From assembly GCA_002791595.1 (NCBI GenBank), contig PFXJ01000056.1, forward strand, positions 1 to 44,263: 44,263 nt of DNA, read 5' to 3'. This DNA comes from a candidate division Zixibacteria bacterium CG_4_9_14_3_um_filter_46_8 (GTDB taxonomy: Bacteria > Zixibacteria > MSB-5A5 > UM-FILTER-46-8). This document shows positions 1 through 44,263 of this stretch, piece after piece (within the stretch, counting starts at the first letter, position 1; each line of letters begins with the position of its first letter). The notes beneath the pieces are model-generated. The model made no database searches. It was not told where the DNA came from and worked only from the letters and a program-made list of their open reading frames with translations. The translations under genes and the position numbers were made by a program.

Positions 1-1
1 C

Positions 2-1678
2 TACGATAAGACCATTACTATCAATGGGGTCAGCAAAGCCTATTCAATGACCGGTTGGCGTTTGGGATATGCGGCAGGACCGGCTGATATGATTGCCGCA
101 ATGGACAAGGTGCAATCGCATAGCACTTCCAATGCCTGTTCCATTTCGCAAAAAGCCGCGGAGGAGGCGCTCAATGGGCCGCAGTCCGAGATATATCGGA
201 TGAATGCTGAATTTCAGAGGCGGCGGGATTATATGCTTTACAAATTGCGCAGTATCCACGGCGTTTCGTGCACCAAACCGCAGGGCGCATTTTATCTATT
301 CCCGAATTTCTCGGCTCATTACCATAAGGAATTTCAGGGAACTGAGATCCGCAATTCATACGGACTGGCATATTATCTTCTGAAGCAGGCGCATGTGGCG
401 GTGGTGCCGGGAGAAGCTTTCGGAGATGATCATTTCATTCGTCTTTCTTATGCCACATCGATGGAAAATATCCAAAAGGCGATGGAGCGAATCATTGATG
501 TCACCAATAAACTGCAACCCAGCAGGAAAGCGAAGGCGGTTGCGCTCAATAATTGGAAAACCGTGCGCAAGGATTTTGTAGAAACCGAACGGAATGTCTC
601 GGTCGAAATGCGGCAGGCGTTGGTGGCTGAATGCGAACAATATCTCAAATATGATAACTACTACGAATGGAACGCCAATATCAATGGCGTAATAATCCAA
701 CTTCGCACCAACCATCAGCATCTATATGATTATTTCATCGAGAATTTCTATCCGGCACAGATCGAGGCGAGCTTGGAACCGCATGGCATAATCTATGCTG
801 TGGGATGGATACCCGGGCGTGAAGCCAGAGCGTATTATAATTCCGAAACCCGCACCGCATTCTTATTCAAATCCGCCCTCTATGGGCAGGTGAGGTCGCT
901 GGCGATGGGGATTGTCAATGACTTGTGCGAACGGCTTTACGACACCTATTCGGTCAGAGGATTCTGCTTTGATTACGATGGCCACGGCGTGCTGATTATG
1001 GCGCCGGAAGGAACCGGGAAATCTGAATTGTTGGCGGGCTTCCTGCGTTCGGCTGGCATAAAATTGGTGACGACCGATGTGGTTTTTGTCCGTTTCGCCG
1101 GTGGAATTCCAACCGCAGAAACACCGGAACGGAAGATTTATTTCCGAACCGATTTTGTGAAATTATATCCTGATTTCATCCCGCTATTCGAGCGGAGCAA
1201 GTGCGAAAATGTGGTTACCACGAAAGATGAATGCAGTTGCGAGGCATGCCGTATGGGCGGCACCTGCGATATCGATATGGGATATGGGTATAATTTTTCG
1301 GGCTCGACTCGGTCTTATGCGATGCTGGATCCATATTGGATAGATGGACCCCGGAAACATACCAAACGAACTAACTTGCGAAAAATCGTCTTGTTGAGAA
1401 AAGACAGCGGCAGTCCGTTCGAACAGAGATTGGATTCTGAGCAGGCGCTTCGCGCCCTCGAAGATGCCGCCAACGCCCGCGGCTACAACGCCGATCCATT
1501 TCTGAACCAACACATTTTGGTGCGTACCTCCGAACGCCTCGAACTTCAGCGCAGATTTTACCTCAGATTATTCGAAACCGTGCCGGTTTATCATATCAAT
1601 GTCGGCATCGAGAAAACGGATAAGGTGTTGGCGAAAATTATGGAGATATTGACCGGGGAGAAGGCGGTGGTGTTGTAG
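2..1678 (+). CDS. Aspartate aminotransferase-like enzyme fused to an HPr-kinase-like P-loop domain (5' end outside window)
   Basis: The frame is open from base 2, so the gene starts upstream of the window. The first visible residues contain the fold-type I PLP-lysine motif GVSKAYSMTGWRLG, with the Schiff-base lysine at codon 35-37; this is typical of class I aspartate aminotransferases. The aminotransferase part ends about 170 residues in, around VTNKLQPSRKAKAV. Instead of stopping there, the same frame runs on for about 390 residues. That extension has a Walker A-type loop APEGTGKSELL (lysine codon 1019-1021) followed by LVTTDVVFVR, the order seen in HPr kinase/phosphorylase (GxxGxGKSE, then a DD-V strand). 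It also has a cysteine cluster, CSCEACRMGGTC, near 1233-1268. No frameshift or internal stop is visible at the junction. The aminotransferase assignment is firm. The kinase-like fold is inferred from motif order, and its substrate is unknown. Confidence 0.85.
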   Translation, partial: YDKTITINGVSKAYSMTGWRLGYAAGPADMIAAMDKVQSHSTSNACSISQKAAEEALNGPQSEIYRMNAEFQRRRDYMLYKLRSIHGVSCTKPQGAFYLFPNFSAHYHKEFQGTEIRNSYGLAYYLLKQAHVAVVPGEAFGDDHFIRLSYATSMENIQKAMERIIDVTNKLQPSRKAKAVALNNWKTVRKDFVETERNVSVEMRQALVAECEQYLKYDNYYEWNANINGVIIQLRTNHQHLYDYFIENFYPAQIEASLEPHGIIYAVGWIPGREARAYYNSETRTAFLFKSALYGQVRSLAMGIVNDLCERLYDTYSVRGFCFDYDGHGVLIMAPEGTGKSELLAGFLRSAGIKLVTTDVVFVRFAGGIPTAETPERKIYFRTDFVKLYPDFIPLFERSKCENVVTTKDECSCEACRMGGTCDIDMGYGYNFSGSTRSYAMLDPYWIDGPRKHTKRTNLRKIVLLRKDSGSPFEQRLDSEQALRALEDAANARGYNADPFLNQHILVRTSERLELQRRFYLRLFETVPVYHINVGIEKTDKVLAKIMEILTGEKAVVL

Positions 1679-1679
1679 G

Positions 1680-1850
1680 TCGGCGGGCTTGTCGAAGATC
1701 CCGATGAAATCGGGGCCCCCGACATTGGCGGGGTGGGGAAAATCCCCTCTCCAGAGGGGTGGCCGCCTCCCCGACGAAGTCGGGGTCGAGGCGGACGGGG
1801 TGTGTTAGAAAATGTTTGGTCGTGCCGTCAGGTCGCCGCACCTGACCGGG
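1680..1850. repeat. Intergenic cluster of dispersed hairpin repeats
   Basis: This stretch directly follows the aminotransferase fusion. It holds several short perfect inverted repeats: CCCGAT-GAA-ATCGGG near 1701-1716, CCCCTCT..AGAGGGG near 1743-1759, CCCCGAC-GAA-GTCGGGG near 1770-1786, and GTCAGGT (1827-1833) with ACCTGAC (1840-1846). The last unit recurs several times at 41.2-41.9 kb. No T-tract follows any of them, so a repeat family is likelier than a simple terminator, although the cluster may also end transcription of the upstream gene. Confidence 0.6.
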
Positions 1851-1914
1851 AAAGGAAATCGCTATCGGGTTCGGCGACCCGAGAATACAGAAAATATTTT
1901 GGGAGTAACAAACA

Positions 1915-2724
1915 ATGAATCGGTGCATGGTTCTATCGATGTTTTTGATCAGCGTCTTGATTCCTTTCAAATCATCATTATCTGAATCAACGGTGATATA
2001 TGGCGAATATGAGTATGCCATGGGGGATAATGATACGAAGAAGGATGCAAGAAGAATATGTCTTCTGGAAGCACAAAGGAGATGCTTGGAAAATGCAGGA
2101 ACATATCTAATGAGCAGAATTGAAATTGAGAATCATCAATTGACTAAAGATGAATTAATCGCATACACAGGGGGATTGGTAAAGTCTGAAATCGTAAATG
2201 AGGAAGTTAAATTTAGCGGTCCCAATATGGCCATATATATCAAAGTCAAGTCAGACATTAATCTTTCAGACTTGCAGTCGAAAATGGCCGAGGTGCGAAA
2301 TAATGATTCTTTATCGCTAAAATTTATCTCCCTTCAACGAGACTACGATCAATTGGCGGACAAAATACGCCGACTGCAGGATCAATTAGAATCTGTGGAT
2401 AGCTGGGAATCAGAAAAAAAGGTCCGAACCGAAAGGGCTCAGGTTCTTGGAAGCCTATCCAAGCTGGAGAATATTAGGACGGAGATTGAACAAAAAGCCC
2501 GAGTCGCTATTGACAATATCGAGCTGGGTATGACACGGGAGGAAGTCATATCTCTGATAGGGAAGCCAAGAGTTCAAAGCAAAAATGGCCATTTGAACTA
2601 TGGCAAAGTTTGGGTTATGATCGAAAGTGGCGTTGTATCCTGCATCATTGACGCGAAATGTTTTAGGTATTATTGTGATTGTATTTGGTACAGGACCTTG
2701 GAGAGGGAATGTATTGTCAAGTAG
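1915..2724 (+). CDS. Secreted protein: FlgT/LPP20-like N-terminal part, coiled coil, SmpA/BamE-like C-terminal part
   Basis: The 269-residue protein begins with a hydrophobic signal peptide (about residues 1-23). The segment DTKKDARRICLLEAQRR followed by CLENAGTYL resembles the N-terminal domain of FlgT/LPP20-type periplasmic proteins, where an Ala/Arg-rich helix follows a G-x-Y strand. Residues about 120-200 are heptad-like and charged, consistent with a coiled coil. From about residue 201, IELGMTREEVISLIGKP matches the SmpA/OmlA (BamE-like) pattern of a G-M-T-x-x-x-V helix leading to G-x-P. GGGAG is a good ribosome-binding site just upstream of the ATG. The domain order suggests an envelope protein; a specific function cannot be given. 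Confidence 0.75.
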   Translation: MNRCMVLSMFLISVLIPFKSSLSESTVIYGEYEYAMGDNDTKKDARRICLLEAQRRCLENAGTYLMSRIEIENHQLTKDELIAYTGGLVKSEIVNEEVKFSGPNMAIYIKVKSDINLSDLQSKMAEVRNNDSLSLKFISLQRDYDQLADKIRRLQDQLESVDSWESEKKVRTERAQVLGSLSKLENIRTEIEQKARVAIDNIELGMTREEVISLIGKPRVQSKNGHLNYGKVWVMIESGVVSCIIDAKCFRYYCDCIWYRTLERECIVK

Positions 2725-2907
2725 CTGGCCGCACTGATATATATGTAGCTTCGACCACATAGTTTTGGTTTTGTCCTTATGAGTAGAAACACCCTGTGGA
2801 CGGTCAGCCCCCAGGCCTGCTGCCGGCACAGGATGTCCACGATACTACAGTTGGAAAGAGCTGAATCGCGAACAGTATATTTTACATAAATTGATGGAGT
2901 TATAATA
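2725..2907. other. Intergenic stretch, no gene seen
   Basis: I see no convincing reading frame here. A weak stem, CCTGTG (2793-2798) with CACAGG (2827-2832), flanks a GC-rich stretch. Its sequence GTGGACGGTCAG also occurs downstream of the TPR gene near 22467, so it may be another small dispersed repeat. Confidence 0.3.
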
Positions 2908-2943
2908 ATGATCCAACTTGACGGTTCAAACTTAACCGTAGAA
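2908..2943 (+). pseudogene. Relic duplicate of the first 12 codons of the downstream ammonia-lyase
   Basis: This copy has its own GGAG ribosome-binding site and ATG, and encodes MIQLDGSNLTVE. The intact gene at 3171 begins MIQLDGSNLTIE. Most base differences between the two are synonymous (ATC/ATT, GAC/GAT, GGTTCA/GGAAGC, TTA/CTA), so the copy evolved as coding sequence before being cut short. Homology stops where a hairpin repeat begins at about 2944. The frame stays open to 3099 only through the repeat. It is either the remnant of a second ammonia-lyase gene or an old tandem duplication of the gene start. Confidence 0.7.
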
Positions 2944-3105
2944 TCCCGACAGGTCGGGACGCGATGCGGCGCGATTTCTCCCTCACCCGCCACGACTGGG
3001 TCGTGGCACCCCGCCACAGGCGGGCAGGCCTCTCCCGTGAATCGGGAGAGGGAAGTTGAACTCCCTTCTCCCATTCAGTGGGAGAAGGGTCGGGGATGAG
3101 GGAGG
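2944..3105. repeat. Branched nested-hairpin repeat element
   Basis: An outer stem, TCCCTCA (2979-2985) with TGAGGGA (3097-3103), encloses four perfect hairpins: GCCACGAC 2989-2996 with 3000-3007; CCCGCC 3010-3015 with 3019-3024; CTCTCCCG 3030-3037 with 3043-3050; and an 11-bp stem at 3063-3073 with 3079-3089. A further stem, CCCGAC..GTCGGG, lies at 2945-2958. The end of the window (44251-44263) starts with the same CTCCCTCACCC sequence, which indicates a family of copies in this genome. Confidence 0.7.
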
Positions 3106-3170
3106 ATAATGGGAGCTTTAACTACGGCGAAAAGAAAACAGCAATCTTTTATTATATTGGAGTCTCATAA

Positions 3171-4697
3171 ATGATTCAACTTGATGGAAGCAACCTAACC
3201 ATAGAACAACTTCGCGATATAGCGCGGAATAAAGAAAAGGTCGAATTCTCCCCGAAAGGGATTGAGAATATCGAGAAATGCCGGGCGATCATTACCGATA
3301 TGGTCGAATCCGGTATGGCAATATACGGTGTAACCACCGGCATCGGTGAATTCGCGCGCATCCGCGTATCGCCGGAACAAAGCGCCGAACTTCAACGGCG
3401 CATCATCTATTCGCACGCGGCCGGGACCGGCGATCCCCAGCCGATCGATGTCGTCCGCGGCGCGATGGTGTGCCGGGCGAATACTCTAGCCAAAGGTTAC
3501 TCTGGCGTTCGTCTCAAATTGGCGAATATATTTTTGGAGTTATTGAACAAGGAAGTGACTCCATTTGTGTTCGAAAAGGGTTCGGTGGGGACATCCGGAG
3601 ACCTTTCTCCGATGGCGCAATTGGCGGAAGTCTGTCTTGGCGAAGGCGAGGCCTATTATCAGGGCCAACGGATGCCCGGCGGAGAAGCGCTGAAGCGCGC
3701 CGGCATCCAACCGGTTGATTTGTCTTACAAAGAAGGGCTGGGCCTAATCAATGGTTCGCAGATGACCGCCGCGGGAGCGTCGCTACTGCTCATCGATGCC
3801 CGCAATCTTTTGAAGAATGCGTTTATCGCCGCCGCCATGACTATCGATGCCCTCAAAGGAGTCCTCAAGGCGTATGATGCCCGCTACCATGCGGTTCGTC
3901 CTTTCAAAGGCCAGAATGCGGTGGCTCATAATTTACGGACCCTGATGGCTGGCTCGGAAATAATCGCCGAGAAATCAAGCAAGGTGCAAGATGGATATTC
4001 GATGCGCTGCACTCCCCAGGTTTTGGGGCCGTCGGTGGACACCTGGTTTTATATGCGGGAGCAGATTGAAACCGAAATTAATTCTGCCGCTGACAATCCG
4101 CTCTTCTTCCCGGCGGATAAGGATTATATCGCGGGAGGCAATTTCCATGGGCAGGTTATAGGGATGGTTACCGATTTCCTCTGCATTGCTATGAGCGAAG
4201 TTGCCAATCTTTCCGAACGGCATACCAATCGGCTTCTCAATCCGGTTCTCTCCGGTCTGCCTGATTTTCTGGTGGAAGGGCGCGGTTTGAATTCCGGCTT
4301 GATGGTTTCGCAATATACCGCCGCCGCTCTCGTGTCCGAAAACAAAGTGCTTTCGCATCCTTCGACGGTCGATTCGATTTCGGTTTCCGCAGATCAAGAA
4401 GACCATGTGGCGATGACTCCGGTTGCGGTCCGCAAATGCACTGAGATCCTCAAAAATGTGGGCGCAGTGTTGGCGATAGAGATGATGTGCGCGGCGCAGG
4501 CGTTTGATTTCCGGAAACCGTTGCGCCCCGGCAAAGGCACCGCGGTTGCTTATGATTTGATTCGCAAGTATGTAACTCACCTCGAAGTTGATCGCGTTCT
4601 CTATCCCGATATCAACAAGATTGCGGAGCTGGTGCGCAGTGGTGAGATAGTCAAAGCAGTGGAAAAGGAAATTGGCGAATTGCCGCTGAGGTTGTAG
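3171..4697 (+). CDS. hutH: Histidine/aromatic amino acid ammonia-lyase family (HutH-like)
   Basis: Enzymes of this family eliminate ammonia from histidine or an aromatic amino acid, using a self-formed methylidene-imidazolone (MIO) group. The 508 residues match the usual length. Family landmarks are in order: YGVTTGIGEFA near residue 47, the MIO loop GSVGTSGDLSPM with Thr141-Ser142-Gly143, YSMRCTPQVLGP, LNSGLMVSQYTAAAL, and SADQEDHVAMTP. The MIO triad is TSG rather than the usual ASG. The specificity pair S81-H82, in IIYSHAAGTG, is the one seen in histidine ammonia-lyases rather than the HL or FL of tyrosine and phenylalanine lyases. No hutU or hutI lies nearby, so a histidine-degradation role is not supported by context. 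The ATG is preceded by TTGGAG. Confidence 0.88.
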   Translation: MIQLDGSNLTIEQLRDIARNKEKVEFSPKGIENIEKCRAIITDMVESGMAIYGVTTGIGEFARIRVSPEQSAELQRRIIYSHAAGTGDPQPIDVVRGAMVCRANTLAKGYSGVRLKLANIFLELLNKEVTPFVFEKGSVGTSGDLSPMAQLAEVCLGEGEAYYQGQRMPGGEALKRAGIQPVDLSYKEGLGLINGSQMTAAGASLLLIDARNLLKNAFIAAAMTIDALKGVLKAYDARYHAVRPFKGQNAVAHNLRTLMAGSEIIAEKSSKVQDGYSMRCTPQVLGPSVDTWFYMREQIETEINSAADNPLFFPADKDYIAGGNFHGQVIGMVTDFLCIAMSEVANLSERHTNRLLNPVLSGLPDFLVEGRGLNSGLMVSQYTAAALVSENKVLSHPSTVDSISVSADQEDHVAMTPVAVRKCTEILKNVGAVLAIEMMCAAQAFDFRKPLRPGKGTAVAYDLIRKYVTHLEVDRVLYPDINKIAELVRSGEIVKAVEKEIGELPLRL

Positions 4698-4774
4698 GAA
4701 TATCAGTGGAATGCTCAAGCGTGGGGTGGCGCAGTTGTGTGAAAGGGAGCTTAGGCATGTATAGACAGGATTGA

Positions 4775-4816
4775 CATGGCCAAGTCAAATCGATAAGTCG
4801 ATTTCACTTGACCATG
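4775..4816. other. 19-bp inverted repeat with 4-nt loop upstream of the next gene
   Basis: Arms 4775-4793 and 4798-4816 pair with only two mismatches around the loop TAAG. The next start codon is 26 bases downstream. There is no T-tract and GC is moderate, so it is not a standard terminator. It could be an operator for a dimeric regulator or an RNA hairpin near the start of the message. Confidence 0.5.
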
Positions 4817-4841
4817 CCACGCGGCCATAATAGCTATTGGT

Positions 4842-5552
4842 ATGAAGGATAAGAAACTATTCTCCCTGGCTTGGGCGCTTGCTTTCTTAGCGACTTTTCA
4901 AATGAATTGCGCCACCATAGTTCTCACCCAGGCGGGTAAGTGGTCTGATAAATCAAAAAAGGAAAGAGAAGTCTATTCAGTCGAGGATGCAAAAAATATC
5001 GCTCCCGGGAAAAGGATTATCATTCAGTTAAAAAACGGCGCTGTATTGACCGGGCGATATTATGGATTGGCCCCTATTTGCGAAAAGCTTGGTGATAATG
5101 ACCGAGCGCTCCGCGATTCGGGCGTCAATCGAATGGATATTCCTTCGATGGCAGACAAAGTTACCGTTGCCGATGATACCGGCCTGAAGTTTTCGTGCAA
5201 GTTCATTAGTGCAGATTCTCAATATTTATATGTGATTCACGAAGGCGGAAAATGGATTTCCACTATGAGCCTGGCAAATGTCAACCAGATTTATGGCAAT
5301 CACAGAGATTCTCTTTCGGCAGAAGAACTGAGAGAGATCGCTGCTTCAGAATGTGTCTTTGACCGAGCGATCATTTTTGAGAGTGAGGGTCGTGTAGAAT
5401 CCGTTGTTGCCGACAGCGCACAGACAATCATCGGAACCGAAACAAAAAATGCTGCCAGCACCGGATTATTGCTTGGTCTGGCGATTGATTTCACTTTTCA
5501 AGTATGGTTTTGGTGGTTTGCAATTCCGGAAGCAATCGAATCGATGGATTAG
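4842..5552 (+). CDS. Envelope protein of unknown function
   Basis: I do not recognise the family. The 236-residue protein starts with a signal-like hydrophobic stretch (KLFSLAWALAFLATFQMNC). The Cys near residue 23 could be a lipid-attachment site, but the lipobox is weak. The next part has short strand-like segments (GKRIIIQLKNGAVLTGRYYG, then VTVADDTGLKFSCKFISADS), suggesting a small beta-rich fold. The C-terminus holds a hydrophobic, aromatic segment (TGLLLGLAIDFTFQVWFWWF) that probably spans or touches the membrane. No clear ribosome-binding site precedes the ATG. It stands alone, downstream of a conspicuous inverted repeat. Confidence 0.6.
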   Translation: MKDKKLFSLAWALAFLATFQMNCATIVLTQAGKWSDKSKKEREVYSVEDAKNIAPGKRIIIQLKNGAVLTGRYYGLAPICEKLGDNDRALRDSGVNRMDIPSMADKVTVADDTGLKFSCKFISADSQYLYVIHEGGKWISTMSLANVNQIYGNHRDSLSAEELREIAASECVFDRAIIFESEGRVESVVADSAQTIIGTETKNAASTGLLLGLAIDFTFQVWFWWFAIPEAIESMD

Positions 5553-5725
5553 TGAACATTAGATCCGCATCCTACCATCCTTCGCTCTCAGCCAGGATCA
5601 TCTGCACACGAGGATTGCGCGTGAAGGCGTAATCGCTTGCGGCATTTATTAATTTCATATATTATCATTGAATCAGCATTATTACCGAAATAGATAACAT
5701 TAGATTAAAGCAATAGAGATACTTT

Positions 5726-6097
5726 ATGAAACAATCCTCATCAATGGCCGGAACAAATCATATCGCGGGTAGTGCGAGACGGGGAGTATTAAACTCTTCG
5801 GCGGTCGCGAAACTTATCGCTTTCTGCACCGTTCTGATAGCAATCTTCTTACTTCCGAGTATTTCGTACTGTGCCGGTGGCAAACCGGCCACCAAAATCT
5901 ATAATGTTGCTGACACGAGGGCGATGGAACCGGGTTTGCCCAAAATGGTCGCTGATATTTACAACAGCGATCTTTGGCTGTATGGACTGACAGTAATCCT
6001 GGTTATGGCGGGAATGGGTTTTATCATCGGCTTTGGGATGGATAAGTTGGTCTCGCATCTGGGCATTGACCTGGGCAAGCTGGAACACCACGAATAG
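5726..6097 (+). CDS. Small membrane protein paired with TauE/SafE exporter
   Basis: This 123-residue protein has a hydrophobic segment or signal anchor at about residues 28-50 and a second membrane helix at about 84-105. Between them lies YNVADTRAMEPGLPKMVADI, and it ends LGIDLGKLEHHE. I recall similar small proteins preceding TauE/SafE genes in sulfate-reducing bacteria, but could not verify this here. The gene lies 32 bases upstream of the exporter on the same strand, so a subunit or accessory role in the same transport complex is the natural inference. Confidence 0.65.
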   Translation: MKQSSSMAGTNHIAGSARRGVLNSSAVAKLIAFCTVLIAIFLLPSISYCAGGKPATKIYNVADTRAMEPGLPKMVADIYNSDLWLYGLTVILVMAGMGFIIGFGMDKLVSHLGIDLGKLEHHE

Positions 6098-6129
6098 GCA
6101 GGATTAGTCCAAACCTTAGGAATCTAATA

Positions 6130-7176
6130 ATGGATATTTTCAATGTTTACTTGCCGATAGCCGGCATTAACTTCAATGTAATCCTCCTTTTGCTGATTGG
6201 CACCAGTGTTGGTGTATGCGGCGGATTTTTCGGAATCGGCGGGGCGTGGATAGTTACTCCGGCCCTTAATATATTCGGATTTCCGATGCCTTATGCAATT
6301 GGGACTGACCTGGCTCATATGGGCGGTAAATCCATCGTTTCTACGATGCGTCATAGCAAATTTGGCAATGTGGACGTCAAACTGGGATTTTCGATGATCA
6401 TTGGCACTACTGTTGGAATGGAACTTGGGGCCAGATTAGTGATGTATCTTGAGCAATTAGGACTGGTTGAATCGGTGGTTCGCAGGATCTATATTATATT
6501 TCTCCTGCTGGTTGGGAGCTATGTTCTTTATGATTACATCTCCAATGTTTCCCGGAATCGTAAGAATTCCCATGCTGACTTAGGTGGTGGTTCCCCGCCG
6601 ATGACAATGGCGCAAAAACTTCATCGAATTAAGATACCTCCGGTCATTTACTTTAAGAGTTCAAATATAAGATGCTCCATCTGGCTTCCGATTTCCATAG
6701 GGCTTGCGACCGGCATTGTGGCGAGCGTGCTGGGCGTAGGTGGAGGCTTCATACGAATGCCGGCCCTGATTTATCTGCTGGGATGTCCAACTTTGATCGC
6801 TGTCGGAACTGATTTATTTGAGGTGATGGTAACTGGAGCCTATGGGGCTTTCACTTACGGTATAAAAGGGAGAGTGGATCTCATAGCCGCCATGTGGATG
6901 CTGGTGGGTGCGGCGGTTGGCGCCCAGCTCGGAACCGTAGCTGTTAAATATGTGCGCGGATATTCAATCCGTCTCCTTTTTGCGGCTACTATCTTTCTCG
7001 CCTGCGCTTCAGTTGCGCTCAAAGAAATGAAGCATCAATTGCCTTCTTCCATTTTGATACTTACCGCAGGCACCGCTATCAGCCTCGTGATAATTTTCCT
7101 CTTGATAAAGGGCGTAATCCAGGAAAGAGCCTCTGCGCGTGGTTCCAAAAAGTTGGATTTGGGAAGGAGAATCTGA
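6130..7176 (+). CDS. Sulfite exporter TauE/SafE family permease
   Basis: This integral membrane protein of 348 residues belongs to a family that exports sulfite, sulfoacetate and related anions. It has the internal duplication typical of the family. The first half contains GVCGGFFGIGGAWIVTPALN followed by YAIGTDLAHM. The second half contains ASVLGVGGGFIRMPALIYLL followed by IAVGTDLFEV. About eight hydrophobic helices are visible, with a cytoplasm-like charged loop around residues 138-165. The substrate cannot be read from sequence. It sits between a small membrane protein and a lipoprotein, and its TGA overlaps the next ATG (TGATG), so the genes are probably translationally coupled. Confidence 0.88.
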   Translation: MDIFNVYLPIAGINFNVILLLLIGTSVGVCGGFFGIGGAWIVTPALNIFGFPMPYAIGTDLAHMGGKSIVSTMRHSKFGNVDVKLGFSMIIGTTVGMELGARLVMYLEQLGLVESVVRRIYIIFLLLVGSYVLYDYISNVSRNRKNSHADLGGGSPPMTMAQKLHRIKIPPVIYFKSSNIRCSIWLPISIGLATGIVASVLGVGGGFIRMPALIYLLGCPTLIAVGTDLFEVMVTGAYGAFTYGIKGRVDLIAAMWMLVGAAVGAQLGTVAVKYVRGYSIRLLFAATIFLACASVALKEMKHQLPSSILILTAGTAISLVIIFLLIKGVIQERASARGSKKLDLGRRI

Positions 7177-7484
7177 TGAAGAGCATTTCCTGGGCCGTTG
7201 TGATTTTAGCCGGCTTGTTGGCCACAGTAGGATGCTCTGATTCCCCCCAGGTCCTTCAGGGAACAGTCCAGAGCTACGAGCGGTCCTCCAAAACCATCAC
7301 CATCAGAAGCGAAAATCCTCCCGAGCAGGAGCTTACTATTTCCTTAGAAGAGGCAGATATCGGGGCCCAGCCGAAGGTTGGTGATATGGTGCGGGTGGCC
7401 TACAGAGAGCGTCGTGGAAAACTTATGGCAATCCGTTTGATGAATCTGAGCCAACAAGAGGAATTGAAAAAGAAGGGGCATTAG
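7176..7484 (+). CDS. Small lipoprotein in the TauE/SafE unit
   Basis: The 102-residue product starts with a lipoprotein signal ending LLATVGC, with the Cys at residue 20 as the expected lipidation site. The mature part, VLQGTVQSYERSSKTITIRS through VGDMVRVAYRERRGKLMAIR, has the alternating strands of a small OB-like beta barrel. Its start overlaps the stop of the exporter gene by one base. It is probably an envelope partner of the exporter, but the role is unknown. Confidence 0.75.
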   Translation: MKSISWAVVILAGLLATVGCSDSPQVLQGTVQSYERSSKTITIRSENPPEQELTISLEEADIGAQPKVGDMVRVAYRERRGKLMAIRLMNLSQQEELKKKGH

Positions 7485-7869
7485 GATAAGTTTCGATATC
7501 ATTTTGCAGTGCAGACGCCTCCAGCAACTCAATGGCAAAGCAGCCATGGCGACTGACACCAATGATTCAAGGAATGTCGCTATTTTTAATGCCGCATTAT
7601 TTTAGGGATTGCGGTAACCACGAATTCCACTTGACAAAATGGATTTCTGAGTGCATATTTTTATTGGGAATCACTATTTGAGGTTAGTGTGGTAAGCTGG
7701 AAAAGTAATAAGAGTAAATATCGATTAGAAATGTGGGGGGGGTACTATGCCTTGGATTGTCTCTCAATTCTCGTGCGCCTCCATTTCTCAATCCAGATCG
7801 CCGTGTGACTCACATGCTTTTTAGTAACCTCGAATGGATTATTGAAATATCCAATAGGGAGTAACGAAG
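7485..7869. other. 385-bp intergenic region with a candidate promoter and a G8 tract
   Basis: No established gene is visible. A candidate promoter lies at 7631-7659 and a run of eight G lies at 7735-7742. The G run is followed 4 bases later by an ATG that opens a 25-codon frame (7747-7824), which I cannot support as a gene. The remainder would be a long 5' leader for the gene at 7870. Confidence 0.4.
7631..7659 (+). promoter_or_regulatory. Candidate sigma-70-type promoter
   Basis: TTGACA (7631-7636), a 17-base spacer, then CATATT (7654-7659). The arrangement matches the TTGAC-N16/17-TATATT pattern seen before the rplM, glycosyltransferase-relic and propeller-protein genes in this window. It would give a leader of about 205 bases before the ATG at 7870. 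Confidence 0.45.
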
Positions 7870-8265
7870 ATGAGAATTATCAAGGTATTTATTAGTTTTC
7901 TTTGTTTGGTTATAATCGTAGGTCTGACGGCCTACGATGCAGGGGCCGGCGTTATAGTGCAAGGAAATGCATTGTATGATGGATGTCAAGTAGGCTATGG
8001 ATGGCATAAAAAGGACATGGTTGCATTACATTCGGCTGATAGCGCTTATTTCGGACCGTGGGTTTATGTTGGTCAAACCTTGCCTCATAACTATTATCTC
8101 GCCAATGTGAATGGGCAATCGGGTTGGTATTTCGTGAAATGCACTCATTTTCTGACAGGCCACATCACTTGGCATGGGGTCTATTTATATTCTGGTCAAT
8201 CAGTTTGGCTTGATATCCACCCATGTGCAAATCAAATTACTGCACCCGAGGGCGGAGGCCCTTAG
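7870..8265 (+). CDS. Small secreted protein of unknown function
   Basis: This 131-residue protein has a clear signal peptide (FISFLCLVIIVGLTA, ending near AGAG). The mature part is rich in Gly, Tyr, Trp and His and contains Cys at DGCQVGYG, FVKCTHF and HPCANQ. It could form a small beta-sandwich stabilised by disulfides. GGGAG precedes the ATG at good spacing. I do not recognise the family. The next gene, a surface propeller-like protein, lies 75 bases downstream beyond a hairpin. Confidence 0.65.
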   Translation: MRIIKVFISFLCLVIIVGLTAYDAGAGVIVQGNALYDGCQVGYGWHKKDMVALHSADSAYFGPWVYVGQTLPHNYYLANVNGQSGWYFVKCTHFLTGHITWHGVYLYSGQSVWLDIHPCANQITAPEGGGP

Positions 8266-8293
8266 GCACAATTGCTCTTAGAAACGTAATAAT

Positions 8294-8320
8294 GCGCTCC
8301 GAAAGGCAAATTCGGAGCGC
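8294..8320 (+). terminator. Hairpin, possible terminator
   Basis: GCGCTCCGA (8294-8302) pairs perfectly with TCGGAGCGC (8312-8320) around a 9-base loop. There is no run of T after it, so termination is possible but weakly supported. It lies between the small secreted protein gene and the frameshifted surface-protein gene. Confidence 0.4.
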
Positions 8321-8340
8321 GTTCAAGATGGGAAAGTGAA

Positions 8341-8793
8341 ATGATTTTTCGAAAAATAGCATCAGTAATAGCAATTATTTTCCTAAGCATTGGGAATTTA
8401 TCGGCAGAGCCTGCTCTAATGCCAGGCTGGCCATGGCATACGATTTCACCTAATTATGATTTCTACTTCGCATTAGGTCCTTTCGACGGGCTTACATTTA
8501 TCCATAATGGGGATACGGATGAACTCCTCATCCCATTCGGTCTTGGGGATTCGACGATGTATCTATTAGACTCCGCCGCAGAACTGATGCCTGGTTGGCC
8601 GGTGAGCGATAATAGCGGGTGGGCGGGTGGCGAAGTCCCTCCGGTATTTGATGCTGATGGAGATGGTCTTGAAGAAGCATTTGTCTATACTCATCACCGA
8701 GAGGGACAAAATCCATTCCGCAATATTCATGCTCTTAACTATCTCGGTGAAGAACCGGTGGGATTCCCCATTCAAGTTTTCACCGGCGGATAG
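8341..8793 (+). CDS. N-terminal piece of a frameshifted FG-GAP-like surface protein
   Basis: This frame supplies the signal peptide (residues 1-22, ending LSA) and the first repeats of a beta-propeller-like protein. Visible motifs are LMPGWPWHT, ELMPGWPVSD and PVFDADGDGLEEAFV. It stops at 8791-8793 right after QVFTGG. The continuation IGTDHYPGRPVLIDMDLD is present in the -1 frame from 8790, so one base appears to be missing at GGCGGATAG. The two frames together form one gene, 8341-10121. The slip site is not a recognisable programmed frameshift signal. A true mutation or a consensus error is likelier. Confidence 0.75.
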   Translation: MIFRKIASVIAIIFLSIGNLSAEPALMPGWPWHTISPNYDFYFALGPFDGLTFIHNGDTDELLIPFGLGDSTMYLLDSAAELMPGWPVSDNSGWAGGEVPPVFDADGDGLEEAFVYTHHREGQNPFRNIHALNYLGEEPVGFPIQVFTGG

Positions 8794-8822
8794 GAACAGA
8801 TCATTATCCGGGAAGGCCGGTT

Positions 8823-10121
8823 TTGATAGACATGGATCTCGATTCCACTCCTGAATTCCTATTTGCGACATATTTCGATACCATATTTTATGTTTATAAA
8901 ATGAATGGGGAACGTTATAATAATTTCTATGCCAGCATATATCCAGATACCTTCATCGAGTTCCAGCTTGCAGTGGGAGACCTCGATCGTAATGGCGAAA
9001 ATGACCTTATAGTGGGTGCTGCCCACTATCTTTTTGCTTTCGACCGGTTCGGCAATCGTCTTCCCGGCTGGCCAGTTCAATTTCGCACGAATCAATATCT
9101 GACGTACTTAGGCACGCCTGTATTGGCGGATATCGACAATGATGGCTGGCTGGAGGTTTTGGTTTCGACTGAGAGAGTGGGCGATGGTAGAAGCGATGAA
9201 GGTTGGGTGGAGGTATTCCGCTACGATGGTAGCATTCAGCCAGGCTGGCCTATATATTGGGATTCTGGTATGCCTCGAACGGCACCGGTGGTTGGCGATA
9301 TCGATGGAGATGCCGACCTCGAAATCGTTATGGTGGGTCTCGATCTAAGCGAGCCAAATGGAACTTATATGTGGGCACTTGAGGCTGATGGTTCAATATT
9401 GCCAGGCTGGCCCATCGGGACAGAAAATATGTTTAGCTTTGATCCGATTATTGGAGACCTTGATGGCGATAGCTATCCAGACATATTAATAGGTTCTCAA
9501 ATGGCATATAGTGATGGCGATTCGATTTGGTCCCACTATTGGGCGTATGATTATGAGGGAAGGTTGTTGCCGGGTTGGCCTCTGCGCGTGCTTTCTTGGA
9601 ATGGCTCTGCCTCCGCATGTTTGGGTGATTTCGATATGAATGGTACGGCTAATATCGTTTTATCATCGTGCGGTGAGAGATCATTCTATTATGATGAGGG
9701 TCAGGAATCATATCTATGGATGTACGAATTGGGTTTTCCTTACGATAGTTCAAATGTGGAATGGCCGCAGGCAGGGCATGATCGATGGAACAGCAGCAAT
9801 TATGAATTCCGTGAGCCGCCCATAAGTAGTGTAGATGATGGTCCACAATCACTTCCTTACGCATTTTACTTGCAACAAAATTACCCCAATCCATTCAACT
9901 CCTCAACCAGCATCAAAATAGGCATTCCCAGAAAAGCTGAAGTGACAATAGCTATTTACAATTTAATGGGACAGCGAGTGGAGACCCTAATCAATGCTCA
10001 ATTGGAGCGAGGTGATTATGCTCTACTATGGAATGTTGCCGATTTTCCATCCGGGATTTATTTCGCTCGGCTGACCTCAGGGAAATTTGTAGTCACAAGA
10101 CGGATGGCGCTGATAAAATAA
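8823..10121 (+). CDS. C-terminal piece of the FG-GAP-like surface protein with type IX sorting domain
   Basis: The frame is open back to 8790, so the TTG at 8823 is only the first possible start in it. It carries repeated propeller units with D-x-D-x-D calcium-type loops (VLIDMDLDS, DIDGDADLEIV, DLDGDSYPDIL) and PGWP turns (RLPGWPVQF, ILPGWPIGT, LLPGWPLRV). The last 80 residues are a typical sorting domain: LQQNYPNPFNSSTSIKIGIP, then YNLMGQRVETL, SGIYFARLTSG and the end MALIK. In FCB bacteria this module directs export by the type IX system and surface attachment. With the upstream piece the full protein is about 590 residues. Confidence 0.8.
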   Translation: MIDMDLDSTPEFLFATYFDTIFYVYKMNGERYNNFYASIYPDTFIEFQLAVGDLDRNGENDLIVGAAHYLFAFDRFGNRLPGWPVQFRTNQYLTYLGTPVLADIDNDGWLEVLVSTERVGDGRSDEGWVEVFRYDGSIQPGWPIYWDSGMPRTAPVVGDIDGDADLEIVMVGLDLSEPNGTYMWALEADGSILPGWPIGTENMFSFDPIIGDLDGDSYPDILIGSQMAYSDGDSIWSHYWAYDYEGRLLPGWPLRVLSWNGSASACLGDFDMNGTANIVLSSCGERSFYYDEGQESYLWMYELGFPYDSSNVEWPQAGHDRWNSSNYEFREPPISSVDDGPQSLPYAFYLQQNYPNPFNSSTSIKIGIPRKAEVTIAIYNLMGQRVETLINAQLERGDYALLWNVADFPSGIYFARLTSGKFVVTRRMALIK

Positions 10122-10159
10122 ATGACGCTGATAAAGATTTCACCCCGCTTCCGAATGCA

Positions 10160-12667
10160 TCAGAATCTCTCCAAATTTTCGGATAGAAACGCTTTGGCGA
10201 AATATTCCGAGCTGTGATCGGTGTCCATCAGCATATCGAGTTGACGAGAACAAATGGTCAAGCGGCCCAGATCGGCCAATCGCACCCGAATCGTCTCCCG
10301 ATCATATTTCTCAAGGCGAGCCACCAGCGTGTCTCTTTGTATCTGCACATTGAAGTTCAATTGGCGTAGCACCATAGATAAGAACTGGCAACGTCTCTGT
10401 CTGCGCAGTTCGCTGGCTCCGCCACCTTCAAACCTAAAGTGAATGTAATTTTTGTTCAGGCTCATCCCGCAATAAGCATCAATCCTGCTGAAATGATAGC
10501 CTGCTTTGGTACTGAAATTCATATAACGGTCCGACATAATGGCAAAGGAAGAACCTCCCACTCCCTTGGCTTGTGCCGGGGGTCCAGCCATGCTCTCGCC
10601 AAGGACCGACAAGAAACCCTGGGTGGATAAAGCACGAGGCTGTTCCCAATTTATCCGGGGATCAATTAATCCCTCCAGAAATGCCCGCATCGGAATAGAC
10701 GCTACATCGGAAAGCGACAAATTCTGCGACACTCCGGCAACATCTGCCAATCCCCCACCGATATCCAGAACCAAAACCTGATATGGAAGTTTGTCTTTCA
10801 ATATATGAACATCCTGTCCTGAGTGTATCGCCTCATCTCCCAGATAGAACATCTCCTCGAACACTTTTTCATGCACGAACCGCGTAATATCATGAAGAGT
10901 CCTGCAATTCGACGGCTTGAATTCCGGGGAAGCCGTATCAGTCAGATAAAGCGGCGTTATATGCCTGCCGATTTGCCGAAGTTTGGTAACGACCGGTGAA
11001 TTGACAAGCGGGATAGGAGACGAGCTTGCTTCGTGTTCACTCAAAAGCAACCCATCATAGATTTCCAGCGAAGCGGCATCGACAGTAATTTTACGCCCAT
11101 TCTCCAAAACGTTAGTTGCTCCAGGCAATCCAACGATGGCAGGAATTCCAAATTCGCGCGCCAGAATAGACATGTGACCGATTGGTGATCCCACATCAGT
11201 GATAATTGCGGCGCACCTATTCATCAATTGAGCGAACTTTGGCGAAGAATGATGGGAGACCAGCACTGCTCCATCCGGGAAACTTTCGAGGTCGTCATCA
11301 TTTTTGACCTGGAATACAGGGCCAGCCCCAATACCCCGGCATGCCGCCAAACCCCCACTCAAAATTGGTTCAGTATCAAATCTGATCCTCGGCAACTCGG
11401 TAGCAGACGCCGGCTTTATGGTTACTATCGGGCGGCATTGCAGAACAAACAGGATTCCGTTTTCATCAACCGCCCATTCTATATCCTGTGGACCGCCGAA
11501 ATGGTTTTCTAACAGCCTGGCGGCCCCCATCAATTCCCGCAAGTTATTCTGGGTTAAGCCGCATACCGGTATCGATGCCATATTATCTTGAGAGACCACT
11601 ATCTCCATCGCATTTAGGCCTCCGCCAATGGCTGCATCCGGGAGGCCCGGAACAACGCTTATTACTATCTTATCTTCTGCTGGATTCTGGAGGGTTCGAG
11701 AAAACATAATTCCGCAGTATCGCGGATTAATCATCTGCAGAATTCCTGCCGCCATTTTCGTCGGAACTATGGAAAGGCCGTGCCGGAATCTATACAGCAC
11801 CGGTCCCGACCCATAGCAACTTGCCAACACCCAGCGGTAAGCATCCAATAACCAGCTTCGATCTACATTCAATTCCGTATAGAATAGACCGGCATGAGAA
11901 GCCGCTTTGTCTTCATCGACTCCACTGCTCCGAATAGCTATCAGCGAACTGCGTCCGGCCACCAATTTGTCATATTCGTCATAAATTGCTCTCGCTAATT
12001 CGTCCGGCATTGTCGCATCGAGAATCAATTTCTGGACTTCGCGGCAGGCCTTGGCGGCCGCTCTGTGGCCGCTTACCTCCGTTAGTTCTTCCAGCGCTTC
12101 CGCGCGTTCCCTGATATTATTCTCATTCATAAATCTCCCGAACGCCGCCGTCGTGACCGCAAATCCTTCAGGAACATTAAGCGCCAGGACATTCTTGATT
12201 TCGCCCAGCTTTGCCATTTTGGTGCCAACCAGCATTGAATCCCCTGCCTTCAACTCCGAGAGCGAGATAACCATCGGTCCGGTTGTTGTCCCTTCCGATA
12301 CCGGCAATTCGGATTTGATTTGGGAGCTCACCATTCCCAGCGAATCATATAGTCGATTATTATGGCCGGAGGTTAGCTGATCCAGATTCTTGACCATCAT
12401 AAATACAGTATTCAAGCCGGTCCGAATCTGACGAACCATAAGGCTGAACGAGAATGGGATTTTGCCGGATAATCGATCTTCGATATCAGCAATTAGCTGG
12501 AGGATTGAGTCGTTATGAGCGAGGATTTCGCGGAAGTATTCGTATTTTAGTCGAATCCTCTCCATATTTGCTGGTGATTCATCCTTCTTATCGCCATCCT
12601 TTTTGAGGGGCTGAAAAAGGGATCTTAATCTGCTGAGAAATGAGACCCTGTTTTGTTCGCTGGACAC
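10160..12667 (-). CDS. PEP-synthase-like protein with pyruvate/ATP-binding and phosphohistidine domains but no PEP barrel
   Basis: After about 150 residues of charged, helical N-terminal extension comes the ATP-grasp, PEP-synthase-type domain (about 150-440). It has GTKMAKLGEIKNV, IAIRSSGVDEDKAASHAG and QDIEWAVDENGILFVLQCRP. The swivelling phosphohistidine domain follows, with GSPIGHMSILAREFGIPA; the His codon is 11174-11176. PpsA and PPDK then carry a TIM barrel. Here the last 290 residues are a different domain (VLDIGGGLADVAGV, GGSSFAIMSDRYMNFSTKAG) that I do not recognise. AAGGTGA lies 8 bases before a GTG at 12667, a better fit than the TTG two codons upstream, which would be too close. 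It may transfer phosphate to another partner rather than make PEP. Confidence 0.8.
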   Translation of the reverse strand: MSSEQNRVSFLSRLRSLFQPLKKDGDKKDESPANMERIRLKYEYFREILAHNDSILQLIADIEDRLSGKIPFSFSLMVRQIRTGLNTVFMMVKNLDQLTSGHNNRLYDSLGMVSSQIKSELPVSEGTTTGPMVISLSELKAGDSMLVGTKMAKLGEIKNVLALNVPEGFAVTTAAFGRFMNENNIRERAEALEELTEVSGHRAAAKACREVQKLILDATMPDELARAIYDEYDKLVAGRSSLIAIRSSGVDEDKAASHAGLFYTELNVDRSWLLDAYRWVLASCYGSGPVLYRFRHGLSIVPTKMAAGILQMINPRYCGIMFSRTLQNPAEDKIVISVVPGLPDAAIGGGLNAMEIVVSQDNMASIPVCGLTQNNLRELMGAARLLENHFGGPQDIEWAVDENGILFVLQCRPIVTIKPASATELPRIRFDTEPILSGGLAACRGIGAGPVFQVKNDDDLESFPDGAVLVSHHSSPKFAQLMNRCAAIITDVGSPIGHMSILAREFGIPAIVGLPGATNVLENGRKITVDAASLEIYDGLLLSEHEASSSPIPLVNSPVVTKLRQIGRHITPLYLTDTASPEFKPSNCRTLHDITRFVHEKVFEEMFYLGDEAIHSGQDVHILKDKLPYQVLVLDIGGGLADVAGVSQNLSLSDVASIPMRAFLEGLIDPRINWEQPRALSTQGFLSVLGESMAGPPAQAKGVGGSSFAIMSDRYMNFSTKAGYHFSRIDAYCGMSLNKNYIHFRFEGGGASELRRQRRCQFLSMVLRQLNFNVQIQRDTLVARLEKYDRETIRVRLADLGRLTICSRQLDMLMDTDHSSEYFAKAFLSENLERF

Positions 12668-12683
12668 GTTCAATTCACCTTAT

Positions 12684-13022
12684 TTAGGCTTTCTCCCTTA
12701 GCTGGGTCAACGCTTTCTCTGCTCTTCTGGCTCGTGTTTTATATTTTTTCGCGGATTCGATAAATTCAATATATTCTCTTTTGCATGAAGGCGAAAGCTT
12801 CTTGAATACTGCGGTGGCTCTTTTGTCGGGTGATAATGCCTTTTAAGCCCACCAACCGCTCAGCCCAAACTCTTTCGCCAAATAAGCGGCGGTCTTGGTA
12901 TGACCATTCTCCTCTCTGCTCCATTTGTCGAGAATCGCATCCCATTTATCTGTGGATTTCCCCATCTTTTCCTTCACGACCTCATCCCTGATGGCGCGGG
13001 GTCCCGACTTAGTTACCGGCAT
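12684..13022 (-). pseudogene. DUF4287-like / YdeI-like protein interrupted by an in-frame stop
   Basis: The first 59 codons, starting at the ATG at 13022, read RDEVVKEKMGKSTDKWDAIL and end YLAKEFGLSGWWA. This matches the DUF4287 pattern, which normally continues after WW. A TAA follows (12845-12843). Immediately after it, in the same frame, 52 codons read LSPDKRATAVFKKLSPSCKR and IEFIESAKKYKTRARR. This is the C-terminal pattern of YdeI/OmpD-associated proteins. The frame ends at 12684, just ahead of the PEP-synthase-like gene on the same strand. It is either a broken fusion gene or a functional short DUF4287 protein followed by a relic. Confidence 0.6.
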
Positions 13023-13107
13023 TACTTTTCATCTCTTTGCAGATTTCATCCACAGTATTGATATGATAGTCCCATTCCTCCCAAAATAGCTTATCTTTGA
13101 ATTCCAT
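13009..13107 (-). CDS. Very short frame, possibly a gene remnant
   Basis: Thirty-two codons (MEFKDKLFWEEWDYHINTVD, then EICKEMKS) overlap the start of the DUF4287 frame. The amino-acid make-up looks protein-like. There is no clear ribosome-binding site and no family I recognise. It could be the tail of a lost gene that formerly preceded DUF4287. Confidence 0.25.
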   Translation of the reverse strand: MEFKDKLFWEEWDYHINTVDEICKEMKSNAGN

Positions 13108-13186
13108 TCAAATATTATTTTCGGATATGAAAAGCTATGCCTACTTTAAGAGCTACAGAGATTTAGCATCGACGCTCTTGGCACAC

Positions 13187-13215
13187 TTGACTACTTTTCT
13201 CTATCTAAATATATT
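13187..13215 (+). promoter_or_regulatory. Promoter upstream of decayed glycosyltransferase
   Basis: TTGACT (13187-13192), a 17-base spacer, then TATATT (13210-13215), ending 45 bases before the ATG at 13261. It matches the other strong promoters in the window and appears intact although its gene is not. Confidence 0.6.
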
Positions 13216-13260
13216 TCGAAACCCGATTTAAGATGATTTGCAATCGCTGATTATTACGAA

Positions 13261-14221
13261 ATGAAATTTCTTACTTCCACACGATCAATTGCTATTCTTA
13301 TATTCCTTCTGGCGTTGGCTCCGAGGATCTACCACCAATATTCATTATGGCACGGAAATATGTCTCGCAATTATCCTCAATCATTATCGGAATCATCATA
13401 TCATGGTATGGTCCATTAATATTTGTCGAAGGCAAAGTATTAGCCGAAAGTATTGCGATATTTTTGACAGCATTTGCCCTGATATTATATCAAAATCACG
13501 AGAGGGCTTAAGAATCTGGAATGCGGTTTTTGGGGGGTCTGATGATGGGTCTGGCGGTATGGGCAAGACCCAATGTGATTTTGGCTTGGCCTGTTTTCTG
13601 GATAGACCCCCTGATGAGAGATGGGGCAAAGAGGCGGGCGGTTATCCATTTTCAGACTTCATTTGCGGTAATGTTCTTACTGATGTCTGCGATGAATTCC
13701 ATCAAGGCCAATGATCTGATTGTTGGGACGGGCTCTTCGGGGATAAACATTTATCTTGGTAATCATATCGGAGCGATGGCGGCTATACTCCTGTTCAAGG
13801 GATTTCCGACAATCCTTTGAATAGCGCTACAGAATTTTAAGATGAGGCAGAAAGACTTAGTGGCACAAAGATGTATCTTTCCGAATCGGACCGATACTGG
13901 TTTGGGTAAGGTCTGGAATTCCTATCTGATGATTTGGGCCGCACCGCTATGCTCTGGCTGAGAAAATCGTGGCTGATAATTATTCCTTCCGAGACTCCAC
14001 AAAATATCAATTATGCCGCCGAGAGAATCGATTTCCCCTTGTTAAAACTGCCCTTATTTTCATTCATTTTTATTATTCCATTTGCTTTCACTGGGATCGT
14101 CGTTGCCTGGTGTAATCGAGAATGCTATTTCCCATTTTATGCATTCATAATTGCTTATTCCTTGACGATGATTATCTATTTCGTAATCCGTGAGTGTGAA
14201 TATGCTGAGAAAGGTTGCTAA
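13261..14221 (+). pseudogene. Decayed PMT/ArnT-type membrane glycosyltransferase
   Basis: Consecutive fragments in different frames rebuild one protein. An N-terminal membrane segment reads SIAILIFLLALAPRIYHQYS. After a deletion come KYVSQLSSIIIGIIISWYGP and VEGKVLAESIAIFLTAFALI. After further shifts come GLMMGLAVWARPNVILAWPV, then INIYLGNHIGA and, in another frame, GGYTPVQGISDNPL. The remainder has DEAERLSGTKMYLSESDRYW and a multi-helix C-terminus. The order is that of GT39/GT83-like polyprenol-sugar transferases (ARPN loop, Y-x-GN-A-DG motif, EA-x-R-x-x-G). At least four frameshifts, a stop and a large internal deletion make it non-functional. Confidence 0.75.
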
Positions 14222-14326
14222 AATTCCGCAAACTGGAAAGTAGCGGCCGCGTGACTTAGAACTATTCTTTAAGAGACTTCCATGCTTTTAATTGACATTT
14301 TCTCAGGGATATATTAGCTTTTATTT

Positions 14327-16291
14327 ATGAAGTATCTCGTGACCGTTTCATTACTATTTTTTCTCACAGGAAATGCAACCGGTCAGGAAGCCTCGGGGGA
14401 TTCTGTCCAGCTTCCGCAACTGAAAGAGATCCTGTTGCCGATCCTTCGCGGGGCGCTGATCACCAATGATGACCTCCGCCTCCGGGACGATTATCTTAAA
14501 AGGGATTCCATGCGTATAGCGCTGGTCGATTCCTTCATGACAGACCCGTTTTATCTGGAGGCTTTTGGCAAGGAGGTTTATGATGAGCTGGCGAAAGATC
14601 CTCCTCTCTGGAAATTGCTGAATTATTGCTCGCAACTACTTCGTCCCCTCTCGAAGGAATTCGCTCCTGTCGCACCCAATAAGTCCATCCTAAAACCTCA
14701 CGATTTACCGGGGGAAACAAACCGTCCGATCAGGCCACCCGCGGCTCAACCGAAGTTCACAAAAATGCCCGATAAACTTCGGATCTCGCTGAACACCCTG
14801 TATAATGCCGCTTTCAATGCCCGGGAATTCTATGACGAAGCATTTCGGGAAGTGAATCGTGACAGCTTGATCTATGGGTTTACGATGCTATTGACCGATG
14901 ATGAAATGAATGAGAAGAAGTCAGTGGAGGAGTTGGACAGCCTCGAAAAAATGGGTGAAGAGTGGAGCAAAGCGCTGGCTGATATCCTGCCCAGATTCAA
15001 AATGGGGGCGCTGCTCGCCGGCGGCAAGATAATGGCGAGGCCTATAGATGATTTGCTCGTTGCAGGCAAAGATGACCTATTCTCTGGGTTTAAGCTCGAG
15101 AAGCCTTCCGAAATTGAAACCGAATTAGGCAAAGTTGCTATCGGAACCGAAGCGAATGATAATTACTCCGGACGCTATTTTGCCATCATCGATCCCGGCG
15201 GCGATGATAAATATCAATTGTATCCAACGTATGGAGGCCAGATCACCGTAATCATCGATTATTCCGGCAATGATGTCTATCGATTTGTGAACGACTCTCT
15301 TTATACTTTCACTCCCACAGCCAAAACTTTGATTCGTCGTCCCCTCGGCATCGGGGGTTATAAATTCCTGATTGACTATGGCGGGGATGACATTTTCAAT
15401 GGCGATGATTTCACTCTGGCGGCAGGCATTCTTGGAATTTCGGTTTTCAAGGATTATGACGGCGATGATACTTACATTACTGATACTTTCGGGCCTGCAT
15501 CGGGAGCAATGGGAGTTGGCCTTCTGATGGATTTTAAGGGACGCGATACCTACAATGGAGCGATGTATAACGAAGGATTTGGCTTCACCGGAGGTCTGGG
15601 AATCCTCTTCGATAAAGCCGGCCACGATAATTATCTTTCCGGCGGCAAATATGGCGACATCCTTCGCTATACGGATCATTATATAACTTTTTCACAGGGT
15701 GCGGCCTATGGGCTACGGCCCTATTTTTCGGGCGGCATCGGGATGTTACTGGATGGCTCCGGGAATGATCTCTATGTTTCAGATATCTTCGGTCAGGCGT
15801 CCGGTTACTGGTATTCTGCCGGAATTATTTATGATGCCTCGGGCAATGACCGGTATCAGAGTTTCCAGTATGCGCAGGGAGCAGGAGCCCACATGGCGGT
15901 CGGATGTCTCCGCGACGATTCCGGGGATGATGTCTATTTTTCCAAAGGCGTTTCTCAAGGATGCGGCCATGATTACTGTCAGGGATGGTTAGTCGATTAT
16001 TCCGGCAATGACCTTTATAGCGCTTATGATCTTTCTCAGGGAGCCGGTTCCGCCAACGGCATCGGCGCCATAATCGATATCAAGGGCGATGACCGCTACT
16101 ATGTAAAATCAGACCAAAATACGCAGGGATATGGAAGGCCTAACCGGGAATATGGTTCCATCGGCCTGTTTTATGATGGCGCCGGCCTCGATCATTATGT
16201 GGGCGGTTTGGGAAAAGATTCAGACATCTGGATATATTCCACGTGGGGCATTGGCTGGGATCAGCCAACGGACAGTACGAAGACAAAATGA
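14327..16291 (+). CDS. Secreted protein with twelve D-x-G-x-D-x-Y repeats
   Basis: This 654-residue protein has a signal peptide (residues 1-20, ending NATG). A helical, charged N-terminal half of about 280 residues follows. From about residue 288 to 620 the motif D-(x)-x-G-x-D-x-Y/F recurs twelve times at 25-45-residue spacing: DPGGDDKY, DYSGNDVY, DYGGDDIF, DYDGDDTY, DFKGRDTY, DKAGHDNY, DGSGNDLY, DASGNDRY, DDSGDDVY, DYSGNDLY, DIKGDDRY and DGAGLDHY. Glycine-rich linkers such as FSQGAAYG and YAQGAGAHM separate them. The spacing suggests a beta-solenoid or propeller with Asp-rich, possibly calcium-binding, turns. Its ATGA overlap with the HEAT-repeat gene implies coupled synthesis. I cannot name a function. 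Confidence 0.75.
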   Translation: MKYLVTVSLLFFLTGNATGQEASGDSVQLPQLKEILLPILRGALITNDDLRLRDDYLKRDSMRIALVDSFMTDPFYLEAFGKEVYDELAKDPPLWKLLNYCSQLLRPLSKEFAPVAPNKSILKPHDLPGETNRPIRPPAAQPKFTKMPDKLRISLNTLYNAAFNAREFYDEAFREVNRDSLIYGFTMLLTDDEMNEKKSVEELDSLEKMGEEWSKALADILPRFKMGALLAGGKIMARPIDDLLVAGKDDLFSGFKLEKPSEIETELGKVAIGTEANDNYSGRYFAIIDPGGDDKYQLYPTYGGQITVIIDYSGNDVYRFVNDSLYTFTPTAKTLIRRPLGIGGYKFLIDYGGDDIFNGDDFTLAAGILGISVFKDYDGDDTYITDTFGPASGAMGVGLLMDFKGRDTYNGAMYNEGFGFTGGLGILFDKAGHDNYLSGGKYGDILRYTDHYITFSQGAAYGLRPYFSGGIGMLLDGSGNDLYVSDIFGQASGYWYSAGIIYDASGNDRYQSFQYAQGAGAHMAVGCLRDDSGDDVYFSKGVSQGCGHDYCQGWLVDYSGNDLYSAYDLSQGAGSANGIGAIIDIKGDDRYYVKSDQNTQGYGRPNREYGSIGLFYDGAGLDHYVGGLGKDSDIWIYSTWGIGWDQPTDSTKTK

Positions 16292-17268
16292 TACAAACCA
16301 ATTGTAGGTCGGTGGGATTGCCTCCGACCTTAATCATCTTAATTTTCCTATCTCTGGCTCAACCGGCTGGAGCTGATGTTACTCAAGCGAAACTTGACTC
16401 GTTATGGATTCGGGCTTCCTCCGGTGAAATCCGTTTTGCCGAGCAGGTTCAACCAAGCAAGGATTCCCTTGCCGGCTACGGGTCAGATGCTGTCGAATTT
16501 TTAGTAGATAAAATGAATACCCGTTCTGCCCTGGAAATGCAGATTTTAACCGACATACTGGGGAAGATCGGCGTGGCCGGGATTCCCAGAGTTTGTCAAC
16601 AATTGGACTCGCCGGATGATTTTCGTGCAAGGCTGGCTTGCCGGGTCTTGGGACGGATCAAAGACCCTGCCGCCGTTCCCTGTCTTTTGCCTCACGCCTT
16701 TGATCCTCTCTTCAACATTCGCGCCGGCGTGGCGACGGCACTTGGGGAAATCGGACATCCTTCCGCAACAGATACATTGAGGAAGATGGCAAAAGACCAG
16801 GATTACCTTGCCAGAAAATCCGCGGTGGTGGCTCTGGGCAAAATGCCTTTCGAGAAAGTTGCAGATGACTTAGTGAATGGCCTTTCCGATGGCTATTACG
16901 GAGTGCGGTATGCGGCGGCTTCTTCATTGGTTGGCTTTGGCAAACCGGCCGCCGCGATTCTTAAGAAATTCATTTCAAATACGCTTATCGTCTCAGGCAG
17001 CCTCTTGCCTCAACCCAGAATCTACGCCCTTGCTTTGGCGGCAGATTGCCTGGGGAAAATCGGGGATAAAAGCTGCTCCAAGACGCTCCAAGAAATGATC
17101 CAATCCGATTATGATCCGGTGGTCATGGATTATGCCGCCCGTGCCTTGGGAGTTTTGGAGGGCAAATCCAGCCTTAAATTTCTCAAGAAAATCCAGTTGT
17201 CTCAAAATGATATTTTCGTCCAATCCATGATCGCGGAAGGTATCCTATCAGCCTCAGCTCAGAGGTAG
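16288..17268 (+). CDS. Secreted HEAT-repeat protein
   Basis: I chose the ATG at 16288, which overlaps the stop of the preceding gene (ATGA). It gives a 326-residue protein with a signal peptide whose hydrophobic core is LIILIFLSLAQPAGA. The mature part is a run of helical HEAT/PBS-lyase-type repeats: ACRVLGRIKDPAAVPCLLP, VATALGEIGHPSATDTLRKM, SAVVALGKMPFEKVADDLV and AADCLGKIGDKSCSKTLQEM. Such proteins are binding scaffolds. A short inverted repeat, AGGTCGG/CCGACCT, lies inside the codons for residues 7-14. It resembles dispersed intergenic repeats. Confidence 0.8.
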   Translation: MIQTNCRSVGLPPTLIILIFLSLAQPAGADVTQAKLDSLWIRASSGEIRFAEQVQPSKDSLAGYGSDAVEFLVDKMNTRSALEMQILTDILGKIGVAGIPRVCQQLDSPDDFRARLACRVLGRIKDPAAVPCLLPHAFDPLFNIRAGVATALGEIGHPSATDTLRKMAKDQDYLARKSAVVALGKMPFEKVADDLVNGLSDGYYGVRYAAASSLVGFGKPAAAILKKFISNTLIVSGSLLPQPRIYALALAADCLGKIGDKSCSKTLQEMIQSDYDPVVMDYAARALGVLEGKSSLKFLKKIQLSQNDIFVQSMIAEGILSASAQR

Positions 17269-17271
17269 AAT

Positions 17272-18498
17272 ATGGATATATATTCCCGCTTAAGCAAAAT
17301 GCAGGACTCATCCGGCTTGCCGGATGAGACGGGACGAGAAAGAAAAGGTGAATTGGCGTTTCTTGCCGATGCTCTCGGTGGGCAAATAATCAGCACCGAT
17401 GATGGCCCAGTAATTGAAATTAGTTCTGCTCTCTTTGCGGAGGAATGGCACGGCATTTTCAGCACCCGAAAGCTGCCTCAATTACAATTTAATATGCTCC
17501 CATTTCTATTTGGCAATATGGAGGACGAAATCGCAGAAGCCGGGCGCGTAGTTTTCATTGACACTGAAACCACTGGCTTATCAGGAGGGGCCGGCACTAT
17601 GGCTTTTCTCATAGGATTGGGTTATCTGAACGAAAATGAATTCATTATCAAGCAGTATTTTTGTCCCGACTTTGACTGCGAATCCGCCATGCTTAATCAC
17701 TTTCACATGACGATCGACCCCTTTTCTTGCCTGGTAAGTTACAATGGGAAATGTTTTGACATCCCTCTTCTGGAAAACCGCTCAGTTTTGAATCGGATCA
17801 AGCCAAAGACTACTGCGAAAAAGCATCTCGATCTGCTCGCACCGGCACGCCGTCTCTATAAGGCGAGTTGCGGAGATTGCAGTCTCGCTTCTCTGGAAAA
17901 CTCCATCCTTGGCTTCCATCGCCCAAATGATATACCGGGCGGTTTGATTCCCCAGGCATATTTCGATTTTCTGCGCAACAGGAATCCTTCCGTGATAAAA
18001 TTAGTGCTTTCTCACAACAGATTTGACATTCTCTCTCTGGCGGGACTATTTTTCCACAGTTGCAGCCTCTCAGCCTCACAAAGCAAATCGGCGGAGGATT
18101 TATGTTCTCTGGGCTTAATATATTTTAAATCCGGATGCTACGGAAAAGCGGAAGATTGTTTGGTTCGAGCAATCAAATTTGGTCCGGGATCGCTAAGCTA
18201 CTTCAAGGCGGCATGGCATCTATATATTCTGTTAAGGCGAGATTTTCGCTGGCAAGAAGCCTTTGCCCTTTGTTCAGAAGCTTTAGAAAATAATGGTGAT
18301 TTTCTCATATTTGGCATAGAAGCGGCAAAAATTGCCGAACACAAATTTAAGGATTTCCCCACTGCCTTAAGGCTGACCGATTTAGCGCTCCGGAGGGCGG
18401 TCTCCCACACCGATCGTTCTGGTATGCATAATTGTGCAACCCAATCTATCATCCACCGCAAAAATCGTCTCCTCAAAAAGCTTTCTGCTGTTAAATAA
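17272..18498 (+). CDS. YprB-type RNase H-like exonuclease with TPR tail
   Basis: Residues about 88-255 form an RNase H-like 3'-5' exonuclease domain of the YprB group. The acidic metal ligands lie in VFIDTETTGLSGGAGTMAF, VSYNGKCFDIPLLENR and LSHNRFDILSLAGLF, the usual D-E-D-D order. The C-terminal 150 residues contain TPR-like helical pairs (DLCSLGLIYFKSGCYGKAED, WHLYILLRRDFRWQEAF). The 408-residue length fits the family. The ATG follows the HEAT gene by 3 bases. The predicted product is cytoplasmic while its two upstream neighbours carry signal peptides, so the shared transcript need not mean a shared pathway. Confidence 0.85.
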   Translation: MDIYSRLSKMQDSSGLPDETGRERKGELAFLADALGGQIISTDDGPVIEISSALFAEEWHGIFSTRKLPQLQFNMLPFLFGNMEDEIAEAGRVVFIDTETTGLSGGAGTMAFLIGLGYLNENEFIIKQYFCPDFDCESAMLNHFHMTIDPFSCLVSYNGKCFDIPLLENRSVLNRIKPKTTAKKHLDLLAPARRLYKASCGDCSLASLENSILGFHRPNDIPGGLIPQAYFDFLRNRNPSVIKLVLSHNRFDILSLAGLFFHSCSLSASQSKSAEDLCSLGLIYFKSGCYGKAEDCLVRAIKFGPGSLSYFKAAWHLYILLRRDFRWQEAFALCSEALENNGDFLIFGIEAAKIAEHKFKDFPTALRLTDLALRRAVSHTDRSGMHNCATQSIIHRKNRLLKKLSAVK

Positions 18499-18546
18499 TC
18501 GTCAAATTTTCCGATATCTCAAATATGGTTGGAGGCGGAAAAAATC

Positions 18547-19842
18547 ATGATGAATAGGGATTATGTATTTGACAGAATCGGAGCCGAAGGTAAAGTCTCG
18601 ACCCTTCCGCATACTCTGAGCGAAATCTTAATGGCGCTTAGAAAGAGCACGACTTCGGCTGACGAATTGGCGAATATTATCAAACGGGATGTTTCTTTAA
18701 CCGCCAAAATTCTCAGGGCGGCTAATTCCCCGTTCTACCGAAGAGCGAAAGAAATTTCAACTGTCAGTTCTGCCGTGATACTTCTGGGATCCCGCGCCGT
18801 TCAGGCTCTTGCCCTTTCGGTCTCGATATATGATCTTTTCAAAGAAAAAGATTCCAAGCAGTTGGGGCTTAAGGAATTTTGGAAACATAGCCTTGAGATC
18901 GCAATCCTGGGTCGAATGTTGGCTGAAAAATCCAATTATCCTGTTCCGGAAGAAGCATTTGTTTGCGGCTTGTTGCACGATGCCGGCATTCTGATTTTGG
19001 AGAAAGTATTCCCAGAATTATACTGCAGAATTATAGACGAATCTCGGAAAGGCGCCTGTTTACATATTTGTGAGAAAGAAACCTTTGATTGCACTCATGC
19101 TGAAGTCATTAGTTTTCTGGCCGAGAAGTGGAATTTCCCTGAAGCGATTTCAATGGCGCTGGTTAATCACCACACTCTACCTTCGAATACAAATGGTGCC
19201 GGCGTGCAACTCGATTCGATTCTCTACGTTGCGGAGGCAATTTCGAATCTGTCGTTCGAACTGCCTCTGGAAACTGTAATTGCGAACCGAAGGGATTGCG
19301 CCAAGATCATGGGCTCTTTCGGCATTGAAGAAGATATCACGGAGTTGTCTGCTCAAAGATTGGATGATGTCATCGAAGCCGCCCGTTTCCTCGATATCGA
19401 TATCGGCTCGCCTTTCGAGCTGGTTTCCGCGGCAAATGAACAGCTATATAAATTATACGTTGCCCTCGATAACCTTTTCCACGAGCAAATTGTACTTCAA
19501 CAGAGGCTCATTAGCGATGAAAAGCGCAAGACCGCGCTCAAGTCCTTGGGTATAGTGCTGGCGACCCTGTCCCATTACATTAATAATTCGACCGCCAGTA
19601 TTCTTGGCCGCGCCCAACTGCTTGGCATGGCTCTTTCCAGCGGGGAGGTAATCGATGAATATGGCACTGCCAAAGATGCGGTGGACATAATCCAGAAATC
19701 AGTTGATAATATCACTGCTGTCCTCGAAGAATTGAGTGACCTGAAAGATTTCGATACGATCCCCTATTTCGAAAACTCGCGCATAATCGATATAGAGCGT
19801 AAAGTCCGCCACCGGCTACAAGAACTGGAATGGCAGAAATAG
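18547..19842 (+). CDS. HDOD protein with a histidine-kinase-dimerization-like helical tail
   Basis: The HDOD domain (about residues 10-210) shows IIKRDVSLTAKILRAANSPF, SSAVILLGSRAVQALALS, HSLEIAILGRML and the HD pair in GLLHDAGILIL. HDOD proteins act in signal output, not as proven enzymes. Near residue 341 the sequence LSHYINNSTASILGRAQLL copies the H-box helix of histidine kinases (LxHE-xNNxLxxIxGxAQLL), but the Glu is missing and no ATPase domain follows. I chose the ATG at 18547, with GGAGG 11 bases upstream, over the TTG at 18529. It is one of two HDOD genes facing each other here. Confidence 0.82.
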   Translation: MMNRDYVFDRIGAEGKVSTLPHTLSEILMALRKSTTSADELANIIKRDVSLTAKILRAANSPFYRRAKEISTVSSAVILLGSRAVQALALSVSIYDLFKEKDSKQLGLKEFWKHSLEIAILGRMLAEKSNYPVPEEAFVCGLLHDAGILILEKVFPELYCRIIDESRKGACLHICEKETFDCTHAEVISFLAEKWNFPEAISMALVNHHTLPSNTNGAGVQLDSILYVAEAISNLSFELPLETVIANRRDCAKIMGSFGIEEDITELSAQRLDDVIEAARFLDIDIGSPFELVSAANEQLYKLYVALDNLFHEQIVLQQRLISDEKRKTALKSLGIVLATLSHYINNSTASILGRAQLLGMALSSGEVIDEYGTAKDAVDIIQKSVDNITAVLEELSDLKDFDTIPYFENSRIIDIERKVRHRLQELEWQK

Positions 19843-19883
19843 TGCGTTTTTGAGAACCCTTAGGACAAAATTAGTTGTCTGAC

Positions 19884-19906
19884 GGAACAGCTATTACAAC
19901 TGTTCC
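19884..19906. terminator. Hairpin between convergent HDOD genes
   Basis: GGAACAG (19884-19890) pairs perfectly with CTGTTCC (19900-19906) around a 9-base loop. A pyrimidine-rich CTTCCTC follows on the plus strand. Its position between convergent genes fits a terminator, but the T-tract is weak. Confidence 0.4.
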
Positions 19907-20002
19907 CTTCCTCATAAATATAAACTATCTCACCACACATTTGATATCCGTCTTTTTGGATTGAGATCTGGGGAATGATGACAATACTAAGTGGGTTGGT
20001 GG

Positions 20003-20875
20003 CTATTTGTAGAGGTTGCCTTCTTGATTATATGAGGTTAGGATCTGCTCAGATAATTTCGCTGACCGTTCCTCGGATATCCCAATCTTTTCAGCGGCTT
20101 CTTTTAACTCGTTCTCACATAGGTTCGGTTCCCTAAAATCCAATCCTAGTCTCGATGAAATGATGCTGGCATACTTTATTATCCAACTCAATGGCAGATG
20201 CCGGTCATCCTGGTTCCTCTCCTGCCATAAATGATGGTTCTGGATTGAATCAATGAATAGTTCAGGGAAATTCCACTTCATCAAAAGGCCGCTGCCAACC
20301 TGGACATGATTAAATCCAAAGGTTTGGTTTTCCAGCAGGTGAAAATCAATTTTGGTTTCTCGAATAGTATTTATCAATCCTGAATATTCTTGAGGAAATT
20401 TGTGGAACAGGATTAACTTGCCAATGTCATGAAGTATGCCGGAGATAAAAGCTTCCTCCACCATAGGATGTTTGATGCTATTTGCCACCAGACGGCATCC
20501 CATTGCCGTAGAGACCGAATGCGCCCACAAACAACTCTCGATCTTATCAGTATCCATCTTCTTATATAGATATCGCACCGAGGAGGCGAGCACCAGGCTT
20601 CGTATAGTGTGGAACCCGAGTATTACTATTGCTTCCCTTATTTTCGAAACTTGCCTGTGCCGGCCATAGAAAGTCGAATTGGAGAGCTTCAATACTTTCG
20701 CCGTCAGCACTTGATCACTCATTATGAGTTTGCCGAGGGCGTCAATATCGCTATTCAGATCGCTGGTCAGGTTCATCACTCCCGCAACTATTGCAGGTGA
20801 TGCCGGAAGTTCACCTATGGCGGAGATGATTGCCCCTATATCCTTGGTCGGCGACAGAATTTGCGAAGTTGGCAT
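20003..20875 (-). CDS. HDOD domain signalling protein
   Basis: This is a 290-residue, almost pure HDOD protein: LGKLIMSDQVLTAKVLKLSN, EAIVILGFHTIRSLVLAS, AHSVSTAMGCRLV, FISGILHDIGKLILFHKFP and WNFPELFIDSIQNHH. The HD residues of the HD fold are present in LHDIGKL. AAGGA precedes the ATG. It converges on the longer HDOD gene and diverges from the sigma-like/RHH pair, a 10-kb neighbourhood dominated by regulatory proteins. The ligand or partner is unknown. Confidence 0.85.
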   Translation of the reverse strand: MPTSQILSPTKDIGAIISAIGELPASPAIVAGVMNLTSDLNSDIDALGKLIMSDQVLTAKVLKLSNSTFYGRHRQVSKIREAIVILGFHTIRSLVLASSVRYLYKKMDTDKIESCLWAHSVSTAMGCRLVANSIKHPMVEEAFISGILHDIGKLILFHKFPQEYSGLINTIRETKIDFHLLENQTFGFNHVQVGSGLLMKWNFPELFIDSIQNHHLWQERNQDDRHLPLSWIIKYASIISSRLGLDFREPNLCENELKEAAEKIGISEERSAKLSEQILTSYNQEGNLYK

Positions 20876-21130
20876 TAATATCCTTATTGTTCTTATATCC
20901 GATTTATCGGTAAAAGGCTGACTTGATTTAACATCACTCTCGCTCCATACCTTACATCCAATATAATTTTGAGGTCATCTTCCAAGTCAGGGACAAGGCT
21001 TATTTTCGTTACCCTATGTTATTAATGCTGTTATCAGCAGTGCCAAGAATGTCAGGTGATTTACTGGAAGCGGCTCCTTTGCGCCTTTATAAATGGGCGA
21101 ATTAATAAGTACCCATTCAAAGGAGGAAGT

Positions 21131-21556
21131 ATGATTTATTCCGGCGACTCGCCTATTCAGGCTGTTCAGATGGCTCTTGGGGAACTGGAAAGTCTTGAAG
21201 AAGAAATTATAGTCAGATACCATCTTATGGGCGAAACCCATAAGGCGATAGGTGAGATTCTTCATCTGGAACCTCGCCCTGTCAGGAACATCAGGTTGAA
21301 AGGCTTGGATAAGTTAAGATCTATGCTCAGTCCATTTGTTATGAGGCGCTATCGTGTTTCTATCGAAGGAAAGTCTATATGTCCCCTCTGCCTTGATGGC
21401 CGTTTCGACAAGCTTATTATGCAATGCGCTCCCTATGGGCCTTGGGCTCCGGTATTTATGGAGATCGAAAAGAACCAGTTCAAAGCGGTCAAGTCGGTGA
21501 GCACAATTAGATACCATTATGAACATCACTTAATGAAGGGAAGCAAGCATGATTGA
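21131..21556 (+). CDS. Sigma-region-4-like HTH protein with a Cys-x2-Cys motif
   Basis: A strong AGGAGG six bases before the ATG fixes this start and gives 141 residues. Residues about 18-66 (LESLEEEIIVRYHLMGETHK, AIGEILHLEPRPVRNIRLKG) have the layout of sigma-70 region 4 or a LuxR-like HTH. The segment between the helices is HLEPRPVRN, in place of the usual LGLSxxTVxx. A CPLC and a nearby Cys (KLIMQC) follow, then HYEHH, which could bind a metal. No sigma region 2 is present, so it is not a complete sigma factor. It overlaps the next gene by 8 bases. Confidence 0.65.
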   Translation: MIYSGDSPIQAVQMALGELESLEEEIIVRYHLMGETHKAIGEILHLEPRPVRNIRLKGLDKLRSMLSPFVMRRYRVSIEGKSICPLCLDGRFDKLIMQCAPYGPWAPVFMEIEKNQFKAVKSVSTIRYHYEHHLMKGSKHD

Positions 21557-21818
21557 TGACGGACACGATATTTATATGGAATGCTTTCTACAGGTGAAAG
21601 TAAGGAAAGAGACCAAGATTATGATAACTGAGCTTGCCAAAGCCAGCCATCGACCGGTAGCGGACATTATCCGGGGTTCGCTTTATTTCGGATTGCCAAT
21701 CTTGGAAATGGTTCTCAAGATGGAGGGGCAATTGGCCGAGCTTGTCAAAGCATTATTGCCGGCATTTGATGAAAAAGCAGAACGACCCATCAAAGAAATA
21801 TTTGATAAATTTAGATAA
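21549..21818 (+). CDS. Small ribbon-helix-helix-like protein
   Basis: This 89-residue protein contains LQVKVRKETKIMITELAKAS followed by RPVADIIRGSLYFGLPILE. A strand with basic residues, then two helices, is the ribbon-helix-helix (CopG/MetJ-like) arrangement found in small DNA-binding repressors. The start codon overlaps the upstream HTH gene, so the two are coupled and may act together. The C-terminal helix (VLKMEGQLAELVKALLPAFD) is amphipathic and could mediate oligomerisation. Confidence 0.6.
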   Translation: MIDDGHDIYMECFLQVKVRKETKIMITELAKASHRPVADIIRGSLYFGLPILEMVLKMEGQLAELVKALLPAFDEKAERPIKEIFDKFR

Positions 21819-21888
21819 CGCTGTAAAATATATTGACTTTTAGGGCGCAAATATCAATTTTTGGGAGATTAATTATTGGAGAATTAGG

Positions 21889-22437
21889 ATGTTCAAAAAA
21901 GAGTTTTTCTTTGGAGTTTTCGTAGGATTCTTGATATCGGGGCTGGGAGTGATATATTACCTGAATCTCGAAAAGCCTGCTGCTTCGCAAAATGGTGCAA
22001 CTCAAGATGCTTCCCAGGAGCAAATGACGCAGGCTTTGCAGGAAGAGATCAAGAAGCTGGAGACACAGCTTAAGGATGATCCCGAAAATGTGAAACTGCT
22101 TACTACCCTTGGCAATTATTACTTTGACACCGGCAACACTAAGATGGCCATTGCCACCTACGAGAAGGTGCTGAACTTGGAGTCGGATAATAGCGCTGTC
22201 TGGGTTGACTGCGGAGTTATGTATCGTCGCGAGGGCGACTTCAAGAGAGCCATTGACTATTTCGATAAAGCGCTGAGCCTAGATTCTACCAACCAAAATG
22301 CTCTTTTCAACAAAGTGATTGTTTTCAAATTCGACTTGAACGACATCGGTTCGGCTAAAAAAGCATTCAGGGACCTGGAGAATATATCCCCGAATAATCC
22401 GCACATAGAGGCGTTCCGTGCTGAGCTCGGCTTATAA
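21889..22437 (+). CDS. Membrane-anchored TPR protein
   Basis: An N-terminal membrane anchor (GVFVGFLISGLGVIYYL) is followed by a linker and three TPR units (LLTTLGNYYFDTGNTKMAI, VWVDCGVMYRREGDFKRAI, ALFNKVIVFKFDLNDIGSA). The order resembles the anchor-plus-TPR layout of CcmH/NrfG-type assembly proteins, but no cytochrome genes are nearby. It is 182 residues. GGAGAATTAGG precedes the ATG. The function is probably assembly or scaffolding at the inner membrane. Confidence 0.8.
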   Translation: MFKKEFFFGVFVGFLISGLGVIYYLNLEKPAASQNGATQDASQEQMTQALQEEIKKLETQLKDDPENVKLLTTLGNYYFDTGNTKMAIATYEKVLNLESDNSAVWVDCGVMYRREGDFKRAIDYFDKALSLDSTNQNALFNKVIVFKFDLNDIGSAKKAFRDLENISPNNPHIEAFRAELGL

Positions 22438-22801
22438 TTTTATCCAATTCCTTCGGTTGATATAATTGTGGACGGTCAGGGAGTTGACTTCCTGACCTCC
22501 TTCATTATTATGCCAAGATTGTCCATTACCCTAAGCATATCGCAATGCTCTTTCGAATTGAATTGGAAAGCGGCCTCGATATGCATTGAGGATCATCTAA
22601 GCAGCCCCGCAAAATAATGTTGGAGAATCATACAGCCTCCCCTTAAATTATAGTCGCTGAAATTATTTTGGAAAATTGATTGACGGCGTTGCAATTGCTC
22701 CCGAATGGATTGCATGGCGACGATAGTTTTCAAGGTTGAGTATAGTTTTTTATAGAGAAAAATCTTTTATAATCCTCAAAAGATATCGATAACTAATATA
22801 T
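22438..22801. other. 364-bp intergenic region before accD
   Basis: Apart from a hairpin near 22474-22497, I see no gene. A TATAAT hexamer lies at 22768-22773, about 28 bases before the accD ATG, but no matching -35 sequence sits 16-18 bases upstream. A 35-codon frame at 22510-22617 has no ribosome-binding site or recognisable content. Confidence 0.4.
22474..22497 (+). terminator. Hairpin downstream of TPR gene, probable terminator
   Basis: GGTCAGG (22474-22480) pairs with CCTGACC (22491-22497) around 10 bases. The bases after it, TCCTTCATTATT, are T-rich. It lies 37 bases after the TPR gene stop. Confidence 0.45.
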
Positions 22802-23647
22802 ATGGAGCTATTCAAGAAAAACCAAAATTCGCAACCGGACCAACGCAAAAAAGAACTTCCAGATGGTCTCTGGACCAAGTGCAATAATTGCGGCGAGATC
22901 ATATACATAAAGGAGCTTGAAAAGAATTTTTGGGTCTGTCATAAATGCGATTTCCATTTCAGGATTTTGAGTTCAGATTACATCGGACTGATCCTTGATG
23001 AAGGTAAATTGGATGAGTATGATGGCAACCTGATCTCCGCTGATCCGCTTGAATTCAAAGATTCCAAACGCTATCCGGATCGCGTAAAAGGGGCTATCAA
23101 GAACACTGGCCTCAAGGAAGCAATAGTGTGTGGCTGTGGGACTATCGATACCAAACCTGTTAGCTTCGCTGTAATGAATTTCGGTTTTGTGGGAGGTTCC
23201 ATGGGCTCCGTAGTCGGAGAAAAAGTAGCGCGCTCCATTGAACGCTCTCTTGAAAAAAGAATTCCGCTGATTATTATTTCTGCCTCAGGCGGAGCCAGGA
23301 TGCAAGAAGGGATCCTATCCCTGATGCAGATGGCTAAGACCTCTTCTCTTCTGGCTCTTCTTTACGATCAAAAAATTCCGTACATCTCGGTCCTGACCAA
23401 TCCCACCACCGCCGGTGTGATGGCATCCTATGCCTCGTTGGGGGATATTATCATTGCCGAACCGCAGGCATTATTGGGTTTCGCCGGCCAGCGTGTCATC
23501 AAACAGACTATAGGCCAGGACCTGCCCAAAGGCTTTCAATCCTCAGAGTTTTTTCTCGAACACGGATTCATCGATTTTATTTGCCATCGCCGCGACCTGA
23601 AAAAGCAAATCTCTTCGCTTCTTAATTACCTCAAAGTTCAGGATTAA
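22802..23647 (+). CDS. accD: Acetyl-CoA carboxylase carboxyltransferase subunit beta
   Basis: AccD pairs with AccA to transfer the carboxyl group from biotin to acetyl-CoA, the first step of fatty acid synthesis. The N-terminal zinc ribbon is intact (KCNNCGEIIY, then VCHKCDFHF). Hallmarks of the carboxylase core follow: FGFVGGSMGSVVGEKVARSI, ISASGGARMQEGILSLMQM and LTNPTTAGVMASYASLGDI. Its 281 residues are typical. No ribosome-binding site is evident and the 5' leader from the TATAAT box would be very short. folC follows after 10 bases, a common arrangement. Confidence 0.96.
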   Translation: MELFKKNQNSQPDQRKKELPDGLWTKCNNCGEIIYIKELEKNFWVCHKCDFHFRILSSDYIGLILDEGKLDEYDGNLISADPLEFKDSKRYPDRVKGAIKNTGLKEAIVCGCGTIDTKPVSFAVMNFGFVGGSMGSVVGEKVARSIERSLEKRIPLIIISASGGARMQEGILSLMQMAKTSSLLALLYDQKIPYISVLTNPTTAGVMASYASLGDIIIAEPQALLGFAGQRVIKQTIGQDLPKGFQSSEFFLEHGFIDFICHRRDLKKQISSLLNYLKVQD

Positions 23648-23657
23648 ACCGGTTTTT

Positions 23658-24938
23658 ATGACCTATCAAGAAGCTATTGCTTTCCTTTATTCAATGGAAA
23701 ATACCGGCATCAAGCTCGGACTGGAGCGGATTCGGGATTTTATGGAGGCTTTGGGTAACCCGCAGAATACCTATCCTACAGTGCATATCGCCGGCACAAA
23801 TGGCAAAGGCTCCACTTCGGCGATGATTCAATCAATTTTAACTTCCGCCGGTTATAAAGTTGGCTTGTTGACATCCCCTCATTTAGTTGACTATGCCGAG
23901 AGAAACCGTATCGATTATGAGAATTGCGATCAGGATTTTATCATCGATTTCGTCCAAACCACTCGTAGTTTGATGGGCAAGATACCGGTCTCTTATTTCG
24001 AAATTACTACAGCTCTCGGTTTTCAGTATTTTGCCCAGAAAAAAGTAGATATAGCGGTCATTGAAGTAGGCATGGGCGGCAGATTAGATGCCACCAACAT
24101 CATCACGCCCGAAATATCGATAATCACAAATATAGATTTCGATCATACCAAAGCTCTGGGAAATACTCTGGAACTGATTGCCGCCGAGAAAGCCGGTATC
24201 ATTAAGTCCAATATTCCGTGTGTCACCGCCTGCCGCGATAATGTCGCCAGAAAGACAATTCGGGATATCTGCATAAGCAGAAATGCCCGGCTTATTTCAA
24301 CGGCAGATTCATACCCGTGGACAGTACATTATCTGGACCTTTCGGGTTGCCACTTTGATGTCTCTACTCCACGGGGCAGGTATGGTAATGTCTTCACCAA
24401 CCTTTCCGGACGGCACCAGGTTGAAAATGCAGTGACGGCTATGGCTGCCATAGAATGCCTTGATGATCGCGGCTTTAAGATTAGCAAGGAAAATGTTCTC
24501 ACGGGAATTGGCAATGCTCACTGGAGGGGCAGATTACAATTGATCTCACAGAAACCTTTGATCCTGGCCGATGTGGCTCATAATGGCGCTGGAATGAAAA
24601 CCCTGAAAGAGGCTATTCAAGAGCTTCTTCCGCAAAAAAACATTATTGTGGTTTTGGGCATTCTCTCGGACAAGGACTATTCTGCCATGATGGATGACAT
24701 TGGGCAATTTGCGGCGACACTAATTATCGCAAAACCTGTCACCAAACGTGCCGCCGATCCCCGGTTGCTCGCCGAAAGGGCCCAAGAAATCGGTATTCAA
24801 TGGCAGATTATCCCAGAGGTGTCGGAAGCTTTTGAGAAAGCGTTATCGATAGCAGGCGATAACGATGTGATAATTGTGACTGGTTCGCATTATACGGTTG
24901 GTGAGGTGCTTGCCAATTATGAGAATATGAAATGCTAA
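23658..24938 (+). CDS. folC: Folylpolyglutamate synthase / dihydrofolate synthase
   Basis: This Mur-ligase-family enzyme adds glutamate to dihydropteroate and tetrahydrofolates. The P-loop HIAGTNGKGSTSAMIQSIL is intact. Further family motifs are LTSPHLVDYAERNRID, EVGMGGRLDATNII, TNIDFDHTKALGNT and ADVAHNGAGM. The length of 426 residues is normal. It lies directly behind accD, probably in the same operon. Whether it has both activities cannot be told from sequence. Confidence 0.94.
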   Translation: MTYQEAIAFLYSMENTGIKLGLERIRDFMEALGNPQNTYPTVHIAGTNGKGSTSAMIQSILTSAGYKVGLLTSPHLVDYAERNRIDYENCDQDFIIDFVQTTRSLMGKIPVSYFEITTALGFQYFAQKKVDIAVIEVGMGGRLDATNIITPEISIITNIDFDHTKALGNTLELIAAEKAGIIKSNIPCVTACRDNVARKTIRDICISRNARLISTADSYPWTVHYLDLSGCHFDVSTPRGRYGNVFTNLSGRHQVENAVTAMAAIECLDDRGFKISKENVLTGIGNAHWRGRLQLISQKPLILADVAHNGAGMKTLKEAIQELLPQKNIIVVLGILSDKDYSAMMDDIGQFAATLIIAKPVTKRAADPRLLAERAQEIGIQWQIIPEVSEAFEKALSIAGDNDVIIVTGSHYTVGEVLANYENMKC

Positions 24939-24972
24939 ATGATAGGATGGGATGAGGGAAGGAAGTTAGATT

Positions 24973-25404
24973 ATGATCAGAATACTCACCGAGCGCATTA
25001 AAGTTAATTCCGCAGAGAACTGTGGCATCACCAACATCACCGGCTTGGTCTCTGACAAGATTTCGAAATTAGGCTTTATTTCTGGGAATGTCACCATTTT
25101 CATGGGAGGCTCTACCGGTGGAGTCACAACAATCGAATATGAACCAGGCCTGCTTCAGGACCTGCCGGAATTGTTAGAAAGACTGATTCCCTCGGATATT
25201 GCATATCAGCACGATAAGACCTGGGGCGATGGCAACGGCTTTTCCCACTTGAGGTCCGCTCTAATAGGTCCATCGCTTACGGTTCCTTTCGATGAAAGGA
25301 AGCTTCTCCTCGGGACCTGGCAACAGATAATTGCGGTCAATTTTGACAATCGGCCTCGCACCAGAGAAATCATCCTGCAAATCATTGGCGAGGATAATGG
25401 TTGA
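24973..25404 (+). CDS. yjbQ: YjbQ family protein (UPF0047)
   Basis: The 143 residues carry the family signature GDGNGFSHLRSALIGPSLTV followed by LLGTWQQIIAVNFDNRPRTR. A GGSTGGVTTIEYEPG segment replaces the HTTAAVT-type loop of other members. E. coli YjbQ has thiamine-phosphate-synthase-like activity; the physiological role in most bacteria is unsettled. Its end overlaps the mtnA start by 8 bases, so the two are co-translated. Confidence 0.9.
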   Translation: MIRILTERIKVNSAENCGITNITGLVSDKISKLGFISGNVTIFMGGSTGGVTTIEYEPGLLQDLPELLERLIPSDIAYQHDKTWGDGNGFSHLRSALIGPSLTVPFDERKLLLGTWQQIIAVNFDNRPRTREIILQIIGEDNG

Positions 25405-26470
25405 TATCGAACTGCCATTCAAGACCATCGAATTAAGAGGCGATCATCTTGTCCTGCTGGATCAGCGCCAACTCCCCGAAAAAGTGGAATATGTCCAGAT
25501 TGAGAAATATAAGGTAGTGATTGAAGCCATCAGGAATATGACGGTTCGGGGGGCGCCTGCCATAGGAGTTGTAGCGGGTTTTGCTATGTTCCTGGCTTCG
25601 GTTGAGTATTCAAATTTACCTGAAGATGGATATTTTCGCTTAATGTCTAAAGCCGCCGATGAACTGAGTTTGGCGCGCCCAACCGCCGCCAATTTAAGAT
25701 GGGCAGTCCAACGCATAAGGAAAATCATCGAGGGCAACCATGGCATTTCAATCGCGAAAACCCATCAGATGGTAAAACAGGAGGCGGAAGCAATTGAAGC
25801 TGAAGATAAAGAGCTCTGCCGCTCTATCGGTGAGCATGGCGCCGCTCTGATCAATGATGGCGATGGGATTCTGACTCATTGTAATGCCGGCGCTCTGGCA
25901 ACTGCCGGCATCGGCACCGCACTTGGCGTAATCTATACTGCCGCTTTTTCCGGCAAAAAAATAAGAATCTATTCTGGAGAAACACGTCCTGTTGATCAGG
26001 GAAGACGTTTGACTTCCTGGGAACTGGCCGCTTCGGGTTTGGATGTTACTATATTATGCGATAATATGATTGGATCAATCATCTCCTCCGGGAAAATCGA
26101 TAAGGTGATAGTTGGCGCAGACCGTATTGCTATGAATGGGGATACGGCCAATAAAATCGGAACTTTGAACATGGCTTTGATAGCGGACCATTTCCAAGTC
26201 CCATTTTATGTGGCAGCCCCCTACTCCACATTCGACCCGGAAGCTCAAAGCGGTGCAGATATTCCCATTGAATTTCGTCCCAAAGATGAAGTTGCTTCCG
26301 CCGAAAATTATGTAGATATCCATGGGAAAATCGATATTTACAATCCGGCGTTTGATGTAACACCTGTCAATCTGATAACCGCTTATATTACGGATCGAGG
26401 AATACTCACCTCTTCGGAATTAGGAGCCGTCCTTATGCGAAAAGCCAAGAACCTCAATCAAGTGCATTAA
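25397..26470 (+). CDS. mtnA: S-methyl-5-thioribose-1-phosphate isomerase
   Basis: MtnA isomerises methylthioribose-1-phosphate to methylthioribulose-1-phosphate in methionine salvage. The ATG at 25397, with GAGG just upstream, overlaps yjbQ and gives 357 residues, the normal length. Family motifs are present: MTVRGAPAIGVVAGF, THCNAGALATAGIGTALG with the catalytic Cys, ETRPVDQGRRLTSWEL, and VGADRIAMNGDTANKIGT with the catalytic Asp. No other salvage gene lies nearby. Related enzymes act on ribose-1-phosphate-type substrates, so methylthioribose is the likeliest but not the only possibility. Confidence 0.93.
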   Translation: MVDIELPFKTIELRGDHLVLLDQRQLPEKVEYVQIEKYKVVIEAIRNMTVRGAPAIGVVAGFAMFLASVEYSNLPEDGYFRLMSKAADELSLARPTAANLRWAVQRIRKIIEGNHGISIAKTHQMVKQEAEAIEAEDKELCRSIGEHGAALINDGDGILTHCNAGALATAGIGTALGVIYTAAFSGKKIRIYSGETRPVDQGRRLTSWELAASGLDVTILCDNMIGSIISSGKIDKVIVGADRIAMNGDTANKIGTLNMALIADHFQVPFYVAAPYSTFDPEAQSGADIPIEFRPKDEVASAENYVDIHGKIDIYNPAFDVTPVNLITAYITDRGILTSSELGAVLMRKAKNLNQVH

Positions 26471-26526
26471 TTGCAGGCAATGGGTCTGGATCGGGAAAAA
26501 TGTGGAAAAATCTCAATTTATTTATC

Positions 26527-26554
26527 TTGACAGGGGGGAAAATATTCATATATT
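26527..26554 (+). promoter_or_regulatory. Promoter of the rplM-rpsI operon
   Basis: TTGACA (26527-26532), a 16-base spacer, then TATATT (26549-26554). Transcription would start near 26561, leaving about 45 bases of leader before the rplM ATG. The close match and the position before a ribosomal operon make this the best-supported promoter in the window. Confidence 0.75.
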
Positions 26555-26605
26555 AGGAAATTTAGCCAATTTGGGAGAGACTTTAATGGCAATTGAGGAT
26601 TGAAT

Positions 26606-27034
26606 ATGCAGACTATGATACCTAAGCTGGATCAGTTAAATAAGAGTTGGCTTTTATATGACGCCGAAGGGCAAGTCCTGGGACGTCTGGCGGCCGAGGT
26701 CGCCAAACGTATTCGCGGCAAATATAACCCAATGTTCACACCTCATATGGACACTGGGGATTATGTAATTGTAGTCAATGCGGAGAAGGTCGCTCTTACC
26801 GGCCGCAAAATGGAAAACAAGTCATATTTCCACCATACCGGCTATCCCACGGGCGCCAGGAGAATCAGTTTGAAAAATCTTCTTCAGAATAAACCCGAGG
26901 AAGTAATCAGAATGGCCGTGAAAGGCATGCTCCCCAAGAATAAGCTGGGCAGGAAGTTGTTTGGAAAGTTGCATGTTTATTCAGGTTCAGAGCATCCTCA
27001 TCAATCCCAAAAGCCAATCAAGATGGAATTTTAA
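26606..27034 (+). CDS. rplM: 50S ribosomal protein L13
   Basis: The 142-residue protein shows the L13 hallmarks WLLYDAEGQVLGRLAAEVA, GDYVIVVNAEKVALTGRK and the end VYSGSEHPHQSQKP. The ATG at 26606 has GAGGA at 6-base spacing and is preferred over the TTG two codons upstream. It is followed 19 bases later by rpsI, the standard L13-S9 pair. Confidence 0.97.
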   Translation: MQTMIPKLDQLNKSWLLYDAEGQVLGRLAAEVAKRIRGKYNPMFTPHMDTGDYVIVVNAEKVALTGRKMENKSYFHHTGYPTGARRISLKNLLQNKPEEVIRMAVKGMLPKNKLGRKLFGKLHVYSGSEHPHQSQKPIKMEF

Positions 27035-27053
27035 TAACTGTTGGAGAATATAA

Positions 27054-27446
27054 TTGGAGCAAAAGCCGATACACGCTGTTGGAAGAAGAAAAACTGCATC
27101 CGCGGTGGTTCGTTTGATTCCCGGCAGTGGCAAAATTACCGTTAATGGCAAAGACCTGGGCGCCTATTTTGGTCATCCTGTCATTATTCAAGATGTAAAC
27201 CGACCCTTGGTTGTAACTGAAATGCAAGGGAAATACGATATAGTCTGCAAGGCTATAGGTGGCGGTTTCACCGGTCAATCGGGCGCCCTCAGACTGGCAA
27301 TTGCCCGGGCCCTGGTCAAGATAAGTGAGGACATGAGACCCGCCTTGAAAAAAGAAGGCTTGCTTACGAGGGATCCGAGGATGGTGGAGCGAAAGAAATA
27401 CGGGTTGGTCAAGGCCCGCAAACGCTTCCAATTCTCAAAACGTTAG
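27054..27446 (+). CDS. rpsI: 30S ribosomal protein S9
   Basis: The 130 residues match S9: HAVGRRKTASAVVRLIPGSG, GGGFTGQSGALRLAIARAL and the conserved tail YGLVKARKRFQFSKR. The initiator is a TTG, supported by the GGAGA about 6 bases upstream. No ATG exists before the conserved GRRKTA motif. It shares the rplM transcript. Confidence 0.96.
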   Translation: MEQKPIHAVGRRKTASAVVRLIPGSGKITVNGKDLGAYFGHPVIIQDVNRPLVVTEMQGKYDIVCKAIGGGFTGQSGALRLAIARALVKISEDMRPALKKEGLLTRDPRMVERKKYGLVKARKRFQFSKR

Positions 27447-27504
27447 AGTTTTTCCGGGAAACGTGCCAACTTTAGGCAATTTCCCCGTAATGATCAATAC
27501 ACAC

Positions 27505-27569
27505 ACCCGCAGATTTTCATTCGGGTCCCCGCGGTCACCCCGCAGGGTTAATGAAAGGTTGAAGCGGGT
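27505..27569 (+). promoter_or_regulatory. Three-tier stem in the rpsB leader, candidate autoregulatory element
   Basis: The outer stem ACCCGC (27505-27510)/GCGGGT (27564-27569) encloses a middle stem TTTCATT (27515-27521)/AATGAAA (27550-27556). That in turn encloses an inner stem of 27527-27534 with 27540-27547, with one C-A mismatch and the loop TCACC. The structure ends 32 bases before the rpsB ATG and has no T-tract. rpsB leaders are known to be autoregulated by S2 in other bacteria. That this structure does so here is inference. Confidence 0.5.
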
Positions 27570-27601
27570 GGAGGTTTATAACCCAGTCCTAAGAGGAATT
27601 A

Positions 27602-28384
27602 ATGAACATTACTGTTAGAGATTTATTAGAAAGCGGGGTGCATTTTGGGCACCAGACCAGACGCTGGAATCCCAAAATGAAAAAGTATATCTTTACCTCC
27701 CGAAATGGAATCTACATCATCGACCTTCACAAAACCATCCTCTCCATCCAGCGCGCCGTGCACAAGGTTAAGGAAACGGTGGATAATGGTGGGACGGTAC
27801 TGATGGTTGGCACCAAGAAGCAGGCTAAAGATGTTATTCGGGAAGAGGCCCAACGTTCTGGCGTCTTCTATGTCAGCGAACGTTGGCTGGGCGGGATGCT
27901 CACCAATTTCCAAACTATCAAGCAAAGTATCAGAAAACTAAAGGAAATTGACAAAATGTCTGCTGATGGCACTTATGATATGATTACCAAAAAAGAAGCC
28001 CTGCGACTCAACAAGCGCGGTGAAAAGCTGAAAAAAGTGCTTGGCGGAATTATTGATATGTATAAGTTGCCCGATTTACTTTATGTGGTGGATGCAAAGA
28101 AAGAAAAAATTGCTGTCGCCGAAGCCAAGAAACTTGGTATCCCGGTTGTGGCCATTATCGATACCAATACTGATCCCGATCCAATCGATTATCCTATCGC
28201 TGCCAATGATGATGCAATCAAATCCATTTCCATCATTACCAAGGAAATTGGAGATGCTATAATCGAGGGCAAGCATAAAGCTTCCCCAGAGGAATTTGAA
28301 CTCCAGGATGCGGGATTAAAGTCGGAACCGACCGCAGGCGCCAGCAGTAAAATAGGCGGCGACGAGAAAATCGATAAAGAGTGA
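27602..28384 (+). CDS. rpsB: 30S ribosomal protein S2
   Basis: The 260-residue protein shows S2 signatures: [49 protein letters not shown] and [19 protein letters not shown]. The ATG is preceded by AGAGGAA. The highly charged, low-complexity tail after residue 230 is variable in this family. It begins the rpsB-tsf-pyrH-frr-uppS-cdsA block. Confidence 0.97.
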
Positions 28385-28411
28385 AATATCTGATTTAAGA
28401 GGATTTGGATA

Positions 28412-29005
28412 ATGGAGATTACGGCAGCATTGGTTAAAGAGCTCCGGGAAAAAACCGGTGCCGGGATGATGGACTGCAAAAAGGCATTAACCGAAGCTGG
28501 AGGCGACCTGGAAAAAGCGACCAACTATCTGCGGGAACAGGGAATACTTAAAGCCGCCAAAAAGGCAGACCGCGCTGTTAATGAAGGCATTGTGTTTTCG
28601 TATATTCACCCTGGGGATAAACTTGGCGTTCTGGTGGAAGTCAACTGTGAAACCGATTTTGTGGCGCGAAACACTGACTTTCGCGATTTGGTAAAAAATA
28701 TTGCTATGCAGGTCGCTGCCGCGAACCCCCGAGTTATTATCAGGGACGAACTTCCCAGTGATCTGATTGAGCAGGAAAAAAAGATCTACCGGACTCAAGC
28801 GATAAATGAAGGCCGGCCCGAAAAAATCATAGATAAAATTGTCGAAGGCAAGCTGGAAAAATACTTTCAGGAGGCTTGCTTGCTCGAGCAACCATTTATC
28901 AAAGACCCAAACCGGACTATCAAGGACCTTTTGACTGAGAAAATTGCCGTCATCGGCGAGAATATCTCGGTCAGGCGTTTCGTTCGCTACCGACTCGGCG
29001 AATAA
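28412..29005 (+). CDS. tsf: Elongation factor Ts
   Basis: EF-Ts is the nucleotide exchange factor of EF-Tu. The N-terminal UBA-like part is canonical (VKELREKTGAGMMDCKKALT, GGDLEKATNYLREQGI). VNCETDFVARNTDF is the core motif that contacts EF-Tu. At 197 residues it belongs to the short, single-core-domain form found in many bacteria. AGAGGA precedes the ATG. Confidence 0.96.
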   Translation: MEITAALVKELREKTGAGMMDCKKALTEAGGDLEKATNYLREQGILKAAKKADRAVNEGIVFSYIHPGDKLGVLVEVNCETDFVARNTDFRDLVKNIAMQVAAANPRVIIRDELPSDLIEQEKKIYRTQAINEGRPEKIIDKIVEGKLEKYFQEACLLEQPFIKDPNRTIKDLLTEKIAVIGENISVRRFVRYRLGE

Positions 29006-29020
29006 AACATTAAAGCAATA

Positions 29021-29752
29021 ATGGCGTCCGATTCTAAAATTTATCCTTTTGCTTATAAGAGAATTCTCCTGAAAATCTCCGGCGAGATGCTTATGGGCGA
29101 CAAGGAATTTGGTCTGGACCCTCAAGTAATTGATGGTTTCTGCGAAGAGATTGCCGAGCTGGCCTCCGAGGGTTTAGAGATAGGCGCGGTGGTTGGCGGC
29201 GGGAATATCTTTCGGGGATCGCTGGGCGAAAGCCTTGGAATTGGCCGTGTCACCGGTGATAATATGGGCATGCTGGCTACTGTTATCAACTCTCTGGCTT
29301 TGCAGGCAAGGCTGGAATCCAGAGGAATTCCAACCCGAGTGATGACAGCTGTTAACATTGATAAATTCGCTGAACCATATATTCGGCGCCGGGCTCTGCG
29401 TCATCTCGAAAAAGGCAGAGTGGTTATACTTGCCGGCGGTACCGGCAATCCTTACTTTTCCACAGATACGGCAGCCGCTCTGCGCGCCGCCGAAATCGGC
29501 GCTGATATAATTCTTAAGGGTACCAAAGTTGACGGCGTTTTCGATGTTGATCCAATCATCAAGAAAGATGCCGTTAAATTCGAAACCGTTTCATTTCATG
29601 ATGTGCTGAACTTAAACCTTAGAGTTATGGATTCCACGGCTACATCATTATGTATGGACAATAGTATCCCGATCATTGTTTTTAATCTCCACGGAAAAGG
29701 CAATTTGCGCAAAGTTGTCGAAGGTGATAAAATCGGGACTCTGGTAAGTTAA
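29021..29752 (+). CDS. pyrH: UMP kinase
   Basis: PyrH phosphorylates UMP to UDP and is an amino-acid-kinase-fold enzyme unrelated to adenylate-type kinases. Visible motifs are [43 protein letters not shown] and [14 protein letters not shown]. The length of 243 residues is standard. The ribosome-binding site is weak. It lies 15 bases after tsf. Confidence 0.97.
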
Positions 29753-29777
29753 ACCATTTGGGGAGAAAAATCCAAGT

Positions 29778-30335
29778 ATGGTAAAAGAGATTCTAAAAGA
29801 AGCTGAGACCAGGATGACGAAATCGATTGTCGCCCTGGAAGCCGAATTGAAATCCATCCGTGTCGGTAAAGCTTCTCCTGCACTGCTGGATAATATTCGC
29901 GTAGATTATTATGGGAGCAAAGTGCCCATCAATCAAGTTGCCAATGTTTCTGCTCCTGAGCCCAAATTGCTGATCGTGCAAGTATGGGAGAAGAACATGG
30001 TCGAAGAAATCAAGAAGGCCATTTTGAGATCCGAATTGGGTTTAAACCCCAATACAGATGGCAGTATTTTGCGAATTCCAATCCCTCCTATGAGCGAAGA
30101 TCGTCGTAAGGAAACGGTCAAGCTCACCAAAAAGCTGGGAGAGGATAATAAAGTCGCCATACGGAATATCCGTCGCGACGCCAATGAATCCCTCAAAGCC
30201 GCTCAAAAGGATAAGGGAATTTCCGAAGATGACCAGCGAAAAGGGCAAAATCAGGTGCAGGAATCTACCGACAAATTCATAAAAAAGATCGACGAATTAA
30301 TCGTAAAAAAAGAGAAGGAAGTAATGGAGGTTTAA
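29778..30335 (+). CDS. frr: Ribosome recycling factor
   Basis: The 185 residues align with RRF throughout: VALEAELKSIRVGKASPALL, DNIRVDYYGSKVPINQVA, GSILRIPIPPMSEDRRKE and VAIRNIRRDANESLK. GGGGAGA precedes the ATG. The factor splits post-termination ribosomes with EF-G. The context, pyrH before and uppS after, is the classical order. Confidence 0.97.
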   Translation: MVKEILKEAETRMTKSIVALEAELKSIRVGKASPALLDNIRVDYYGSKVPINQVANVSAPEPKLLIVQVWEKNMVEEIKKAILRSELGLNPNTDGSILRIPIPPMSEDRRKETVKLTKKLGEDNKVAIRNIRRDANESLKAAQKDKGISEDDQRKGQNQVQESTDKFIKKIDELIVKKEKEVMEV

Positions 30336-30355
30336 CTCGTCGGCCTCCAATATCG

Positions 30356-31123
30356 ATGAAAGCCGTAGTTCCCACAAAGGATTTAAAAACCTTAATTGAA
30401 TCGAGTGCCCGTCCTCTGCCCCTGCATATAGCTATCATTATGGATGGCAATGGGCGATGGGCCAATGATCGCGGCTTGCCGAGAACCGAGGGGCACCGGG
30501 CTGGCGTGCGCGCTGTCAAGAAAGTTGTCGAAGCAGCCAGTGGGATCGGCATAAAATACCTGACACTTTTTACCTTTTCCTCCGAGAATTGGAATCGGCC
30601 GCTTTATGAAGTATCGGCGCTGATGAAGCTTCTTTACGAGACCACACGGGATGAGATCGACGAACTTAATGCCAATAATGTCAGATTCATTGCTACCGGT
30701 TTCTTGGATGGACTTCCGGAAGAGCAATTCGGGATCATCAGGGAAGCTATTGAAAAGACTGCCAACAATAGCGGATTGGTTTTGAACTTGGCCTTGAATT
30801 ATGGCGGTCGGGATGAAATCCTGAGCGCTGTAAGCGCCATAGTTCGGGACGCGCTCAGCGGCAAAATCCATGCGGACGATATTAGTGAGGATCTCTTCTC
30901 GTCATATTTGTTTACTTCTTCACTGCCGGACCCTGACTTATTAATCCGTACTTCCGGTGAAATGCGGCTTTCTAATTTCCTGCTCTGGCAAACTTCTTAC
31001 ACCGAGCTTTACATCACTTCAACGTATTGGCCGGATTTTGACGAAGATGCCTTCTATGCCGCCATCTTGGACTTCCAATCCCGTGAGCGGCGATTTGGCA
31101 AAGTATCTCCGTCTTCGGATTGA
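30356..31123 (+). CDS. uppS: Undecaprenyl diphosphate synthase (cis-prenyltransferase)
   Basis: The enzyme condenses isopentenyl units onto farnesyl diphosphate to make the C55 carrier lipid for cell-wall sugars. The catalytic IIMDGNGRWANDRGLPR loop is intact, followed by LTLFTFSSENWNRP and DLLIRTSGEMRLSNFLLWQ. The 255 residues are normal. The stop overlaps the start of cdsA. Confidence 0.96.
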   Translation: MKAVVPTKDLKTLIESSARPLPLHIAIIMDGNGRWANDRGLPRTEGHRAGVRAVKKVVEAASGIGIKYLTLFTFSSENWNRPLYEVSALMKLLYETTRDEIDELNANNVRFIATGFLDGLPEEQFGIIREAIEKTANNSGLVLNLALNYGGRDEILSAVSAIVRDALSGKIHADDISEDLFSSYLFTSSLPDPDLLIRTSGEMRLSNFLLWQTSYTELYITSTYWPDFDEDAFYAAILDFQSRERRFGKVSPSSD

Positions 31124-31950
31124 AATTGGGCATTAGCAGGAATCTTTTATGGCGGGTGGCAGTCGGGATAATCGCCATCCCTGCCATCATTTATATTTCC
31201 CTGCACCATACTCTTATTCTGTCGGTTTTCACCGCCCTTCTTTCCCTGCTTGGGGCCTTCGAATTGACCAGATTGATGAATGGACTAAGAACTGGATTAA
31301 TTAAATTAATTCTGCCAATCGCCTCTGCGGGGCTAATGTTATCTATCTCAAGCGGGTGGTTGATGCCGGCAGTAAGCGTCTTTTTCGCCGCAATTGCGAT
31401 CGTCACCATCGTATCCTCTTTTACCAACAACACCACGGTGCTAAAAGAAGCTGTCACCGAGACGGTCTTTGGCCTATTCTATTGCGGCATTCTCTTCTCA
31501 TCCATTCCCCTCATAGCATTTCACGAGCCAGATGGCGGCAAATGGCTGGTGGCGTTACTCATTATTATCTGGTCCTCTGACACCGCCGCCTATTTTGGCG
31601 GCAAAGCCACCGGAAAGAAAAAATTGGCTCACCATATAAGCCCCGGTAAGACTATTGCCGGCTTATGGTGGGGTTTCGCAGGCGCGGTTCTTGCATCCTT
31701 AATCCTGGGATTGACTTGGATTCCAAGGATTGAATTGCCTTTTCTCTTGCCCCTTTCGATAGTCCTTTCGGGTATCGGCGTTGTCGGCGATCTATTCGAA
31801 TCTGCTCTGAAACGGGACGCCGCCGTCAAAGACTCCTCATCTATTATCCCGGGTCATGGCGGAATCTTGGATAGATTCGATTCAATCCTTTTTGCGGCGC
31901 CGACCCTCTATATCTTTTTGTTATTGCGTGAATCCTTGAACCGCCATTAG
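31120..31950 (+). CDS. cdsA: Phosphatidate cytidylyltransferase
   Basis: CdsA makes CDP-diacylglycerol from phosphatidate and CTP at the inner membrane. The protein is polytopic, and its C-terminus carries the family signature KDSSSIIPGHGGILDRFDSI. SDTAAYFGGKATGKKKLAH is also typical. The start is uncertain: TTG at 31120 overlaps the uppS stop, and a second TTG lies at 31126. No ATG is available before the first membrane helix. Confidence 0.93.
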   Translation: MKLGISRNLLWRVAVGIIAIPAIIYISLHHTLILSVFTALLSLLGAFELTRLMNGLRTGLIKLILPIASAGLMLSISSGWLMPAVSVFFAAIAIVTIVSSFTNNTTVLKEAVTETVFGLFYCGILFSSIPLIAFHEPDGGKWLVALLIIIWSSDTAAYFGGKATGKKKLAHHISPGKTIAGLWWGFAGAVLASLILGLTWIPRIELPFLLPLSIVLSGIGVVGDLFESALKRDAAVKDSSSIIPGHGGILDRFDSILFAAPTLYIFLLLRESLNRH

Positions 31951-31959
31951 ATTATATTT

Positions 31960-33495
31960 ATGCAGGAATTAATCGAATCAATTCCGTTGCTTGAAATAAG
32001 AAGAATAGCCCTGGCGGTAGTGTATGCCGGAATCGCTTTCTTGGCCTTGAAGCTGATTTTGAGGTTCCTGAAGCGTCTGCCTCCGATTGCGAAAGCATCC
32101 AAGCTGGCCAACCTCACGATCGGCCTTGCGACAATTTATATTTTCCTCTGGAGGATCAGTGGAATAAAAGAGAATTTCATTTACGGCTTGCTGCTGGCGC
32201 TGATATTGCTCTTTAGCGGATACCTTGCCATTGTGACTGCTGAATACTTCCTGTTCGATTTTCTCAAGCGGCGGGATCTCAAGCGGACAAGGTCGGGCCT
32301 ACCTCGCGATGTTTTGCGTATGATCGTGCTTTTGATGGTTACCTATGGCGTCTTTCTGGCAGTGTTTCATTTCAATCTTTCCACTATCCTGGTATCATCC
32401 GCGGTTTTGACCGCCGTTCTGGGTCTTGCTCTTCAGGATGTTCTAAGCAGCGTCCTGGCTGGAGTCGCCCTGCATCTTGAAAAACCATTTAATGTGGGTG
32501 ATTGGGTGCAAATCTCCGGAAAGGAAGGGGAAGTGGTCAACGTAAGTTGGCGGGCGACCCGTATCAAAACCCTCGGAAATGACTACGTGGTGATACCGAA
32601 TAATACCGTCTCCAAAACCGATATAGTGAACTATACCCAGCCCGATCCTCGTCAAGGTCAATGGCTATATGTAAGCGCCAGCTACAATGATCCTCCCAAT
32701 AAAGTCAAAAAGGCCCTCTTGGAACTGGCGGCGCAAGTCCCGGGCATTCTAAAAGACCCTCCACCGGTCGCGAGGACCAAGGAATATCAGGATTTCGGCA
32801 TCAATTATGAATGTCGGTATTTCATAAATGATTTCTATAACCATCCTGAAATCCATCAGGATTTTGCCTCCCGCGTCTGGTATAAATTCAAACGAGAAAA
32901 CATTGAAATACCCTTTCCTATTCGCACTTTGCGAAACCTGGACTGGGCTGAGCAGAAGAAAACCGCAGACGCTGAATTGGATACACAGAAGGTGCGAGGC
33001 TATTTGAGATCCGTCGCACTTTTCGATGATCTATCGGATCAAGAAATAGATAATCTGGCGATTGAATCCCCACTATATAGTTATGGAGTCGCGGAGGATG
33101 TCATAGAACAAGGAGACGAAGGAACCTCGATGTTCATCATCGCCACCGGCGGAGTGAAGGTCCTTATCAATGAAAATGAAATTGAAACTGAATTAGCTGC
33201 ATTGGGACCGGGCGAAGCCTTCGGGGAGATGTCGCTTTTGACCGGCCAGAAGAGAAATGCCACGGTCCGGTGTACTGAAGATGCGCAATTAGTGGAGATC
33301 ACAAAAGGGAATTTCAAGAATATCTTGTTGCAGGATCCGGGGCTGGTTGAAAAATTAAGCGAGAAGATGAGCAGCAGGGCTCTTGAGTTAAAAGCGAAGC
33401 TTAGCGCTACCAGCCAGATTTTGAGCGCCCAAATAGATGGCGAGGCTGAAAAGGAAAGCTTCCTCAAAACCATCAAAAACTTTTTCGAATTATAG
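31960..33495 (+). CDS. MscS-type mechanosensitive channel with C-terminal cyclic-nucleotide-binding domain
   Basis: The N-terminal part has four or more membrane helices. The MscS pore and beta domain are clear: SSAVLTAVLGLALQDVLSSV, HLEKPFNVGDWVQISGKEGE and NDYVVIPNNTVSKTDIVNY. After about residue 345 comes a cNMP-binding (CAP-like) domain with the phosphate-binding cassette GPGEAFGEMSLLTGQKRNAT. This suggests channel gating, or its modulation, by a cyclic nucleotide. The fusion also occurs in some other bacteria. The ATG lacks a clear ribosome-binding site and lies 9 bases after cdsA. Confidence 0.92.
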   Translation: MQELIESIPLLEIRRIALAVVYAGIAFLALKLILRFLKRLPPIAKASKLANLTIGLATIYIFLWRISGIKENFIYGLLLALILLFSGYLAIVTAEYFLFDFLKRRDLKRTRSGLPRDVLRMIVLLMVTYGVFLAVFHFNLSTILVSSAVLTAVLGLALQDVLSSVLAGVALHLEKPFNVGDWVQISGKEGEVVNVSWRATRIKTLGNDYVVIPNNTVSKTDIVNYTQPDPRQGQWLYVSASYNDPPNKVKKALLELAAQVPGILKDPPPVARTKEYQDFGINYECRYFINDFYNHPEIHQDFASRVWYKFKRENIEIPFPIRTLRNLDWAEQKKTADAELDTQKVRGYLRSVALFDDLSDQEIDNLAIESPLYSYGVAEDVIEQGDEGTSMFIIATGGVKVLINENEIETELAALGPGEAFGEMSLLTGQKRNATVRCTEDAQLVEITKGNFKNILLQDPGLVEKLSEKMSSRALELKAKLSATSQILSAQIDGEAEKESFLKTIKNFFEL

Positions 33496-33504
33496 CTGAA
33501 TAGG

Positions 33505-34872
33505 ATGCCGTTACCAAAATTCGGGGAGCAGATTAAAATTGAAATAGAAAGCCTGGCTTTCGGGGGAATGGGGGTTGGCAAATTAGATGATCTGGTGGTA
33601 TTCGTTGATGGGGCGCTTCCCGGCGAATCGATTACCGCCCAAGTCTATCGACGAAAGAATAGATTTATCGAAGCTCGTCTGTTGCAAATTGAATCGGAAT
33701 CCCCTGATAGGGTCAAACCCCGGTGCCGACATTTCCCATTGTGCGGCGGGTGCCGCCTCCAGCACCTTTCCTATCCAAAACAAGCCGAATATAAGAAAAA
33801 ACAGCTGATCGATTCTCTGCGTCAGATCGGAAGATTTGAAGATCCTCCGGTATCTAATCTGGTGCCTTCCGACCGTCAGTATTATTATCGCAACAAGATG
33901 GAATATTCATTTGGACTCAATGCGGACAAAAATATAATTCTCGGCTTGCACTCACGTGGCCATTACGATCAGGTTTTTGATCTCGAAGAATGTTTTCTCC
34001 AATCTCCTGAATCTCCCGCGATAATAATGGCTCTGCGCAATGCCGCCCAACAAATGGGCCTTCCCGTTTATGACCTCCAGACCCATCGGGGCATTCTGCG
34101 ATATTGCGTTGTCCGCGAAGGCAAGTACACCGACCAGAGAATGTTGAATATAGTAACTTCAACATCCTCGGAAAGCCAGATAAAGGAAATGCTCGAATCA
34201 TTGCCTCCCGGATTCCCGGCAATTACTTCGGTAGTTAATAATGTGAACACCAAGAAAGCCACTATTGCGCGAGGCGAATATGAAAATCTCGTTCGGGGCA
34301 CATCCACTATTATGGAGGAGATTGATGGGATCAAATACAGAATCTCAGCCAACTCCTTTTTCCAGACAAATCCTTTCTCGGCCCTGCTTCTTTTCCGTCA
34401 AATCGCTTCAATGGCAGATTGCCGCGGCGATGAGAGAATATTAGACCTTTATTGCGGAACAGGTTCTATCTCATTCTCGATATGTGGCCGGGTCAAGGAG
34501 GTAATCGGCATCGATTCGGAAACTTCCGCTATTGATGATGCCATTTCCAATCGGGAATTAAATGGAATTGCCAACTGCAATTTTTATGTTGCCGATTCCC
34601 TCGATTATCTCAAAATTGCCATCTCTCAGGGAACCACATTCGATATTGTAATTGCCGACCCTCCTCGCGCCGGAATGCATCCGAAGATGATACCGCTCCT
34701 TTCAAAGCTCTCACCGCCCAGGTTAATTTATGTCTCATGCAATCCTCCTGCTTTGGCGCGCGATTCTATCGGCCTGTGGGAAGCAGGCTATATTTTGAAA
34801 GATGTTGTCTGTATCGATATGTTTCCACAGACCCCTCATATCGAATCTGTCGCATTATTCACGAAAACTTAG
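33505..34872 (+). CDS. rlmD: 23S rRNA (uracil-C5)-methyltransferase, RlmD/TrmA family
   Basis: An N-terminal TRAM domain (about residues 5-60) is followed by the 4Fe-4S cysteines in CRHFPLCGGCRLQHL plus a later Cys in LEECFLQSP. The SAM-binding core shows ILDLYCGTGSISFSICG and IADPPRAGMHPKM, and the catalytic cysteine lies in YVSCNPPALARDS. The 455-residue length and the four-cysteine cluster fit RlmD. RlmC or another family member is possible, because position specificity cannot be read from sequence. Confidence 0.88.
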   Translation: MPLPKFGEQIKIEIESLAFGGMGVGKLDDLVVFVDGALPGESITAQVYRRKNRFIEARLLQIESESPDRVKPRCRHFPLCGGCRLQHLSYPKQAEYKKKQLIDSLRQIGRFEDPPVSNLVPSDRQYYYRNKMEYSFGLNADKNIILGLHSRGHYDQVFDLEECFLQSPESPAIIMALRNAAQQMGLPVYDLQTHRGILRYCVVREGKYTDQRMLNIVTSTSSESQIKEMLESLPPGFPAITSVVNNVNTKKATIARGEYENLVRGTSTIMEEIDGIKYRISANSFFQTNPFSALLLFRQIASMADCRGDERILDLYCGTGSISFSICGRVKEVIGIDSETSAIDDAISNRELNGIANCNFYVADSLDYLKIAISQGTTFDIVIADPPRAGMHPKMIPLLSKLSPPRLIYVSCNPPALARDSIGLWEAGYILKDVVCIDMFPQTPHIESVALFTKT

Positions 34873-35028
34873 CGGCCTTTGATGTCTGCGGTTCATCAGA
34901 ATCATTTGAGATTCAATGGCTTTTGGTCGAATCAATGCTGTCAGATTCTAAATCTTTAACTTTTCGGCCCCATAACCGATAATATAAAGGAAATTGTATC
35001 ACACTCTAATATTCGGATTGACAACAGT

Positions 35029-36144
35029 ATGCCCAAATTAGTCCATACGGCAGATATCCACCTCGGTTCCAAATATTCCGGCTTGGGAAGAGCTGGGAGT
35101 CGGATGAGAAATTACCAAAAACGCAGTTTCAAAGCAATTATTGACGCTGTCCTTGCCCGGCAGGCCGATGCCCTGATTATCGCCGGGGATTTATTCGATT
35201 CGCCGCTCGTCTCCAGTTCCACCTATCGGTTCGTTGCTGAACAGATCAGCCGCCTCGGCGAGATACCAGCCATTGTCATCCCCGGCACCCATGATCCAGC
35301 CAACTCCAATGCCATCTGGGAAAGTCTTAAAAAGGAATCTCAATCAACCAATCTTCACCTGATATTGGAACCCGAACAAAGCCCGCTAACATTGGCAGGC
35401 CTCGATATAGTATTTTGGGTGATACCTAACCTGAATGCGAATTCCGCTCTTTCGCCTATTCCGAAGCTCACGGATCGGACTCTGGGCAAATATCATGTTG
35501 CCATAGCTCACGGCTCGGCAACCATTGGTGACCTTTCCGGCGGAATGGATTTTCCGTTTATGGAAAGCGATATTCGCGAGGCAGGCTTTGACTATGTTGC
35601 ACTTGGTCATTGGCATTCATTCAAGCAGATTGGGCAATCAAATGCCTATTACTGCGGTTCCTCGGAGAATACAAAATTTGGGCTTGGCGATGCCGGGAAT
35701 ATACTGATAGTTGATCTTGATGAATCCGGTGTGCGAGTGGAGAAGGTGAAAGTTGGTATGACAAATTGGCATGACCTAAGCTTAAGCACCGGGATAGTCA
35801 AATCCCCGGGTGACATCTTGAAAGAACTTGAAGCTTATGCGGGAGATGCCAATTTGATGCGTTGCAGAATCATCGGCCCGCAACTTACCGGTATTAATTT
35901 CGATATCGAGCAAATTGAAAAGGAACTCGATGACCAATTCTGCTTCATCCAAATTGCCGACGAGACTTCCGCCGATGAAATCTTAAAGATAGTTCCCACC
36001 TACTCGGCGTTCACTATCACAGGCCAGTTTGTCAAGAATATAAAGGAGCGAATGGTATCAGCCACACCCGAAATGAAGGAAGTCTTGGAAGAGTCGCTTA
36101 AACTGGGCTGCCGACTGCTTGCCGGAGAGAAAGTCGATAAATAA
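35029..36144 (+). CDS. Mre11/SbcD-like metallophosphoesterase (YhaO type)
   Basis: The N-terminal two-metal phosphoesterase core is intact: VHTADIHLGSKYSGLG, ALIIAGDLFDSP, VIPGTHDPANS, AIAHGSA and VALGHWHSF. After residue 280 the remaining C-terminal region resembles the cap of YhaO-like nucleases. The gene is followed 2 bases later by a Rad50-like ATPase, so the two almost certainly form a nuclease-ATPase complex for DNA end processing. The 371-residue size is closer to YhaO than to SbcD. Confidence 0.85.
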   Translation: MPKLVHTADIHLGSKYSGLGRAGSRMRNYQKRSFKAIIDAVLARQADALIIAGDLFDSPLVSSSTYRFVAEQISRLGEIPAIVIPGTHDPANSNAIWESLKKESQSTNLHLILEPEQSPLTLAGLDIVFWVIPNLNANSALSPIPKLTDRTLGKYHVAIAHGSATIGDLSGGMDFPFMESDIREAGFDYVALGHWHSFKQIGQSNAYYCGSSENTKFGLGDAGNILIVDLDESGVRVEKVKVGMTNWHDLSLSTGIVKSPGDILKELEAYAGDANLMRCRIIGPQLTGINFDIEQIEKELDDQFCFIQIADETSADEILKIVPTYSAFTITGQFVKNIKERMVSATPEMKEVLEESLKLGCRLLAGEKVDK

Positions 36145-36146
36145 TT

Positions 36147-38249
36147 ATGAATATCAGCAAATTAAACATCAGCAATTTTGGCAAATTCTCCGATTTCGAG
36201 GCGTCTTTTGCGCCCGGAATCAATGTCATAAAAGGTCGCAATGAAGCAGGCAAATCCACAATGGTAGAGGCTATCCTCAATGCTCTTTTCACCGATGCCT
36301 CCAGCAAGAAGAGATCCATTAAAGACCGCTTCAAGTGGGGGACGGAAGGAGCCAGAATAGAAGTCAACCTCTCTTCATCTGAAGGTGATTTCAATCTTAA
36401 TAAGGATTTCCTCTCCGGAGTCCAGATCGCAGAAGAAAACCGGTCGCATAACAAATGGGAAACCAAAGAACATTGGGGAAATTTCCTCGAAAGTAAACTG
36501 GGGATTTCCAACGAGGATCTTTTTTGTGCCACGGCCTGCATCCGCCAGAATGAGATTGCCCTGATTTCAGGATCATCCGATGCTTTGCGGGACAAGCTGG
36601 AGAGTATCATCACTGGCGGCCAAGAGGAAGTAATCGCCGGCAAGGTAATAGAGAATCTTAATAAACGGATAAATGAGATTAAAAAAAGCGGCGCCAAAGA
36701 ACCGGGCATCCTCAAGCGCCTTGAGAGTGAGGCTGAAGACCTTAGCTACGAAGTAGAAAAAATGTCGCGCGAGATGGAAGCGATGGAAGCCAGAAGAAGG
36801 GAGATGGCCGAAGTCACTTCCAAGCTTGACTTTACATCGCAGGAACTCTTCAAAAAGCAGGAAATGCTCGAAAAGTGGCAATCTGCTGTCAAAGCCGCCG
36901 AAGAAAAGCGTGAGCTGGAGAGAAGATATGATGACCTCAAAGGTAAATTAGATGAGCTGAATGCTTCGCAGCAGAAAGTAATCGAATGCCGCCAACAGAT
37001 TAGCGGAAAACCGGAAATCCGAAAACAAGATATGAATCTTGTTGATGAAATGGAGTCCCGGATACGCTATCTCGAAAGTAAGCTTCATAATCTCGAAAGT
37101 GACGAGAAAGTCCCCAAAGCCGATCTCGAGAAAATCGGAAGTCTGGCATTTTTATCTGTTCTCAACGTCGTCAACTCTTTGGCATTTATTGGATGCCTTG
37201 CGGCCGGCTTTTTTCTCAACCCGATAATAGCCCTTGGTTCGGCCCCATTCCTGGTCACGCAAATTTTCTTATTCGCTAAGCTATGGAAACAGTATTCACG
37301 CCGAACCGCATTGGAAAACCAATTCAGATTCATCGGTGAGAGAATATCCGAAGTTCGTCAGGAAATTGAGGGAGGTCTGGACACGGTTTCCCAGATTGTT
37401 GCCAAATATGAGTTCCATTCCTCTATTCAGATGCGCGAGTCTCATTCATTTATTGAAGATATTCATAGGAAAATCAATGACGAAACAGCTCGTTACGAAA
37501 GTATCCTCGCCGGAAAAAACCAAAAGGATTTGCAACAACTGCTGAATCAGGTAACGCGGGATCTGGCAGTTATAACAGATCGATTGGAATTCATTGGTAT
37601 TTTCGCTGTGAACATTGATGATCTTCAGAAATTGAAAACCGAGGTCGAGGGACTCTCTAGGGAGAGAGTGAGACTTGAGGGGAAGAAAAACTTCCTCATT
37701 GAACAGTTGGAGCTAACAGAGGGCGGAGGCGAACAGCTATCATCATTTCAGGAAAGATTGGAGCATAATCGAATGATGTATGAGCGCTACAACCGTCGCT
37801 TGAATGTATATAAAATGACATCGACCCTTATCGATGAGGCCAGAACTGAAATCCTGAAATCGACTGCCGTATTTCTGGAAAATAAAGTTGGTGAGTATCT
37901 CTCAGGCATCACCTCCGGAAAATATTCCAAGATCCGTTTTGATAAGTCGAATCTCGAATTTACCGTCTTCTCATCTGAGAAGCAAGATTGGGTAAGCCCC
38001 GACCAGGTTCTTTCACGGGGGACAGTTGACCAGATCTACCTCTGTGCCCGTCTGGCGCTCTTGAATTTTATAACAGCAACCCAAAAACCATTCATAATAC
38101 TTGATGATCCTTTTGTTCATTTCGATGCCGACCGAACCCAAAAGGCGATATCCTTGCTGAAGCAGATGTCCACCGATTACCAGGTGCTTCTTTTCACCAC
38201 CAGCGACAATTATGATAGCTGCGCTAATAATCTAATAAATCTTCAATAA
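36147..38249 (+). CDS. Rad50/SbcC/RecF-like AAA ATPase (YhaN type) with central membrane segments
   Basis: The Walker A in INVIKGRNEAGKSTMVEAIL and the C-terminal signature and Walker B in LSRGTVDQIYLCARLALLNF and FIILDDPFVHFDADRTQKAI define an SMC-type ATPase. Long coiled coils (about residues 190-330 and 400-560) lie between the two halves. In the middle are two hydrophobic segments (FLSVLNVVNSLAFIGCLAAG, ALGSAPFLVTQIFLFAKLW). A membrane hairpin between the coiled coils is a trait of YhaN-like proteins, not of SbcC/Rad50. It is operonic with the phosphoesterase. It probably acts on DNA ends at the membrane; the process is unknown. Confidence 0.83.
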   Translation: MNISKLNISNFGKFSDFEASFAPGINVIKGRNEAGKSTMVEAILNALFTDASSKKRSIKDRFKWGTEGARIEVNLSSSEGDFNLNKDFLSGVQIAEENRSHNKWETKEHWGNFLESKLGISNEDLFCATACIRQNEIALISGSSDALRDKLESIITGGQEEVIAGKVIENLNKRINEIKKSGAKEPGILKRLESEAEDLSYEVEKMSREMEAMEARRREMAEVTSKLDFTSQELFKKQEMLEKWQSAVKAAEEKRELERRYDDLKGKLDELNASQQKVIECRQQISGKPEIRKQDMNLVDEMESRIRYLESKLHNLESDEKVPKADLEKIGSLAFLSVLNVVNSLAFIGCLAAGFFLNPIIALGSAPFLVTQIFLFAKLWKQYSRRTALENQFRFIGERISEVRQEIEGGLDTVSQIVAKYEFHSSIQMRESHSFIEDIHRKINDETARYESILAGKNQKDLQQLLNQVTRDLAVITDRLEFIGIFAVNIDDLQKLKTEVEGLSRERVRLEGKKNFLIEQLELTEGGGEQLSSFQERLEHNRMMYERYNRRLNVYKMTSTLIDEARTEILKSTAVFLENKVGEYLSGITSGKYSKIRFDKSNLEFTVFSSEKQDWVSPDQVLSRGTVDQIYLCARLALLNFITATQKPFIILDDPFVHFDADRTQKAISLLKQMSTDYQVLLFTTSDNYDSCANNLINLQ

Positions 38250-38302
38250 ATATATTTGCAGTAGATTCCCAAAATATTTATCTTGGTGAGGGAGGTACCA
38301 GA

Positions 38303-38815
38303 ATGAGAGAGTTGTGGGCTTCATGGCGGAGTGAATTCATTCTTGGCGAGAAGGAAAAGAAATGCATCTTTTGCAAGAGGGGTCGCCAAAATAGGCTACG
38401 GCGAAATCTTATCCTGTATTCCGGCAAGTATTCGTTTGTTATAATTAATCTCTACCCATACAATCCAGGTCATTTGATGGTCGTCCCTTATAGGCATCTT
38501 AAAAAAATAGAAAGCCTTACAGATGCTGAACATTGCGAAATGACCCAGTTGATGGTGTTATCGGTTAAGATATTGAAGAAGATTTTCAAACCGCATGGGT
38601 TTAACATCGGCATGAACCTTGGGGCAGTCGCCGGTGCTGGCATCAAGCATCATCTGCATTACCATATTGTCCCCCGCTTCATCGGCGATACCAACTTCCT
38701 GCCGGCAGTGGGGAAAACCAGGCTGATGTCCATCGGATTGGACCAGATATATGATAAATTGAAGCCCGAATTCGACCGCCATCAAAAACAGGGCAAATTG
38801 GCTCATTCAAAATGA
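38303..38815 (+). CDS. HIT-family protein (Ap4A phosphorylase-like)
   Basis: This histidine-triad nucleotide enzyme has an N-terminal zinc-type CIFCKRG and the catalytic HHLHYHIVPRFIGDTNF. The last segment, in particular the GDTNF end, is typical of the bacterial Ap4A phosphorylase type. Substrate specificity is inferred. GGGAGG precedes the ATG. The ATGA overlap links it to the aconitase-like HTH gene, so the two are likely to be produced together. Confidence 0.88.
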   Translation: MRELWASWRSEFILGEKEKKCIFCKRGRQNRLRRNLILYSGKYSFVIINLYPYNPGHLMVVPYRHLKKIESLTDAEHCEMTQLMVLSVKILKKIFKPHGFNIGMNLGAVAGAGIKHHLHYHIVPRFIGDTNFLPAVGKTRLMSIGLDQIYDKLKPEFDRHQKQGKLAHSK

Positions 38816-40380
38816 AATGTCCATCAAAAAAAGAGCTGGCTGACCTGCAACGACGCTTCCGAACCGACAAAAAAATCGCCGAATTGTTAGGAGTGAAATC
38901 GTACCTGGTTACTTACTGGCGGCGGAAGAAAGGCATTCTCGCCTATTCTTCTCCTAAATATGCCAAAGGCGAAGTGATGGAAGTTTGGGAACACCTCGGA
39001 GATGACAAGCTGGCTGGTCAGGCTCTTGGGATAAGCGGCAACGCCTTCCGATACTGGCGGAAAAAATACGGGATTACCGATAAGCCAGTACATCTAAAAT
39101 TTGAGCAGATTCAATTGCCTCTGCCAGGTTTGGACCGACTCACAGGAAGTGATGTCAGAAAAAGCTTCTTGCACAAAATTATTGAAAGCAGGTGCGACAA
39201 TTCTTATGGGGGAGCCGATACTTACTTGATCGATCCGGATCGGATTTATGTCGGGGACTTCAATCAAAGCCTTCTCGAATTGCTGAAAACCAATGGCATC
39301 AAAGGCCTTAAGAATCCGAGCAAGGTTTTCGGGCTGTATCCCGGGAATGTAGTGGAAAATGGTTTCAGGAAAGAAATGAGCAAACTGCATGATTATGGGA
39401 ATCTTTCGTTTCCGACTTGCGGCGGCCATGTCTTCGACGCTCTTTCGAAAGGCCATATCCTGCCCTCGGAATTAGTCATAAGCTGCGATCCGGCGGTCAT
39501 CGGAGCGGGGGCAATCGGGGCCCTCGGTTTGCAGGCTACAGAATGTAAGCTTGCGGAGGCTTTGGCTACCGGAAAAGCAAACATCCAGAAATTCGATGTT
39601 TTTCAGGTCGTGTTGCTTGACCATCCTCCCAAGTATGTTCATCCATTGGATATAGTCATGTTTCTAAAATCACGGAAAGGCCTGGAAAATATGGCAGAAA
39701 TTGCGATTGAATATTCGGGTGATTCCATCGATCATCTCGACTTTGAGAGACGATTCACGCTCTGTTATCTTTCACGAATCTTTGACTGTATCTCCGCCTG
39801 TATTCCCTGTGATAAAAAGACCGAAAAGTTTCTGCGTAGAAAAGCGGTCCTTAAGTTCCATCCGATTCAATCAGATCCCGGTCATATCTATTACGGATCT
39901 CTGCGACAATCGGTGCTTGAAATAGAACTCTCGATTGGAATTCTCAAAAATGGGAATTTTGTCAGTGAGCCGCTGTCCAGTAACTTGAACAGAAAAGTCG
40001 ATACCGTGATCGCCGGATTCTATTCAGGAGGAATGTACAAAGATATAATTGAAATCAGTGCAATATTAAACAGGAAAAAAGTAAATCCGGGCATTCGGAT
40101 GTTCATTCGTCCAGCAACTCAAGATATTCTCCTCAGGATCTTGGAGGAAGGGGTTTTCAAGCAATTAGTCATGGCGGGCTGCTCCATACTTCCACCATCA
40201 CCGGCATTTATTGATGTCGGTTTCCCGGCAATTCAGCCTGAACTTGGATCTGTCCTGGTGACAGATCCCTCCGCCTTGCCATTGTTTCCCGAGGATTATC
40301 CTCATCCCATTTACCTCGCTAATCACCAGATTGCCGGTATCTCGGCGTTAAATGGTTGTCTGTCCGATCCCCGCGCTTGA
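38812..40380 (+). CDS. Tandem HTH units fused to an aconitase-fold domain without catalytic residues
   Basis: Two similar helix-turn-helix units lie at about residues 6-42 and 53-88. Both run h-A-x-x-L-G-h, then YWR-x-K-x-GI (IAELLGVKSYLVTYWRRKKG; LAGQALGISGNAFRYWRKKY). The rest aligns with the aconitase/isopropylmalate-dehydratase large subunit: GAGAIGALGLQATECKLAEA, HPLDIVMFLKSRKG, RRFTLCYLS, YLANHQIAGISALNGCLSDP. The active-site motif DSHT reads Asp226-Pro-Ala-Val. The position of the first cluster Cys (GSCTN) is Phe403, and those of the CxxC pair are Pro464 and Ile467. It therefore should not hold an Fe-S cluster. A ligand-sensing, DNA-binding regulator is the simplest reading; this is inference. 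Confidence 0.75.
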   Translation: MKCPSKKELADLQRRFRTDKKIAELLGVKSYLVTYWRRKKGILAYSSPKYAKGEVMEVWEHLGDDKLAGQALGISGNAFRYWRKKYGITDKPVHLKFEQIQLPLPGLDRLTGSDVRKSFLHKIIESRCDNSYGGADTYLIDPDRIYVGDFNQSLLELLKTNGIKGLKNPSKVFGLYPGNVVENGFRKEMSKLHDYGNLSFPTCGGHVFDALSKGHILPSELVISCDPAVIGAGAIGALGLQATECKLAEALATGKANIQKFDVFQVVLLDHPPKYVHPLDIVMFLKSRKGLENMAEIAIEYSGDSIDHLDFERRFTLCYLSRIFDCISACIPCDKKTEKFLRRKAVLKFHPIQSDPGHIYYGSLRQSVLEIELSIGILKNGNFVSEPLSSNLNRKVDTVIAGFYSGGMYKDIIEISAILNRKKVNPGIRMFIRPATQDILLRILEEGVFKQLVMAGCSILPPSPAFIDVGFPAIQPELGSVLVTDPSALPLFPEDYPHPIYLANHQIAGISALNGCLSDPRA

Positions 40381-40419
40381 CAAGTCTGGCAAACTAATTA
40401 TCGGCCACAGCGCCAGGAT

Positions 40420-41193
40420 TTAGCCCCTAGCTGGGGGCTGAAGCCTATCAGAATCAAATGGCTCCATTTTCCCGTTGGCGAATGTCTTCAAATGAAAAAC
40501 ATCAGCTTTTAATTCCACGAAAGTAAAATACTTAATCCAATCGCCGGTGTTCAGATACAGACCGCCATTTAACTCTTTTCTCTGAGGGATATGTGTATGG
40601 CCGATGAGAACCGCATCAAATCCTCTTCTGATCAATCTCCCGGCAAATTCCTCGTAATCCCTGAAGAATTGCCATTGCCGCCCTTCAGCGGCGGTATGAC
40701 TCCCTGATGATACTATTTTTGCCAATTTCAAACCGATTGATGATGGAAGTTGCGAGAACAATAGTATATTAATTCGATTTCTCAATATCCTTCTGAGCAA
40801 TCTGTATGCCCAATCGGCGTGGGCGATGCCATCCCCATGCCCGATGTAAATCCTGCGGTCATAATGCCGGGCTTCGATATCGCCCCGGGCCACTTCCGCC
40901 CCTGTCAGCGAGATAAAAGTCTTGCCGGCCCACCAATCATGATTGCCCCCGATGAATGTGATTTTACATCCCTGCTGGTGCAAATCTCTTAGCTTGCTTG
41001 TGACTTCCGGGAATCTATTGGGAAATCCATCACGGTATTCGAACCAAAAATCGAATAGGTCCCCGATGATATATAAATGCTCTGCATCACTTTGTATCGC
41101 CTCAATGAACCGGGAAAATAATCTAATCTGCTTCAGTGGATCTTTGATCCAGGGTGCGCCAAAATGAAAATCAGATACAAAATAAATCGCCAT
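40420..41193 (-). CDS. lpxH: UDP-2,3-diacylglucosamine pyrophosphatase-like phosphoesterase (LpxH type)
   Basis: LpxH releases UMP to give lipid X in lipid A synthesis. All two-metal phosphoesterase motifs are present: FVSDFHFGAP, IIGDLFDFWFEYRDG, FIGGNHDWWAG, IYIGHGDGIAHADWA and LIGHTHIPQRKE, with YLNTGDW near the end. The 257 residues and the WFEYRDG stretch after GDLFD fit LpxH. It is transcribed toward the aconitase-like gene. A general phosphoesterase role is the alternative. Confidence 0.85.
   Translation of the reverse strand: MAIYFVSDFHFGAPWIKDPLKQIRLFSRFIEAIQSDAEHLYIIGDLFDFWFEYRDGFPNRFPEVTSKLRDLHQQGCKITFIGGNHDWWAGKTFISLTGAEVARGDIEARHYDRRIYIGHGDGIAHADWAYRLLRRILRNRINILLFSQLPSSIGLKLAKIVSSGSHTAAEGRQWQFFRDYEEFAGRLIRRGFDAVLIGHTHIPQRKELNGGLYLNTGDWIKYFTFVELKADVFHLKTFANGKMEPFDSDRLQPPARG
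40422..40439. terminator. GC-rich hairpin between convergent genes
   Basis: AGCCCC (40422-40427) pairs with GGGGCT (40434-40439) around 6 bases, overlapping the last codons of lpxH. It lies between the aconitase-like gene (plus) and lpxH (minus). No T-run is seen on either side, so it is only a possible terminator. Confidence 0.35.
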
Positions 41194-41216
41194 AATCTAT
41201 TGCAATTCAGAGTTCT

Positions 41217-41880
41217 GTCAGGTATTAGTCTTGATATATCGGGATGTGACCTGACGGGACTCGAAAATAGCATAACAATTGGGATATAGGAAAGGAAAAA
41301 TTCTTAAGGGGCGGCATTCATGCCCGCCCATGGCAACCGTCAAGGTTACTCCTACGATGAACACCCCTCGGCGGGGTACAGGGCCCCGCCCCGCAGAATG
41401 CCAAGCGGGATACAGAGCTCCCGCCCTACGGGAAATATGATTGTTTATAACCGTAGTGTGGGGCGTCCCTGCCCCGCTTATTGCTTTCTGCGGCAGAAGT
41501 TCCTCATCTGTGAGCGGCAGACGTCCTTATCTGTGAGCGGCAGACGTCCTCGTTTGCGCCAATCCCAATGCTGATCGGCAAAATCCTGTTCTGTCAGGTG
41601 TTGGATCCCCCCCGCCGAAGCGGGGCGGGGGAAATGTGACCTGACAGTTAGGAGAAGCCAACTCGTCAGGTCACGCCCAGATTTTATCCGGACTAAGACC
41701 TGACGGAACTTCTCAACATGCATAATTCCGTAGTGCGGGGCGTCCCTGCCCCGCTTATTGCTGTGGGCGGCGGACATCCCTGTCTGCCCCAATCCGGAAA
41801 TAATCACCGGCGAAATTAATAACCCTCAGAAATATGAAAATATCCTCGTGTTGTCAGTTCGCCGCACCTGATAAGAATTA
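41217..41880. repeat. Mosaic of nested inverted, direct and tandem repeats
   Basis: No gene is seen across 41194-42126. GTCAGGT/ACCTGAC inverted pairs lie at 41217-41223/41249-41255, 41593-41599/41639-41645 and 41665-41671/41698-41704, with a degenerate one at 41852-41870. The second pair encloses a CCCCGCC..GGCGGGG-type hairpin. A 35-bp direct repeat (41451-41485 and 41728-41762) differs at one base. A 22-bp unit is tandem at 41506-41527 and 41529-41550. The same GTCAGGT unit occurs near 1827. No protein-coding content or transposase is present. Confidence 0.65.
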
Positions 41881-41898
41881 ATCCTCCAATTATATCCC

Positions 41899-41926
41899 TT
41901 GACGATTTACATAATTCTCTTATATT
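41899..41926 (+). promoter_or_regulatory. Promoter upstream of the seven-repeat surface protein
   Basis: TTGACG (41899-41904), a 16-base spacer, then TATATT (41921-41926), the same pattern as the rplM promoter. The leader to the ATG at 42127 would be about 195 bases and contains two tight hairpins. Confidence 0.6.
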
Positions 41927-42049
41927 TGTATCAGCATTTACTGTCATATTCTAATTCGATTCATTTGTGGAGGACCTAACAGGGTCGGCCTTGACGGAAA
42001 AATATCCAAATTCATATATACTAAAGAGTATGCCATTAAACCATTGGCG

Positions 42050-42099
42050 GTCAGCCCTCTTGGGCTGACGCAGATTCACTATCACCGCTGGAGCGGTGA
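42050..42099 (+). other. Two tandem tight hairpins in the leader of the surface-protein gene
   Basis: GTCAGCCC (42050-42057) pairs with GGGCTGAC (42062-42069) around 4 bases. TCACCGCT (42082-42089) pairs with AGCGGTGA (42092-42099) around 2 bases. AAGGAG follows at 42113-42117, nine bases before the ATG. They may be mRNA-stabilising structures or short dispersed repeats. Confidence 0.45.
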
Positions 42100-42126
42100 C
42101 CAGCAGAATCAAAAAGGAGTGTCGCT

Positions 42127-44250
42127 ATGAAAAAGCTGTTAATGCTATCAGTTTTGTGCGGGATTGTTTTAGGTTTCACAACTCTGGTCGGGGCTAATCC
42201 CGGCGATACCCTGTGGACGCGGACTTATGGGGGCAACAGTACTGATTACGCTTGGTCCGTCCAAGAGACCGCCGACGGGGGATACATAATCGCCGGTTGG
42301 ACAGTTTCCTTCGGCGGTTTGGATTTCTATCTAGTGAAAACCGATGCCAGCGGGGATACCCAGTGGACGCGGATTTATGACCACGACGGTGATAATGAGG
42401 CCTACTCCGCCCAACAGACGACTGACGGAGGATACATAATCGCCGGTTGGACCGTAGGCATGAATTTCTATTTGGTGAAAACCGACGCCGGGGGGAATAC
42501 CCTGTGGACAAGGACTTATGGGGGCAGTATGAGTGATTGGGCTTACTCTGTCCAACAAACGACCGACGGGGGATACATAATCGCCGGTTTCACCTATTCT
42601 TTCGGCGCGGGTAACTCTGATTGCTACCTGGTGAAAACCAACGCAGATGGGGATACGCTATGGACGCGGACTTACGGGGGCAGTTTTAATGATGAGGCTT
42701 ACTCCGTTCAACAGACCACCGACGGCGGATACATAATCGCCGGTAGGACCGGTTCCTTCGGCGCCGGTTACAGCGATATCTACCTGGTGAAAACCGACGC
42801 CGGCGGGGATACCCTATGGACGCGGACCTATGGGGGCTGGAGTAATGATGAGGCTCATTCCATCCAACAAACCACTGATGGGGGGTACATAATCGCCGGT
42901 TATACCGGTTCGTTCGGCGCCGGTAACTCCGACTTCTACCTAATGAAAACCGACGCCAACGGGGATACTCTTTGGACGCGGACTTGGGGAGATAGTGAAC
43001 AAGATGAGGCTTTCTCGGTCCAACAGACGACCGACGGGGGATACATCATCGCCGGTAGGACTGAATCCTTCGGCGCCGGTTCGAACGATATCTACCTGGT
43101 GAAAACCGATGCCGGTGGGAATACCCTGTGGACCCGGACTTATGGGGGCAGTAATTATGAGTACGCTTACTCCGTCCAACAGACGACCGATGGGGGATAC
43201 ATAATCGCTGGCTGGACCGGGTCCTTCGGCGCCGGTGCCCTCGATTTCGGCTTGGTGAAGGTCAAGGGTGAAAACCCTGCTGTCATCGACATAGTCAATA
43301 GCCCTAAATATCCGGGGCCAGACCAGCTCTGCGAAGTTTCGGCAATCATCACCGACTTCTATGATGGCTGGGTGGATTACGCTGACCTTCATTACGACAC
43401 CGGCTCCGGCTATACGTCAATTCTCATGAGCAATGCCGCCGATTCTTTCTATGCCACCATCCCCGGTCAACCGGAAAGCACGCTGGTCAACTATTACATC
43501 ATTGCAACCGACAACCTTGGATCTACGACCGCATCTGACACTTTCTCTTATTTTGTGGTTGAAAAAGTCGCCTCGATTTATATGCTCCCGATGCACCCGC
43601 CGATAGAGGTCTCACCTGGCAGTTATTTCACATTTATTGGCGTCCTCCAGAATGATACACCAGTGCCGCAAGCCATCGATGTCTGGATAATGCTCGATGT
43701 TCCGGGAATCGGAAGTTATGGGCCTATAAGTCGATATAACAATGTCCCTCTTGCGCCGAATCAGGTGATCTGGAGCGGGGCAGTTAGGCAGAATATACCG
43801 TCATTCGCGCCGCTTGGTGATTACCAATATTACGCCATCTGCGGTGATTATGGAGAATCTGGCCCGGAGGTGGTAATCGATTCGGCATCATTCCCATTCA
43901 CGGTGATACCAGGGAAAATATCGGGGGGCGCGACCGATTGGAAATTGAGCGGCTGGTTCGATAATGATAATCAGGAAAATAGGCCGATAGAATTCTCTCT
44001 CTCCAATAGTTATCCAAATCCTTTCAATGCCTCTACCACCATCGAATATCAAATGCCTTTTGATTCCAAAGTGAAATTGGAGATTTTCAATCTGCGCGGG
44101 CAAAAAGTGGCTACGTTAGTGGATGGGAATATCCCCGCGGGCAATCATCAAGTGAGTTGGGATGCTTCGCAATATTCCAGCGGGATATATTTCTATCGAC
44201 TGGTGGTTGGGGAGAAAACGTTTGCCCAGCGGATGACGTTGTTGAAGTGA
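42127..44250 (+). CDS. Seven-repeat (probable beta-propeller) surface protein with type IX sorting domain
   Basis: The 707-residue protein has a signal peptide (LSVLCGIVLGFTTLVGA). Seven repeats of about 50-55 residues follow, each running WTRTYGG, then SVQQTTDGGYIIAG, FGAG and YLVKTDA. Seven units of this size suggest a seven-bladed propeller. From about residue 385 come Ig-like or beta-sandwich segments. The last 80 residues are a sorting domain: SNSYPNPFNASTTIEYQMP, FNLRGQKVATLVDG, SSGIYFYRLVVG and the end RMTLLK. This is how FCB-group type IX substrates end. Ligand and role are unknown; adhesion or a structural surface function is plausible. Confidence 0.85.
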   Translation: MKKLLMLSVLCGIVLGFTTLVGANPGDTLWTRTYGGNSTDYAWSVQETADGGYIIAGWTVSFGGLDFYLVKTDASGDTQWTRIYDHDGDNEAYSAQQTTDGGYIIAGWTVGMNFYLVKTDAGGNTLWTRTYGGSMSDWAYSVQQTTDGGYIIAGFTYSFGAGNSDCYLVKTNADGDTLWTRTYGGSFNDEAYSVQQTTDGGYIIAGRTGSFGAGYSDIYLVKTDAGGDTLWTRTYGGWSNDEAHSIQQTTDGGYIIAGYTGSFGAGNSDFYLMKTDANGDTLWTRTWGDSEQDEAFSVQQTTDGGYIIAGRTESFGAGSNDIYLVKTDAGGNTLWTRTYGGSNYEYAYSVQQTTDGGYIIAGWTGSFGAGALDFGLVKVKGENPAVIDIVNSPKYPGPDQLCEVSAIITDFYDGWVDYADLHYDTGSGYTSILMSNAADSFYATIPGQPESTLVNYYIIATDNLGSTTASDTFSYFVVEKVASIYMLPMHPPIEVSPGSYFTFIGVLQNDTPVPQAIDVWIMLDVPGIGSYGPISRYNNVPLAPNQVIWSGAVRQNIPSFAPLGDYQYYAICGDYGESGPEVVIDSASFPFTVIPGKISGGATDWKLSGWFDNDNQENRPIEFSLSNSYPNPFNASTTIEYQMPFDSKVKLEIFNLRGQKVATLVDGNIPAGNHQVSWDASQYSSGIYFYRLVVGEKTFAQRMTLLK
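42206..43260 (+). repeat. Coding tandem array of seven ~150-160-bp units
   Basis: The seven protein repeats are also highly alike as DNA. For example, the stretch encoding DGGYIIAG, GGATACATAATCGCCGGT, recurs in nearly every unit with at most one or two changes. Low synonymous divergence points to recent duplication or ongoing gene conversion between units. Confidence 0.7.
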
Positions 44251-44263
44251 TTCTCCCTCACCC
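44251..44263. repeat. Start of another copy of the CCCTCACCC-type hairpin repeat
   Basis: The last bases, TTCTCCCTCACCC, equal the start of the branched repeat near 2976-2988. The copy is cut by the window end. Confidence 0.5.

Follow-up and report, generated by a model that had tools for sequence, protein, structure and literature searches.

Gene regulators are known to arise by fusion of a helix-turn-helix (HTH) domain with a metabolic fold, and to our knowledge none with an aconitase fold has been described. Trigger enzymes such as PutA and BirA carry a DNA-binding domain of their own; we know of no trigger enzyme that uses the aconitase fold. In enzyme-derived repressors, such as the ROK family (e.g. 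NagC) and the MocR/GntR-aminotransferase proteins, an HTH is likewise fused to a metabolic fold, catalysis is often lost and the ligand pocket is generally kept. The regulatory aconitases IRP1/ACO1 and AcnA/AcnB carry a swivel domain, bind RNA, keep their cysteines and switch reversibly, whereas the protein described here has a separate HTH and has lost its cluster site genetically.

The fold of this protein is that of the large subunits of isopropylmalate isomerase (IPMI) and homoaconitase (LeuC/HacA; PF00330, TIGR01343, TIGR02086; PDB 4kp1, 4kp2), but it adds a tandem HTH and is without the three cysteines, the DSHT motif and LeuD. As in IRP1/ACO1 and AcnA/AcnB, an aconitase fold would have a regulatory role tied to the absence of the cluster, and the moonlighting aconitases act by binding RNA (PMC6978683). 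The neighbouring gene product has its best NCBIfam match in the HIT-type Ap4A phosphorylases/ATP adenylyltransferases (M. tuberculosis Rv2613c type; PMC7705103) and carries the full HIT motif, but it scores below the family cut-off, and only in Zixibacteria was it seen constantly paired with an HTH-aconitase. Neither an aconitase-HTH fusion nor any work on Zixibacteria aconitases turned up in our literature search, in agreement with the initial annotation, which knew of no family with this layout. We consider the protein to be probably a Zixibacteria-specific transcription regulator with one copy per genome, whose ancestor was an isopropylmalate isomerase fused to an HTH.

Gene layout and the tandem HTH

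The window, i.e. the whole stretch of DNA analysed, covers positions 1 to 44,263 of contig PFXJ01000056.1 of a candidate division Zixibacteria bacterium. The regulator ORF (38812..40380, + strand) starts with ATG, is open throughout and encodes 522 amino acids, with two tandem HTH units in residues 1-92 and a LeuC-like IPMI/aconitase large-subunit domain in residues 126-522 (Table 1). The AlphaFold2 model, built from a 61-sequence alignment (mean pLDDT 88.7), consists of two three-helix HTHs followed by an IPMI fold. The ATGA overlap with the HIT gene suggests coupled translation. The promoter read upstream of the HIT gene is regarded as weak evidence because the consensus promoter scan did not list TTGCAG-17-TATCTT there. 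No Rfam match was found in the window.

Table 1 Features of the HIT-regulator locus in the window
Feature	Coordinates	Strand	Observation
Short intergenic stretch preceding the HIT gene	38254..38302	+	Read by eye: sigma-70-like TTGCAG-17-TATCTT, GGAGG ribosome site
HIT-family nucleotide enzyme, 170 aa	38303..38815	+	HLHYHIV = HxHxHxx; Pfam HIT 4.6e-14; NCBIfam 9.7e-40; same-strand upstream neighbour in 99/99 loci
ATGA overlap, HIT stop/regulator start	38812..38815	+	4 bp, more frequent in the family than any other spacing
First HTH unit, residues 1-42, recognition helix 30-39	38812..38937	+	AlphaFold2 helices H6-16, H19-26, H30-39; family entropy 0.83 bit
Second HTH unit, residues 48-92, recognition helix 76-85	38953..39087	+	Helices H52-62, H65-71, H76-85; family entropy 1.05 bit
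Linker, residues 93-125	39088..39186	+	Residues 97-113 disordered in the model (pLDDT < 50)
Degenerate IPMI/aconitase large-subunit domain, residues 126-522	39187..40377	+	DPAV 226-229, E300 kept, Y404, P464, I467

Other genes were also noted in the window. Directly 5' of the HIT gene (35029-38249) lie an SbcD/Mre11-like nuclease and a short Rad50-like ATPase (700 aa), and genes related to this pair occupy the same position in about 10-14 of 99 loci. Further away are a full-length aromatic amino acid lyase of the histidine/phenylalanine ammonia-lyase family (3171-4697; Pfam 9.8e-181), a 654-aa ORF with no Pfam match at 0.001 (14327-16291), a cyclic-nucleotide-binding domain fused to an MscS-type mechanosensitive channel (31960-33495) and a repeat protein with WTRTYGG-type repeats (DUF5122) and a Por-type secretion sorting tail (42127-44250).

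Two tandem YWR-x-K-x-GI units fused in frame to an aconitase/IPMI region had been reported in the initial annotation, and both were recovered (YWRRKKGI, residues 35-42; YWRKKYGI, residues 81-88) and modelled as HTHs. The units are identical to each other at 10 of 24 residues. An HTH fold, a conserved recognition helix and positive charge were all found in the window protein, and no part of the family alignment is more conserved than the HTH (entropy 0.83 and 1.05 bits for the two units vs 2.08 bits). Its likeness to known HTH families is weak (HTH_Tnp_1 and HTH_23, best E about 5e-4), a search of solved structures with the HTH sequence alone gave nothing significant, and the operator search upstream of the HIT genes yielded no widely common k-mer or motif. 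The modelled fold, the net charge of +11 and the conservation suggest that the tandem HTH binds DNA.

The aconitase domain and its former active site

The domain matched Pfam Aconitase (PF00330) at 1.7e-17 (64 bits vs a cut-off of 28.7) and the NCBIfam IPMI/HacA large-subunit model at 7.9e-37 over residues 212-521; the latter score (126.9 bits) is below the cut-off of 385, and the protein falls under every NCBIfam cut-off. Among solved structures, 4kp2 was matched by sequence (2.1e-17), and the top Foldseek matches were the IPMI/homoaconitase large subunits 4kp1 (E=1e-34), 4kp2 and 4nqy.

Substitutions were judged against the three canonical paralogues of the same genome (L002-L004) and the family alignment. 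None of the three [4Fe-4S] cysteine ligands is left, as C358, C421 and C424 are replaced by Tyr404, Pro464 and Ile467, and DSHT has become DPAV at residues 226-229. Alignment with IPMI/aconitase therefore bore out the replacements first proposed for DSHT and the CxxC cysteines; the loss of the GSCTN cysteine also stood, but this residue aligns with Tyr404 and not with the adjacent Phe403 originally named. Further losses are D100 to P177, H101 to G178, N446 to P486, R447 to S487 and R452 to F492. Among 14 catalytic and cluster positions, only D226 (D165) and E300 (E262) are retained, and E300 does not vary in any of the 98 aligned members. The window protein is predicted to be catalytically inactive. 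No LeuD lies beside the window gene, and since the three LeuDs of its genome each adjoin a canonical LeuC, the protein seems to work alone.

The fold also raises the question of a post-transcriptional regulator that would bind RNA, as apo-IRP1 and AcnB do, through its paired HTHs and its cluster-less aconitase fold. We regard this as unlikely. Although known aconitases bind mRNA on cluster loss (PMC6978683) and the model gave a weak fold match to the IRP1-RNA complex 3snp (TM-score 0.45), the most conserved part of the protein is the HTH, a typical DNA reader, and the only LeuDs of the genome sit beside canonical LeuCs. The window protein is also without the swivel domain that IRP1 and AcnB carry. 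Nor does it have the reversible cluster of IRP1/AcnB-type regulators, as the cysteine ligands are absent.

Distribution, HIT pairing and graded loss

Of 133 Zixibacteria genomes, 121 carried exactly one copy of the HTH pair (77 of the 79 good ones), and no copy was found in 254 genomes of other phyla, nearly all genomes compared being metagenome bins. Full-length homologues (E<=1e-30) were present in 99 of the 133 genomes, and HTH and aconitase regions were encoded in the same order at all 99 fetched loci. A single-sequence scan of named genome contigs gave no homologue; the alignment-based search of named contigs gave 93 loci, and the 80 retained almost all had Zixibacteria in their titles. 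Matching public contigs were almost all assigned to Candidatus Zixiibacteriota, Zixibacteria or GN15, with a few other titles (e.g. Calditrichota, Ignavibacterium). No relatives were found in the viral contigs searched, and plasmid places listed as relatives were rejected as ordinary aconitase-family genes.

An artefact, either a pseudogene or two genes joined by assembly, has a negligible probability. One of the 99 homologues (L042, G062:C69) is cut at 268 aa by an in-frame TAA around 3746, which is either a sequencing error or a recent loss; against this stand 99 homologues from many assemblies with the same order and long open frames, and dN/dS values well below 1 in sister pairs. With full-length homologues in the HTH-aconitase order in 99 genomes, an assembly join of the HTH part, which had been named as a possible objection, is excluded.

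At every one of the 99 loci a HIT gene with an intact HxHxHxx motif lies directly upstream on the same strand. The two-gene module proposed from the overlap is thus supported, both the HTH-aconitase order and the HIT neighbour being conserved throughout. The nearest NCBIfam model of the HIT protein is ATP adenylyltransferase (NF052622), and because the likeness to ATP adenylyltransferase/Ap4A phosphorylase is below the family cut-off, a nucleotide signal from this enzyme is a suggestion only. In eukaryotes, Ap4A is bound by HINT1, a HIT protein that controls a transcription factor (PMC7705103); the parallel may be drawn as an analogy only. An apparent HIT-HTH-LeuC fusion in G105 was traced to N runs and rejected as an artefact.

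An orphan N6/N4 DNA methylase (PF01555), present as a single copy, was often found near the HIT-regulator pair in family f6 (L055:7937-9414, L070:2877-4351, L062:1048-2478 and L067:2847-4278). In L055 and L070 the methylase gene ends in a 4-bp overlap with a degenerate LeuD gene, and in L062 and L067 a degenerate LeuD follows it within 30 bp.

A chromosome-architecture or DNA-methylation accessory protein, that is, a universal DNA binder with the aconitase fold as scaffold, would fit a single-copy, near-universal gene as well as the adjoining f6 methylase and its overlap with LeuD. However, the methylase is confined to f6 genomes (45 at E<=1e-40) and absent from the genome of the window, and the constant neighbour is the HIT gene; this explanation is very improbable.

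In the case of the active site, the family is graded. Ten members (L038, L041, L047, L049, L052, L060, L065, L088, L127 and L130) keep all 14 residues, and nine of them have a LeuD with GSSRE at +1; the contig of the tenth ends 373 bp downstream. L049, an early-branching intact member adjoining a LeuD gene, scores above the curated cut-offs of TIGR01343 and TIGR02086. The layout of the ten matches that of the trigger enzymes, from which the family differs in having lost the active site in most Zixibacteria members. Twelve further members keep the three cysteines and have lost other active-site residues. In trees rooted on canonical LeuC, the HTH family formed one group (support 99), near whose base the intact forms branched, and a group of 85 degenerate rows was recovered with support 97. 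The long-branched degenerate row L114 was placed outside the latter and may represent a second independent loss. By the branching order of these sequences, the cluster-less form is derived. The loss of the cluster had initially been called permanent, which holds for the window protein and not for the whole family; homologues keeping the three cysteines and DSHT, named beforehand as counter-evidence, do exist in these ten members, and they are the early-branching ones.

LeuD sequences decay in parallel with the LeuC active site. GSSRE is gone in all 11 loci with an incomplete LeuC site and a family LeuD nearby, and one such LeuD was modelled with the IPMI small-subunit fold retained (pLDDT 86.4, best match 3vba). 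In family f11 a degenerate HTH-LeuC lies just upstream of a canonical intact leuD (L120:2776-4939, L124:4362-6524), which might point to a link between the regulator and leucine biosynthesis. This neighbouring LeuD was rejected as a family partner as it belongs to the ordinary leuD lineage.

Shift of selection and proposed function

Identities between intact pairs were 1.00 for catalytic sites, 0.76 for the domain and 0.70 for the HTH; for degenerate pairs (0.4-0.5 domain-identity bin) they were 0.18, 0.45 and 0.80, respectively. The HTH had an NG86 dN/dS of 0-0.06 in degenerate sister pairs, compared with 0.05-0.2 for the domain; the two intact pairs with usable dS gave 0.09-0.11 and 0.05-0.06, respectively, the HTH being the faster part there. 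These contrasts indicate that selection still maintains the fold of the domain and that constraint has moved from the active site to the HTH. The catalytic columns of the 88 non-intact members rank with the most variable ones in the fold, and the columns H101, S166, H167, C424, R447 and R452 lie in the 91st-99th percentile of variability. As the old pocket varies like free surface across the phylum, a common ligand there is unlikely, which disfavours the earlier suggestion that the fold senses a tricarboxylate or similar compound.

The exception, seen only in f1, the family of the window protein, is an old active site that appears re-conserved. The former catalytic columns of f1 are more conserved than the remaining domain (6/13 vs 21 %, p=0.04), and when L036 was left out the values for three of the four members were 10/13 vs 30 % (p=8e-4, a post hoc test). 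In this comparison the alignment is less certain for columns near R447/R452. Outside f1 the old pocket is hypervariable, which, together with the different fold, separates the Zixibacteria family from the ROK and MocR regulators.

The f1 site could instead mark a new activity of an enzyme with altered chemistry, the HTH being a mere attachment. Besides the f1 columns, purifying selection on the domain in other degenerate lineages and the invariant E300 fit such an enzyme. Yet cluster ligands, LeuD partner, DSHT and both arginines are all missing, the site is randomised across the phylum while the HTH is not, and the stronger of the f1 tests is post hoc. We find this quite unlikely.

The transcription regulator reading is supported, as shown at the level of sequence, by architecture, distribution, neighbourhood, graded loss and the shift of constraint. 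The family appears to record the passage from enzyme to gene regulator step by step, since the active site is complete in few lineages and decayed elsewhere. In the mechanism we propose, the tandem HTH would bind a conserved DNA site. The early form would be a trigger enzyme whose cluster or substrate state tunes DNA binding; in the derived form, including that of the window, catalysis would be gone and the fold would serve as effector and assembly module. In f1 a new Pro/Tyr-rich cleft may have become fixed at the old active-site columns, with a different ligand or a protein partner as its probable target. The least certain step concerns the HIT enzyme, which is probably co-transcribed with the regulator and may produce or consume a nucleotide that signals within this circuit.

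More tentatively, the protein may be a phylum-wide core regulator always paired with an active HIT enzyme, with each stage preserved in living lineages: first an Fe-S enzyme (HTH-LeuC + LeuD), then complexes of pseudo-LeuC and pseudo-LeuD, and finally a transcription factor of one subunit that has no cluster and whose pocket is newly fixed. The HIT enzyme and regulator would then form a new nucleotide-linked signalling circuit; we hold this scenario as a whole possible but doubtful.

The enzyme-derived regulator is already known as a general idea, and the present case is one of an aconitase fold with an unusually complete evolutionary record. Since a single orthologous series holds enzyme-like, intermediate and dead-enzyme forms with a measurable shift of selection, the route from enzyme to transcription factor can be tested on real intermediates. 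Being near-universal, single-copy and so far found only in Zixibacteria, the gene is a candidate core regulator and marker gene of this mostly uncultured phylum.
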